NCBI GenBank assembly: GCA_944324235.1
Contig: CALUVN010000015.1
Coordinates: 1 to 42,175 of the forward strand
DNA: 42,175 nt
Direction of reading: 5' to 3'
From: Candidatus Gastranaerophilales bacterium
GTDB taxonomy: Bacteria; Cyanobacteriota; Vampirovibrionia; Gastranaerophilales; Gastranaerophilaceae
How positions within the stretch are numbered: position 1 is the stretch's first letter; each line of letters opens with the position of its first letter. The notes under the pieces are model-generated. The model was not told the DNA's origin. It searched no databases and saw nothing but the letters and a program-made list of their open reading frames with translations. The position numbers and the translations under genes are program-made. Positions 1 to 42,175 of the stretch are shown in pieces.

Positions 1-75
1 CCGACTGTACTCTTTGTACTGCGGGTTTGATTGTATATATGCAGATATCTTGCTTTCTACGCCTGTCGTACTCAT
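1..75 (-). CDS. N-terminal fragment of an unidentified protein, cut by the window edge
   Basis: An ATG at 75 reads leftward without a stop to base 1, giving 25 codons that begin MSTTGVESKISAYIQ. An AAGGT Shine-Dalgarno-like element lies about 6 bases upstream of the ATG. The fragment is too short to recognise a family. It is divergent from the phosphatase gene that starts at 224. The call rests only on the open frame and ribosome site, so it could be chance. Confidence 0.45.
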   Translation of the reverse strand, partial: MSTTGVESKISAYIQSNPQYKEYSR

Positions 76-223
76 TTATTACCTTTTACCTTGTCATGGT
101 TAGGGCATATTTTACCCATATTCACTATATCGGTTGGGTGTTTTAATTCCTTTAATATTTTTCTCGTTTTTTTAACTTTTGTTAACTGTTGATTTTAGGT
201 ATTTTTCATAATACGCTTAAGTT

Positions 224-856
224 ATGGGACGAATTATAGGAATTACAGATATACACGGCGAATATGAAAAGCTTTGCAGAGTTTTAGAAAAAATCACCCC
301 GCAAAAAGATGATACCATTGTATTTATGGGCGATTACATCGACAGGGGCAAAAAATCCAAAGAGGTTGTAGATAAAATTATTGATATGCAAAACATCTGT
401 AATTGCGTTTACCTTACGGGCTCGCATGAATATGCGATGCTGCATGCAAAAACTGATGAATATTATAATTATCTTTTTTGGAATTACGGAGGAGATGCAA
501 CGGCTGAAAGTTACGGCGGATTTGATAACATTATGAAAATCCACGGAAACTTTTTTAACAAACTAAAATTCTATCATATTATCGGGAATTATTTATTCAT
601 CCATGCCGGTGTCAGGATAGGAATTCCGCTGGAAGACCAGTCCGAAGAAGATATGGTTTATATAAGAAGCGCTTTTTACAACAACAAACACCATTTACCT
701 TATAAAATAATCTTCGGACACACTGAATTTGATACCCCGCAGGTTCAGGAGGACAAAATCTGCATAGACACAGGCTGCGGAAAATATAAAAACGCTCCTC
801 TCACAGCTATTGTTATTGACGAAAACGGCAAAGAAACTTTTATTAATTCTGATTAG
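224..856 (+). CDS. PP2A-like serine/threonine (metallo)phosphatase
   Basis: This 210-residue protein has the calcineurin-like metallophosphatase motif series in order: DIHG (about residues 9-12), GDYIDRG (36-42), GSHE (66-69), then IHAGV and FGHT near the C-terminus. These positions normally bind a two-metal centre that hydrolyses phosphoester bonds, typically phosphoserine/threonine in PrpA/PrpE-type bacterial enzymes. The third motif is usually GNHE. Here Asn is replaced by Ser, which may change metal or phosphate binding. Length is normal for the family and there is no signal peptide, so it should be cytoplasmic. No good Shine-Dalgarno precedes the ATG. It could act on dinucleotide polyphosphates (ApaH-like), but the short compact form favours a protein phosphatase. 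Confidence 0.85.
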   Translation: MGRIIGITDIHGEYEKLCRVLEKITPQKDDTIVFMGDYIDRGKKSKEVVDKIIDMQNICNCVYLTGSHEYAMLHAKTDEYYNYLFWNYGGDATAESYGGFDNIMKIHGNFFNKLKFYHIIGNYLFIHAGVRIGIPLEDQSEEDMVYIRSAFYNNKHHLPYKIIFGHTEFDTPQVQEDKICIDTGCGKYKNAPLTAIVIDENGKETFINSD

Positions 857-932
857 TTTGTAAAAATTTTGTAATAAGTTTAAAGATTTGCCTGATTTGT
901 ACCGATACTCAATACGTAAAAGGTATAAATTT

Positions 933-2378
933 ATGGGTAATGACTACGATATTTCTCAAATAAAACCAACTAAGAAAAAAACTGACTTAAACAGTTATTT
1001 AAACAATAATTCAGAACTTCAAAAAGAAAACGAATTACTGTTTAATTTTAATGCTAATAAAAAGACATCTGACGATGAAGTAATGGGATTTCAACACTCT
1101 GCAAAACAAAAAATAATAGAGTCAGATGATTTGATTAATAAAAAAATTGAAAACAATAAACAGGGAAAGCTCGGAGATTGCTGGCTGCTTGCGCAGATAA
1201 ACGGTCTTGCTGATACTGAATTCGGTGCAAAAATTATCAGTGATGCAATTACTATAAATCCTGATAAAAGCTACACTGTTAAACTGAAAGGTGCAGGTGA
1301 AGAATACACTATCACTCAAAAAGAATTAAAAAAAGCAAGAAAAAGCAGTAAATATTCAAAAGGCGATGCTGACGTGCAGCTTTTGGAACTGGCATTTGAA
1401 AAATATTACCAAAATCAACGAACAGAATTTTTTACTGAAAATAAAGATTTGTTTACTGATAAAGAAATAAAAGAAATACAAAAACGACGTTCTATTGACG
1501 GAGGGAATTATTATTCCATGTCAACCAGAGACACTGAATTTTCAAAGGATATAACTTTTCTTCTAGGTGGAAATGAGTATGCTTCTTATACGTTTAACGA
1601 AGAAGAACCGGATAATATATCCTACATACTGAAACAAAAAGCGGCATTTCCTGATGATATAGCACTTACATTTGGAACAAATATTGATATAAATACCGGT
1701 AAAGCTTATAATCAAGGCGGTCACCAATTATCCGTAAGAAATGTTTATCTTGACAATAATGGCAACATCTCGCAGGTTGATATAATAAATCCTCACGATA
1801 ATTCAAAGGTAATTACTAAAACTTTTGATGAATTTATGAGTTTAAATCAGTGGGTTCAAGTCTCGGCATCAAAAGAAAAAATGACTGAGCTGACTCGATA
1901 TAAAATTACTACAGAAGCCAAACATTTTAAGGAGGACAGCTTGTCCTACAAGCTTTATATCTCCAGGGAATTGAACAATAATGAAAACATAGATTACAAA
2001 AAACTTTTTATCAAAGCAAATGGTGGTATACAAAGTATAATAAATACATATCGTAACCTGCTGATTAAAGAAGATGTCCCGCAATTAGCAAACTCAATAA
2101 TGAATTTTTTAGTAGAGTTGTTTCCACAGGGTGATAAAACTCTCAAAAGCGATTTGCCTCAATTTACGAATGAGTACAATATATCTGCATACAGAAAAGA
2201 AAAAGCATTGGAAGAAGAGCAATTTTCACCGACGCCTGCAGATGAATTTGGAGAAGCGACTCCGAAAGATTCAGACTTAAATGTAATTTTTCCAAAAGCT
2301 TTCGGATGTGACGTTAACGAACTTTTAAATAATCCGGATAAATTAGCAGCTCTTTGCCGTCAGTACGGGTATATGTAA
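933..2378 (+). CDS. Calpain-family (C2) cysteine protease-like protein
   Basis: The core carries the calpain catalytic triad: a GDCWLLAQ motif with the nucleophile Cys at about residue 83, GGHQLSVRN for the general-base His, and INPHD for the Asn. The frame is open from a TTG at 888, but I choose the ATG at 933 because AAAAGG sits 9 bases upstream. That gives about 481 residues. No signal peptide or membrane segment is seen, so the enzyme is probably cytosolic or exported by an unknown route. The region after the protease core (about 330-480) is helical-looking and unrecognised. Calpains cut proteins in a limited, regulatory fashion; the substrate here is unknown. The gene follows the phosphatase on the same strand and converges with the nucleotidyltransferase gene, 13 bases away. 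Confidence 0.8.
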   Translation: MGNDYDISQIKPTKKKTDLNSYLNNNSELQKENELLFNFNANKKTSDDEVMGFQHSAKQKIIESDDLINKKIENNKQGKLGDCWLLAQINGLADTEFGAKIISDAITINPDKSYTVKLKGAGEEYTITQKELKKARKSSKYSKGDADVQLLELAFEKYYQNQRTEFFTENKDLFTDKEIKEIQKRRSIDGGNYYSMSTRDTEFSKDITFLLGGNEYASYTFNEEEPDNISYILKQKAAFPDDIALTFGTNIDINTGKAYNQGGHQLSVRNVYLDNNGNISQVDIINPHDNSKVITKTFDEFMSLNQWVQVSASKEKMTELTRYKITTEAKHFKEDSLSYKLYISRELNNNENIDYKKLFIKANGGIQSIINTYRNLLIKEDVPQLANSIMNFLVELFPQGDKTLKSDLPQFTNEYNISAYRKEKALEEEQFSPTPADEFGEATPKDSDLNVIFPKAFGCDVNELLNNPDKLAALCRQYGYM

Positions 2379-2391
2379 TTAAGTCCAAAGC

Positions 2392-2979
2392 CTACGGCAT
2401 CCAGTCTAATATACCCTCCAGACGATTTTCTTCACGCCAACTACTGAAATCCTCAAAAGTTCTGATGCCGTCCTCTATAACGGCTCTGTAATATTCAACC
2501 CCGGATATCTTTTCACAGTCTGGTGTTTCATACTTTAAACGTAAAATAGCCAACCGCTCCTCTTCTGTCATTATTTCACAAAGCCGATTTGCAAAATTTT
2601 CAAAATACCCGTCATACCTTGAACCTTTTGGCATGTGGATTATATCAATCTGCCAGTCCTTACCGTTATCATCAAGGTAAGTAAGATGCCACTCAAGACA
2701 ATCTTCTCCGGTATTTAAAAGATTCTTAAACCAGAACTTTTTTACCCGCGGATTTTTGCAGATTTTAAGAATGACACTGAAACTTTCAGCTATCGTAACT
2801 TTTTCTGTATAGACATGAAAATCAATATCTCGATGATTACAAAGCAGTCCTGTTTTTAACGACCCGACAAGATTAATCTCAGCCCCAATTTCACCCCAGA
2901 GCTTTTCTATTTGTAAATCGCTAACAACCCGACGCGCACTCTCTTGATTTATACAAGCAAGTTGTAAATATTCTTCCAT
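2392..2979 (-). CDS. Predicted nucleotidyltransferase (GS-x-D-x-D type)
   Basis: Residues about 38-56 contain LVGSLKTG followed by HRDIDFHVY, the GS...DxD signature of polymerase-beta-fold nucleotidyltransferases. A further acidic strand, WQIDIIHM, could supply the third carboxylate. At 195 residues it is longer than the minimal MNT antitoxin-like proteins and has a helical C-terminal half. It lies 15 bases downstream of an HTH regulator on the same strand, an arrangement that recalls toxin-antitoxin or stress modules, although neither protein is a clear member of a named pair. A TGATATAAT extended -10 sits 6 bases before the ATG, so it may also be transcribed separately as a leaderless mRNA. 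Substrate unknown. Confidence 0.7.
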   Translation of the reverse strand: MEEYLQLACINQESARRVVSDLQIEKLWGEIGAEINLVGSLKTGLLCNHRDIDFHVYTEKVTIAESFSVILKICKNPRVKKFWFKNLLNTGEDCLEWHLTYLDDNGKDWQIDIIHMPKGSRYDGYFENFANRLCEIMTEEERLAILRLKYETPDCEKISGVEYYRAVIEDGIRTFEDFSSWREENRLEGILDWMP

Positions 2980-2984
2980 AAAAT

Positions 2985-2994
2985 AATTATATCA
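2985..2994 (-). promoter_or_regulatory. Extended -10 promoter candidate for the nucleotidyltransferase gene
   Basis: On the minus strand TG-A-TATAAT (TATAAT at 2991-2986) lies 6 bases upstream of the ATG at 2979. No good -35 hexamer is visible 17 bases further up, but the TGn extension can substitute. The expected start point coincides with the start codon. Confidence 0.4.
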
Positions 2995-3318
2995 TTACAT
3001 GTTTATTATATCGTTATGAATTTTATAAAGGAGTTGTAAATGTTTTTCATCAGAGTATTTTAATAACTTCTTAAATTCATCTCTGACATAATTTGCGTCT
3101 TTTAATCCATCAAAGTTAAAAAATTCTTTTATCTCAACCCCTAAAACACTTGCAATCCGCTCTAAAGTTTCTATTGAAGGATAAGAACCCGCTATCTCCA
3201 ATTTAGAAATATGCTTTGTATCACGCCCGATAAGCTCTGCAAGTTTTTCCTGCGTGTATCCTCTGCTCTTTCTTAATTGCTTTATCCTAATTGCTAATAA
3301 TTCTTTTGTATTTTTCAT
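2995..3318 (-). CDS. XRE/Cro-type helix-turn-helix regulator
   Basis: A small DNA-binding protein of about 107 residues. The HTH_3 domain covers roughly residues 6-62 (IRIKQLRKSRGYTQEKLAEL, then DTKHISKLEIAGSYPSIETL), followed by a short helical tail that may dimerise. The frame opens at a TTG at 3354, but the ATG at 3318 gives the standard start for this family and is preferred. A TATTAT -10-like hexamer lies only 9 bases before that ATG, so the leader would be very short. It is upstream of and probably cotranscribed with the nucleotidyltransferase gene and may autoregulate the pair. Confidence 0.85.
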   Translation of the reverse strand: MKNTKELLAIRIKQLRKSRGYTQEKLAELIGRDTKHISKLEIAGSYPSIETLERIASVLGVEIKEFFNFDGLKDANYVRDEFKKLLKYSDEKHLQLLYKIHNDIINM

Positions 3319-3452
3319 ATTACTTAAATAATAAAAATTATTTGACACAAACAAAACATCATGAAATAATTACTTTTGACATATAAAGCATCATTATAGT
3401 GGTATTTATTTAAAAAACTACTCATCACAGGTGTATAGATAAGAGGCCATGT

Positions 3453-5051
3453 ATGAAAAGGATCAGCGTTATTATTCCGGTATTTAATGCATTGCACGAA
3501 ACGAAATCTTGTATTAAAAGTGTCCTGAAAAATTTTGATTTTAATTTTGGAGATGTCCTAATCATTGATGATTGTTCGAATCAAAAAACAGAAAAATATC
3601 TAAAAAATATTGTCAAAAAATATCCCCATAAATTATCTCTAATCAGAAATAATGAAAATCTCGGTTATCTCAAATCCTGTAATCTTGCTGTATCTAAAGC
3701 AGATGCGGAAATAGTCGTATTACTGAACAGTGATACTGAAATCCCTGCTGGCTTTGCTGATAAAATAATAAAATGCTTTGACTCGGATTTGGATATTATT
3801 ACTGCGTCTCCTATTGCCTCTAACAGCGCTAATTATTACATCCCGCAAATTTTACCGCTGAATATTATGAATAAGATAATTTCTTCCAGAATGCCAACTT
3901 ATCCGGAAATTTTAAATTCTGAAGGCTTCTGTTTCTGCATAAGAAAATCTTTTATTGACACACACGGGCTGTTTGATACTATTTATGACAAAGGTTATTA
4001 CGAAGAAATCGATTTCTGCTTCAGAGTAAGACAGGACAACAAAAAATGTGTACTTATCGATAATTTATACGTTAAACATAAAAGAAACAAAAGTTTTGGC
4101 TCGCTCCGCAATAATTTAATGGATAAAAATCAAAAAATATTTTATGCTAAGTGGAGAAATGCTATTAACGAAAATGAAATTAATCCGATAAAAGTGCAGA
4201 TACAAGATATCATTAGGGCAAGTTTTGGAATATACAGCATATTCCCGCGAAACATACTAAAAATACGCAATATACTGACGGAACATAACAGACTTGAAAC
4301 TCTAAAAAATTTATCCATAAAAATTACCCCCAATAATAATTCTTCTAAAATAATTTACACCTGTGTATCAGGACTCTGCGACTTTATCCCGATTATACAA
4401 ACATATTATGCGAAAGACTGGAGATATGTCTGTTTTACTAACAATAAAAAGCTGTTAAGATTTAAACAACTCGGGATGTGGGAAATTCGCCCGATGCAAT
4501 TTTCTCAACTGGATAACACCCAAAATGCAAGATGGCACAAAACTCATCCTCATATACTTTTTCCTGATGCTAAAGAAAGTATATGGCTTGATGCAAATTT
4601 GGATATCCTGACTAATTATCTCTTTGAAATCATAAATAATACGAATAAAAACATATTAATCCCTAAACATTATTGCAGAGATTGTATTTTTGATGAAATT
4701 CAAGCCGTAAAAGCTATAAAAAAAGAAACCGAAGAAAATTTAAATAAAATTCAAACGTATCTGGATGAAAATAATATGCCTCAAAATTACGGGCTTAATG
4801 AAACTAATATAATTTACAGAAAACATAACAATCCGCAGATAATAAAATTAATGGATGACTGGTGGTATATGATTGAAAATTATACAAAACGAGACCAAGC
4901 ATCACTATCCTTCGTTCTCAGGAAAAACCATATTAAACCGGATGAAATATGCTTTGATAATGCAAGAATAGACAGAAAAAACTTCAAAATATATTCACAT
5001 AATCTGCCTAATACTTTTATCGGCAAAATTTTAAAAACAATATTCTATTAG
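3453..5051 (+). CDS. Two-domain glycosyltransferase: GT2 plus TOD1/MUCI70 (DUF616)-like domain
   Basis: Residues 1 to about 235 form a GT2 GT-A domain: SVIIPVFNA at the start, IIDDCS around residue 38, the NSDTE metal/nucleotide-sugar motif at 92-96, and YYEEIDFCFR near 183-191. Residues about 298-500 look like a second transferase of the DUF616/TOD1 type, with TCVSGLCDF at its start and IWLDANLDI near 378-385 as a DxD-like motif. The 532-residue protein has no signal peptide or membrane helix and should work on the cytoplasmic side, adding sugars to a surface glycan. The ribosome site AGAGG lies 6 bases before the ATG. The second-domain assignment is weaker than the first. It stands alone, without other polysaccharide genes directly adjacent. 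Confidence 0.85.
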   Translation: MKRISVIIPVFNALHETKSCIKSVLKNFDFNFGDVLIIDDCSNQKTEKYLKNIVKKYPHKLSLIRNNENLGYLKSCNLAVSKADAEIVVLLNSDTEIPAGFADKIIKCFDSDLDIITASPIASNSANYYIPQILPLNIMNKIISSRMPTYPEILNSEGFCFCIRKSFIDTHGLFDTIYDKGYYEEIDFCFRVRQDNKKCVLIDNLYVKHKRNKSFGSLRNNLMDKNQKIFYAKWRNAINENEINPIKVQIQDIIRASFGIYSIFPRNILKIRNILTEHNRLETLKNLSIKITPNNNSSKIIYTCVSGLCDFIPIIQTYYAKDWRYVCFTNNKKLLRFKQLGMWEIRPMQFSQLDNTQNARWHKTHPHILFPDAKESIWLDANLDILTNYLFEIINNTNKNILIPKHYCRDCIFDEIQAVKAIKKETEENLNKIQTYLDENNMPQNYGLNETNIIYRKHNNPQIIKLMDDWWYMIENYTKRDQASLSFVLRKNHIKPDEICFDNARIDRKNFKIYSHNLPNTFIGKILKTIFY

Positions 5052-5116
5052 TATCTGAAGCAAAACAACTTTTATACAATATGCCAGCACTTAATGAGAC
5101 AGTCAACACGAAAAAT

Positions 5117-6670
5117 TTATTTACTGTTTTTCAAATCTTCTAACGTTAATTCAAAATCTTCAGTAGAATACTCTAAATCCGCTAAATCGGATTTTTCAAA
5201 CGTACCGTTATCCATTTTTTCATAAATTCCGTATGCTTCATACATTTTATCTCTTGCGTTATCGACTATTGCATTAATATCTGCACCTGTACAGGATAAC
5301 TTATAAAGCTTTTCAGCAAATTCTTCTCTGTTGAAATTTTCATTTACATTTTTATCTTTTAAATAATGATTTAATATATCAAGACAACCTTTTTCGTCAG
5401 GCTTTTTAATTTCAATAAGATTACCGAGACGCCCGCTTCTTTTAATAGCACGGTCAATCATATCAGGACGATTTGTTGTCGCAATAATTGTAACCCTTTC
5501 ATTTTGTTTTTCCAAGCCGTCAATAAGAGTTAAAAGCTGTGCAACAACTCCGTTTTTACCTACATAATTCGAACCTTCTCTTCGTTGCGGAACAATTGCA
5601 TCAAGCTCATCTATAAATAAAATTGCAGGCTGTTTGTCAACAAGTTCTTTAAAAGTATATCGCCACAACTTTTCAGTTTCACCGAAACTTGAACGTTCAA
5701 ATTCTTGTGAATCAATTTTTACAAAATGTATATCTTGATTCCGGCGTTTTTTTGCCTCACCGATTATAGCAAGAGCTAAAAGAGTTTTCCCTGTTCCGGG
5801 TTCTCCAAAAAATATAGTCCCTTTATTTGACGATTTTGGAAATGCTTCAGGATACAAAAGAGGGAATAAAATTTTCTTTTTAACCAGTTCTATAGTATCA
5901 TCCATACCTGCAATATCATCAAATGTCCGCTCCGGAATATCTAACTTGTTCTGTTTATTCACTTTTGGGGTACAAATATTTGAACAAGGACGTGCTTTTG
6001 AAACGTAATCAAACTTAAGTTCGGGTGAATCCGTATAAAAATTGTCGACAGGAATTTTAGCATCATAAAAAATATTGTTTGACTCTTTGCCGGTTTTTAT
6101 AAATTTAATTTTAACCTTATTGTTTGTTTCTATAAAATCATCATATACGGCAGTATTTTCGTATGTTGTATAATCTTTTTGGGAATCTGCAAGATTACGT
6201 GCCAGCCCGTGTAATTTAAAAGAATTTTTTTTACAACTGTCTTTTGTAATTATCAAAGGATCTGTCATATCTTCCTTCAGTATATATACATCTTTTATGT
6301 TTTTAGGGTTATCAATATTAGAGCTTTCTTCAGTTAATGAGCGTTTAACAAAATTTTTGAAAAATAAACTTTCAGGATTTCCGATAACAATTGCGGAATT
6401 TGAATTGAGCCTGTGAAGAACATCCGCAAGTTTAAGAGACAGCATAACATCATGGGCATTTAATTTTGATAATTCTTTTGTTTCGATATTTTCAGAAACA
6501 GAATCATTCTCGGGAGCTTTATCTTCTTTAATAAATTCATCCTGAGCATGCGTTTTTTTCCTTCCGAACCAGCCGTCAAAAGATACATAAGACGGATAAT
6601 TTTCTAATGAAGAATTATACTTCCTGAGATTTGAAATATTATAAGCAGTATTAATAGGATAAACTTTCAT
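5117..6670 (-). CDS. AAA+ ATPase, Cdc48/FtsH-like single AAA domain
   Basis: The C-terminal half (about residues 245-480) is an intact AAA domain: Walker A GEPGTGKT at 289-296, Walker B ILFIDE at 350-355, sensor-1 IATTNR with Asn 400, and the arginine-finger region RAIKRSGR at 407-414. The DDIAGMDD entry motif and the RPDMIDRA sequence resemble Cdc48/p97-type unfoldases. The first 240 residues match no domain I know and probably select substrates. The N-terminus contains YPSYVSFDG (residues 25-33), related to a short tag seen in several other proteins of this window. There is no peptidase domain, so it would remodel or unfold targets, possibly with a partner protease. Confidence 0.85.
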   Translation of the reverse strand: MKVYPINTAYNISNLRKYNSSLENYPSYVSFDGWFGRKKTHAQDEFIKEDKAPENDSVSENIETKELSKLNAHDVMLSLKLADVLHRLNSNSAIVIGNPESLFFKNFVKRSLTEESSNIDNPKNIKDVYILKEDMTDPLIITKDSCKKNSFKLHGLARNLADSQKDYTTYENTAVYDDFIETNNKVKIKFIKTGKESNNIFYDAKIPVDNFYTDSPELKFDYVSKARPCSNICTPKVNKQNKLDIPERTFDDIAGMDDTIELVKKKILFPLLYPEAFPKSSNKGTIFFGEPGTGKTLLALAIIGEAKKRRNQDIHFVKIDSQEFERSSFGETEKLWRYTFKELVDKQPAILFIDELDAIVPQRREGSNYVGKNGVVAQLLTLIDGLEKQNERVTIIATTNRPDMIDRAIKRSGRLGNLIEIKKPDEKGCLDILNHYLKDKNVNENFNREEFAEKLYKLSCTGADINAIVDNARDKMYEAYGIYEKMDNGTFEKSDLADLEYSTEDFELTLEDLKNSK

Positions 6671-6703
6671 ATTTAGTCCGGCATTCTTATCTTGACAAAT
6701 CTA

Positions 6704-6738
6704 AAAATAAAAGAGGTCTGATGGACCTCTTTTATTTT
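6704..6738 (-). terminator. Rho-independent terminator after tRNA-Lys
   Basis: A perfect 13-bp stem (6706-6718 pairing with 6724-6736) with a 5-base loop is followed on the minus strand by TTTTATTTTT. It lies between tRNA-Lys and the start of the AAA+ gene, so it probably insulates that gene from the tRNA transcript. U-rich ends on both sides would allow action in both directions. Confidence 0.85.
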
Positions 6739-6810
6739 GCGCTTGGCGCGATTCGAACGCGCGACCTATCCCTTAAAAGGGGAGTGCTCTACCTGCTGAG
6801 CTACAAGCGC
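6738..6810 (-). tRNA. tRNA-Lys (anticodon TTT)
   Basis: A complete cloverleaf: acceptor GCGCTTG pairs with CAAGCGC, the D-arm contains GCTCAGCAGGTAGAGC, the anticodon loop is CTTTTAA, and the T-arm is GCGCG-TTCGAAT-CGCGC. The discriminator base is A at 6738. The 3' CCA is not encoded and must be added by a nucleotidyltransferase, unlike tRNA-Glu in this window. The first anticodon-stem pair is a C-T mismatch. Confidence 0.97.
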
Positions 6811-6885
6811 TTATATACTTTTCACTACGGAAATCTGAATATAACGCAGTAAAATTTAACCGCTATTCATTTCGTCCGTATTTAT

Positions 6886-6914
6886 AATCTATCAAGAAAA
6901 AAATTTAATGTCAA
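6886..6914 (-). promoter_or_regulatory. Sigma-70-type promoter for tRNA-Lys
   Basis: On the minus strand TTGACA (6914-6909), a 17-base spacer and TAGATT (6891-6886) precede the tRNA by about 75 bases. The -35 is consensus and the -10 matches at four of six positions. Confidence 0.65.
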
Positions 6915-6934
6915 CCGTTTTATTTTATTAATTT

Positions 6935-6958
6935 AAAAGGGACGATTTTCTCGTCCCC
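6935..6958 (-). terminator. Rho-independent terminator of the two-HTH regulator gene
   Basis: A GGGACGA/TCGTCCC stem (6939-6945 with 6951-6957), loop of 5 bases, followed leftward by TTTTAAATT. It lies just after the stop codon of the regulator at 6965 and before the tRNA-Lys promoter. Confidence 0.8.
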
Positions 6959-6964
6959 GACAAT

Positions 6965-7540
6965 TTAATCCTTATCCAGATGAATAAACTTCTTTGCACA
7001 TTCAAACATGGAATTTACAAGTGCAGCATTCGCATAAATATTCATGCCGTTAGTTTCCAAGACCTGTTTCATGCGTTTTTCCCACATCGTATAAATTTCA
7101 TCGCGGCTTAAATCCAGCACCTTCGCTATCATACTCAGTTCTTTAAAATCAATCGGAATAGGCATTGCACCGCGCAGCATATCAACAATATCTATACGCT
7201 TTTTTCGCGGAAATGCTTTCAAAAAACTTACCGTATTCATTTTCTTTTCCCGCATTACATCTTTAAAAAACTCAACTGAATCATCAATTAATACAGGTTC
7301 TTGCGGGATTTTATACTCTTCAAATTCTTCAGGCAAAATCTCCATTACGGTAGCTATCCGCTCTAAAGTAGTCCCGCGGCTTGAAAACGGAATTGTGTTA
7401 TCTATAAGATTATACACATACGAAAGCGTTACACCTATCATCTCCGCAAAATCCTTTTTGTGCAATGCATTCTTTTCTAAAAATTTTGCGACTTTTTCCG
7501 AACTGCTTTCCTGTATGATTGGTTTGTCTTTTAAACTCAT
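6965..7540 (-). CDS. HTH-type (XRE-like) transcriptional regulator with two HTH segments
   Basis: A 191-residue protein. Residues about 15-75 form an XRE-like helix-turn-helix (EKNALHKKDFAEMIGVTLSY, then TTLERIATVM), and about 83-150 look like a second, diverged copy (FKDVMREKKMNTVSFLKAF and IDFKELSMIAKVLDLSRDEI). The C-terminal 40 residues are helical. A strong AGGTGAGGA ribosome site precedes the ATG. A possible promoter TTAACA-17-TATTTT lies upstream on the minus strand. No neighbour reveals its target, and the pth gene is divergent. Cytoplasmic; ligand unknown. Confidence 0.75.
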   Translation of the reverse strand: MSLKDKPIIQESSSEKVAKFLEKNALHKKDFAEMIGVTLSYVYNLIDNTIPFSSRGTTLERIATVMEILPEEFEEYKIPQEPVLIDDSVEFFKDVMREKKMNTVSFLKAFPRKKRIDIVDMLRGAMPIPIDFKELSMIAKVLDLSRDEIYTMWEKRMKQVLETNGMNIYANAALVNSMFECAKKFIHLDKD

Positions 7541-7671
7541 ATTTTTGTCCTCACCTTTATCAAAGCTACATACAAAATAAATTTATCTTATCAATTTGTT
7601 AAGCACATAGTCGGTAAATCTGAACGGTAATATTTATTTACGTTAAAATAATAAATATAAAGGATAAAGAT

Positions 7672-8229
7672 ATGAAATTAATTACAGGACTAGGAAATAT
7701 AGGGGATAAATACTGTTTTACCAGACATAATGCAGGTTTTATGCTTGTAGACAAAATCGCACTGGACAATAATCTGACATTCAAAACAGAATCTAAATTA
7801 AAATGCATGATGACAAAACTCCGCTATAAAGACGAAGACATTATTCTGGCAAAACCAACAACCTTTATGAACCTTTCAGGAGAAGCGGTCAGCGCAATTA
7901 TTAATTATTACAAAATTGATATCAAAGATATAATTATAGTTTACGATGATATAGCGCTTGATTTAGGAAGAATCCGCCTGCGCGCAAACGGCTCAGACGG
8001 AGGTCACAACGGCATAAAATCCATTATTAAACATCTGGGGACTAAAGATTTTAACAGAATTAAAATTGGTATAGGCCCGCAACCGCCAATTCCGTCAGAA
8101 AATTACGTCCTGCAAAATTTTCCAAAAGAACACCTTGATCTTTTGAAAGAAACCTTAAAAAAAGCTCAGGATGCCGCATTCTTCCTGATTGATAACGGAA
8201 TTGAAAAAGCACAAAATAAATTTAATTAA
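7672..8229 (+). CDS. pth: Peptidyl-tRNA hydrolase
   Basis: A complete 185-residue Pth. It hydrolyses the ester bond of peptidyl-tRNAs that drop off ribosomes and so recycles tRNA. Signature elements are GLGNIGDKY at the start, TRHNAGF with the catalytic His near residue 19, KPTTFMNLSGEAV around 62-74 and the YDDIALDLGRIRLRANGSDGGHNG block around 91-115. Family length is normal. AAAGG lies upstream of the ATG. The TPR gene follows 70 bases later, with TATAAT elements in the gap, so the two may be separate transcription units. Confidence 0.97.
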   Translation: MKLITGLGNIGDKYCFTRHNAGFMLVDKIALDNNLTFKTESKLKCMMTKLRYKDEDIILAKPTTFMNLSGEAVSAIINYYKIDIKDIIIVYDDIALDLGRIRLRANGSDGGHNGIKSIIKHLGTKDFNRIKIGIGPQPPIPSENYVLQNFPKEHLDLLKETLKKAQDAAFFLIDNGIEKAQNKFN

Positions 8230-8299
8230 TATTCACCGGCTGATTATTTTTATTTTTGACCGAATTATAATATAATAAAACAAAAAGGAGCATTTATAA

Positions 8300-9697
8300 A
8301 TGAGTTTACAACTTGCAGAACAATACGAAGAAAACGAACAGTATGATAAAGCATACGAAGAATACAAAAGATTACTCGCTAAAAATCCTGATGATTTGTC
8401 ACTTTTAGAACGTCTGGGGCACACGGCAATGGTGCTTGATAAAAAAGATGAAGCCGCTGAATATTATTCAAAAATCATTGAAAAAGATATGACAAACTCA
8501 ATGGCGTATGAACAGCTTATGGATATTTACGTCACAACAGACAAATATAAATATTATGTATCCAGAGGCAACCTACATAGCATTGAACATCAGCTTGAAC
8601 ACGCCATCAACGATTACAAAAAAGCACTCTCGCATGCGGAAGATGAAAAACAAATGATTACAACCCGTTTTGTTCTTGCAAACCTTTATGAACAAACAGG
8701 CAGAAATATGAAAGCAGTTGATGAATACTTAAAAATAATTGATCACGGGGATGTGCCACCTGAAGTTTATCTGAAACTAGCGAATCTTTATGTTAAAGAA
8801 GAAGCCCTCGCAAGCGCTATAGATATTCTTGCAAATGCAAGAAAAAGCCACGATATTCCTGCAATCAAAGAAACTCTTGCGCAGCTTTATCTTAAAAATA
8901 ACCAGCCTGAAAAAGCTCTTGAAGTAACAGACGATGAGATGATGAAGATTAAATGTCTTCTCGAAACAGAAGAAACCGATAAAGCATATGATATTATAAA
9001 AAAAATTGAACCTCAATCCAGAAATAATGCCCAATTTTATTCGGTAAAAGCACAGTATTATTTTGTAACAGGTGAATATGATAAAGCTCTTGAATGCGTA
9101 AATCAATATGACAATCTTGAAAAAAATTCACCTCTGACATACCAGATGAGAGCATTAATATATGAGAACAAAAATGATGATTTTAATGCACACCTTAACT
9201 GGGGTAAATATAATCTTGTCAGAAAAAATAAAGATATAGCAATTAATGAATATCTGAATGCTCATCAGCTTAACGAAAAAGACGCTGATTTAGTGGCAAC
9301 TATCGCAATACTTCTGGAAGAAACAGGCGACAACATCCACGCTGTCGAATTCTACGAAAAACTTGCAAAACTTGACCCTAAAAATAAAAAAGCTCTTGAA
9401 AAACTCGCAGACTTTAGAGAAGGTCTTGGAGACTACCGCGTTCAAGCAGAATATCTTGAGCAGCTGTATGAATTGGATAAACGTAACGCAAGCGTCATTA
9501 AAAAATTGGCAATTGCCTATGAAAAAATGAAAAATAAGCCGGCTGCAACGGAATTTTATACAAAATACCTTGAATTGTCAAAAGGTGCTAACGACTACGA
9601 ACAGGTTAAAGCAAAACTTGCCAAACTTGAAAATACGGCAATAGAAGAAGACGAAGGTCTTATTGACAAAATAATGAAATTTTTCAATAAAGATTAA
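8300..9697 (+). CDS. Tetratricopeptide-repeat protein
   Basis: A 465-residue cytosolic protein built almost wholly of TPR-like helix pairs. Clear examples are EENEQYDKAYEEYKRLLAKN at the start, LDKKDEAAEYYSKIIEKD, and ETGDNIHAVEFYEKLAKLDP toward the end. There is no signal peptide or membrane segment. TPR scaffolds bind other proteins, so the partner must be identified before a role can be given. AAAAGGAG precedes the ATG at good distance. Overlapping TATAAT hexamers at 8266-8276 suggest its own promoter, without a clear -35. The glycosyltransferase gene follows within 13 bases and is probably cotranscribed. Confidence 0.85.
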   Translation: MSLQLAEQYEENEQYDKAYEEYKRLLAKNPDDLSLLERLGHTAMVLDKKDEAAEYYSKIIEKDMTNSMAYEQLMDIYVTTDKYKYYVSRGNLHSIEHQLEHAINDYKKALSHAEDEKQMITTRFVLANLYEQTGRNMKAVDEYLKIIDHGDVPPEVYLKLANLYVKEEALASAIDILANARKSHDIPAIKETLAQLYLKNNQPEKALEVTDDEMMKIKCLLETEETDKAYDIIKKIEPQSRNNAQFYSVKAQYYFVTGEYDKALECVNQYDNLEKNSPLTYQMRALIYENKNDDFNAHLNWGKYNLVRKNKDIAINEYLNAHQLNEKDADLVATIAILLEETGDNIHAVEFYEKLAKLDPKNKKALEKLADFREGLGDYRVQAEYLEQLYELDKRNASVIKKLAIAYEKMKNKPAATEFYTKYLELSKGANDYEQVKAKLAKLENTAIEEDEGLIDKIMKFFNKD

Positions 9698-9710
9698 GGG
9701 AAAATTGTAT

Positions 9711-10598
9711 ATGACTCCGTTAATATCCGTAATTATGCCGGTTTATAATGCTGCTGAAGATTACTTACGAACAGCAATGGAAAGTATCCTTCAGCAAACA
9801 TGCGGTGATTTTGAATTTATAATCATAAATGACGGTTCAACAAATAACACTGAATCCGTTATTTTGTCCTACGATGATAAAAGAATCAGGTATGTAAAAA
9901 ATGACAGGAATTTACAAATTACAGCAAGCCTGAATAAAGGTCTCGGGCTGGCTAACGGGGAATTTATTGCCAGAATTGACGCTGATGATTATTCTGATAA
10001 ACTGCGTTTTGAAAAACAGATTAATATTATGAATAATAACGACAAAATAGGACTTGCAGGCACTTACACAATTGAAATTCCAACAAATGAAGAAATAGTT
10101 CCTCCGACAGATGATAAGGATATGAAATTACTCCTCAAATATTGTACAAACTGTATCGTACATTCTTCAGTAATGTTGAGAAAATCAGTGCTTGACGAAC
10201 ATAACCTGAAATACAATCCAAAAGCACTCCACGCGGAAGATTACCGTTTATGGTGTGACATGGCTGACTACTGTGAATTTACAACCATTCCTGAGTTTAT
10301 TCATTACTACAGAATAGCACCTGAGGGTATTTCTGCCACTAACGCCGGATTCCAGAAAAAAATGGCACGCGCAATTATCTGGGATAATATGATTAAAGAT
10401 TTTGCTAAAGACAAACGAAAAATGTATTCAATAATTGCCAAATGTATTCAAAATGCAGAATTATCCAGCGATGAAAGAGAAAGCCTTTTGGAACTGTATG
10501 AAAGTGTTAATGAATACTTAAATAAAAATTTATCCGCAACGTTTCTGCAATTTGCCTGCACTAGTATTAACGCATTGAAAACCGCCATTTTGAACTGA
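9711..10598 (+). CDS. GT2-family glycosyltransferase
   Basis: A single GT-A domain of about 295 residues. It opens with PLISVIMPVYNAAEDYL, has IIINDGS near residue 43, and the ARIDADDYSD nucleotide-sugar/metal motif near residue 90. The later HAEDYRLWCDM segment contains the ED acidic motif typical of GT2 acceptor sites. The ATG at 9711 is chosen over a TTG at 9705 because AAGGG lies 10 bases upstream of the ATG. The enzyme transfers a sugar from a nucleotide donor onto a glycan or lipid acceptor on the cytoplasmic face; donor and acceptor cannot be read from sequence. No membrane helices. Confidence 0.93.
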   Translation: MTPLISVIMPVYNAAEDYLRTAMESILQQTCGDFEFIIINDGSTNNTESVILSYDDKRIRYVKNDRNLQITASLNKGLGLANGEFIARIDADDYSDKLRFEKQINIMNNNDKIGLAGTYTIEIPTNEEIVPPTDDKDMKLLLKYCTNCIVHSSVMLRKSVLDEHNLKYNPKALHAEDYRLWCDMADYCEFTTIPEFIHYYRIAPEGISATNAGFQKKMARAIIWDNMIKDFAKDKRKMYSIIAKCIQNAELSSDERESLLELYESVNEYLNKNLSATFLQFACTSINALKTAILN

Positions 10599-10602
10599 AC
10601 AC

Positions 10603-10631
10603 TTGAAAGACTATTTCTCATATGTTATAAT
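10603..10631 (+). promoter_or_regulatory. Near-consensus sigma-70 promoter for the prepilin gene
   Basis: TTGAAA (10603-10608), a 17-base spacer and a perfect TATAAT (10626-10631). Transcription should begin near 10638, about 26 bases ahead of the prepilin ATG, with AAGGAG in between. Confidence 0.85.
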
Positions 10632-10663
10632 AATAATATGGACATAAATAAGGAGATATCTGA

Positions 10664-11395
10664 ATGGATTTAAAAACCACTCAAAACGAGGACTTAATAC
10701 AGGAGAGTGCAGGTTATGACACCCTGTTCCGCAAACCATCTACTCTAAATGCATTTACACTTGCTGAAGTTTTAATCACCTTAGGAATTATAGGTGTTGT
10801 TGCGGCATTTACAATGCCGACGCTGGTCAATAAAACCCAGACTAAAGTACTTGAGACACAATATAAAAAAGCCATTAGTGTGCTTAATAACGGTTATAAA
10901 AAGATGCTGGCCGATAATGAAGTGTTCAAAGTAAGTGAATTACCATTAACAACGTGTAATGATATGTCATGCGTTTCTTCAGAACATAAAAAAGTCGTTA
11001 ATATGGTTTCTGACTCAAGTAATAACGAGTTTGATACAGATATAACATACAAAAACGTCAACGACGCAGAGCTTGATTTTAATTGGGATGATGTGCCTTA
11101 TAAATTTATAACACCAGATGGCGTTATGTACGGGATTATGTCCATGTCAACACGTAATAATGAAACGCAGATTGGATTTTGTTTTGATATAAATGGAGAA
11201 AAAGCACCAAATCAGGTCGGTAAAGATTTCCATCAGGTCGTAATAAACGATAACGGATCAATAACACCGATAACTCCGGCACCTGAAGATTTTGATGATC
11301 TGGCAGATATGGTGAATCAATGCGAATCTCAAAACGGGAACTGGGATTATACAACTGGCTCCTGTCAGCAAAGACGTCCGGGTCAAACTTATTAA
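10664..11395 (+). CDS. Type IV prepilin-like / pseudopilin protein
   Basis: A 243-residue protein with the prepilin signature NA|FTLAEVLITLGIIGVVAAF. Cleavage by prepilin peptidase would fall after Ala 30, giving a mature N-terminal Phe with the conserved Glu at +5, followed by the hydrophobic assembly helix. The leader of 30 residues is much longer than the usual 6-10. No in-frame ATG lies closer, and AAGGAG directly precedes the ATG used. The soluble part has Cys pairs (TTCNDMSC, then CESQNGNWDYTTGSC) that may form disulphides. It would be an inner-membrane subunit of a pilus or secretion pseudopilus. No assembly genes are nearby. The GT1 gene starts 2 bases after its stop. Confidence 0.9.
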   Translation: MDLKTTQNEDLIQESAGYDTLFRKPSTLNAFTLAEVLITLGIIGVVAAFTMPTLVNKTQTKVLETQYKKAISVLNNGYKKMLADNEVFKVSELPLTTCNDMSCVSSEHKKVVNMVSDSSNNEFDTDITYKNVNDAELDFNWDDVPYKFITPDGVMYGIMSMSTRNNETQIGFCFDINGEKAPNQVGKDFHQVVINDNGSITPITPAPEDFDDLADMVNQCESQNGNWDYTTGSCQQRRPGQTY

Positions 11396-11397
11396 TT

Positions 11398-12615
11398 ATG
11401 CCTAAAGGTACAAAACACCATATCTTATATACAAATACTTCTATTGATAAACCTCAGGAAGAAATCTGGGAACTAATACAAGGCTATACTAATGAAAACT
11501 TTCCGGATGACATACATGAAACTTATTATCGTACAGACTTTATAGTACTGCTGCCGCCTTTAAAATACGAAAATAAATTTGTTAAAGGTTTATACATGAC
11601 ACAAGGAGTAGAATGTATTCAGGCGCAATATCCTGAACACAAAAAACTCTTTATGCCAATGGAATATTCAATGTGGTCATCATTACCGTGGGCACAGAGC
11701 GCTGATATCTACCTGACTTCATACAAAAATCAGGAGAGAGAAGATTGGTTCAGACAAAAATATCCGGACAAAGCCGATAAGATTTTAATCCCGCTTCAAG
11801 ATGCCGATTTTACGCATGAATACGCAATTGCGCCATATACAAATTACAACAAAGATATAGACGTTATTTATATAGCAAGACTTGATGAAGTAAAAAATCT
11901 ACCACTATTTACAAGGGCACTACGAATTTACGAAGAAAAATACGGTTATACACTTAAGGTTGTATTGGTTACAGGCACGCAAAAAGATGATTACGGCGAA
12001 AAACAAATGGAAATAGTCCGTCAAATGGCAGAAGAAGCCGGCGGGTATGAAGAACTGAAAAAATACATAACTTTTCTCGGTGAAGTAGAATACGGCAAAG
12101 AGTTATGTATCTATTTCAGCCGGTCAAAATGCGCAGTGCTGACATCAATCTTTGAAGGAAAAAACAGAATGCTGAACGAGGCAATGTGCTGCAATGTGCC
12201 TGTCGTTGTATTTAAGGATTTATGTAAATATACAAGAGGTGAAAGTGAAATATTTCCTGAAAATGCAGGTATTTATATAGAAGAGTTTTCAGCAGAAGCA
12301 CTGGCAGACGGTTTGCACAGAATGATGAAAACCTACAGAAAATTCACGCCGCGCAGAAGTTACCTGCAAAATGGCGGCAGAATAAAATTTTTGAATAAAT
12401 GTATAGATGCAATACCGTATTACAGAGAAAATTTACCGGAATACGAGCCCGGCAGAATTCAAGAAAATTTATGGGTTGATTTAGCAATGCAGGCAAATTA
12501 CCGGCTTGGACTGCACGATTATATATATGGAGTCAGACTGGATATTCAGCACGGGCGATTTGAGGGCAAAAAATTGCCTGCACTGGAATTTTATCAAAGG
12601 CATTTCAATATTTAA
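11398..12615 (+). CDS. GT1/GT4-type glycosyltransferase
   Basis: About 405 residues with a GT-B layout. The recognisable second Rossmann half contains DVIYIARLDEVKNLPLFTRAL, then YITFLGEVEYGKELCIYFSR and the donor-binding loop SIFEGKNRMLNEAMCCNVPVVVF, in which the EG...NE motif matches the GT4 E-x7-E pattern. The frame remains open back to 11320, but those codons overlap the prepilin gene. The ATG at 11398, 2 bases after the prepilin stop, is preferred. It has no Shine-Dalgarno, so translation may be coupled to the pilin. A role in glycosylating pilin or a surface glycan is suggested only by position. No signal peptide. Confidence 0.85.
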   Translation: MPKGTKHHILYTNTSIDKPQEEIWELIQGYTNENFPDDIHETYYRTDFIVLLPPLKYENKFVKGLYMTQGVECIQAQYPEHKKLFMPMEYSMWSSLPWAQSADIYLTSYKNQEREDWFRQKYPDKADKILIPLQDADFTHEYAIAPYTNYNKDIDVIYIARLDEVKNLPLFTRALRIYEEKYGYTLKVVLVTGTQKDDYGEKQMEIVRQMAEEAGGYEELKKYITFLGEVEYGKELCIYFSRSKCAVLTSIFEGKNRMLNEAMCCNVPVVVFKDLCKYTRGESEIFPENAGIYIEEFSAEALADGLHRMMKTYRKFTPRRSYLQNGGRIKFLNKCIDAIPYYRENLPEYEPGRIQENLWVDLAMQANYRLGLHDYIYGVRLDIQHGRFEGKKLPALEFYQRHFNI

Positions 12616-12620
12616 ATATT

Positions 12621-12653
12621 AAAAAAGCCCCTGATTTAGAAATCAGAGGCTTT
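12621..12653 (-). terminator. Rho-independent terminator of clpC
   Basis: The stem AAAGCC-c-CTGATTT pairs with AAATCAG-a-GGCTTT with one internal mismatch. On the minus strand the stem is followed by six T residues, so it ends clpC. It may also stop rightward transcription from the GT1 gene, but the U-tract on that side is poor. Confidence 0.85.
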
Positions 12654-12661
12654 ACTTATAT

Positions 12662-15190
12662 CTATTGTTGAGGAACTTCTTGCGGCTGTTCTTCTTCAGC
12701 AGACTCCTCTTTTTTTGTCTTTCTCTTTGGTGCTTTTTCAAACGTAATCTTGTCATCAACAAGAGTAAGTCTGATTGTATCACCCGGAGCGTATTTACCT
12801 GAGAGAATTTCTTCAGCAAGATTATCTTCAATCTTACGCTGAATTAATCTTCTCAACGGTCTTGCACCGTAAGCTTCGGAATATCCGTCTTTTGCAAGAT
12901 GATCTTTCACTTCATCAGTAACTTCAACAGACAAATCTTTTTCTGCCAGACGTTTGAAGAGATCTTTCAACATCAAATCAACGATTTGTCTGATTTCTTC
13001 CTGACTCAAATGAGAGAATACTATAGTTTCATCAATACGGTTGAGGAACTCAGGTCTGAAGGCTTTTTTCATTTCTTCAGTAACAGTTTCCTTAAGTTTT
13101 TCGTATTTGTCTTTAGACTCATCATCAGCCGTAGAGAAACCGAGTTTAGATGTTGTAGTTATCATACTAGCACCGACGTTAGAAGTCATGATAATAATTG
13201 TATTTTTGAAATTAATATGACGACCTTTAGCATCAGTTAATCTACCATCGTCCAGAATTTGGAGCATGATATTGAATACATCAGGGTGAGCCTTTTCAAT
13301 TTCATCAAACAATACAACCGAATAAGGTTTCTTTCTGATAAGCTCGGTCAGGTGACCGCCGTCATCGTACCCGACGTATCCCGGAGGAGAACCGATAAGT
13401 TTAGCTGTTGAATGTTTTTCCATAAATTCAGACATATCAACTCTTATCATGTTGTCTTCAGAACCGAATACAGCCTCAGCCAGAGCCTTAGCTAACTCAG
13501 TTTTACCGACACCGGTAGGACCTGCAAAAATAAAGCTTCCGATAGGTCTGTTAGGACTTTTCAAACCGACACGAGCACGTCTGATAGCTTTAGAAATAGC
13601 AACGACCGCATCGTGCTGACCTACAACACGTTTATGGAGTGTATCTTCCAATTTAAGAAGTCTTTCGCTTTCGCCTTCAGTCAATTTAGTAACCGGAACA
13701 CCTGTCATAGTTGCAATAACTTCAGCAATATTTTCAGCCGTAACAGTCGGACGATTAGCTTCATGTTCTTCTTTCCATTTTGCAGACATTTCTCTGATTC
13801 TGTCTTTCAAATCAGCCTCTTCATCACGTAATTGAGAAGCTCTTTCAAATTCCTGATTTCTTATTGCGTCCTCTTTATCTTTAATCAACGCGCGAAGTTC
13901 TTTTTCAAGCTCTTTGCCTTCAGGAGAAAGCGTAGAAACTTTCAATCTTACTTTTGAACTTGCTTCGTCAAGAACATCAATAGCTTTATCCGGCAGGAAT
14001 CTGTCAGTAATATATTTGCTTGACAATTTAACAGCAGCAACGATAGCCTCATCAGAAATATTCAAGCAGTGGTGTTCTTCATATTTAGGACGAAGTCCTT
14101 TGATAATTTCGATAGATTCATCCACAGAAGGTTCTTCAATGATAACAGATTGAAAACGTCTTTCAAGAGCAGAATCTTTTTCGACATATTTTCTGTATTC
14201 ATCAAGAGTTGTAGCACCGATAACCTGAATTTCGCCTCTGGAAAGGGCAGGTTTCAGGATATTAGCGGCATCTATTGCGCCTTCAGCAGCACCTGCACCG
14301 ATGAGAGTGTGCATTTCATCGATAACAAGTATAATATTACCGGCTTGTCTGATTTCATCCATAATTTTTTTCAGACGTTCTTCAAATTCACCGCGGTATT
14401 TTGTACCGGCAACGAGAAGTCCCATATCAAGCTGGATAACCTTTTTACCATCGAGAATATCCGGCACTTCAGCATTAACAATTCTTGTAGCAAGCCCTTC
14501 TGCAACAGCAGTTTTACCAACACCCGGTTCTCCGATAAGGACCGGATTGTTTTTAGTACGTCTGGCAAGAATTTGAATAACACGTTCAATTTCTTTTTCT
14601 CTTCCGACAACCGGATCAAGTCTCATTTCCTGAGCAGCTAGAGTTAAATCGCGGCCGAACTCATCCAGACTAGGTGTTTTAGTTTTTCCGCCAGAAGAAG
14701 ATGATGATGACGACGATGAAGAAGACGATGATGCGCCGGATGAAACAGATGGTTTTGATTCACCAAGCATTTTCACAACATTACTTCTAATCTTATTCAA
14801 ATCAACACCGAGATTTTCAAGCACTCTGGCCGCTACACCTTCACCTTCGCGAATAAGTCCGAGCAGCAGGTGTTCAGTACCAATATAATTATGACCTAAT
14901 TGTCTGGCTTCATCCCATGACAATTCCAACACTCTTTTAGCTCTAGGGGTAAAAGGGATTTCTACAGCAACGAAACCTGAACCGCGGCCGATAATTTTTT
15001 CGACTTCCGCTCTTGCATCTTTCAATGTAACCCCCATAGATTTAAGGGTTTTAGCAGCGACGCCTGTTCCTTCGCCGATAAGCCCTAAAAGAACCTGTTC
15101 CGTTCCGACAAAATTATGTCCCAAACGTCTGGCTTCTTCCTGAGCAAGCATTATGACTTTAATAGCCTTTTCTGTAAAACGTTCAAACAT
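12662..15190 (-). CDS. clpC: ClpC-type Hsp100 AAA+ unfoldase
   Basis: An 842-residue ClpC. The N domain (about 1-145) has the two repeats starting [16 protein letters not shown] and [19 protein letters not shown]-1 has Walker A GEPGVGKT and ends before the middle (UVR-like) coiled coil with [18 protein letters not shown]-2 has [21 protein letters not shown] and the C-terminal ARPLRR motif. ClpC threads proteins into ClpP for degradation and acts as a chaperone in the cytosol. The linker after the N domain holds a run of 13 serines (about 155-167), which is unusual. Architecture matches cyanobacterial and Firmicute ClpC; no mcsA/mcsB/ctsR partners are present. AGGAG lies 12 bases before the ATG. 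Single-gene unit with its own promoter and terminator. Confidence 0.97.
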
Positions 15191-15230
15191 TATTTATATA
15201 TGCTCCTATACTCTACTTATTTTGATATAT

Positions 15231-15259
15231 ATTGTACATAAAAAATAAAAAACTTTCAA
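15231..15259 (-). promoter_or_regulatory. Sigma-70-type promoter for clpC
   Basis: On the minus strand TTGAAA (15259-15254), a 17-base spacer and TACAAT (15236-15231). The predicted start near 15224 gives a leader of about 34 bases containing AGGAG. No CIRCE-type inverted repeat is visible. Confidence 0.75.
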
Positions 15260-15270
15260 GGGGGGGGCAA

Positions 15271-15345
15271 ATGAATAAAGGCAAATCACGCGTCAAAATA
15301 AAGCTCAAAAGAGATAAAAATTTTCAAAAGAGAAAAAACTGTTGA
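15271..15345 (+). CDS. Possible 24-residue basic peptide
   Basis: A short open frame MNKGKSRVKIKLKRDKNFQ... with 11 Lys/Arg residues out of 24. It is preceded by AAGGGGGGGG three bases before the ATG, a strong if odd ribosome site. It overlaps the -35 of the tRNA-Glu promoter and starts just outside the clpC promoter, and no rightward promoter is visible. It could be a real regulatory peptide or chance in an A-rich stretch. Confidence 0.2.
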   Translation: MNKGKSRVKIKLKRDKNFQKRKNC

Positions 15346-15370
15346 CAATAAATTTTGTTTTGGTAATAAT
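15342..15370 (+). promoter_or_regulatory. Promoter for tRNA-Glu
   Basis: A consensus TTGACA (15342-15347) is followed after 16-17 bases by TAATAAT (15364-15370). The tRNA begins 25 bases further on. Confidence 0.75.
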
Positions 15371-15394
15371 AAGGATTGTGAAAGAGATACATGA

Positions 15395-15470
15395 GCTCCC
15401 ATCGTCTAGAGGCCTAGGACAACACCCTTTCACGGTGTAGACGGGGATTCGAATTCCCCTGGGAGTACCA
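15395..15470 (+). tRNA. tRNA-Glu (anticodon TTC)
   Basis: A full cloverleaf of 76 bases: acceptor GCTCCCA with TGGGAGT (G-U closing pair), anticodon stem ACACC/GGTGT with loop CTTTCAC, and T-arm GGGGA-TTCGAAT-TCCCC. The 3' CCA is encoded. In cyanobacteria and most bacteria this tRNA also supplies Glu for haem synthesis through glutamyl-tRNA reductase; no such gene is in the window. Confidence 0.97.
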
Positions 15471-15478
15471 TTTAAGAC

Positions 15479-15501
15479 AAGCGTCTTTAAGGCGCTTTTT
15501 T
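15479..15501 (+). terminator. Terminator of tRNA-Glu
   Basis: Stem AAGCGTC with GGCGCTT (7 bp, one G-U pair), 5-base loop, then a run of T. It sits 9 bases after the tRNA. The remaining bases to 15634 show no gene or clear signal. Confidence 0.85.
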
Positions 15502-15634
15502 AGTGCGTAATTTATATATGATTTGCAATCGGCGTACTCACGACAAAGACAACCTTAAACAATTAGAGCATGTAAAAATTTGGGGTCAGTTGATTAATCT
15601 TAATTTATATATTCAACAGCTGCACAAGACATAA

Positions 15635-16198
15635 CTATAATTGTACTGTTCTAAAAATCGTATAGTATCTGTAATTTCCCCAGTAAATTACAAGTGATAT
15701 AAAGTTATTATCCAAATCTGTAAGCTCCAGATATGTCTGCGGAGCAGGTTTACGTTTTGCACTCGGAACAAATCTGCCTATAAAATCAAGCGTCTTCAGG
15801 TGCACTTTTTGTGTAAATTTGAGTTCAGGCTTAGGTAAATTTTCGTCATAGAACATTACAGGCGTCAAATCTCTGTTATATACAGGCACGACGTATTTAA
15901 CCTTTCCTGCTTCTTTAAACAATATATACCAGTCACCTTTGTATTCTCGCGGAGTAAGTAAATAATATCCGGGCTCTATCGTAATCGTTTTAAAAAACAA
16001 TGGCGCGACAAGCCTGAACAACGGATACGGAGACCAAGTAGAATTTTCCGTATCATAATATTCTCCTGGGTCTATGTCATGAATATATTTAACATCAGGT
16101 ACAGGCAAATCCCTGTAAATTTGTGCGTAATCAAAATCTTCAGCACGCACTGCACCGCAAAATATTAACATCACTAACAGCAAAACTATCTTCTTCAT
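15635..16198 (-). CDS. Exported protein of unknown function
   Basis: A 187-residue protein with a clear Sec signal peptide: MKK, a hydrophobic stretch IVLLLVMLIFCGAV, and an RA-E cleavage site near residue 19. The mature part is rich in Tyr, Pro and aromatic beta-strand-like segments (for example EPGYYLLTPREYKGDWYIL) and has no Cys. I recognise no domain. It would be periplasmic or surface-exposed. It is transcribed divergently from speB, about 90 bases away, and has no operon partner. Confidence 0.75.
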   Translation of the reverse strand: MKKIVLLLVMLIFCGAVRAEDFDYAQIYRDLPVPDVKYIHDIDPGEYYDTENSTWSPYPLFRLVAPLFFKTITIEPGYYLLTPREYKGDWYILFKEAGKVKYVVPVYNRDLTPVMFYDENLPKPELKFTQKVHLKTLDFIGRFVPSAKRKPAPQTYLELTDLDNNFISLVIYWGNYRYYTIFRTVQL

Positions 16199-16288
16199 AC
16201 CCGTATTTTAATGTTAATTTAGCAGAAATCAATCATATATAAACGGTATTTTTATGGTAAAATTGAAATTAAACAGGAGGTATGGAAA

Positions 16289-19104
<2,816 letters not shown>

Positions 19105-19123
19105 TTAGAAGGTATTTAAAAAT

Positions 19124-19576
19124 ATGAAAAGAAAAACAAGAGTTATACAAATAGACGGATTTAAAGGTCTGATTATTGCCCTTTTTTCAGTAGTATGTCT
19201 TGCAGCAGGATTTGTAGGATTTCCGGGATTTGTGGCAATGACCGTATGGAATTATTTTCCGGCACTTCCGTCTATTAATCTTTTTCAGGGAGTCTTACTC
19301 TGGATTATTGTTGCTATAAGCATTTATCTCGTTAACGGTCGTAAATTGTTTATCTCGTTTGCATCACCTCAGGAACTATCTGAAGCGGAAATGAATAAAC
19401 TCATGGAACGTGTACGTCTTCAATCTCAAGTAAAAATGCTGAATGCTATGATGATGAAAACTATTGAAGAAAATAAAGATCTAAATCAAAATATTCAACA
19501 AGATAAACCTCTAAATGTTGAAGAAACAAAGAATATTACAAATTCGTCTCAACAACATGAAGACATTAAAAAGTAA
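19124..19576 (+). CDS. Small membrane protein of unknown function
   Basis: A 150-residue protein with two hydrophobic segments, about residues 14-42 (GLIIALFSVVCLAAGFVGF...) and 52-69 (LFQGVLLWIIVAISIYLV), followed by a charged, Gln/Asn-rich cytoplasmic tail with coiled-coil character (MNKLMERVRLQSQVKML). No domain is recognised. AAGG precedes the ATG. It sits between ligA and the SIMPL gene in the same direction, with the SIMPL ribosome site at its stop codon, so these two are probably translated together. Confidence 0.75.
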   Translation: MKRKTRVIQIDGFKGLIIALFSVVCLAAGFVGFPGFVAMTVWNYFPALPSINLFQGVLLWIIVAISIYLVNGRKLFISFASPQELSEAEMNKLMERVRLQSQVKMLNAMMMKTIEENKDLNQNIQQDKPLNVEETKNITNSSQQHEDIKK

Positions 19577-19586
19577 AGGAGAATGT

Positions 19587-20324
19587 ATGAAAAAGATTTT
19601 TGTATCAGCAGTAATTCTAGGCTTGCTAATCAGTGCATCATCGGTTGCGTCAAACGCAATTACATCAAACAATGACGAACGAGGTTACATTACAGTTAAC
19701 ACACAGGCTAATAAGGAACTTTCACCGGATTTGGTAGAGATTTCAATAGCTGTTGAAACTTACGACAAATCAATGCAAAATGCGATTGCTAAAAATAAAG
19801 AAATTTCCGATAAAGTTCAAGCTGTATTGAAATCAATGATTAATGCACCTGAAGATTATATTAAAACATCGGATTTCAACGCATCTCCAATGTATAATTA
19901 TACAAATAACAAAAGAGTATTCGACAAATATCAGGTTTCAAATACAATAATAGTTCATACTAAAAATCTGGACAAAGTCGGTAATATGATTGATAAAGCC
20001 ATTGCAGCAGGAGCGACAAACATTAATAATCTGAACTTTTCAATTTCGGATTACGAATCACAATGCGATGATCTATTAACAATCGCAGTAAATAAAGCAA
20101 AAAATCAAGCCTCTGCTGTTGCAACGGCTGCCGGCACTACGCTTAACGGTGTTAAATATATGAACGCAAGCTGCAATTCAGGAGCAACATCAAGAGTTTA
20201 CTATAATTTAATGGCAAAAAATGCCGTTGCTGATTCTGAAGCGGCAATGGGTTCTTCAACCCCGATTTCTGCTGGTAGAATTAAAATTCAGGCTACTCTA
20301 AGCTCTGCATTTTTTGTAAAATAA
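19587..20324 (+). CDS. SIMPL-domain (DUF541/YggE-like) periplasmic protein
   Basis: About 245 residues from the ATG at 19587, which has AAAGGAG upstream; the open frame extends back to 19515 but overlaps the previous gene. A Sec signal peptide (MKKIFVSAVILGLLISASSV) is followed by the SIMPL fold: ITVNTQANKELSPDLVEISIAVET near the mature N-terminus and the later ATNINNLNFSISDYES and AVNKAKNQASAVATAAG helices. YggE-type proteins are linked to oxidative-stress tolerance in E. coli, but the biochemical activity is unclear. It is probably periplasmic. Last gene of the speB-ligA run, followed by a 42-bp palindrome. Confidence 0.85.
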   Translation: MKKIFVSAVILGLLISASSVASNAITSNNDERGYITVNTQANKELSPDLVEISIAVETYDKSMQNAIAKNKEISDKVQAVLKSMINAPEDYIKTSDFNASPMYNYTNNKRVFDKYQVSNTIIVHTKNLDKVGNMIDKAIAAGATNINNLNFSISDYESQCDDLLTIAVNKAKNQASAVATAAGTTLNGVKYMNASCNSGATSRVYYNLMAKNAVADSEAAMGSSTPISAGRIKIQATLSSAFFVK

Positions 20325-20345
20325 AAAATATTAATAAAACATTTG

Positions 20346-20387
20346 ACTACAACGCTGTAAATTTATATAAATTTACAGCGTTGTAGT
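20346..20387. repeat. 42-bp perfect palindrome
   Basis: The arms of 21 bases (beginning ACTACAACGCTGTAAATTTA) are exact reverse complements. As RNA it would form a 19-bp hairpin with a tetraloop. It lies after the SIMPL stop and could be its terminator, but only a mixed A/T tract and no immediate T-run follows. It could also be an operator or a mobile palindrome. Confidence 0.8.
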
Positions 20388-20422
20388 AGCAAAAAATTTT
20401 TATCTGCAGTTTTTAAACTTGT

Positions 20423-20896
20423 ATGAATGATATAACATTTACAGGCATACACGGCTTAAAGACATCCAGAATTAAAAATCATGAGAATCCCAACAACCCT
20501 ATATTAAGGATTTCTGCCAGATTATCTAATGATGCGGATGGCAATGATTTATCAGATTACTTCAATTACTTAAAAAAATCACGAAAAGAATATCGGGATT
20601 ATTGTAAAAATTTTGATGATCCGACAGCAATAGAGTTGGATTGTTTAACGATTACAGAAAAAGGTTTTGGTAAAAGAAATGCATTTAAACTTAATCATAT
20701 TCCTATTATTTTTGACAGGGATGAAGCTATTCCAATATTTGAGTTTCTTGCACGATTTACCAAAAGGGCTGCAGAATGTACAGAATCTATGCCTCAAAAA
20801 GATTTTATAAACAAAATAAATGATGCAATAACAGAAGCTGCAGCAAAATATTTTGAAGTTCCGCTGAAATATTTATTTAGAGATAATCATAAATGA
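20423..20896 (+). CDS. Hypothetical protein with N-terminal F-x-G tag
   Basis: A 157-residue protein I do not recognise. It starts MNDITFTGIHGLKTSRI, a form of the short N-terminal tag found in other proteins of this window. It has no signal peptide or membrane helix and is charged, with helical segments (AIPIFEFLARFTKRAAECTE, NKINDAITEAAAKYF). No clear ribosome site precedes the ATG. The 3' end overlaps the oppositely oriented phosphodiester glycosidase gene by 24 bases. The overlap and weak start leave some doubt, but the long frame and tag support a real gene. Confidence 0.6.
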   Translation: MNDITFTGIHGLKTSRIKNHENPNNPILRISARLSNDADGNDLSDYFNYLKKSRKEYRDYCKNFDDPTAIELDCLTITEKGFGKRNAFKLNHIPIIFDRDEAIPIFEFLARFTKRAAECTESMPQKDFINKINDAITEAAAKYFEVPLKYLFRDNHK

Positions 20897-21670
20897 TTTT
20901 AAATTGCGGCCGCCGCCGTCACTGTTAGAGGTAACTTCAATTTTATCAAGGTAATTTAATGATGTTGAACTTCCTCCGTCAAATGCCATTGCGCGGTCAA
21001 ACCCCATTTTTTTACAAAGAGCCTGCACCTCGTACATATCCATCGGATTTTCGTCTGTAATTATAAGAATATGAGCGACACCGTCTTTCAACGCTATCAC
21101 AGTTCTTGCCGTTTTATGCAAAACTGATGCCGATTCACGAACAACTTCTCCGTCTTTTTTAACAATGAAGTACTCTTCTTCAAGGCGCAGATTCGGTAAT
21201 ATCAAAGGGCCGCCCTGTCCTGCTGTAAGAAGTTCGCACCCGAATTCAATTTCGGCTTTATGCGGGGTTATTTCATAATGAATTTTATTACCGCAGCGAA
21301 CAACCCTGAACTCTGAACGATTCATAATCATATCAAGACTTTTTCTGGTGTACTTGCCGCTCATCAGCAAATTTTCATTAAACAATGGATCAGCCGAGAT
21401 CTGCCCGTCTGTCACTATATAAGAAATTGTTTTTTCGTTCTCAGGATCAAAAAAGCCGGCATTAATCGTTAATTTCGACGCGCTTTTTTGATGAGCTTCT
21501 TTATTTGTTATCAAGTGCTCACTTGAAATAAATTTTATTTTCTTCTTGATTTTCTCACCGTTCAAAGTAATATGGTAAATACCGTCATTGTATTCTATAT
21601 CAATGTTTTTAGCAAATACAGAACAATTAAAACTAAATAAAATTAAGATTAAAAGAATAATTTTTTTCAT
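20873..21670 (-). CDS. Exported phosphodiester glycosidase (NAGPA/DUF2233-like)
   Basis: A 265-residue protein with a Sec signal (MKKIILLILILFSFNCSVFA). The mature part has family hallmarks: LTINAGFFD near residue 67, KTARTVIALKDG around 186-197, and the C-terminal AMAFDGGSSTSLNYL. NAGPA-type enzymes cleave N-acetylglucosamine-1-phosphodiesters; bacterial relatives act on cell-surface phosphoglycans or sporulation/envelope polymers. It is the last gene of an operon with the Lpt genes, its ATG overlapping the previous stop as TAATG. This suggests a periplasmic role in envelope-glycan editing. Substrate unproven. Confidence 0.85.
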   Translation of the reverse strand: MKKIILLILILFSFNCSVFAKNIDIEYNDGIYHITLNGEKIKKKIKFISSEHLITNKEAHQKSASKLTINAGFFDPENEKTISYIVTDGQISADPLFNENLLMSGKYTRKSLDMIMNRSEFRVVRCGNKIHYEITPHKAEIEFGCELLTAGQGGPLILPNLRLEEEYFIVKKDGEVVRESASVLHKTARTVIALKDGVAHILIITDENPMDMYEVQALCKKMGFDRAMAFDGGSSTSLNYLDKIEVTSNSDGGGRNLKSFMIISK

Positions 21671-22785
21671 TACAGATCCTTAGATTTATAAAACATAATA
21701 ATTGCAGCCAAAAAAGCAAGCGGCGGAAACAGAGCCGTGATAAGCGGATGAAGCACACCTTTTTCCGCAAGTAAGTCGAAAAACGGCAGCGTAATATAAT
21801 AAAGAAAAATACATCCTATAGCTATTGTAAAACCGATAAGACGCTGTTCTCTAGGCTTTGAAAAACCGAGCAGTGCACCCATTACGGCAAGCAGCATGCA
21901 GACGAACGGATGGAAAAAGCGCTGCAAGTACTTGTTCAGCATATATCTGTATTCTTCAGTCAATCCTTCTTTCTTCAAAAGTTTAATATAATTATGCAAA
22001 TCATGATTTGTGATTTCTCTTTCTTTTTTGACTGAATATGTCATAAGAGTATAGGCATTTTGTGCAGATTCACCGTTTAAAATTGACATTTTAGGGATTT
22101 GTTCAATCTCTTCAAAAATACCGTCATTATTAATTTTATATCTTGTGACATTGGAAAGTTCCCAATAGTCTCTGAAAGTTCTCCCATTTTTAGCATAATA
22201 AATATTTGAAAGCTGATGAACATCACTATAGCGTTCTTGAGCAAAATCCAGAACAATTATATTTATCATTTTATCACGACTAAAACGTGAGACTATGACT
22301 GCATTTACAGGAACATTATTAACATCTTTTTGCGTATAAATATATTGTGTTGTTGTGTATTCACCTTTAATATCTTTCAATTTTTGTGCGGAATACGGAA
22401 TCAATTTATCATAAGTCACAAAACAAAGCCACGTAACAATAATACTCAATACAATAACCGGAGCAATAATTCTCCTGAACGACATACCTACAGCACGAAA
22501 AATAGTTAATTCCGAATCTTTGCTCAGTTTATCAAAGGTAAAAAGCGAACCCAGCAGCAAACCTACAGGAAACGCTTTCCCTAAAATCTTAGGCAACTCA
22601 TAGAACAAAACAAGAATTGCGGTTTTAATACCATAATCGCCGGCAAGAGTCTTTTTAATAGTATTCAAAAGCATTTCAGGGGCAATCCAGACAACCGTAA
22701 AGAGCAAAATAGCTACGAATGTGGTTACCATAACCTGATTAAAAATATATTTATCATATATAGTAATTTTAGGGAAAAATTTCAT
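21670..22785 (-). CDS. LptF/LptG (YjgP/YjgQ) family permease
   Basis: A 371-residue inner-membrane protein with the six-helix YjgP/YjgQ topology: helices near residues 15-40, 55-75, 95-120, then a periplasmic beta-jellyroll-like region (about 130-275), then three C-terminal helices (for example FVCMLLAVMGALLGFS). The early IYDKYIFNQ and the PVGLLLGSLFTFDKLSKDSELTIFRA coupling region are typical. LptF/G with LptB extract lipopolysaccharide from the inner membrane. Only one permease gene is present; the second copy, if used, is elsewhere or the complex is a homodimer. Both ends overlap its neighbours by one base (TAATG), showing a tight operon. Confidence 0.92.
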   Translation of the reverse strand: MKFFPKITIYDKYIFNQVMVTTFVAILLFTVVWIAPEMLLNTIKKTLAGDYGIKTAILVLFYELPKILGKAFPVGLLLGSLFTFDKLSKDSELTIFRAVGMSFRRIIAPVIVLSIIVTWLCFVTYDKLIPYSAQKLKDIKGEYTTTQYIYTQKDVNNVPVNAVIVSRFSRDKMINIIVLDFAQERYSDVHQLSNIYYAKNGRTFRDYWELSNVTRYKINNDGIFEEIEQIPKMSILNGESAQNAYTLMTYSVKKEREITNHDLHNYIKLLKKEGLTEEYRYMLNKYLQRFFHPFVCMLLAVMGALLGFSKPREQRLIGFTIAIGCIFLYYITLPFFDLLAEKGVLHPLITALFPPLAFLAAIIMFYKSKDL

Positions 22786-23510
22786 TAGAGTGCGAAATCC
22801 TTTCCTAGATAGAATTCTTTAGCCACAGGGTCGTTTGCAACATCACGGCTGCGGCCTTGAATTTTTATTTTACCGTCAAAAATTACATAGGCTCTGTCAG
22901 TAATAGAAAGAGTAGCCTTAGGGTTGTGGTCAGTAATAAGCACACCCAGCCCCTTATCTTCGGAAATTTTTCTAATATTATCTTTAATATCGCCGATAGC
23001 AATAGGGTCAATACCTGCAAAAGGTTCGTCAAGAAGCATGAAATCAGGACTTGCTGCCAGTGCCCTTGCGATTTCAACACGCCGTCTTTCACCGCCTGAC
23101 AGAGAAACTGCCGCATAATGTCTGAGGCGTTTTATACCGAATTCATCAAGTAATTCTTCGAGCTTGTATTTTTTTTCTCTATAAGTCAACTTATCATTCA
23201 TTTCAAGAACAAGCTTAATATTATCTTCAACACTGAGTTTTCTAAAAATAGAAGCTTCCTGAGGAAGATAACCAAGACCGGCTTTTGCTCTGACATTCAT
23301 AGGCCACTCGGTGATATCCTGCCCGTCGAGGAGTATATGACCCTTATTTGGTTTAATAAGTCCGACAACCATATAGAATGTTGTAGTTTTTCCTGCACCG
23401 TTTGGCCCGAGAAGACATACAACTTCACCTTTATTCATCTCAAAGGAGATATCATTTACTACACTTCTATCCCCGTATATCTTTACCAAATTCTTTGCTT
23501 CTATCTTCAT
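22785..23510 (-). CDS. lptB: LPS export ABC ATPase
   Basis: A 241-residue ABC ATPase with Walker A GPNGAGKT at about 35-42, Q-loop LPQEASIFRKLSVEDN, signature LSGGERRR, Walker B FMLLDEPFAGIDP and H-loop ITDH. The long match to LptB, including AGIDPIAIGDI, together with the adjacent LptF/G permease fixes the identity. It powers lipopolysaccharide extraction on the cytoplasmic face. AAGGGG lies 6 bases before the ATG. It is the first gene of the leftward lptB-lptF/G-glycosidase operon; no convincing -35 was found upstream. An outer-membrane LPS layer is implied. Confidence 0.96.
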   Translation of the reverse strand: MKIEAKNLVKIYGDRSVVNDISFEMNKGEVVCLLGPNGAGKTTTFYMVVGLIKPNKGHILLDGQDITEWPMNVRAKAGLGYLPQEASIFRKLSVEDNIKLVLEMNDKLTYREKKYKLEELLDEFGIKRLRHYAAVSLSGGERRRVEIARALAASPDFMLLDEPFAGIDPIAIGDIKDNIRKISEDKGLGVLITDHNPKATLSITDRAYVIFDGKIKIQGRSRDVANDPVAKEFYLGKDFAL

Positions 23511-23634
23511 TATTTACCCCTTGTAAGTATAATGTTATTTTAATTTAAATATCCCTAAAATGCAACGGTTTAAGCTTATTTATAAATTATATTGTTAAGA
23601 TATGTAAAATATATCGCAAATATATACACAAATT

Positions 23635-23740
23635 TTGAAAAATGAGTTATTATATATATATAACCATTTTTCTTTTTCTTTATTTTCTCCTACACACTAA
23701 CCTTTTACCAAAACGGCCGTGTTTACGGCTTTTTTATTAA
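23635..23740 (+). ncRNA. Candidate small RNA A (pyrimidine-rich)
   Basis: TTGAAA (from about 23635), a 17-base spacer and an ATATAA-type -10 are followed by about 75 bases rich in C and U. The segment ends in a rightward terminator: stem GCCGT/ACGGC (23716-23729) then six T. No rightward protein gene enters this region, so the terminator must serve a non-coding transcript. UCUCCU and ACCUUUU runs could pair with Shine-Dalgarno sites. Predicted from signals only. Confidence 0.35.
23716..23736 (+). terminator. Rightward rho-independent terminator in a gene-free region
   Basis: Stem GCCGT-gttt-ACGGC followed directly by TTTTTT. On the other strand the stem is followed by CGTTTTGG, so the orientation is rightward. 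Confidence 0.65.
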
Positions 23741-23769
23741 AAAAATTGACAATTTCATAAAGATTTATT

Positions 23770-23845
23770 CCATTCAGTGGAATAAAAACAAGCAGCCTCC
23801 TTTATATGTTTTATATCACTTCACTTTTTCTGCTTGTTTTTTTTA
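23770..23845 (+). ncRNA. Candidate small RNA B / bidirectional terminator of trpS
   Basis: A 12-bp stem AAAAACAAGCAG (23784-23795) with CTGCTTGTTTTT (23830-23841) encloses a 34-base loop containing CCTCCTTT. An 8-bp hairpin TTATTCCA/TGGAATAA precedes it. T-runs lie on both outer sides, so it can end trpS leftward and a rightward transcript. The CCUCCUUU loop is complementary to AAAGGAGG ribosome sites. A TTGACA at 23747 has no good -10. RNA function is a guess; the terminator role for trpS is more secure. Confidence 0.35.
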
Positions 23846-24847
23846 TTAATACATCCCGATTAACTCTCTGACCTGTAAGAGGGTTTTTCGGGCTTGTATA
23901 CGGGCTTTTTCAGAACCTTCTTTAATAATTTGTCTGACTTCATCAGGGTGAGCTTCATAATATCTGCGTTTTTCTCTGATAGGTTTTAATTTTTCGTTAA
24001 TAAGCGCACCGAGCTGACGTTTACAATCAGCACATCCGCGGAGTCCTTTTTCGCATTCGGATTGAACCTGAGCGATTTGCTCCTCTGAACCGAATATTTT
24101 CCAGTATTTGAAAGCTACTTCACAATCATCCGGATGACCGGGGTCATCTTTTCTCATACGGCTTCTGTCAGTAATCGCACTCATGATTTTCTTTGCTGTA
24201 ACTTCTTCCGTATCTGCAAGTTTAATATCATTCTGGAAAGATTTACCCATTTTATTTCCGTCCAGCCCGCATATAAGCGCGCAGTCGTTCAGGAGCGGAA
24301 CAGGTTCTTTAAAGAAATCCGTTTTATAGATATTGTTAAAACGTCTTGCAATATCGCGCGTAATTTCAATATGTGCGACCTGATCGCTGCCAACAGGGAC
24401 GGCGTCAGCATTAAACATCATAATATCCGCACTCATAAGAACAGGATACCCCATTAAGCCAAATCCTATTTGAGAATTCAGACCTTCTTTGGTACGAAGA
24501 ATTTTAGCCATATCTTTCAGGGTCGGGTCGCGTTCAACCCAGTTTTGCGGTGTAATCATACCGAGATAGATATTTAATTCAGCAATTTCAGGAACAAGGG
24601 ACTGAACATAAATGGTTGCTTTATTCGGATCAATACCGGAAGCAAGCCAGTCAATTACAACATCCATAACATCTTGCTTAAGAGTTTCGGTTTTATCGTA
24701 CTTAGTCGTGAGAGCGTGCCAGTCAGCAACAAAGAAGAAACTTTCGTACTTGTCCTGTAATTGCACTAAGTTTTGTATAACTCCGAGGTAGTGTCCAAGA
24801 TGAAGCTTACCAGTCGATCTCATGCCTGTTACGATTCTTTGTGTCAT
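23846..24847 (-). CDS. trpS: Tryptophanyl-tRNA synthetase
   Basis: A 333-residue class I synthetase, the normal length. The HIGH-type motif appears as HLGHYLG near residues 17-23 and the KMSKS loop as GNKMGKS near residue 197. Other marks are the FFVADWHALT strand, VGSDQVAHIEITRDIARRFN around 148-167 and a CADCKRQLG segment near the C-terminus. It charges tRNA-Trp in the cytoplasm. AAAAGG precedes the ATG. A single-gene leftward unit; its 3' flank holds the large-loop terminator at 23784-23841. Confidence 0.97.
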   Translation of the reverse strand: MTQRIVTGMRSTGKLHLGHYLGVIQNLVQLQDKYESFFFVADWHALTTKYDKTETLKQDVMDVVIDWLASGIDPNKATIYVQSLVPEIAELNIYLGMITPQNWVERDPTLKDMAKILRTKEGLNSQIGFGLMGYPVLMSADIMMFNADAVPVGSDQVAHIEITRDIARRFNNIYKTDFFKEPVPLLNDCALICGLDGNKMGKSFQNDIKLADTEEVTAKKIMSAITDRSRMRKDDPGHPDDCEVAFKYWKIFGSEEQIAQVQSECEKGLRGCADCKRQLGALINEKLKPIREKRRYYEAHPDEVRQIIKEGSEKARIQARKTLLQVRELIGMY

Positions 24848-25012
24848 AACCTTTTCCCGTCCTTTCTATATGTTTAATTATAGTAGAAAAATAAATAAGG
24901 TAAAGTTTTATCTTTTTTACTACAATATTAATATTTGTAAATATTTTACTATTAACCATAAAAAAATATTATTTTTAGACGTATTATGTAGAAAAAGTTA
25001 AGGAGTAGAAAT

Positions 25013-26269
25013 ATGAGAATCAATTCAATCAACGCAGCACAAAGTAGTATTTACAACAACAAAAACTCAAAGCAGATAAAAAATCATCAACAACCGACGT
25101 TCGGATACTTTGGAAATCCTAATATTGGAGGCTCGGGAAATTGGCAAGGTCCAACCGAATTTGATGAAGCTGTAGGAGAGTTTTTAGGTAAAACTTTTCT
25201 GGTTATAACCGCACCTGTTTGGGGGCCTTTTTATGGCGGGTATAAACTTTACGAAAAACAAAGAGCAAAAAACGAGGCACGTATAGAAAAACTTGCATCA
25301 GAAAAAGCAAACCAAATGTTCAAAGCTGAAGAGAACCGTCAAAAAACTCCTGAGGAATTATTAGCTAATTTCATTGGTGCAAGCATAATATCTGACCCAA
25401 ATAAAGGATTAAATAAAGTTATGGGCAATGGTGACTTGAAACTTGATGTTCATACTGAAATCCTATCTCCAATGGTTGCTGTAATGAAAGGTGACAAAGA
25501 TTTAGTAAATACAAATTCGTTGCCAAATGGATTTATTCTTTTTGGACCTAAAGGAACAGGTAAGACTTACTTTATGGAATCTTTAGGTGAACAGGCACAA
25601 GAATTAGGTATGGATTTCGTTGTACCTGAAATTGACACACTTGAGCCTTTGCAAACAGCAAAAAATATTAGAGATGCATTCAAATCGGCAGAACGAAATT
25701 TTAAAGATACAGGTAAATATACTTTGATATTTATGGACGAAATGGATGCTTATACTACTGATAGACGCTTATCTCTTGATAATTTAAAAGAAGTTGCGGC
25801 TTTACTAAAGTTAACAGAAAATTCATCACAAAGAGGTGTAATTTGGTTAGGTGCAACAAATAATATTAAAGTTATGGATAGAGCACTGTTGGATAGAGCT
25901 TCAATGATAAGACCAATACCTATTATGCAAAATTACGAATTATTTGATACTTTAGCTTATCACTTGATAAAAGAAAAAGGACTTAATGATGCTAGTAATA
26001 TTGATTATGAAAAAATTAAAAACAAACTAGAATCTACAACTTTAAAATATTCTCCTAGAGATATGGAAAATATAGCAAAACAAGCTGTTAAGTTTTATAA
26101 AATAAATAATAACAATATTACTGCTGATGATATAATAGATATAATGAGTAAACGCATACCACCTAAAACAAATGAACGCGCATTAAATGAATACAACAAT
26201 GATATTGTATATGCCAAATCAGAAGGTTATATATGTGAAGATGACCCAATAGCCCAAAATGAAGAATAA
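25013..26269 (+). CDS. AAA+ ATPase with N-terminal tag, catalytically intact member of a pair
   Basis: A 418-residue protein. The N-terminus MRINSINAAQ...QQPTFGYFG carries the tag (Phe 30). A hydrophobic segment at about 61-80 (TFLVITAPVWGPFYGGYKLY) may associate with the membrane. The AAA core has Walker A GPKGTGKT (178-185), Walker B LIFMDE (238-243), sensor-1 GATNN (280-284) and a putative arginine finger in LLDRAS (Arg 295), then a helical lid. All residues needed for ATP hydrolysis are present. I cannot name a closer subfamily. A strong AAGGAG lies before the ATG. The next gene, 10 bases on, is a degenerate paralogue, so they probably form a mixed complex. Confidence 0.85.
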   Translation: MRINSINAAQSSIYNNKNSKQIKNHQQPTFGYFGNPNIGGSGNWQGPTEFDEAVGEFLGKTFLVITAPVWGPFYGGYKLYEKQRAKNEARIEKLASEKANQMFKAEENRQKTPEELLANFIGASIISDPNKGLNKVMGNGDLKLDVHTEILSPMVAVMKGDKDLVNTNSLPNGFILFGPKGTGKTYFMESLGEQAQELGMDFVVPEIDTLEPLQTAKNIRDAFKSAERNFKDTGKYTLIFMDEMDAYTTDRRLSLDNLKEVAALLKLTENSSQRGVIWLGATNNIKVMDRALLDRASMIRPIPIMQNYELFDTLAYHLIKEKGLNDASNIDYEKIKNKLESTTLKYSPRDMENIAKQAVKFYKINNNNITADDIIDIMSKRIPPKTNERALNEYNNDIVYAKSEGYICEDDPIAQNEE

Positions 26270-26279
26270 GGAATAAAAT

Positions 26280-27398
26280 ATGCAAATAAATAAAGTTCAA
26301 TTTGAATCTATACAACCAACATTTAAACAAAATACTACAATTAAAACACCAAATGAATCGAAAGAAAAATTTTTAACACAACAACGTATAAAGCTTATCG
26401 GCTATGGATTATGCGGGGTATTAATTGCGGGTGCCGGAATTATGACCGGTCGCGCTGTGTTTAAAAATATAAACTTAAGAAAAACTCAAAAAGTTTACCG
26501 TGAACTTTTTAATCAGGTTTCTTTAAATAATACTGATACAGGGCTTAACAGAGTTATTGGGCATAAAGAATTAAAAGAAGACATTGTAAATAACTTTTTT
26601 ATGCCTTTAGGCGATGTGATTATCAGAAAAGATAATGAACTTGCTCAAAAAAATGCATTACCAAATGGGCTTGTTTTATCAGGAAATTCTGGTACGGGTA
26701 AAAAATATATTATGAATGCAATCGGTGAACACGCAGAAAAGCTCGGTATGAAATTTGTAAAGCCTGAAATTGTTGAAGGCGACAGCATTGCTACTGCTCA
26801 AAACATTCGTGATGCTTTTAAACAGGCTGAAACGGATTTTAGAGAAACAGGCAATTATACTTTTATATTAATGGACAAAATGAATAATTATGCAGTTGAC
26901 AGAAGAACTACTTTGGACAATCTAAAGGAAGTTTCTGCGCTGTTAAAATTCACAGAAAATTCGTCCAAACGCGGGGCTATATGGCTCGGGATTGCTGACG
27001 ATATAAAAACTATTGATAAAGCGTTGCTCGATAGAGCTACCATGATAAGTCCGCTCAGACCAATGAATAACATGGAGTTATGCGATACGCTTGAATATAC
27101 TTTATCTAAAGAAAAGGATTTGAATTCCGGCACAATTGATTATAAAAAAATACTTGCGAAACTGAATGAAACAAAGGAACGCTATTCTCCAAAACAAATG
27201 GCGCAAGTCGCTCAGGATGCTATTGCACAAAGTAAACAAACAAAAGAACAGCTAACAACTGAAAGTCTTCTTGCTATATTGGAAAAACAGACTGCTAAAA
27301 ATATAGACGACGGTGCTGTAAAACAATTTAATGAAGATTTGGCGTATCTGCGCAGTGAAGGTTTTATTCCTCCAAAATCTCCTGATTTTGAATTGTAA
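26280..27398 (+). CDS. Degenerate AAA+ paralogue (predicted pseudo-ATPase)
   Basis: A 372-residue paralogue of the preceding protein. The two align across the core: Walker A region, [21 protein letters not shown]. It also starts with the tag (IQPTF, Phe 15) and has a hydrophobic helix at about 39-58. Catalytic positions are altered: Walker A is GNSGTGKK with Thr replaced by Lys 142, Walker B is FILMDK with the Glu replaced by Lys 200, and sensor-1 is GIADD in place of GATNN. It may bind but should not hydrolyse ATP, suggesting a structural or regulatory partner of the active copy. The frame is intact with no stop, so it is not a decayed gene. Confidence 0.85.
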   Translation: MQINKVQFESIQPTFKQNTTIKTPNESKEKFLTQQRIKLIGYGLCGVLIAGAGIMTGRAVFKNINLRKTQKVYRELFNQVSLNNTDTGLNRVIGHKELKEDIVNNFFMPLGDVIIRKDNELAQKNALPNGLVLSGNSGTGKKYIMNAIGEHAEKLGMKFVKPEIVEGDSIATAQNIRDAFKQAETDFRETGNYTFILMDKMNNYAVDRRTTLDNLKEVSALLKFTENSSKRGAIWLGIADDIKTIDKALLDRATMISPLRPMNNMELCDTLEYTLSKEKDLNSGTIDYKKILAKLNETKERYSPKQMAQVAQDAIAQSKQTKEQLTTESLLAILEKQTAKNIDDGAVKQFNEDLAYLRSEGFIPPKSPDFEL

Positions 27399-27449
27399 AT
27401 TCCCTTTGCAGGCTATAAAATTTTATAATTTTTATGTTAAGCTAAACGT

Positions 27450-29297
27450 ATGAAGAGAATAATTTTCGGGTTAATAATTTTATTCTTAGTTGTTTGGGGC
27501 TTAAAATCTTGTCTGCACGCAGATATAAACGATGTTGAAATTCAGGCTGTGCCGACTATCGACAATGAACAGCGTATCACCCCGCCGTCTCCGCAAAAAA
27601 ATGTAACCATTGACGGTGTAGATTACCTGCAATCACAGACTCCTGTTGGAAAATTCGGCGGTACACTCGTTGCGTCGACTATAGGAGAAGGTCCTAAAAC
27701 ATTTAACCCGTTTAACTCCAGAGATAACATTTCCTCTCAAATGTCAGATATCATGTATGACGGGCTGCTTACAACAAATCCCTACACAGGAGAAGTTATA
27801 CCAAAACTCGCAAAATCTTTTGAAGTTAACGGAACTGAATATCTTATTAAATTACGAAAAGGGCTTAAATGGTCTGACGGCAAACCTATTACGGCTGATG
27901 ATGTCGTCTTCACATGGAAAGACATTGTTTTTGCAGGTATAGGAAACACATCCGTAAGAGATTCTATAGTAATAGACGGTAAACTTCCGACAGTTGAAAA
28001 AATTGATGATTATACAGTTAAATTTATAACGCCTGAACCATTTGCTCCGTTTTTGAGAATGCTTTCAAATCCGATTGCACCAAAACACGTTTTTGAATCA
28101 GCAGTAAAAAAAGGGAACGCTTATTTTGACACATTTTTATCCACAAATGCAGACCCGAAGACTTTCGTCACAAGCGGAGCTTTCAGAATTCAGGAATATA
28201 TTCCGGCGCAAAGAGTAATCTTTGTCCGAAATCCTAATTATTATGTGATTAACACACAAGATGAAAAACTTCCGTATCTTGACAGACTGGTTTACTTGAT
28301 TGTCGGGGATTTGAACAATGAAGTTTTGAAATTTGAAGCAAAAGAACTTGATTTAATCGGGCTTCAAGGCTCAAATGTCGCAAGATTTAAGGCACTTGAA
28401 CCGCACTCTGATTTTACTATATACAATCTCGGGCCTAATACAGGAACTTTGTATCTGACAATGAACCTAAACAACCGTAAAAACGAAGAAGGTAAATTCT
28501 ATGTTGACCCTAAAAAACAAATCTGGTTCAGAAATAAAAATTTCAGACAGGCCGTTGATTACGCGATTGACAGAGAAAATGTTGTGTTCAATATCGCAAA
28601 CGGGCTGGGAGAGCCACTATTCACTGCAGAGAGCCTTAATTCAATCTTTTTGAATGAAAATCTTAAACCGTACAAAAAAGATTTGTCAAAATCACGCGGA
28701 TTATTAAAACAAGAAGGGTTTTACTGGGATAAAAAAGGGCGTTTGTATGATAAATACAATAACAGAGTAGAATTCGACCTTTACACAAATGCCGGCAACA
28801 CTGAACGCGAAGCAATCGGCGTTATGGTAAAACAGGATTTGGAAGATTTAGGAATGAAAGTTAATTTCAAACCTATTGAATTTAATTCGCTTGTGAATAA
28901 ATTAGCCAATACGCTTGACTGGGATATGGTTATAATGGGTCTGACAGGTTCTCCGCTAGAACCTAACAGCGGCAAAAACGTATGGCATTCACGCGGAACA
29001 TTACACATGTTTAACCAGCGGCTTGAAAAAGACAAAAAAGATGACAGGCTTGATTGGGAAAAGCGGCTCGATGAAATTTATGACAAAGGTGCGCTCGCAA
29101 TTAATTTTAACGACAGAAAAAAATATTATGACGAGTATCAGCAGATAGCTTATGATGAAAAACCTTTTATTTATATTTATTCTCCGATTGTAATTACAGC
29201 AATAAGAGATAAGTTTAAAAATGTATTTCCGACAACACTCGGCGGCGCAACTCATAATATCGAAGAAATTTATATAGATAAGGAGGGCGGCAAATAA
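27450..29297 (+). CDS. Extracellular solute-binding protein, family 5 (Opp/Dpp/Yej type)
   Basis: A 615-residue peptide-binding protein. The N-terminus has a hydrophobic segment, IIFGLIILFLVVWGL, followed by KSC, a weak lipobox, so it may be a lipoprotein or held by the uncleaved helix. Family 5 marks are KTFNPFNSRDN near residue 85, YDGLLTTNPYTGEVIPKLAKS, YLIKLRKGLKWSDGKPITADDVVFTW around 131-156 and FRQAVDYAIDRE near 368. It would capture oligopeptides or similar ligands in the periplasm and deliver them to the permeases encoded next. The ATG follows the AAA+ gene by 51 bases and lacks a good Shine-Dalgarno. Its stop overlaps the next ATG by one base. Confidence 0.93.
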   Translation: MKRIIFGLIILFLVVWGLKSCLHADINDVEIQAVPTIDNEQRITPPSPQKNVTIDGVDYLQSQTPVGKFGGTLVASTIGEGPKTFNPFNSRDNISSQMSDIMYDGLLTTNPYTGEVIPKLAKSFEVNGTEYLIKLRKGLKWSDGKPITADDVVFTWKDIVFAGIGNTSVRDSIVIDGKLPTVEKIDDYTVKFITPEPFAPFLRMLSNPIAPKHVFESAVKKGNAYFDTFLSTNADPKTFVTSGAFRIQEYIPAQRVIFVRNPNYYVINTQDEKLPYLDRLVYLIVGDLNNEVLKFEAKELDLIGLQGSNVARFKALEPHSDFTIYNLGPNTGTLYLTMNLNNRKNEEGKFYVDPKKQIWFRNKNFRQAVDYAIDRENVVFNIANGLGEPLFTAESLNSIFLNENLKPYKKDLSKSRGLLKQEGFYWDKKGRLYDKYNNRVEFDLYTNAGNTEREAIGVMVKQDLEDLGMKVNFKPIEFNSLVNKLANTLDWDMVIMGLTGSPLEPNSGKNVWHSRGTLHMFNQRLEKDKKDDRLDWEKRLDEIYDKGALAINFNDRKKYYDEYQQIAYDEKPFIYIYSPIVITAIRDKFKNVFPTTLGGATHNIEEIYIDKEGGK

Positions 29298-30265
29298 TGC
29301 AAATACTCCTTTATATCCTGAAGAGAATTTTACAGACAATACCGCTTTTGATAATAGTATCAATAGTAAGTTTCTTTATAATTCGTCTGTCGCCTGTAGA
29401 TCCGCTTGCAGAACTCAGACTTAATCCGTCAGTGTCAAAAGAAACTCTGCAAAGAGAAACAGAACGTCACGGGTTGGATAAACCTATTATCGTCCAATAC
29501 GGCAAATGGGCAAAATCGTTTATTAAGGGGGATTTAGGTGTAACATCAAACGGCGAACTTGTCAGTGCAAAGCTGAAAGAACGAATTCCAAATACACTTT
29601 TGCTAACGGTGATTGTAATATTTTTGACGTGGGTAGTAGGTGTGCCGTTAGGAGTTGCTGCGGCATTAAACTGGAAAACCCCGTTTGACAGAATGATGAC
29701 AGTTTTAACAAGTATAGGTATGGCAATCCCGTCATTTTTCTTTGCGGTTTTACTGTTGATATTTGCCGTAAAAACAGGCTGGTTTCCTGTCGGCGGCCTG
29801 ACTTGTACTAATTTTAACGAAATGAGTTTGGGCGGAAAAATTCTTGATCTTGCACACCACCTGTTTCTGCCTGTACTTGTATTGTTTACGATTTCGCTTG
29901 CGGGGCTTCAACGCCAGATGCGCGCAAATTTACTGGATGTTCTTGACAGCGATTATGTAAAATTTGCACGGGCTAAAGGTTTGAGTGAATTTAAAGTAAT
30001 ATACAAACACGCTTTAAGAAATGCCATAAACCCTATGATAACACTTTTGGGCTTTGAATTTGCAGGACTTTTAAGCGGTGCTGCACTGACAGAATACGTT
30101 TTTCAATATCCCGGATTAGGGCGGTTAATCTTAGAAGCCGTATTGAAATCCGATATTAATCTTGTAATGGCATCTTTAATGATGGGTGCTATAATGCTAG
30201 TTTTAGGTAACTTGATTGCTGATATTCTGTTGATTATCACCGATCCGAGAATCAGGGACAAATAA
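29297..30265 (+). CDS. ABC transporter permease, DppB/OppB/YejB type
   Basis: A 322-residue inner-membrane permease. It has the characteristic N-terminal helix (RILQTIPLLIIVSIVSFFIIR) and LSPVDPLAELR segment, several further helices, and the cytoplasmic EAA loop DYVKFARAKGLSEFKVIYKHALRNAINP at about 214-240 that contacts the ATPase. It forms the membrane pore with the next gene product for import of the bound peptide. It overlaps the binding-protein stop (TAATG) and ends 2 bases before the next ATG, so the three are translated as a unit. No ATPase gene is found in the window. Confidence 0.95.
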   Translation: MQILLYILKRILQTIPLLIIVSIVSFFIIRLSPVDPLAELRLNPSVSKETLQRETERHGLDKPIIVQYGKWAKSFIKGDLGVTSNGELVSAKLKERIPNTLLLTVIVIFLTWVVGVPLGVAAALNWKTPFDRMMTVLTSIGMAIPSFFFAVLLLIFAVKTGWFPVGGLTCTNFNEMSLGGKILDLAHHLFLPVLVLFTISLAGLQRQMRANLLDVLDSDYVKFARAKGLSEFKVIYKHALRNAINPMITLLGFEFAGLLSGAALTEYVFQYPGLGRLILEAVLKSDINLVMASLMMGAIMLVLGNLIADILLIITDPRIRDK

Positions 30266-30267
30266 TT

Positions 30268-31335
30268 ATGTGGAAAGATGTTCTAAAACAACTAATAAAA
30301 GATAAATTTGCATTTGCGGCATTGATTTTGCTCGGGATAATCTATTTTATGCTTTTGTTTGCGGATTTTATAGCGCCGTATACAAAAGATTTTTCAGACC
30401 GTTCAATGGCTTATGTGCCGCCGTCAAAAATATTTGTAATTGACGAAAATGGTAAATTTTCAGCACCTTATACTTATAACTACAAACGGGAATTCGACCC
30501 CGTCAATTTACGCATAAGATATTCTCTGGACAGAAGTCAAAAACATTACATAAAATTCTTCGCACAAGGTCAGCCTTATAAGTTCTGGGGAGTTATTCCA
30601 ATGAAACGGCATTTGATAACAACAGACCGGAACGGACGTTTATTCCTTTTAGGAACAGATATTAACGGACGGGATGTATTTTCAAGGCTGCTTTTTGGCG
30701 GAAGAATATCAATGACTATCGGATTTTTGGCATTATTTGTCCTGTTTCCTATCGGCTTGCTGTATGGAGGAATTGCAGGGTACTTCGGAGGTAAAACCGA
30801 TATGCTTATGATGAGGTTTGCTGAAGCAATAATGTGCATTCCGAGTTTTTATCTTCTGATTATTCTGGCATCAATTCTGCCTTCCGGCATGACAAGTATT
30901 CAACGATTTATGCTGATTGTCATAATTCTTGCACTAATAGGCTGGGCAGGGTTTGCAAGGGTTGTAAGAGGGATGGTGCTTTCCGTAAAAAATCAGGAAT
31001 ATGTACAGGCAGCACGCTCTATAGGTGCTTCCAGACTCGGTATTATTGTAAAACACATACTGCCGCAGACAACAAGTTATGTAATTGTAGCGATGACGTT
31101 GTCAGTTCCGGGATATATTCTCTCAGAATCAGGCTTAAGCTTTCTGGGGCTTGGAATCCAACAGCCGGATGCAAGCTGGGGAAATATGCTGAAAGAAGCG
31201 CAGGAATATACAAATATTCTCTACAGACCGTGGCTTTTGACTCCCGGATTTTTAATTTTTGTTGCGGTGCTGTCTTTTAACTTGATTGGTGATACAATTA
31301 GAGACGTGTTAGACCCGAAAAGTAAGGTAAGATAA
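30268..31335 (+). CDS. ABC transporter permease, DppC/OppC/YejE type
   Basis: A 355-residue permease with an N-terminal helix (FAFAALILLGIIYFMLLF), a long periplasmic insert of about 90 residues (roughly 35-125), then LLGTDINGRDVFSRLLFGGRISM and the core helices. The EAA loop is EYVQAARSIGASRLGIIVKHILPQ around 246-269, followed by ESGLSFLGLGIQQPDASWG. The large insert resembles YejE-type permeases more than DppC. It partners with the preceding permease. The stop overlaps the MgtC gene start by one base, so MgtC may be cotranscribed although functionally unrelated. Confidence 0.95.
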   Translation: MWKDVLKQLIKDKFAFAALILLGIIYFMLLFADFIAPYTKDFSDRSMAYVPPSKIFVIDENGKFSAPYTYNYKREFDPVNLRIRYSLDRSQKHYIKFFAQGQPYKFWGVIPMKRHLITTDRNGRLFLLGTDINGRDVFSRLLFGGRISMTIGFLALFVLFPIGLLYGGIAGYFGGKTDMLMMRFAEAIMCIPSFYLLIILASILPSGMTSIQRFMLIVIILALIGWAGFARVVRGMVLSVKNQEYVQAARSIGASRLGIIVKHILPQTTSYVIVAMTLSVPGYILSESGLSFLGLGIQQPDASWGNMLKEAQEYTNILYRPWLLTPGFLIFVAVLSFNLIGDTIRDVLDPKSKVR

Positions 31336-32048
31336 TGGAAGTTTTAACTGATTTTTTTAACGTGAGTGTAATTTTAAGAATAGTATCGGCTGTAGTACTT
31401 GGTTTTGCAGTCGGTCTTGAACGTGAAATGACCAATAAGTATGCAGGTCTGAGGACAAATATTCTTGTGTGTTTAGGCGCATGCGTATTTACGCTTATAT
31501 CAATTTACGGATTTCCGATGGTATCGGTAACAGGAGATGAATTCGGAACGAGAGATACAGCAAGAGTTGCGGCTCAGGTAGTTACAGGTATCGGTTTTAT
31601 AGGCGGCGGTACGGTATTAAGACACGGCGCAACAGTTTTTGGTCTGACAACTGCTGCAACCCTGTGGATGTCTGCAAGCATAGGTATGGCATGCGGCGCC
31701 GGCTTATACGGGATTGCCGGAATGTCTACAGTTATTGCCATTCTTATTCTTGTTTCAGTCAGATTTTTTGAAAAAAACATTCTTGTTACAAGCACCAAAA
31801 ATCTTAAACGTCTAAAAGTTAACATTACCTGCGTTAATGACCAATCCAATGAAATTTATGATTACATGGTTGAGCATTACCCGCAGCTTAGAGAAATTTC
31901 AAAAAAACTCAGCAAAAACGATGAAAGCATCTCTAAAATTTCTGCAATTATCGATGTAAATGCAAGAAAACCGATTCAGGAAATGTATAAAAAACTCCAA
32001 AAACTTGATGGGATAGATTCAATATCAATTCAGGAGTCTGTAGAATAA
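31335..32048 (+). CDS. MgtC/SapB family membrane protein
   Basis: A 237-residue protein. The MgtC core has helix 1 with VLGFAVGLEREMTNKYAGLRTNILVCLGAC, then RVAAQVVTGIGFIGGGTVLRHG and LTTAATLWMSASIGMACGAG, followed by a cytoplasmic ACT-like C-terminal domain (about 150-237). MgtC proteins are linked to survival at low magnesium and to control of ATP synthase in pathogens; in other bacteria the role is less clear. Its ATG overlaps the permease stop. Glycosyltransferase genes follow 4 bases later, so one transcript may span the whole cluster. Confidence 0.93.
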   Translation: MEVLTDFFNVSVILRIVSAVVLGFAVGLEREMTNKYAGLRTNILVCLGACVFTLISIYGFPMVSVTGDEFGTRDTARVAAQVVTGIGFIGGGTVLRHGATVFGLTTAATLWMSASIGMACGAGLYGIAGMSTVIAILILVSVRFFEKNILVTSTKNLKRLKVNITCVNDQSNEIYDYMVEHYPQLREISKKLSKNDESISKISAIIDVNARKPIQEMYKKLQKLDGIDSISIQESVE

Positions 32049-32052
32049 TTGT

Positions 32053-33711
32053 ATGGGACACAACGCACAGAAGGTTTCAGTAGTAATCACTTGCTATAAT
32101 CAGGGTGAATATTTAAAGGAATGTATAGAGTCTGTAAAAAATTCGACCTGCCAAAATATTGAAATAATAGTAGTCGATGACGGTTCGGACGATATTATAA
32201 CCTCAAAAGCGTTAGATAATCTTGATGATAATTCACTCACAATAATAAGGCAAACAAATCAGGGAGTCTGCACAGCCCGCAATAATGGTATTGCAGCTGC
32301 AAGCGGAGAATATATCCTTCCTCTGGATGCAGATGATAAAATCGGTCGGGAATATTTAAAAGATGCAGTTGAAATATTAAACTCAAACCCGCAAGTCGGA
32401 ATGGTATACTGTAATGCAATATTATGGAATACAAAAAACGGCAAAGAGCGCCTCTGGGAACTTCCGCCGGCAACACTCCTTAATATGCTGGTGCAAAACC
32501 GAATCTTTAGCAGTGCGGTTTTCAGAAAATCAGATTTTGAAAATCTTGGCGGCTACAATACTATTATGGAAGAAGGCGGCGAAGATTGGGAATTATGGAT
32601 TAACTTTTTGGAACACAATTTTAAACCGTATAAAATTAATAAAACTTTGTTTTATTACAGGATTGCGGATAACTACAGGACTAAAAATGCCGTAAAACCG
32701 CAAAACTTCCTGAGAATTCGACGAAATATCATAAAGCTGCATAAAAATTTATACCGTAAATATGCCCCAGTTATTGCGTTTCCAATGCTGTTTATGTTTA
32801 TCAAAAACATTCTCTCCTTTGTAATGAAAAACAGATGGAAAATTAAGGAAATATTACTACAGTATTTATCAACCGCTAAACTCAGATTAATAAAACCGCA
32901 ATTTGGACTTAATAAAACTGAAGAAAGAGAAAAACAACTGATAGTAACTCTCACCTCGTTTCCTGAAAGAATAAATGAAGTTCATCTATGCATAAATACA
33001 CTTTTAAATCAAACTTTAAAACCTGATAAAATTATACTGTGGCTTGCTGAAGAAGAGTTTCCGAACAAAGAACAGGACTTGCCGAAAAATCTTTTAAAAC
33101 TTAAAAACTACGGTTTAAGCATAGAGTGGTGCGAAAACCTTAAATCGTATAAAAAATTTGTACCGGCACTTCTTAAATATCCTGACGCAATATTAATAAC
33201 GGCAGACGATGATGTATTTTATCAAAAGAACTGGCTTGAATTACTTTATAAATCATACCGCAAGTCACCTGAAAATGTACACGGACACAGAATACACCGT
33301 ATAACTGTTGATGAAAACGGCAAACTGTTACCATACATAAAGTGGAAAAAAAATATTACTTCTCAATCGGAGAATGAAACATATCTTGCAACAGGAGTCG
33401 GGGGTATACTAATCCCGCCGCATGCACTATACAAAGATGCCTGTAACAAAGAATTGTTTCAAAAACTTGCACCCAACGGGGACGACATCTGGATATGGGC
33501 TATGACGGAGCTTAACAATGCAAAAATTGTTCTTGCTCCGAATAATATAATCCGCTTGCATTATATTAACCCGCTGAGGGATTACGAATTAATAAATCAA
33601 AAAACACTTTACAACAATAATAAAAACGGAGGTAATGATACACAGTTACAAGCAGTACTGGAATATTATCCGCAATTAAACAGTAAAATTTCCGGAGTAC
33701 AAAATAAATGA
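32053..33711 (+). CDS. Two-domain glycosyltransferase: GT2 plus a second GT-A-like domain
   Basis: A 552-residue protein. Residues 8-230 are a GT2 domain: VSVVITCYNQGEYL, VVDDGSDD near 40-47, PLDADDK near 90-96 and EGGEDWELW near 174-182. After a hydrophobic stretch (about 238-258) a second domain begins near 295 (LIVTLTSFPERINEV) with an ITADDDVFY DxD-type motif at 382-390 and later GVGGILIPP and NGDDIWIW. This part looks like another transferase, of a family I cannot name. Fusions like this often build polysaccharide repeats in one step. The next gene overlaps by 4 bases (ATGA). No good ribosome site is close to the ATG. Confidence 0.9.
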   Translation: MGHNAQKVSVVITCYNQGEYLKECIESVKNSTCQNIEIIVVDDGSDDIITSKALDNLDDNSLTIIRQTNQGVCTARNNGIAAASGEYILPLDADDKIGREYLKDAVEILNSNPQVGMVYCNAILWNTKNGKERLWELPPATLLNMLVQNRIFSSAVFRKSDFENLGGYNTIMEEGGEDWELWINFLEHNFKPYKINKTLFYYRIADNYRTKNAVKPQNFLRIRRNIIKLHKNLYRKYAPVIAFPMLFMFIKNILSFVMKNRWKIKEILLQYLSTAKLRLIKPQFGLNKTEEREKQLIVTLTSFPERINEVHLCINTLLNQTLKPDKIILWLAEEEFPNKEQDLPKNLLKLKNYGLSIEWCENLKSYKKFVPALLKYPDAILITADDDVFYQKNWLELLYKSYRKSPENVHGHRIHRITVDENGKLLPYIKWKKNITSQSENETYLATGVGGILIPPHALYKDACNKELFQKLAPNGDDIWIWAMTELNNAKIVLAPNNIIRLHYINPLRDYELINQKTLYNNNKNGGNDTQLQAVLEYYPQLNSKISGVQNK

Positions 33712-34715
33712 CTAAAATAAGTATAGTAATGCCTGTGTATAACAGCGAACAACATTTAAAAAACTGTATTTCCTGCATATCAGAACAAACGTTTAAAGAT
33801 TTTGAACTTATATGCGTGGATGACGGCTCTACAGACAATTCTGCAAAAATTTTAGAGGAAATCGCAGCAAATGTAACTTTTCCGATGAAAATAATTCACC
33901 AGAACAACCAAGGTGCAGGAGTCGCACGCAACAACGGATTTAAAGAAGTAACCGGTGAAACAACGATATTCTTAGACAGCGATGATTACTTTAAGCCTGA
34001 ATTTCTTGAAGAAATGTACGCGCAATACACTAAAACTCTCGCGGATATAGTAATCTGCCAATATGATGTTGTACTTCCGGACGGAAAATTTTTGACCAGA
34101 AAGCAGGGTTTCAAAAAATTTATGATTCCGGAAAAAGAAATTTTTTGCTATGAAGACTGCCCTCAATATATATTCAACTTTGCAAACCACGCACCATGGA
34201 ATAAACTATACAGGACAACATTCATAAAAGAAAACCACCTTGAATTTGATAACATTCCGAATTCAAACGACACATTTTTTACACTAAGTTCTTTAATTTC
34301 CGCAAAAAAAATAACAACGGTTGACAAAGTTCTAATAATTTACAACTTTATGAATGCAAATTCAATAACTCTCAAAAGAAAGAAAAATAAAATTTATGCA
34401 ATCCAAACATTCCAAAAGCTGAAAGACTTCCTCTTAGAACACGGAAAAATGAACGAAAAAACAGAACAAAGTTTTAACAACGCATACATTGACTGTATTT
34501 TTTATGTATTTAACCATATATCAAAAGAAGACCGAAAACCTCTTTTAAAATTCATAAAAGAAAATATTCCGCTGTATAAAAAAGATTATATATATAATAG
34601 AATATTCTACTACAGACTTTTAATAATCAAAACAACACCGGACTGGTTTTATATATTACTATACAAAATGAAATGTAATGTTAGAAAAATTAAAGCTCTG
34701 TTAAAAAATGATTAA
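33708..34715 (+). CDS. GT2-family glycosyltransferase
   Basis: A 335-residue GT-A enzyme. It starts ISIVMPVYNSEQHLKNC, has CVDDGSTDNS near residue 37 and IFLDSDDYF (donor/metal motif) near residue 86. The NHAPWNKLYRTTFI segment is common in GT2 enzymes of capsule and LPS loci. The C-terminal 100 residues are basic and helical and may touch the membrane. It overlaps the previous transferase by ATGA, so the two are translationally coupled and probably act in sequence. It converges with the repeat-protein gene 26 bases away; no hairpin separates them. Confidence 0.93.
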   Translation: MTKISIVMPVYNSEQHLKNCISCISEQTFKDFELICVDDGSTDNSAKILEEIAANVTFPMKIIHQNNQGAGVARNNGFKEVTGETTIFLDSDDYFKPEFLEEMYAQYTKTLADIVICQYDVVLPDGKFLTRKQGFKKFMIPEKEIFCYEDCPQYIFNFANHAPWNKLYRTTFIKENHLEFDNIPNSNDTFFTLSSLISAKKITTVDKVLIIYNFMNANSITLKRKKNKIYAIQTFQKLKDFLLEHGKMNEKTEQSFNNAYIDCIFYVFNHISKEDRKPLLKFIKENIPLYKKDYIYNRIFYYRLLIIKTTPDWFYILLYKMKCNVRKIKALLKND

Positions 34716-34741
34716 GGCTAAACCGTCAGAATTGTTCTCCT

Positions 34742-35164
34742 TTAGTTACCGAAAGAGGAAGGAGCATAGTCGCCGCGGGCATTAAATCCATAATCAATTT
34801 TGCGATCTCCGACAGAAGTCGGAACATAATCCCCTTTTGCATTGTAGCCGTAATCAATCTTATCTGAACCGATAGAGGTCGGGACATAATCACCCTTTGC
34901 ATTATAACCGTACTGAACTCTATCATTTCCTATAGAAGTCGGGACATAACTGCCCTGTGCGTTAAACCCGTACTGAACCTTGCGGCCGCCAACAGACACA
35001 GGAACATAATTTCCCTGTGCATTGAAACCGTATTGAACTCTATTTCCGTTCACAGAAGTCGGGACATATTGCCCCTGTGCGTTGTACCCGTATTGTATAT
35101 TTCCGGCGGTCACCGAATTAATACTAAACATCAAAAAACTTAGTATTGCTAATATATATTTCAT
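34742..35164 (-). CDS. Exported protein of six 20-residue tandem repeats
   Basis: About 140 residues from the ATG at 35164, preceded by GAGGAAACAGC; an earlier GTG at 35182 is less likely. A signal peptide (MKYILAILSFLMFSINSVTA) is followed from residue 24 by five full and one partial repeat of a 20-residue unit: YGYNAQGQYVPTSV-like, with Y-G-[YF]-N-A-x-G-x-Y-[VA]-P-[TV]-S conserved. The repeats have no Cys and alternate aromatic and small residues, which suggests beta structure. I recognise no named family. It would be periplasmic or on the surface, last gene after the TonB-like gene in the leftward run. Confidence 0.8.
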   Translation of the reverse strand: MKYILAILSFLMFSINSVTAGNIQYGYNAQGQYVPTSVNGNRVQYGFNAQGNYVPVSVGGRKVQYGFNAQGSYVPTSIGNDRVQYGYNAKGDYVPTSIGSDKIDYGYNAKGDYVPTSVGDRKIDYGFNARGDYAPSSFGN

Positions 35165-35189
35165 TGCTGTTTCCTCTGCCACAAAAATT

Positions 35190-35543
35190 CTATTTTACAG
35201 ATTCTAATTTTAATAACATATTGTAGTGGTTGTCAATAATTTCAGACGGGAACGGCTCAAACGGAATTGATGCTTCTACGGCCTTCGTGGCTGCCGTATC
35301 AAATGCTGCATTTCCTGACGATTCAATAATTTTATAAGATGAAACGCTGCCATCCTGATTGATATTTAATGATACCGTAACAGAAAGAGCTTCTTTTGTT
35401 TTTGGAGGCATAAAATTATTAACCACTTTAGATTTAACAGATTGAGTGTAACCGCTCCAGTAGGAAACTATATCGGCTTTTACACTTACTCCGAACAGTA
35501 ACAAAACGCTCATCAAACCTAAAATTAAACCTGTCTTTTTCAT
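35190..35543 (-). CDS. Small exported protein with TonB C-terminal-like domain
   Basis: About 117 residues. A signal peptide or anchor (KKTGLILGLMSVLLLFGVSV) is followed by a TonB/TolA-C-like domain: ALSVTVSLNINQDGSVSSYKIIESSGNAAFDTAATKAVEASIPFEPFP, where the DG.V...I..SSG...D.AA..A pattern is typical (residues about 53-100). It lacks the proline-rich spacer of true TonB. Of two adjacent ATGs the second (35543) is best placed, 4 bases after AGGAGG. It lies 9 bases after the GT-C gene, so likely cotranscribed. Perhaps it helps transmit energy or binds outer-membrane partners. Confidence 0.8.
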   Translation of the reverse strand: MKKTGLILGLMSVLLLFGVSVKADIVSYWSGYTQSVKSKVVNNFMPPKTKEALSVTVSLNINQDGSVSSYKIIESSGNAAFDTAATKAVEASIPFEPFPSEIIDNHYNMLLKLESVK

Positions 35544-35552
35544 CATGCCTCC

Positions 35553-37712
35553 TTACCTTTTAATAGGGTTATTTTTGTTTTCATATATTTTATAATAATC
35601 GTTATCCTCGTGAATTTCAATATCTATTTTTTCTCCGAGTAATCTTTCATTATATATTTTTTTATTGAACGCATCATACAAAACAAAGCCGTTATCTTCG
35701 TAAAATTCAGGCGGCAGAGTACACTTTGAACTCAACATAATTTGCTTATTATCAATATTAACACCGGTATAAGCACAATAATTGTGATTAAACTTTTTAA
35801 TAATAAACGAATCCTGAATATCATCAATTAACAAAATAATATTATATTGTGTTAAATCAATATTATCAATATTTTCAATCATGTCAAAATCGACATTATA
35901 CCCGTCAAGTTTCATCTGTGCGAAAGGCAGAACTCCTTTGCTCAAAGGTGAAAAATACAAAATTTTATTTGATTTATCAAATTGTGACAAATATGTACGC
36001 AGCGCATACGGAAGATAAGTTATAGGATATTTTTTAATATCATAATCTTGTTCAGGGAATTTTTGCATCAGCATTGATTCGGACATAATTTTTCTGATAT
36101 GCGTAACAGGGACGCCATGTTTCATATATTCTACAATTCTGAAAAACGGTCTTGCCCAGATATGAGTTGAAATAAGCACAAGACTGAACATCGCAAAAAA
36201 TACAACAAGAAATTTATAAGGATTATTTTTTCTTGAATAAGAATAAATAAGCACCGGTGCGGAAATCACGCATAACGTAGTTAAAAATCTTATATTATAA
36301 GCCATATAAATAAGAACATACGACATTACAATAATATTCACAAGAAAAAGCAACCCAAAACCTAAAATTGCAATTGTTTTCTTATCTTTTTTAAAAAACG
36401 GCCGGATATAAGATATCAAAACACACGGCAGGAATGTAAGCATTCCGACAACTCCCATTCCGACAAGCGGCTCGAGGAGTGATTTATTAACAACCTTATC
36501 CTTTGCAGTAAACACACCGTCAACAACATCTGATAAATTCATTGAAGACAGTATACTGTCTCTAAGATTAATAATTTCAGGCCCGATATAATTCGACCAC
36601 TGAAGTCCTGTAAAATCAACAAATAAAAACAGATATTTTATAAAATGCGCAACCAGTCCTCTTAAACCAAAAATATTTTTATGCAGATATATAAAATTCA
36701 AAGAACCGGTTATATTACCGAAATTTATATAGTTAAGAATATAATTATAAACTGCAAACAATAAGAAATTTATAACCCCGAACCCTAAAAAAGCCCAAAC
36801 AGGCTTATAAAAATCTTTTTTACGATAATAATAAGCAAGAGCGCAAAATCCTATTCCAACACCCGGAATAGCAAAAAATGCGGTTGTTTTTGTTCCGATA
36901 GCAAGAGCATACGCAAGAGCTGACATAAACAAACAGGCTTTTCTATCATCTTTAACTCCGCGCCAGAAAAGATAAACCGAAGACAAAACAAGACCGGAAA
37001 TTATAATATCAGTCTCTGTGCCAGATGACAATATCGTGACGGAAGAAAAAGAGCTAACAATAAAAAGCACCCATAATTTTTTTCTTATATCAAATTTCAA
37101 AATGTCAAGAATATTATAAATACCCAAAATTGTCAGCAAATATCCCACAAAAGAAAACGAACCTAAAAACACCATCTTATGTGTAAATAATATCACCCAC
37201 GCATAAAGAATTTCAGAATTTATAGGGAAAACCAGATTTCTGATATCACCGATAGTAAAATGATTTAAACTCTTATTGATAACCCAGAAAACACTTCTTG
37301 ATACATGGTAAGACGAAGCATCTTCGCTGACGACGGGAGATATAATAATCAGAAATATTGAAACCGCTAAAAATATACAAAAACCGATACCGAGAGTAAA
37401 TAAATATTTGTCTTTACAGCACGCTAACCAGCATCGTTTAAAGAAACGGGATACATTATAACGCCACAACGGACGACTCTTAATGTACCATACACTTGCT
37501 GCGGCAATAAGCGTAATTATATTTAAACCAAATACACCTCCTATGGAAATCGCCTTAAACAATGACAAAATTTCAAAATCAAAAACCAGCTGTGCAAATG
37601 CAATCAACGGGATATAAAAGAATCCGCAAACCTCATTTTCTTTAGCAATACAAGATGTTATCAAATACGATGAAACAAATACAATCAAAAATGATATCAA
37701 AAATAAAATCAT
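35553..37712 (-). CDS. Polytopic membrane protein, GT-C/GT39-like glycosyltransferase candidate
   Basis: About 719 residues with roughly 12 hydrophobic helices followed by a soluble C-terminal domain (about 570-719). The first extracytoplasmic loop has SEDASSYHVSRS near residues 128-139, an acidic motif reminiscent of the catalytic loop of GT-C transferases. The start at ATG 37712 is chosen because GGGGGAG lies 6 bases upstream, which an earlier ATG at 37745 lacks. GT-C enzymes use lipid-linked sugars to modify glycans or proteins on the periplasmic side. This fits the neighbouring glycosyltransferases, but the family call is tentative; it might be an unrelated transporter or polymerase. Confidence 0.65.
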   Translation of the reverse strand: MILFLISFLIVFVSSYLITSCIAKENEVCGFFYIPLIAFAQLVFDFEILSLFKAISIGGVFGLNIITLIAAASVWYIKSRPLWRYNVSRFFKRCWLACCKDKYLFTLGIGFCIFLAVSIFLIIISPVVSEDASSYHVSRSVFWVINKSLNHFTIGDIRNLVFPINSEILYAWVILFTHKMVFLGSFSFVGYLLTILGIYNILDILKFDIRKKLWVLFIVSSFSSVTILSSGTETDIIISGLVLSSVYLFWRGVKDDRKACLFMSALAYALAIGTKTTAFFAIPGVGIGFCALAYYYRKKDFYKPVWAFLGFGVINFLLFAVYNYILNYINFGNITGSLNFIYLHKNIFGLRGLVAHFIKYLFLFVDFTGLQWSNYIGPEIINLRDSILSSMNLSDVVDGVFTAKDKVVNKSLLEPLVGMGVVGMLTFLPCVLISYIRPFFKKDKKTIAILGFGLLFLVNIIVMSYVLIYMAYNIRFLTTLCVISAPVLIYSYSRKNNPYKFLVVFFAMFSLVLISTHIWARPFFRIVEYMKHGVPVTHIRKIMSESMLMQKFPEQDYDIKKYPITYLPYALRTYLSQFDKSNKILYFSPLSKGVLPFAQMKLDGYNVDFDMIENIDNIDLTQYNIILLIDDIQDSFIIKKFNHNYCAYTGVNIDNKQIMLSSKCTLPPEFYEDNGFVLYDAFNKKIYNERLLGEKIDIEIHEDNDYYKIYENKNNPIKR

Positions 37713-37756
37713 TAATACTCCCCCTATATAAGACAATACTAACATAAATATCGCTC

Positions 37757-37784
37757 TTTACAAAAAAAATCTCCAATGTATAAT
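37757..37784 (+). promoter_or_regulatory. Promoter for the leader RNA and downstream gene
   Basis: TTTACA (37757-37762), a 16-base spacer and a perfect TATAAT (37779-37784), with transcription expected from about 37791. Confidence 0.7.
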
Positions 37785-37790
37785 AAAAAT

Positions 37791-37925
37791 ATGATTAGAA
37801 ATGTTCAATACCGACGATTAGTAAGATTACATTTAAAAGGCCTTGTTTAAAAAAACTCAGGACGACTTACTTTGGCGCGGTAAAAACATTAAACAAGACC
37901 TTTTGAAAAAGGGTCTTATTTTTTT
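37791..37925 (+). ncRNA. Structured leader or small RNA with two competing hairpins
   Basis: A transcript of about 135 bases would end at a strong terminator (stem AAGACCTTTT with AAAAGGGTCTT-type partner, 37895-37917, then seven T). The terminator's 5' arm also lies in a longer helix: 37835-37850 pairs with 37889-37904 over 15 bp with one mismatch, enclosing a 38-base loop. The two structures cannot form together, the layout of an attenuator or riboswitch. Downstream is the 38137 membrane-protein gene. I match it to no known riboswitch class; a free-standing small RNA is also possible. Confidence 0.5.
37893..37925 (+). terminator. Rho-independent terminator within the leader
   Basis: A 10-bp stem (37895-37904 with 37908-37917, including one G-U pair), a 3-base loop and ATTTTTTT. 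Confidence 0.8.
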
Positions 37926-38003
37926 GTTAAAAAACGTAAAAAACACACGAAAAAATAGCAATTATTATTTTTAGGGAACTTTAAGAAAAGGAAAGGTTAG
38001 AAA

Positions 38004-38087
38004 ATGACAAGAAATATCCGACGAAACTCAATCATAAAGGCGAATGCCCCTATCGTCAAATTAATGAACTTAATTTGGGGCTTGTAG
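38004..38087 (+). CDS. Possible 27-residue leader peptide
   Basis: A short frame MTRNIRRNSIIKANAPIVKL... ending before the 38137 gene, with AAAGG about 8 bases upstream of the ATG. Part of it can form a hairpin (GCCCC with GGGGC and AAATTAA with TTAATTT). A further GCGGAG/CTCCGC hairpin at 38101-38118 lies just before the next gene's ribosome site. It may be a regulatory leader ORF, or the sequence may matter only as RNA structure. Confidence 0.35.
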   Translation: MTRNIRRNSIIKANAPIVKLMNLIWGL

Positions 38088-38136
38088 TACACTGATTGAG
38101 GCGGAGCAAGGACTCCGCAGAAAGTAAAGGAAAAAC

Positions 38137-39555
38137 ATGATACCCGCTATTACAGCTAGCAAAATATATTCAACATTAGGTAATAATAATTCACTTGTAC
38201 CCCTTGCAGTCAAAGATGTTGCAAACAGTCTTGGTATAACAGCAGGCTCATATATTACAGGGGATGCTACAGAGGGAAAAGACAGATTTATAGATGAAGT
38301 CGGAACACAATTTATCTGGTTATTCGGGATTCCGATTTATAAAAAAGTATTAGACTGGACAATTTTCAAACCTTTCAAATATGATCCGAAAGTAGATCCG
38401 AGAATTATGCACGATAAAGAAGTGCTGAAACAAGCGTTCAGATATGCAGATGAGAGCGTGAGAGGCAATATCAAAAAAGCCGCACAAAACCAAAAAATCT
38501 TTAAAGGTCTTACTTTTGGTAAATTTGCAGCGTCTACGGCTCTGACCATTTTCTCTTACGGTGCTTTGACAAAATTCAGATATAAATACACCGAACAGAA
38601 AATAAGAGAAGAAGAAAAAGCTAAAATGGCAGCAGCGTCTAAAGCTAACGGAAATAACGCAAAATCAGGTACAACCACAACATCTACACACCTGCCGCCA
38701 AAATTTTCGCAAGCTTTTTCAGCAGTCCACAAAGACAATCAGCAAGCAAACACTGCAAAAGACAACAAACAGCCTGCATTTACCGGAAAAACACCTTTAC
38801 AGGTACTTGACCACTTCATGTTCTCTCCAACAAACAACCTGATGATTGTAGACGGAGCTATTACAGGGGAAAGACTTGTAATGTCCGAAACCAAACAGGA
38901 CTTTTTCGGATACTTGATTAAAGAAGGTTCATTCTGGGGCTTTATGTACTTTGCAGGTCAAAAAATCCAGAACCATCTGGAAAAATCAGCCGAAACCAAA
39001 CACAACAGAAATATCGGACTTGATGCAAGAGTAATAGAAAGCAAAGAACTCAATGAAGCAATGAAAACAACAAAACTTGCAGAATCTCTGGAAGAATTCG
39101 GCAAAGTTTACGGCAAGAGCGATGCTGAAATTTATAAATTCCTGAATACAAATCCTGACAACTTAATCGTTCAATTTGCTAAAAAATCTGACATTATTGA
39201 AACATTCCCAGAGAAAAAATTCCTCGGATTTGTACTTAAAAAATCCGACAGAATTGATAACAGAAGATATATAAATATTTCAGACGTTAAAAGTGTTTAT
39301 GAAAACCTTGGCAAACTGAAAGCACAGCTTGGTGAATATCTAACGGAAAATACAGGAAATACCGTTGATAATTTCTTAAAAGAAGTTAAGAAGTTAAAAA
39401 GAGCATCTGTATTGAAAAATATCGGTTCATGCATAGGTGCACTCGGTATTATAGCACCTGCAATAATGGTAGGGTTCAGATTTATGAGTAATAACAAGGA
39501 CTTTGAAAGAAAGCAAAGAATTATCGCTGAACTCCAACAACAGCAGCAACCGTAA
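38137..39555 (+). CDS. Large membrane-associated hypothetical protein with internal tag
   Basis: A 472-residue protein I do not recognise. Hydrophobic segments occur near residues 58-70 (FIWLFGIPIY), 128-143 (GKFAASTALTIFSYGAL), 258-272 and 430-447 (IGSCIGALGIIAPAIMVGF). Between them are charged helical regions and a low-complexity linker (about 165-212). The QPAFTG motif at 212-217 matches the tag found at the N-termini of other proteins here, but is internal. It ends in Gln-rich EELQQQQQP-like sequence. AAAGGA lies before the ATG. It stands alone behind the structured leader and has repeats downstream. Possibly a peripheral or membrane scaffold of this lineage. Confidence 0.75.
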   Translation: MIPAITASKIYSTLGNNNSLVPLAVKDVANSLGITAGSYITGDATEGKDRFIDEVGTQFIWLFGIPIYKKVLDWTIFKPFKYDPKVDPRIMHDKEVLKQAFRYADESVRGNIKKAAQNQKIFKGLTFGKFAASTALTIFSYGALTKFRYKYTEQKIREEEKAKMAAASKANGNNAKSGTTTTSTHLPPKFSQAFSAVHKDNQQANTAKDNKQPAFTGKTPLQVLDHFMFSPTNNLMIVDGAITGERLVMSETKQDFFGYLIKEGSFWGFMYFAGQKIQNHLEKSAETKHNRNIGLDARVIESKELNEAMKTTKLAESLEEFGKVYGKSDAEIYKFLNTNPDNLIVQFAKKSDIIETFPEKKFLGFVLKKSDRIDNRRYINISDVKSVYENLGKLKAQLGEYLTENTGNTVDNFLKEVKKLKRASVLKNIGSCIGALGIIAPAIMVGFRFMSNNKDFERKQRIIAELQQQQQP

Positions 39556-39562
39556 CGGTTGG

Positions 39563-39594
39563 CAAACATGATGTTTGGCAAACGAAACGTTTGC
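39563..39594. repeat. Two adjacent short palindromes
   Basis: CAAACAT-g-ATGTTTG (39563-39577) is followed by GCAAACG-aaa-CGTTTGC (39578-39594). The second recurs in inverted form at 40310-40326 with matching flanks, so the pair bracket the repeat block. Confidence 0.75.
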
Positions 39595-39703
39595 ATCAAT
39601 ATGAGTGAAGTGTGAATGGTGAAGAGTGAATAGTCCGTTACAGTGCTACGCACAGTGATACTCTTCCCTCGCCCCGTCAGATTGACCTCTGTGAGGGAGA
39701 GGG

Positions 39704-39905
39704 GTAGGGTGAGGTATGCTTTGCGGAAAGCTTAGATCCTGAAACGAGTTCAGGATGACAGACTTTGTCCCTCGCCCCGTGAGAGTGGAACAAATCCAAG
39801 ACAGGGGCAAACATAAGTTTGCATCAATATTCTTTCCACAAACTGAAAAGTCGCCTGTATTAGATATTCAAAAACTTATAAAAACTTTCTACAAGTCGGC
39901 TTTTG
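39704..39905. repeat. Direct repeat copy 1 (about 200 bp)
   Basis: The segment beginning GTAGGGTGAGGTATGCT and ending near CGGCTTTTG recurs 237 bases later with scattered substitutions. It includes a hairpin with arms ATCCTGAA/TTCAGGAT (39736-39756), a stretch around GACAGGGGCAAACATAAG and a moderately divergent A/T-rich tail. No long open frame. Confidence 0.8.
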
Positions 39906-39919
39906 TATAAACTTGAATA

Positions 39920-39941
39920 CCCTCTCCTAAGTAGGAGAGGG
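39920..39941. repeat. Perfect short palindrome (9-bp arms)
   Basis: CCCTCTCCT-aagt-AGGAGAGGG lies at the junction between the two direct-repeat copies. This form is typical of interspersed palindromic elements and no gene is attached. Confidence 0.75.
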
Positions 39942-40142
39942 TAGGGTGAGGTATGCTTTGTGGAAAGCTCAGATCCTGAAACGAGTTCAGGATGACAGAC
40001 TTTGTCCCTCGCCCGTGAGCGTAGAGCAAATCCAAGACAGGGGCAAACATAAGTTTGCATCAATACTACTCTTCAATATTGAAGCAGTCGCCTTTATTAA
40101 GTATTCAAGAAATTTTGAAAAACTTTGAAATGCCGGCTTTTG
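39941..40142. repeat. Direct repeat copy 2 (about 200 bp)
   Basis: Second copy of the 39704 unit, at an offset of 237 bases. The first 110 bases are nearly identical to copy 1, and the A/T-rich tail has diverged more. Confidence 0.8.
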
Positions 40143-40170
40143 AAAAAAAAGTAAGAGTTTTCCAACACTT

Positions 40171-40220
40171 CCCGCCCCCTTGAGGGGAGGGATTGAGGGA
40201 GGGGGCTAGGGGGAAGGGGT
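40171..40220. repeat. G/C-run inverted element
   Basis: CCCGCCCCCTTGAGGGGAGGG followed by more G-runs makes a strong CCCCT/AGGGG hairpin, unlike the surrounding AT-rich sequence. Part of the non-coding repeat block 39556-40391, in which I see no gene. Confidence 0.6.
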
Positions 40221-40305
40221 TTAACCCTAAAGAAAAATCATTTTCGGGACACGCTCCCGCTTTGCTTACGCTATTGTCCTCAAATATTTTTTCTTTCCGC
40301 TCTAA

Positions 40306-40327
40306 TGATGCAAACGTTTCGTTTGCC
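40306..40327. repeat. Inverted copy of the 39577 palindrome
   Basis: Reverse complement of 39577-39598 apart from a terminal base, including the GCAAACGTTTCGTTTGC core (40310-40326). The two copies flank a block of about 750 bp. Confidence 0.75.
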
Positions 40328-40391
40328 CATCTCCTAAGTTTATGTAGGTCGAATTTACCAGTCCGACTAAAAATTCTGATTTGGGAAATAT

Positions 40392-41531
40392 TCAAACAGA
40401 CAAGGCTGACTTAACCCCGCAGGCAGCAACAAACGCCGTTGACCAGCAATTTTGAAGGTTAAACCCGCCGCAAAAACCATCGATATCAAGAACTTCACCG
40501 ATAAAATACAATCCGTTGATGAGTTTTGACTCCATAGTTTTTGAATTGACCCCGTCAAGCGCCACTCCGCCGCATGTAACGACCTCTCCGGTATTATCCG
40601 TACCGGTAATAGTCACCGTAAAATTTTGAAGTTCTTCAAGTATTTTATCACGGGTCTTGCCGTCAATTTTGTGACACTTTTCATCAAGAGAAACGTCCGC
40701 CTTTTTGAGAATAAATTCAGCAAACGACTTGGGCACAAGCTCTGAAACAAGATTCTTTACTGATTTATGCGGATTTAAATTCAACATATTCTGAAAATCA
40801 ATCTTACCCACAAAGTCAAAGCTCAATTTATACGGGAACTTATCACGCGCTTTTAATGAAGAAATTCTATAAATATACGGCCCTGAGACCCCTTTATGCG
40901 TAAATAAAACATTCTCGCCACCGCACTGTAAGCTTACCCCCGCAAGCTCGCTTACATATGCCTCCGTAATAAGACCTACCAGCGACTTTTTAGGCTCTAT
41001 AACAGTATGCCCGAAAGATTTTGCAATATCATAAGAAGCATGACCGCCTGTAGCAATAATAACTTTATCAAATAAATATTCAGCCTTATCACTCTTTAAA
41101 ACGAACGCGTTACCTCTGGATTTAACCTCTACAACTTGTTCCTTAACAAGATTTACATTACACAAAGCCTGCAAAATATGTTCCCTGACGTCAGCAGAAC
41201 TGTCTGAAACAGGAAAAATACGCAGATCATCCTGAATATAAGTTTCCACCCCGATATGGCTGAAAAATTCAAGCGTTTCAGCCGTACCAAATCGTGAAAA
41301 AACAGAATACAAAAACTTTTCGCCGCGCGGGTAATTTTTTGCAAGCTCTTTAAAATCAAATTCGGCATGCGCAAGATTACAGCGCCCGCCGCCCGTAGGT
41401 AACAGAGTTCTTAAAAATTTACCGCCGTCAAATAGCGTGACATCACATTCGTTTTGTAAAAAATATGCACACACACATCCGGCAGGTCCGCCGCCGACTA
41501 TCGCAACACTACATCTCGACTCTTGTACCAT
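40392..41531 (-). CDS. HI0933/BaiN-family FAD-dependent oxidoreductase
   Basis: A 379-residue flavoprotein. The FAD-binding GVGGGPAG-type motif appears as AIVGGGPAGCVCAYFL at about 10-25, followed by PTGGGRCNLAH near 46-56, typical of the HI0933/BaiN group. VIIATGGHASYD is the second dinucleotide-related motif, and the C-terminus has FIGEVLDIDGFCGGFNLQNCWSTAF. BaiN acts on bile-acid intermediates in gut Clostridia, but most family members have unknown substrates. The start overlaps folK by 23 bases, so translation is probably coupled. It ends the leftward operon, next to the repeat block. Confidence 0.88.
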   Translation of the reverse strand: MVQESRCSVAIVGGGPAGCVCAYFLQNECDVTLFDGGKFLRTLLPTGGGRCNLAHAEFDFKELAKNYPRGEKFLYSVFSRFGTAETLEFFSHIGVETYIQDDLRIFPVSDSSADVREHILQALCNVNLVKEQVVEVKSRGNAFVLKSDKAEYLFDKVIIATGGHASYDIAKSFGHTVIEPKKSLVGLITEAYVSELAGVSLQCGGENVLFTHKGVSGPYIYRISSLKARDKFPYKLSFDFVGKIDFQNMLNLNPHKSVKNLVSELVPKSFAEFILKKADVSLDEKCHKIDGKTRDKILEELQNFTVTITGTDNTGEVVTCGGVALDGVNSKTMESKLINGLYFIGEVLDIDGFCGGFNLQNCWSTAFVAACGVKSALSV

Positions 41532-42015
41532 ACAAAAATACCATCTCAGGGTTTTCTAAGTCATTATGCAGTTCTGATATCGTTTTATGCAAAACAGGAT
41601 GTTCAAAATCCGGCGACAACTCCAACATCGGAACAAGCGTAAACGCTCTCAGATGAACAAATTTATGCGGAATTATCAAATCCGGTTCGTTAATAATTTC
41701 TTTACCGAAAAATAATATATCAATATCAATCGTTCTGTCAGCATACACTCCTGACTCATTACTTACACGCCCTAATTGACGTTCAATACGCTTACATTCA
41801 GACAAAAGTTCTCTGGCAGTCAGTTTACATTTAATTTCAACAATAGCGTTAACAAACCACTTTTCAGAACTCATATTCCAAGGTTCAGTCTCATAAAATG
41901 CAGAAGTTCTAACAATACTAAGCCCATCTACCGCAGACAGTAAACTGGTAGCCTGCTGTATATAACCTATCCGATCACCCTTGTTAGAACCTAAACTTAA
42001 ATACACTATCGTCAT
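41509..42015 (-). CDS. folK: HPPK: 2-amino-4-hydroxy-6-hydroxymethyldihydropteridine pyrophosphokinase
   Basis: A 168-residue FolK, normal length. It transfers pyrophosphate from ATP to 6-hydroxymethyl-dihydropterin in folate synthesis. The signature LSLGSNKGDR is near residues 6-15, the FYETEPW substrate loop near 40-46, and the catalytic/metal DIDILFFG segment with Asp pair near 95-102, followed by IPHKFVHLRAFTLVPM. The ATG lacks a Shine-Dalgarno; the consensus promoter places the mRNA start at the ATG, so translation may be leaderless. It is followed by the overlapping oxidoreductase gene; other folate genes are not seen. Confidence 0.95.
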   Translation of the reverse strand: MTIVYLSLGSNKGDRIGYIQQATSLLSAVDGLSIVRTSAFYETEPWNMSSEKWFVNAIVEIKCKLTARELLSECKRIERQLGRVSNESGVYADRTIDIDILFFGKEIINEPDLIIPHKFVHLRAFTLVPMLELSPDFEHPVLHKTISELHNDLENPEMVFLYGTRVEM

Positions 42016-42021
42016 AATTTC

Positions 42022-42050
42022 ATTCTATAAATATTAACCCTAATTGTCAA
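42022..42050 (-). promoter_or_regulatory. Consensus sigma-70 promoter for folK
   Basis: On the minus strand TTGACA (42050-42045), a 17-base spacer and TAGAAT (42027-42022). Transcription is expected within a base or two of the folK ATG at 42015. The bases from 42051 to 42175 show no gene. Confidence 0.75.
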
Positions 42051-42175
42051 TAAAAAAGAGTATTTCAGGGGCAATAAATCTACATCATCTATATGAAATT
42101 ATTACGAAATGTAACGAAAAAAGATAGAAAAATTAAAGAAAATAATTAAAATAACCGATAAAGAAAGTATAAGGG

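Follow-up and report, generated by a model that had tools for sequence, protein, structure and literature searches.

In a gut bacterium of the Gastranaerophilales, a relative of the cyanobacteria, two tandem genes encode an AAA ATPase with an intact nucleotide pocket (P1) and a close paralogue whose pocket has degenerated (P2), and the best explanation for P2 is that it was kept as a non-hydrolysing partner. With about even confidence, P1 and P2 are proposed to be subunits of a heteromeric, probably membrane-associated AAA assembly in which P2 would be a pseudo-ATPase giving structure and an arginine finger to P1. The window analysed is the whole stretch of 42,175 nucleotides from contig CALUVN010000015.1, and all features of the pair given below lie on its plus strand. 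Relatives of the two genes are labelled here as A (a P-loop AAA gene) and B (a neighbouring degenerate AAA gene), labels defined in this analysis. The lineage-wide set of such P-loop-plus-degenerate AAA pairs is a stronger finding than P1/P2 alone.

P1 (25013..26269) is a protein of 418 aa and P2 (26280..27398) one of 372 aa. Ten bases separate the two open reading frames, and a Shine–Dalgarno-like stretch precedes each of them (AAGGAG and AAGGAA). The proteins share 47% identity over 288 aa (BLASTP, 5e-91), and both match the Pfam AAA domain (PF00004) above its gathering score of 21.2 bits, P1 with 66.5 bits (4.2e-18) and P2 with 38.4 bits (2.1e-9). An earlier note on this DNA had described two proteins that align across the AAA core and lie 10 bases apart, with which both the coordinates and the BLASTP alignment agree. 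Given the 47% identity, the radical changes in the pocket and a P2 frame that is open for 372 codons, chance is not an issue.

In P1, Walker A reads GPKGTGKTY (residues 178–186; 25544..25570), Walker B LIFMDEMD (238–245, with FMDEMD at 240–245; 25724..25747) and sensor 1 GATNN (280–284; 25850..25864). The P2 counterparts are degenerate: Walker A is GNSGTGKKY (135–143; 26682..26708), in which Thr is replaced by K142; Walker B is FILMDKMN (195–202, with LMDKMN at 197–202; 26862..26885), in which Glu is replaced by K200; and sensor 1 is GIADD (237–241; 26988..27002), in which Asn is replaced by D240. The sequence thus confirms the three losses listed in the earlier note (Thr to Lys in GKK, Glu to Lys in MDK, and the sensor 1 Asn in GIADD). 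The next acidic residue is also lost, N202 standing in P2 where P1 has D245. The Walker A Lys (K141), the Walker A glycines and the Walker B Asp (D199) are retained in P2.

The AlphaFold model of P1 is an AAA fold with core pLDDT mostly above 90, and its closest solved structures are Vps4, p97, spastin and other classical AAA proteins (Z about 20 for Vps4 and p97). The model of P2 (pLDDT 78.6) keeps the AAA fold which, with the 372 open codons, bears out the earlier claim that fold and frame were both preserved in the second protein. The structural matches of P2 are much like those of P1, with the heteromeric Ycf2–FtsHi motor narrowly on top. The lid domain of P2 is complete, in contrast to that of the B-types in one related genus, g41. 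The usual arginine-finger motif of AAA proteins, RxGR, is reduced to a single Arg (LLDR) in both P1 and P2. R295 of P1 (25895..25897) is the candidate arginine finger and is invariant in 27 aligned sequences; P2 retains the equivalent residue, R252 (27033..27035), in an invariant column of alignment A4 (27 related sequences), with an uncertainty of two residues in its alignment to the finger position.

Pore loop 1 (aromatic-hydrophobic-Gly) is absent from P1, from P2 and from all 27 aligned A-types, whereas CDC48/FtsH-like paralogues in the same genome do have it. Since neither protein carries this loop, threading of a peptide by P1/P2 is unlikely. Two better-known families were considered and rejected. 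An FtsH protease would not fit the lack of the HExxH of a zinc metalloprotease domain, the end of both proteins about 120 residues past the arginine finger or the score of 33 against a cut-off of 600; a CDC48/p97 unfoldase would not fit the score of 42.8 bits against a cut-off of 802.65 or the absence of pore loop 1.

A hydrophobic, probably membrane-spanning segment of 19 residues is found in P2 (37–55; 26388..26444; mean hydropathy 1.81), and the model places a helix (32–51) over it at low confidence. The corresponding claim for P1 is less secure: its hydrophobic segment (53–71; 25169..25225) is weak, with a mean hydropathy of 1.13, and its use as a membrane anchor is uncertain. The earlier note had given both proteins an N-terminal tag and a hydrophobic segment; the tag is real in both, but the segment is clear in P2 and weak in P1. 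No membrane segment is present in the A-types of genus g1. A profile hit hinted at a B-type N-terminus on an A-type core in P2, the segment being short and hydrophobic.

More remote relatives, at about 30% identity, are common in g41, a genus of the same family, and are present in several other genera. By the authors' count, about 28 of 32 related unique loci consist of an A-type beside a degenerate B-type, and such neighbours occur in seven genera (g41, g1, g30, g6, g21, g40 and g36); beside the A-type genes of g34 and g35, no AAA partner was seen. The A-types have retained a P-loop, with the consensus GxxGxGK[ST] in most cases, but Walker B is altered in almost all of them (QD, RD, ND, NN and so on), so that the full DE Walker B of P1 is an exception. 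In g41 the A-types have a shifted Walker B (FPQDLDN) and yet are conserved. Because most A-types have no standard Walker B, ATP hydrolysis across the family at large is doubtful. In the B-types the P-loop Thr is gone, as are the standard Walker B, the sensor Asn and, for the most part, the Gly pattern. The B-types keep RxGR, in which R, G and R are invariant in 12/12 rows of alignment A2 and retained in nearly all of the larger set. Only 32–50 residues follow RxGR in the g41 B-types, so most of the C-terminal lid is missing there. Pfam calls AAA in 4 of 12 B-types, and the A-type profile recognises most B-types. Among the closer g41 pairs both genes are under purifying selection (dN/dS 0.12–0.21 for A and 0.17–0.40 for B). 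An adjacency like the one that the earlier note proposed to look for recurs in distant relatives; the note's description of an intact ATPase next to a dead one fits P1/P2 but not the family.

P1/P2 agrees with the definition of these pairs, being a P-loop AAA gene that adjoins a degenerate AAA gene on the same strand. It also resembles them in the N-terminal tag, the AAA core, the lack of a pore loop and the presence of one degenerate partner. The difference is that P2 keeps an A-type core and lid and does not descend from the B group: its sister is P1 (100/100), and it has LLDR in place of RxGR. Gene order differs as well, since B comes first in g41 and the degenerate gene second in the P1/P2 window. 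No name for the Gastranaerophilales A/B pairs was found.

Several g41 A–B pairs (L015–L018, L020 and L021) adjoin a gene resembling anaerobic ribonucleotide reductase (nrdD-like; start ...ELFVIKKDGTKEKFDVQKVVNAVKKSARR). This neighbour is the same gene in most species looked at, which suggests that the g41 pairs hold a stable chromosomal place. In genome G116 (L198:1067-3616), the A-type is followed by a tandem duplication of the B-type, whose two copies are nearly identical and encode 422 aa each. A tagged, probably coiled-coil protein of about 290–350 aa lies downstream of A-type or A–B genes in several genera (L208, L209, L210, L197 and L198), and in g34 a tagged coiled-coil-like protein occupies the place of the B partner.

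In the proposed mechanism, P1 would bind and hydrolyse ATP. P2, presumably derived from a P1-like gene, would no longer hydrolyse ATP and would sit beside P1, with R252 possibly extending into the ATP site of the P1 subunit next to it. By analogy with TorsinA and its cofactors LAP1 and LULL1, such a machine would more likely be an ATP-driven conformational switch or a remodeller than a threader. We infer a physical P1–P2 complex, a mixed ring, a trans-acting Arg, membrane anchoring and a remodelling role from the tandem genes, the kept fold, a pocket that changed while R252 was kept, and the A–B pairs that recur among relatives. The recurrent live-plus-dead pairs in relatives suggest that the dead protein works as the partner of the live one. 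Evidence against this reading comes from the single Arg of P2 in LLDR, where RxGR would be usual, from the weak membrane segment of P1 and the lack of one in g1 A-types, from the non-standard Walker B of most A-types and from the g34 and g35 A-types that stand without an AAA neighbour. In addition, P1 has the same Arg (R295) and so need not depend on P2.

This last point also favours the strongest competing account, a somewhat improbable but serious one, in which P2 acts alone outside a P1 ring, whether by binding nucleotide, by serving as a scaffold or by regulating separately. The retention of K141, the Walker A glycines and D199 would suit a protein that still binds nucleotide or serves as a scaffold, as would the full lid of P2, which the g41 B-types do not have. 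Conversely, the tandem order and the recurrent A–B neighbours suggest joint action, and related AAA domains, intact and degenerate, are also found fused in one polypeptide. L187–L195, L004 and L083 encode large tagged proteins in which an ankyrin-like N-terminus is combined with two to four AAA domains; the first of these domains is often degenerate and the later ones look intact.

A further competing account takes P2 for a functionless, decaying duplicate of P1. Maximum-likelihood phylogeny joins P1 and P2 as sisters (support 100/100). A and B types fall largely into separate groups that each span several genera, the deeper B branches being only moderately supported. P2 therefore does not belong to the B lineage; a P1-like gene gave rise to it and its catalysis was lost separately, which makes it a second origin of the same arrangement. 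Decay might be expected of a gene that is known from a single genome, has lost its catalytic residues and lies in an accessory insert that is absent from three congeners. However, the P2 frame is open at a dS of about 2.1 in the core shared with P1 (interval 1.3 to saturation), and the core dN is 0.47. Without constraint on P2, its dN alone would come near half of dS (about 1), and since the total core dN lies below this, decay is unlikely. The whole-pair dN/dS is 0.22–0.29, a value that describes the pair as a whole because each gene is represented by one sequence. In 200 simulations at 0.9 substitutions per site, a neutral frame of the length of P2 acquired a mean of about 22 stops and never fewer than 12, whereas P2 is open. 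The tree branches leading to P1 (0.43) and P2 (0.52) differ little in length, R252 is retained, and degenerate partners recur in relatives under constraint. A decaying duplicate is therefore improbable. The suggestion of the earlier note that selection kept P2 gains indirect support from the open frame, the dN/dS and a P2 branch that is hardly longer, and the dN/dS comparison it had called for speaks against simple decay.

The genomic setting of P1/P2 is that of an accessory insert (24893..27398, no strand assigned; start approximate) between trpS on the minus strand and an oppA-like gene on the plus strand. In three congeners (G001, G002 and G003), trpS adjoins oppA and no more than a short intergenic stretch separates them, from which it follows that P1/P2 is an insert of about 2.5 kb. 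GC3 is 0.21 and 0.25 in the pair and 0.34–0.37 in the flanking genes. Searches of the genus, of viral contigs and of samples drawn from the family, order and class gave no orthologue of P1 or P2, and within the searched samples the two genes are known from one genome only. A scan of named genomes with P1 alone as query gave no match; with an alignment, it gave one close relative (Candidatus Gastranaerophilales record L087) and then generic AAA genes only. A mobile-element origin was considered and rejected, since neither terminal inverted repeats nor a target-site duplication showed up convincingly in a repeat scan and viral contigs gave no match. Promoter and terminator motifs at the locus were found at counts at or below chance, and no literature on these AAA proteins was found.

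An accessory insert of low GC might also hold a defence or conflict module, for instance with P1 as an IetA-like anti-phage ATPase, and P1 does match IetA profiles at 3e-15. We consider this unlikely, because the match covers the general AAA core, no IetS subtilase gene is adjacent (the neighbours are trpS and an oligopeptide-binding protein gene), viral contigs gave no match, and related g41 pairs have one and the same nrdD-like gene as their neighbour in most of the species examined. Membership of the IetAS system was rejected on the IetA equivalog score (NCBIfam, 43.5 bits against a cut-off of 510) and on the lack of a neighbouring IetS, and other known defence systems were likewise rejected. 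Least probable is an active P2 that works by an unusual mechanism or with its altered residues compensated: the conserved g41 A-types with a shifted Walker B (FPQDLDN) indicate that the family may tolerate unusual chemistry, but in P2 the Thr, the Glu and the sensor Asn are all changed, so that two lysines have entered the pocket, and the following acidic residue is gone too (N202 against D245 in P1).

A non-hydrolysing P2 kept as the partner of P1 would have precedents. Inactive sites are a familiar feature of heteromeric AAA rings, and the live-plus-dead AAA arrangement is already known elsewhere. Pex1/Pex6 and other AAA heterohexamers, ORC and the clamp loaders combine live and dead ATP sites in one assembly, as P1/P2 is proposed to do, but they belong to other subfamilies and have double rings or DNA-loading functions, and Pex1/Pex6 have pore loops. 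The Ycf2–FtsHi motor of chloroplasts, among the top structural matches of P2, is likewise a heteromeric membrane AAA assembly with inactive members, but it is derived from FtsH and has a role in chloroplast protein import; because many AAA proteins match P2 with nearly equal scores, no special kinship is shown. The earlier note knew of no described system of this form, a statement that does not hold, since TorsinA with LAP1 and LULL1 matches it (PMC4999309, PMC5425593). LAP1 and LULL1 are degenerate, membrane-anchored AAA-like cofactors without Walker motifs that give TorsinA its arginine finger (PMC4999309, PMC5425593), and torsins have no pore-loop motif (PMC4999309). P1/P2 shares with them the combination of a P-loop AAA protein without pore loops, no pore-loop consensus being present in either P1 or P2, and a degenerate AAA-like partner; the g41 B-types are similar also in having no more than a remnant of the C-terminal lid. 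The differences are that P1/P2 belongs to the classical clade (Vps4/p97-like) and torsins are Clp/HSP100-like, that P2, closely paralogous to P1, keeps its lid, and that the A-types keep an Arg of their own. Membership of the torsin family was rejected, the Pfam and PDB sequence matches being to classical AAA proteins with no Torsin family among the matches listed. The resemblance is an analogy, one of anatomy and not of kinship.

More tentatively, the Gastranaerophilales may have evolved, at least twice, a two-part AAA machine that works in the manner of TorsinA–LAP1/LULL1, a non-threading, membrane-linked ATPase switched by a degenerate neighbour that donates an arginine finger, with P1/P2 as the second, independent evolution of a degenerate partner. 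If this is true, pseudo-ATPase AAA partners, which are best known from eukaryotes, arose repeatedly in one bacterial lineage. There would then be dozens of natural pairs in which the catalytic site was lost to different degrees, and with them one could ask what an AAA subunit has to keep once catalysis is lost. The findings would also draw attention to the tagged proteins of a common group of gut bacteria, a large set that is so far unstudied.

The tag that marks these proteins is PTFG in P1 (28–31; 25094..25105), with F and G at least 90% conserved in the A-type alignment, and PTFK in P2 (13–16; 26316..26327). It follows the pattern [VILPN][ST]F[KGRQT][GASN] near the N-terminus (for example PTFG, PTFK or SFKG). 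In Gastranaerophilales genomes it is carried by many otherwise unrelated proteins, a few percent of the total, including HTH-repeat, HNH and kinase-like proteins. In this genome, on which the pattern was chosen, the tag occurs in 12/339 sampled genes and in 7/1286 internal windows (p 7e-5). Two other genomes provide an independent test, also on gene samples, and there the figures are 6/224 and 6/809 (p 0.03), although two of the six tagged proteins resemble ordinary secretion-signal proteins. No enrichment was found in other phyla and no paper on the N-terminal tag was found. Elsewhere in the window, tagged genes lie at 20423-20896 on the plus strand and at 5117-6670 on the minus strand; the latter encodes a tagged AAA protein whose core is CDC48-like and in which Walker B and sensor 1 are both intact.
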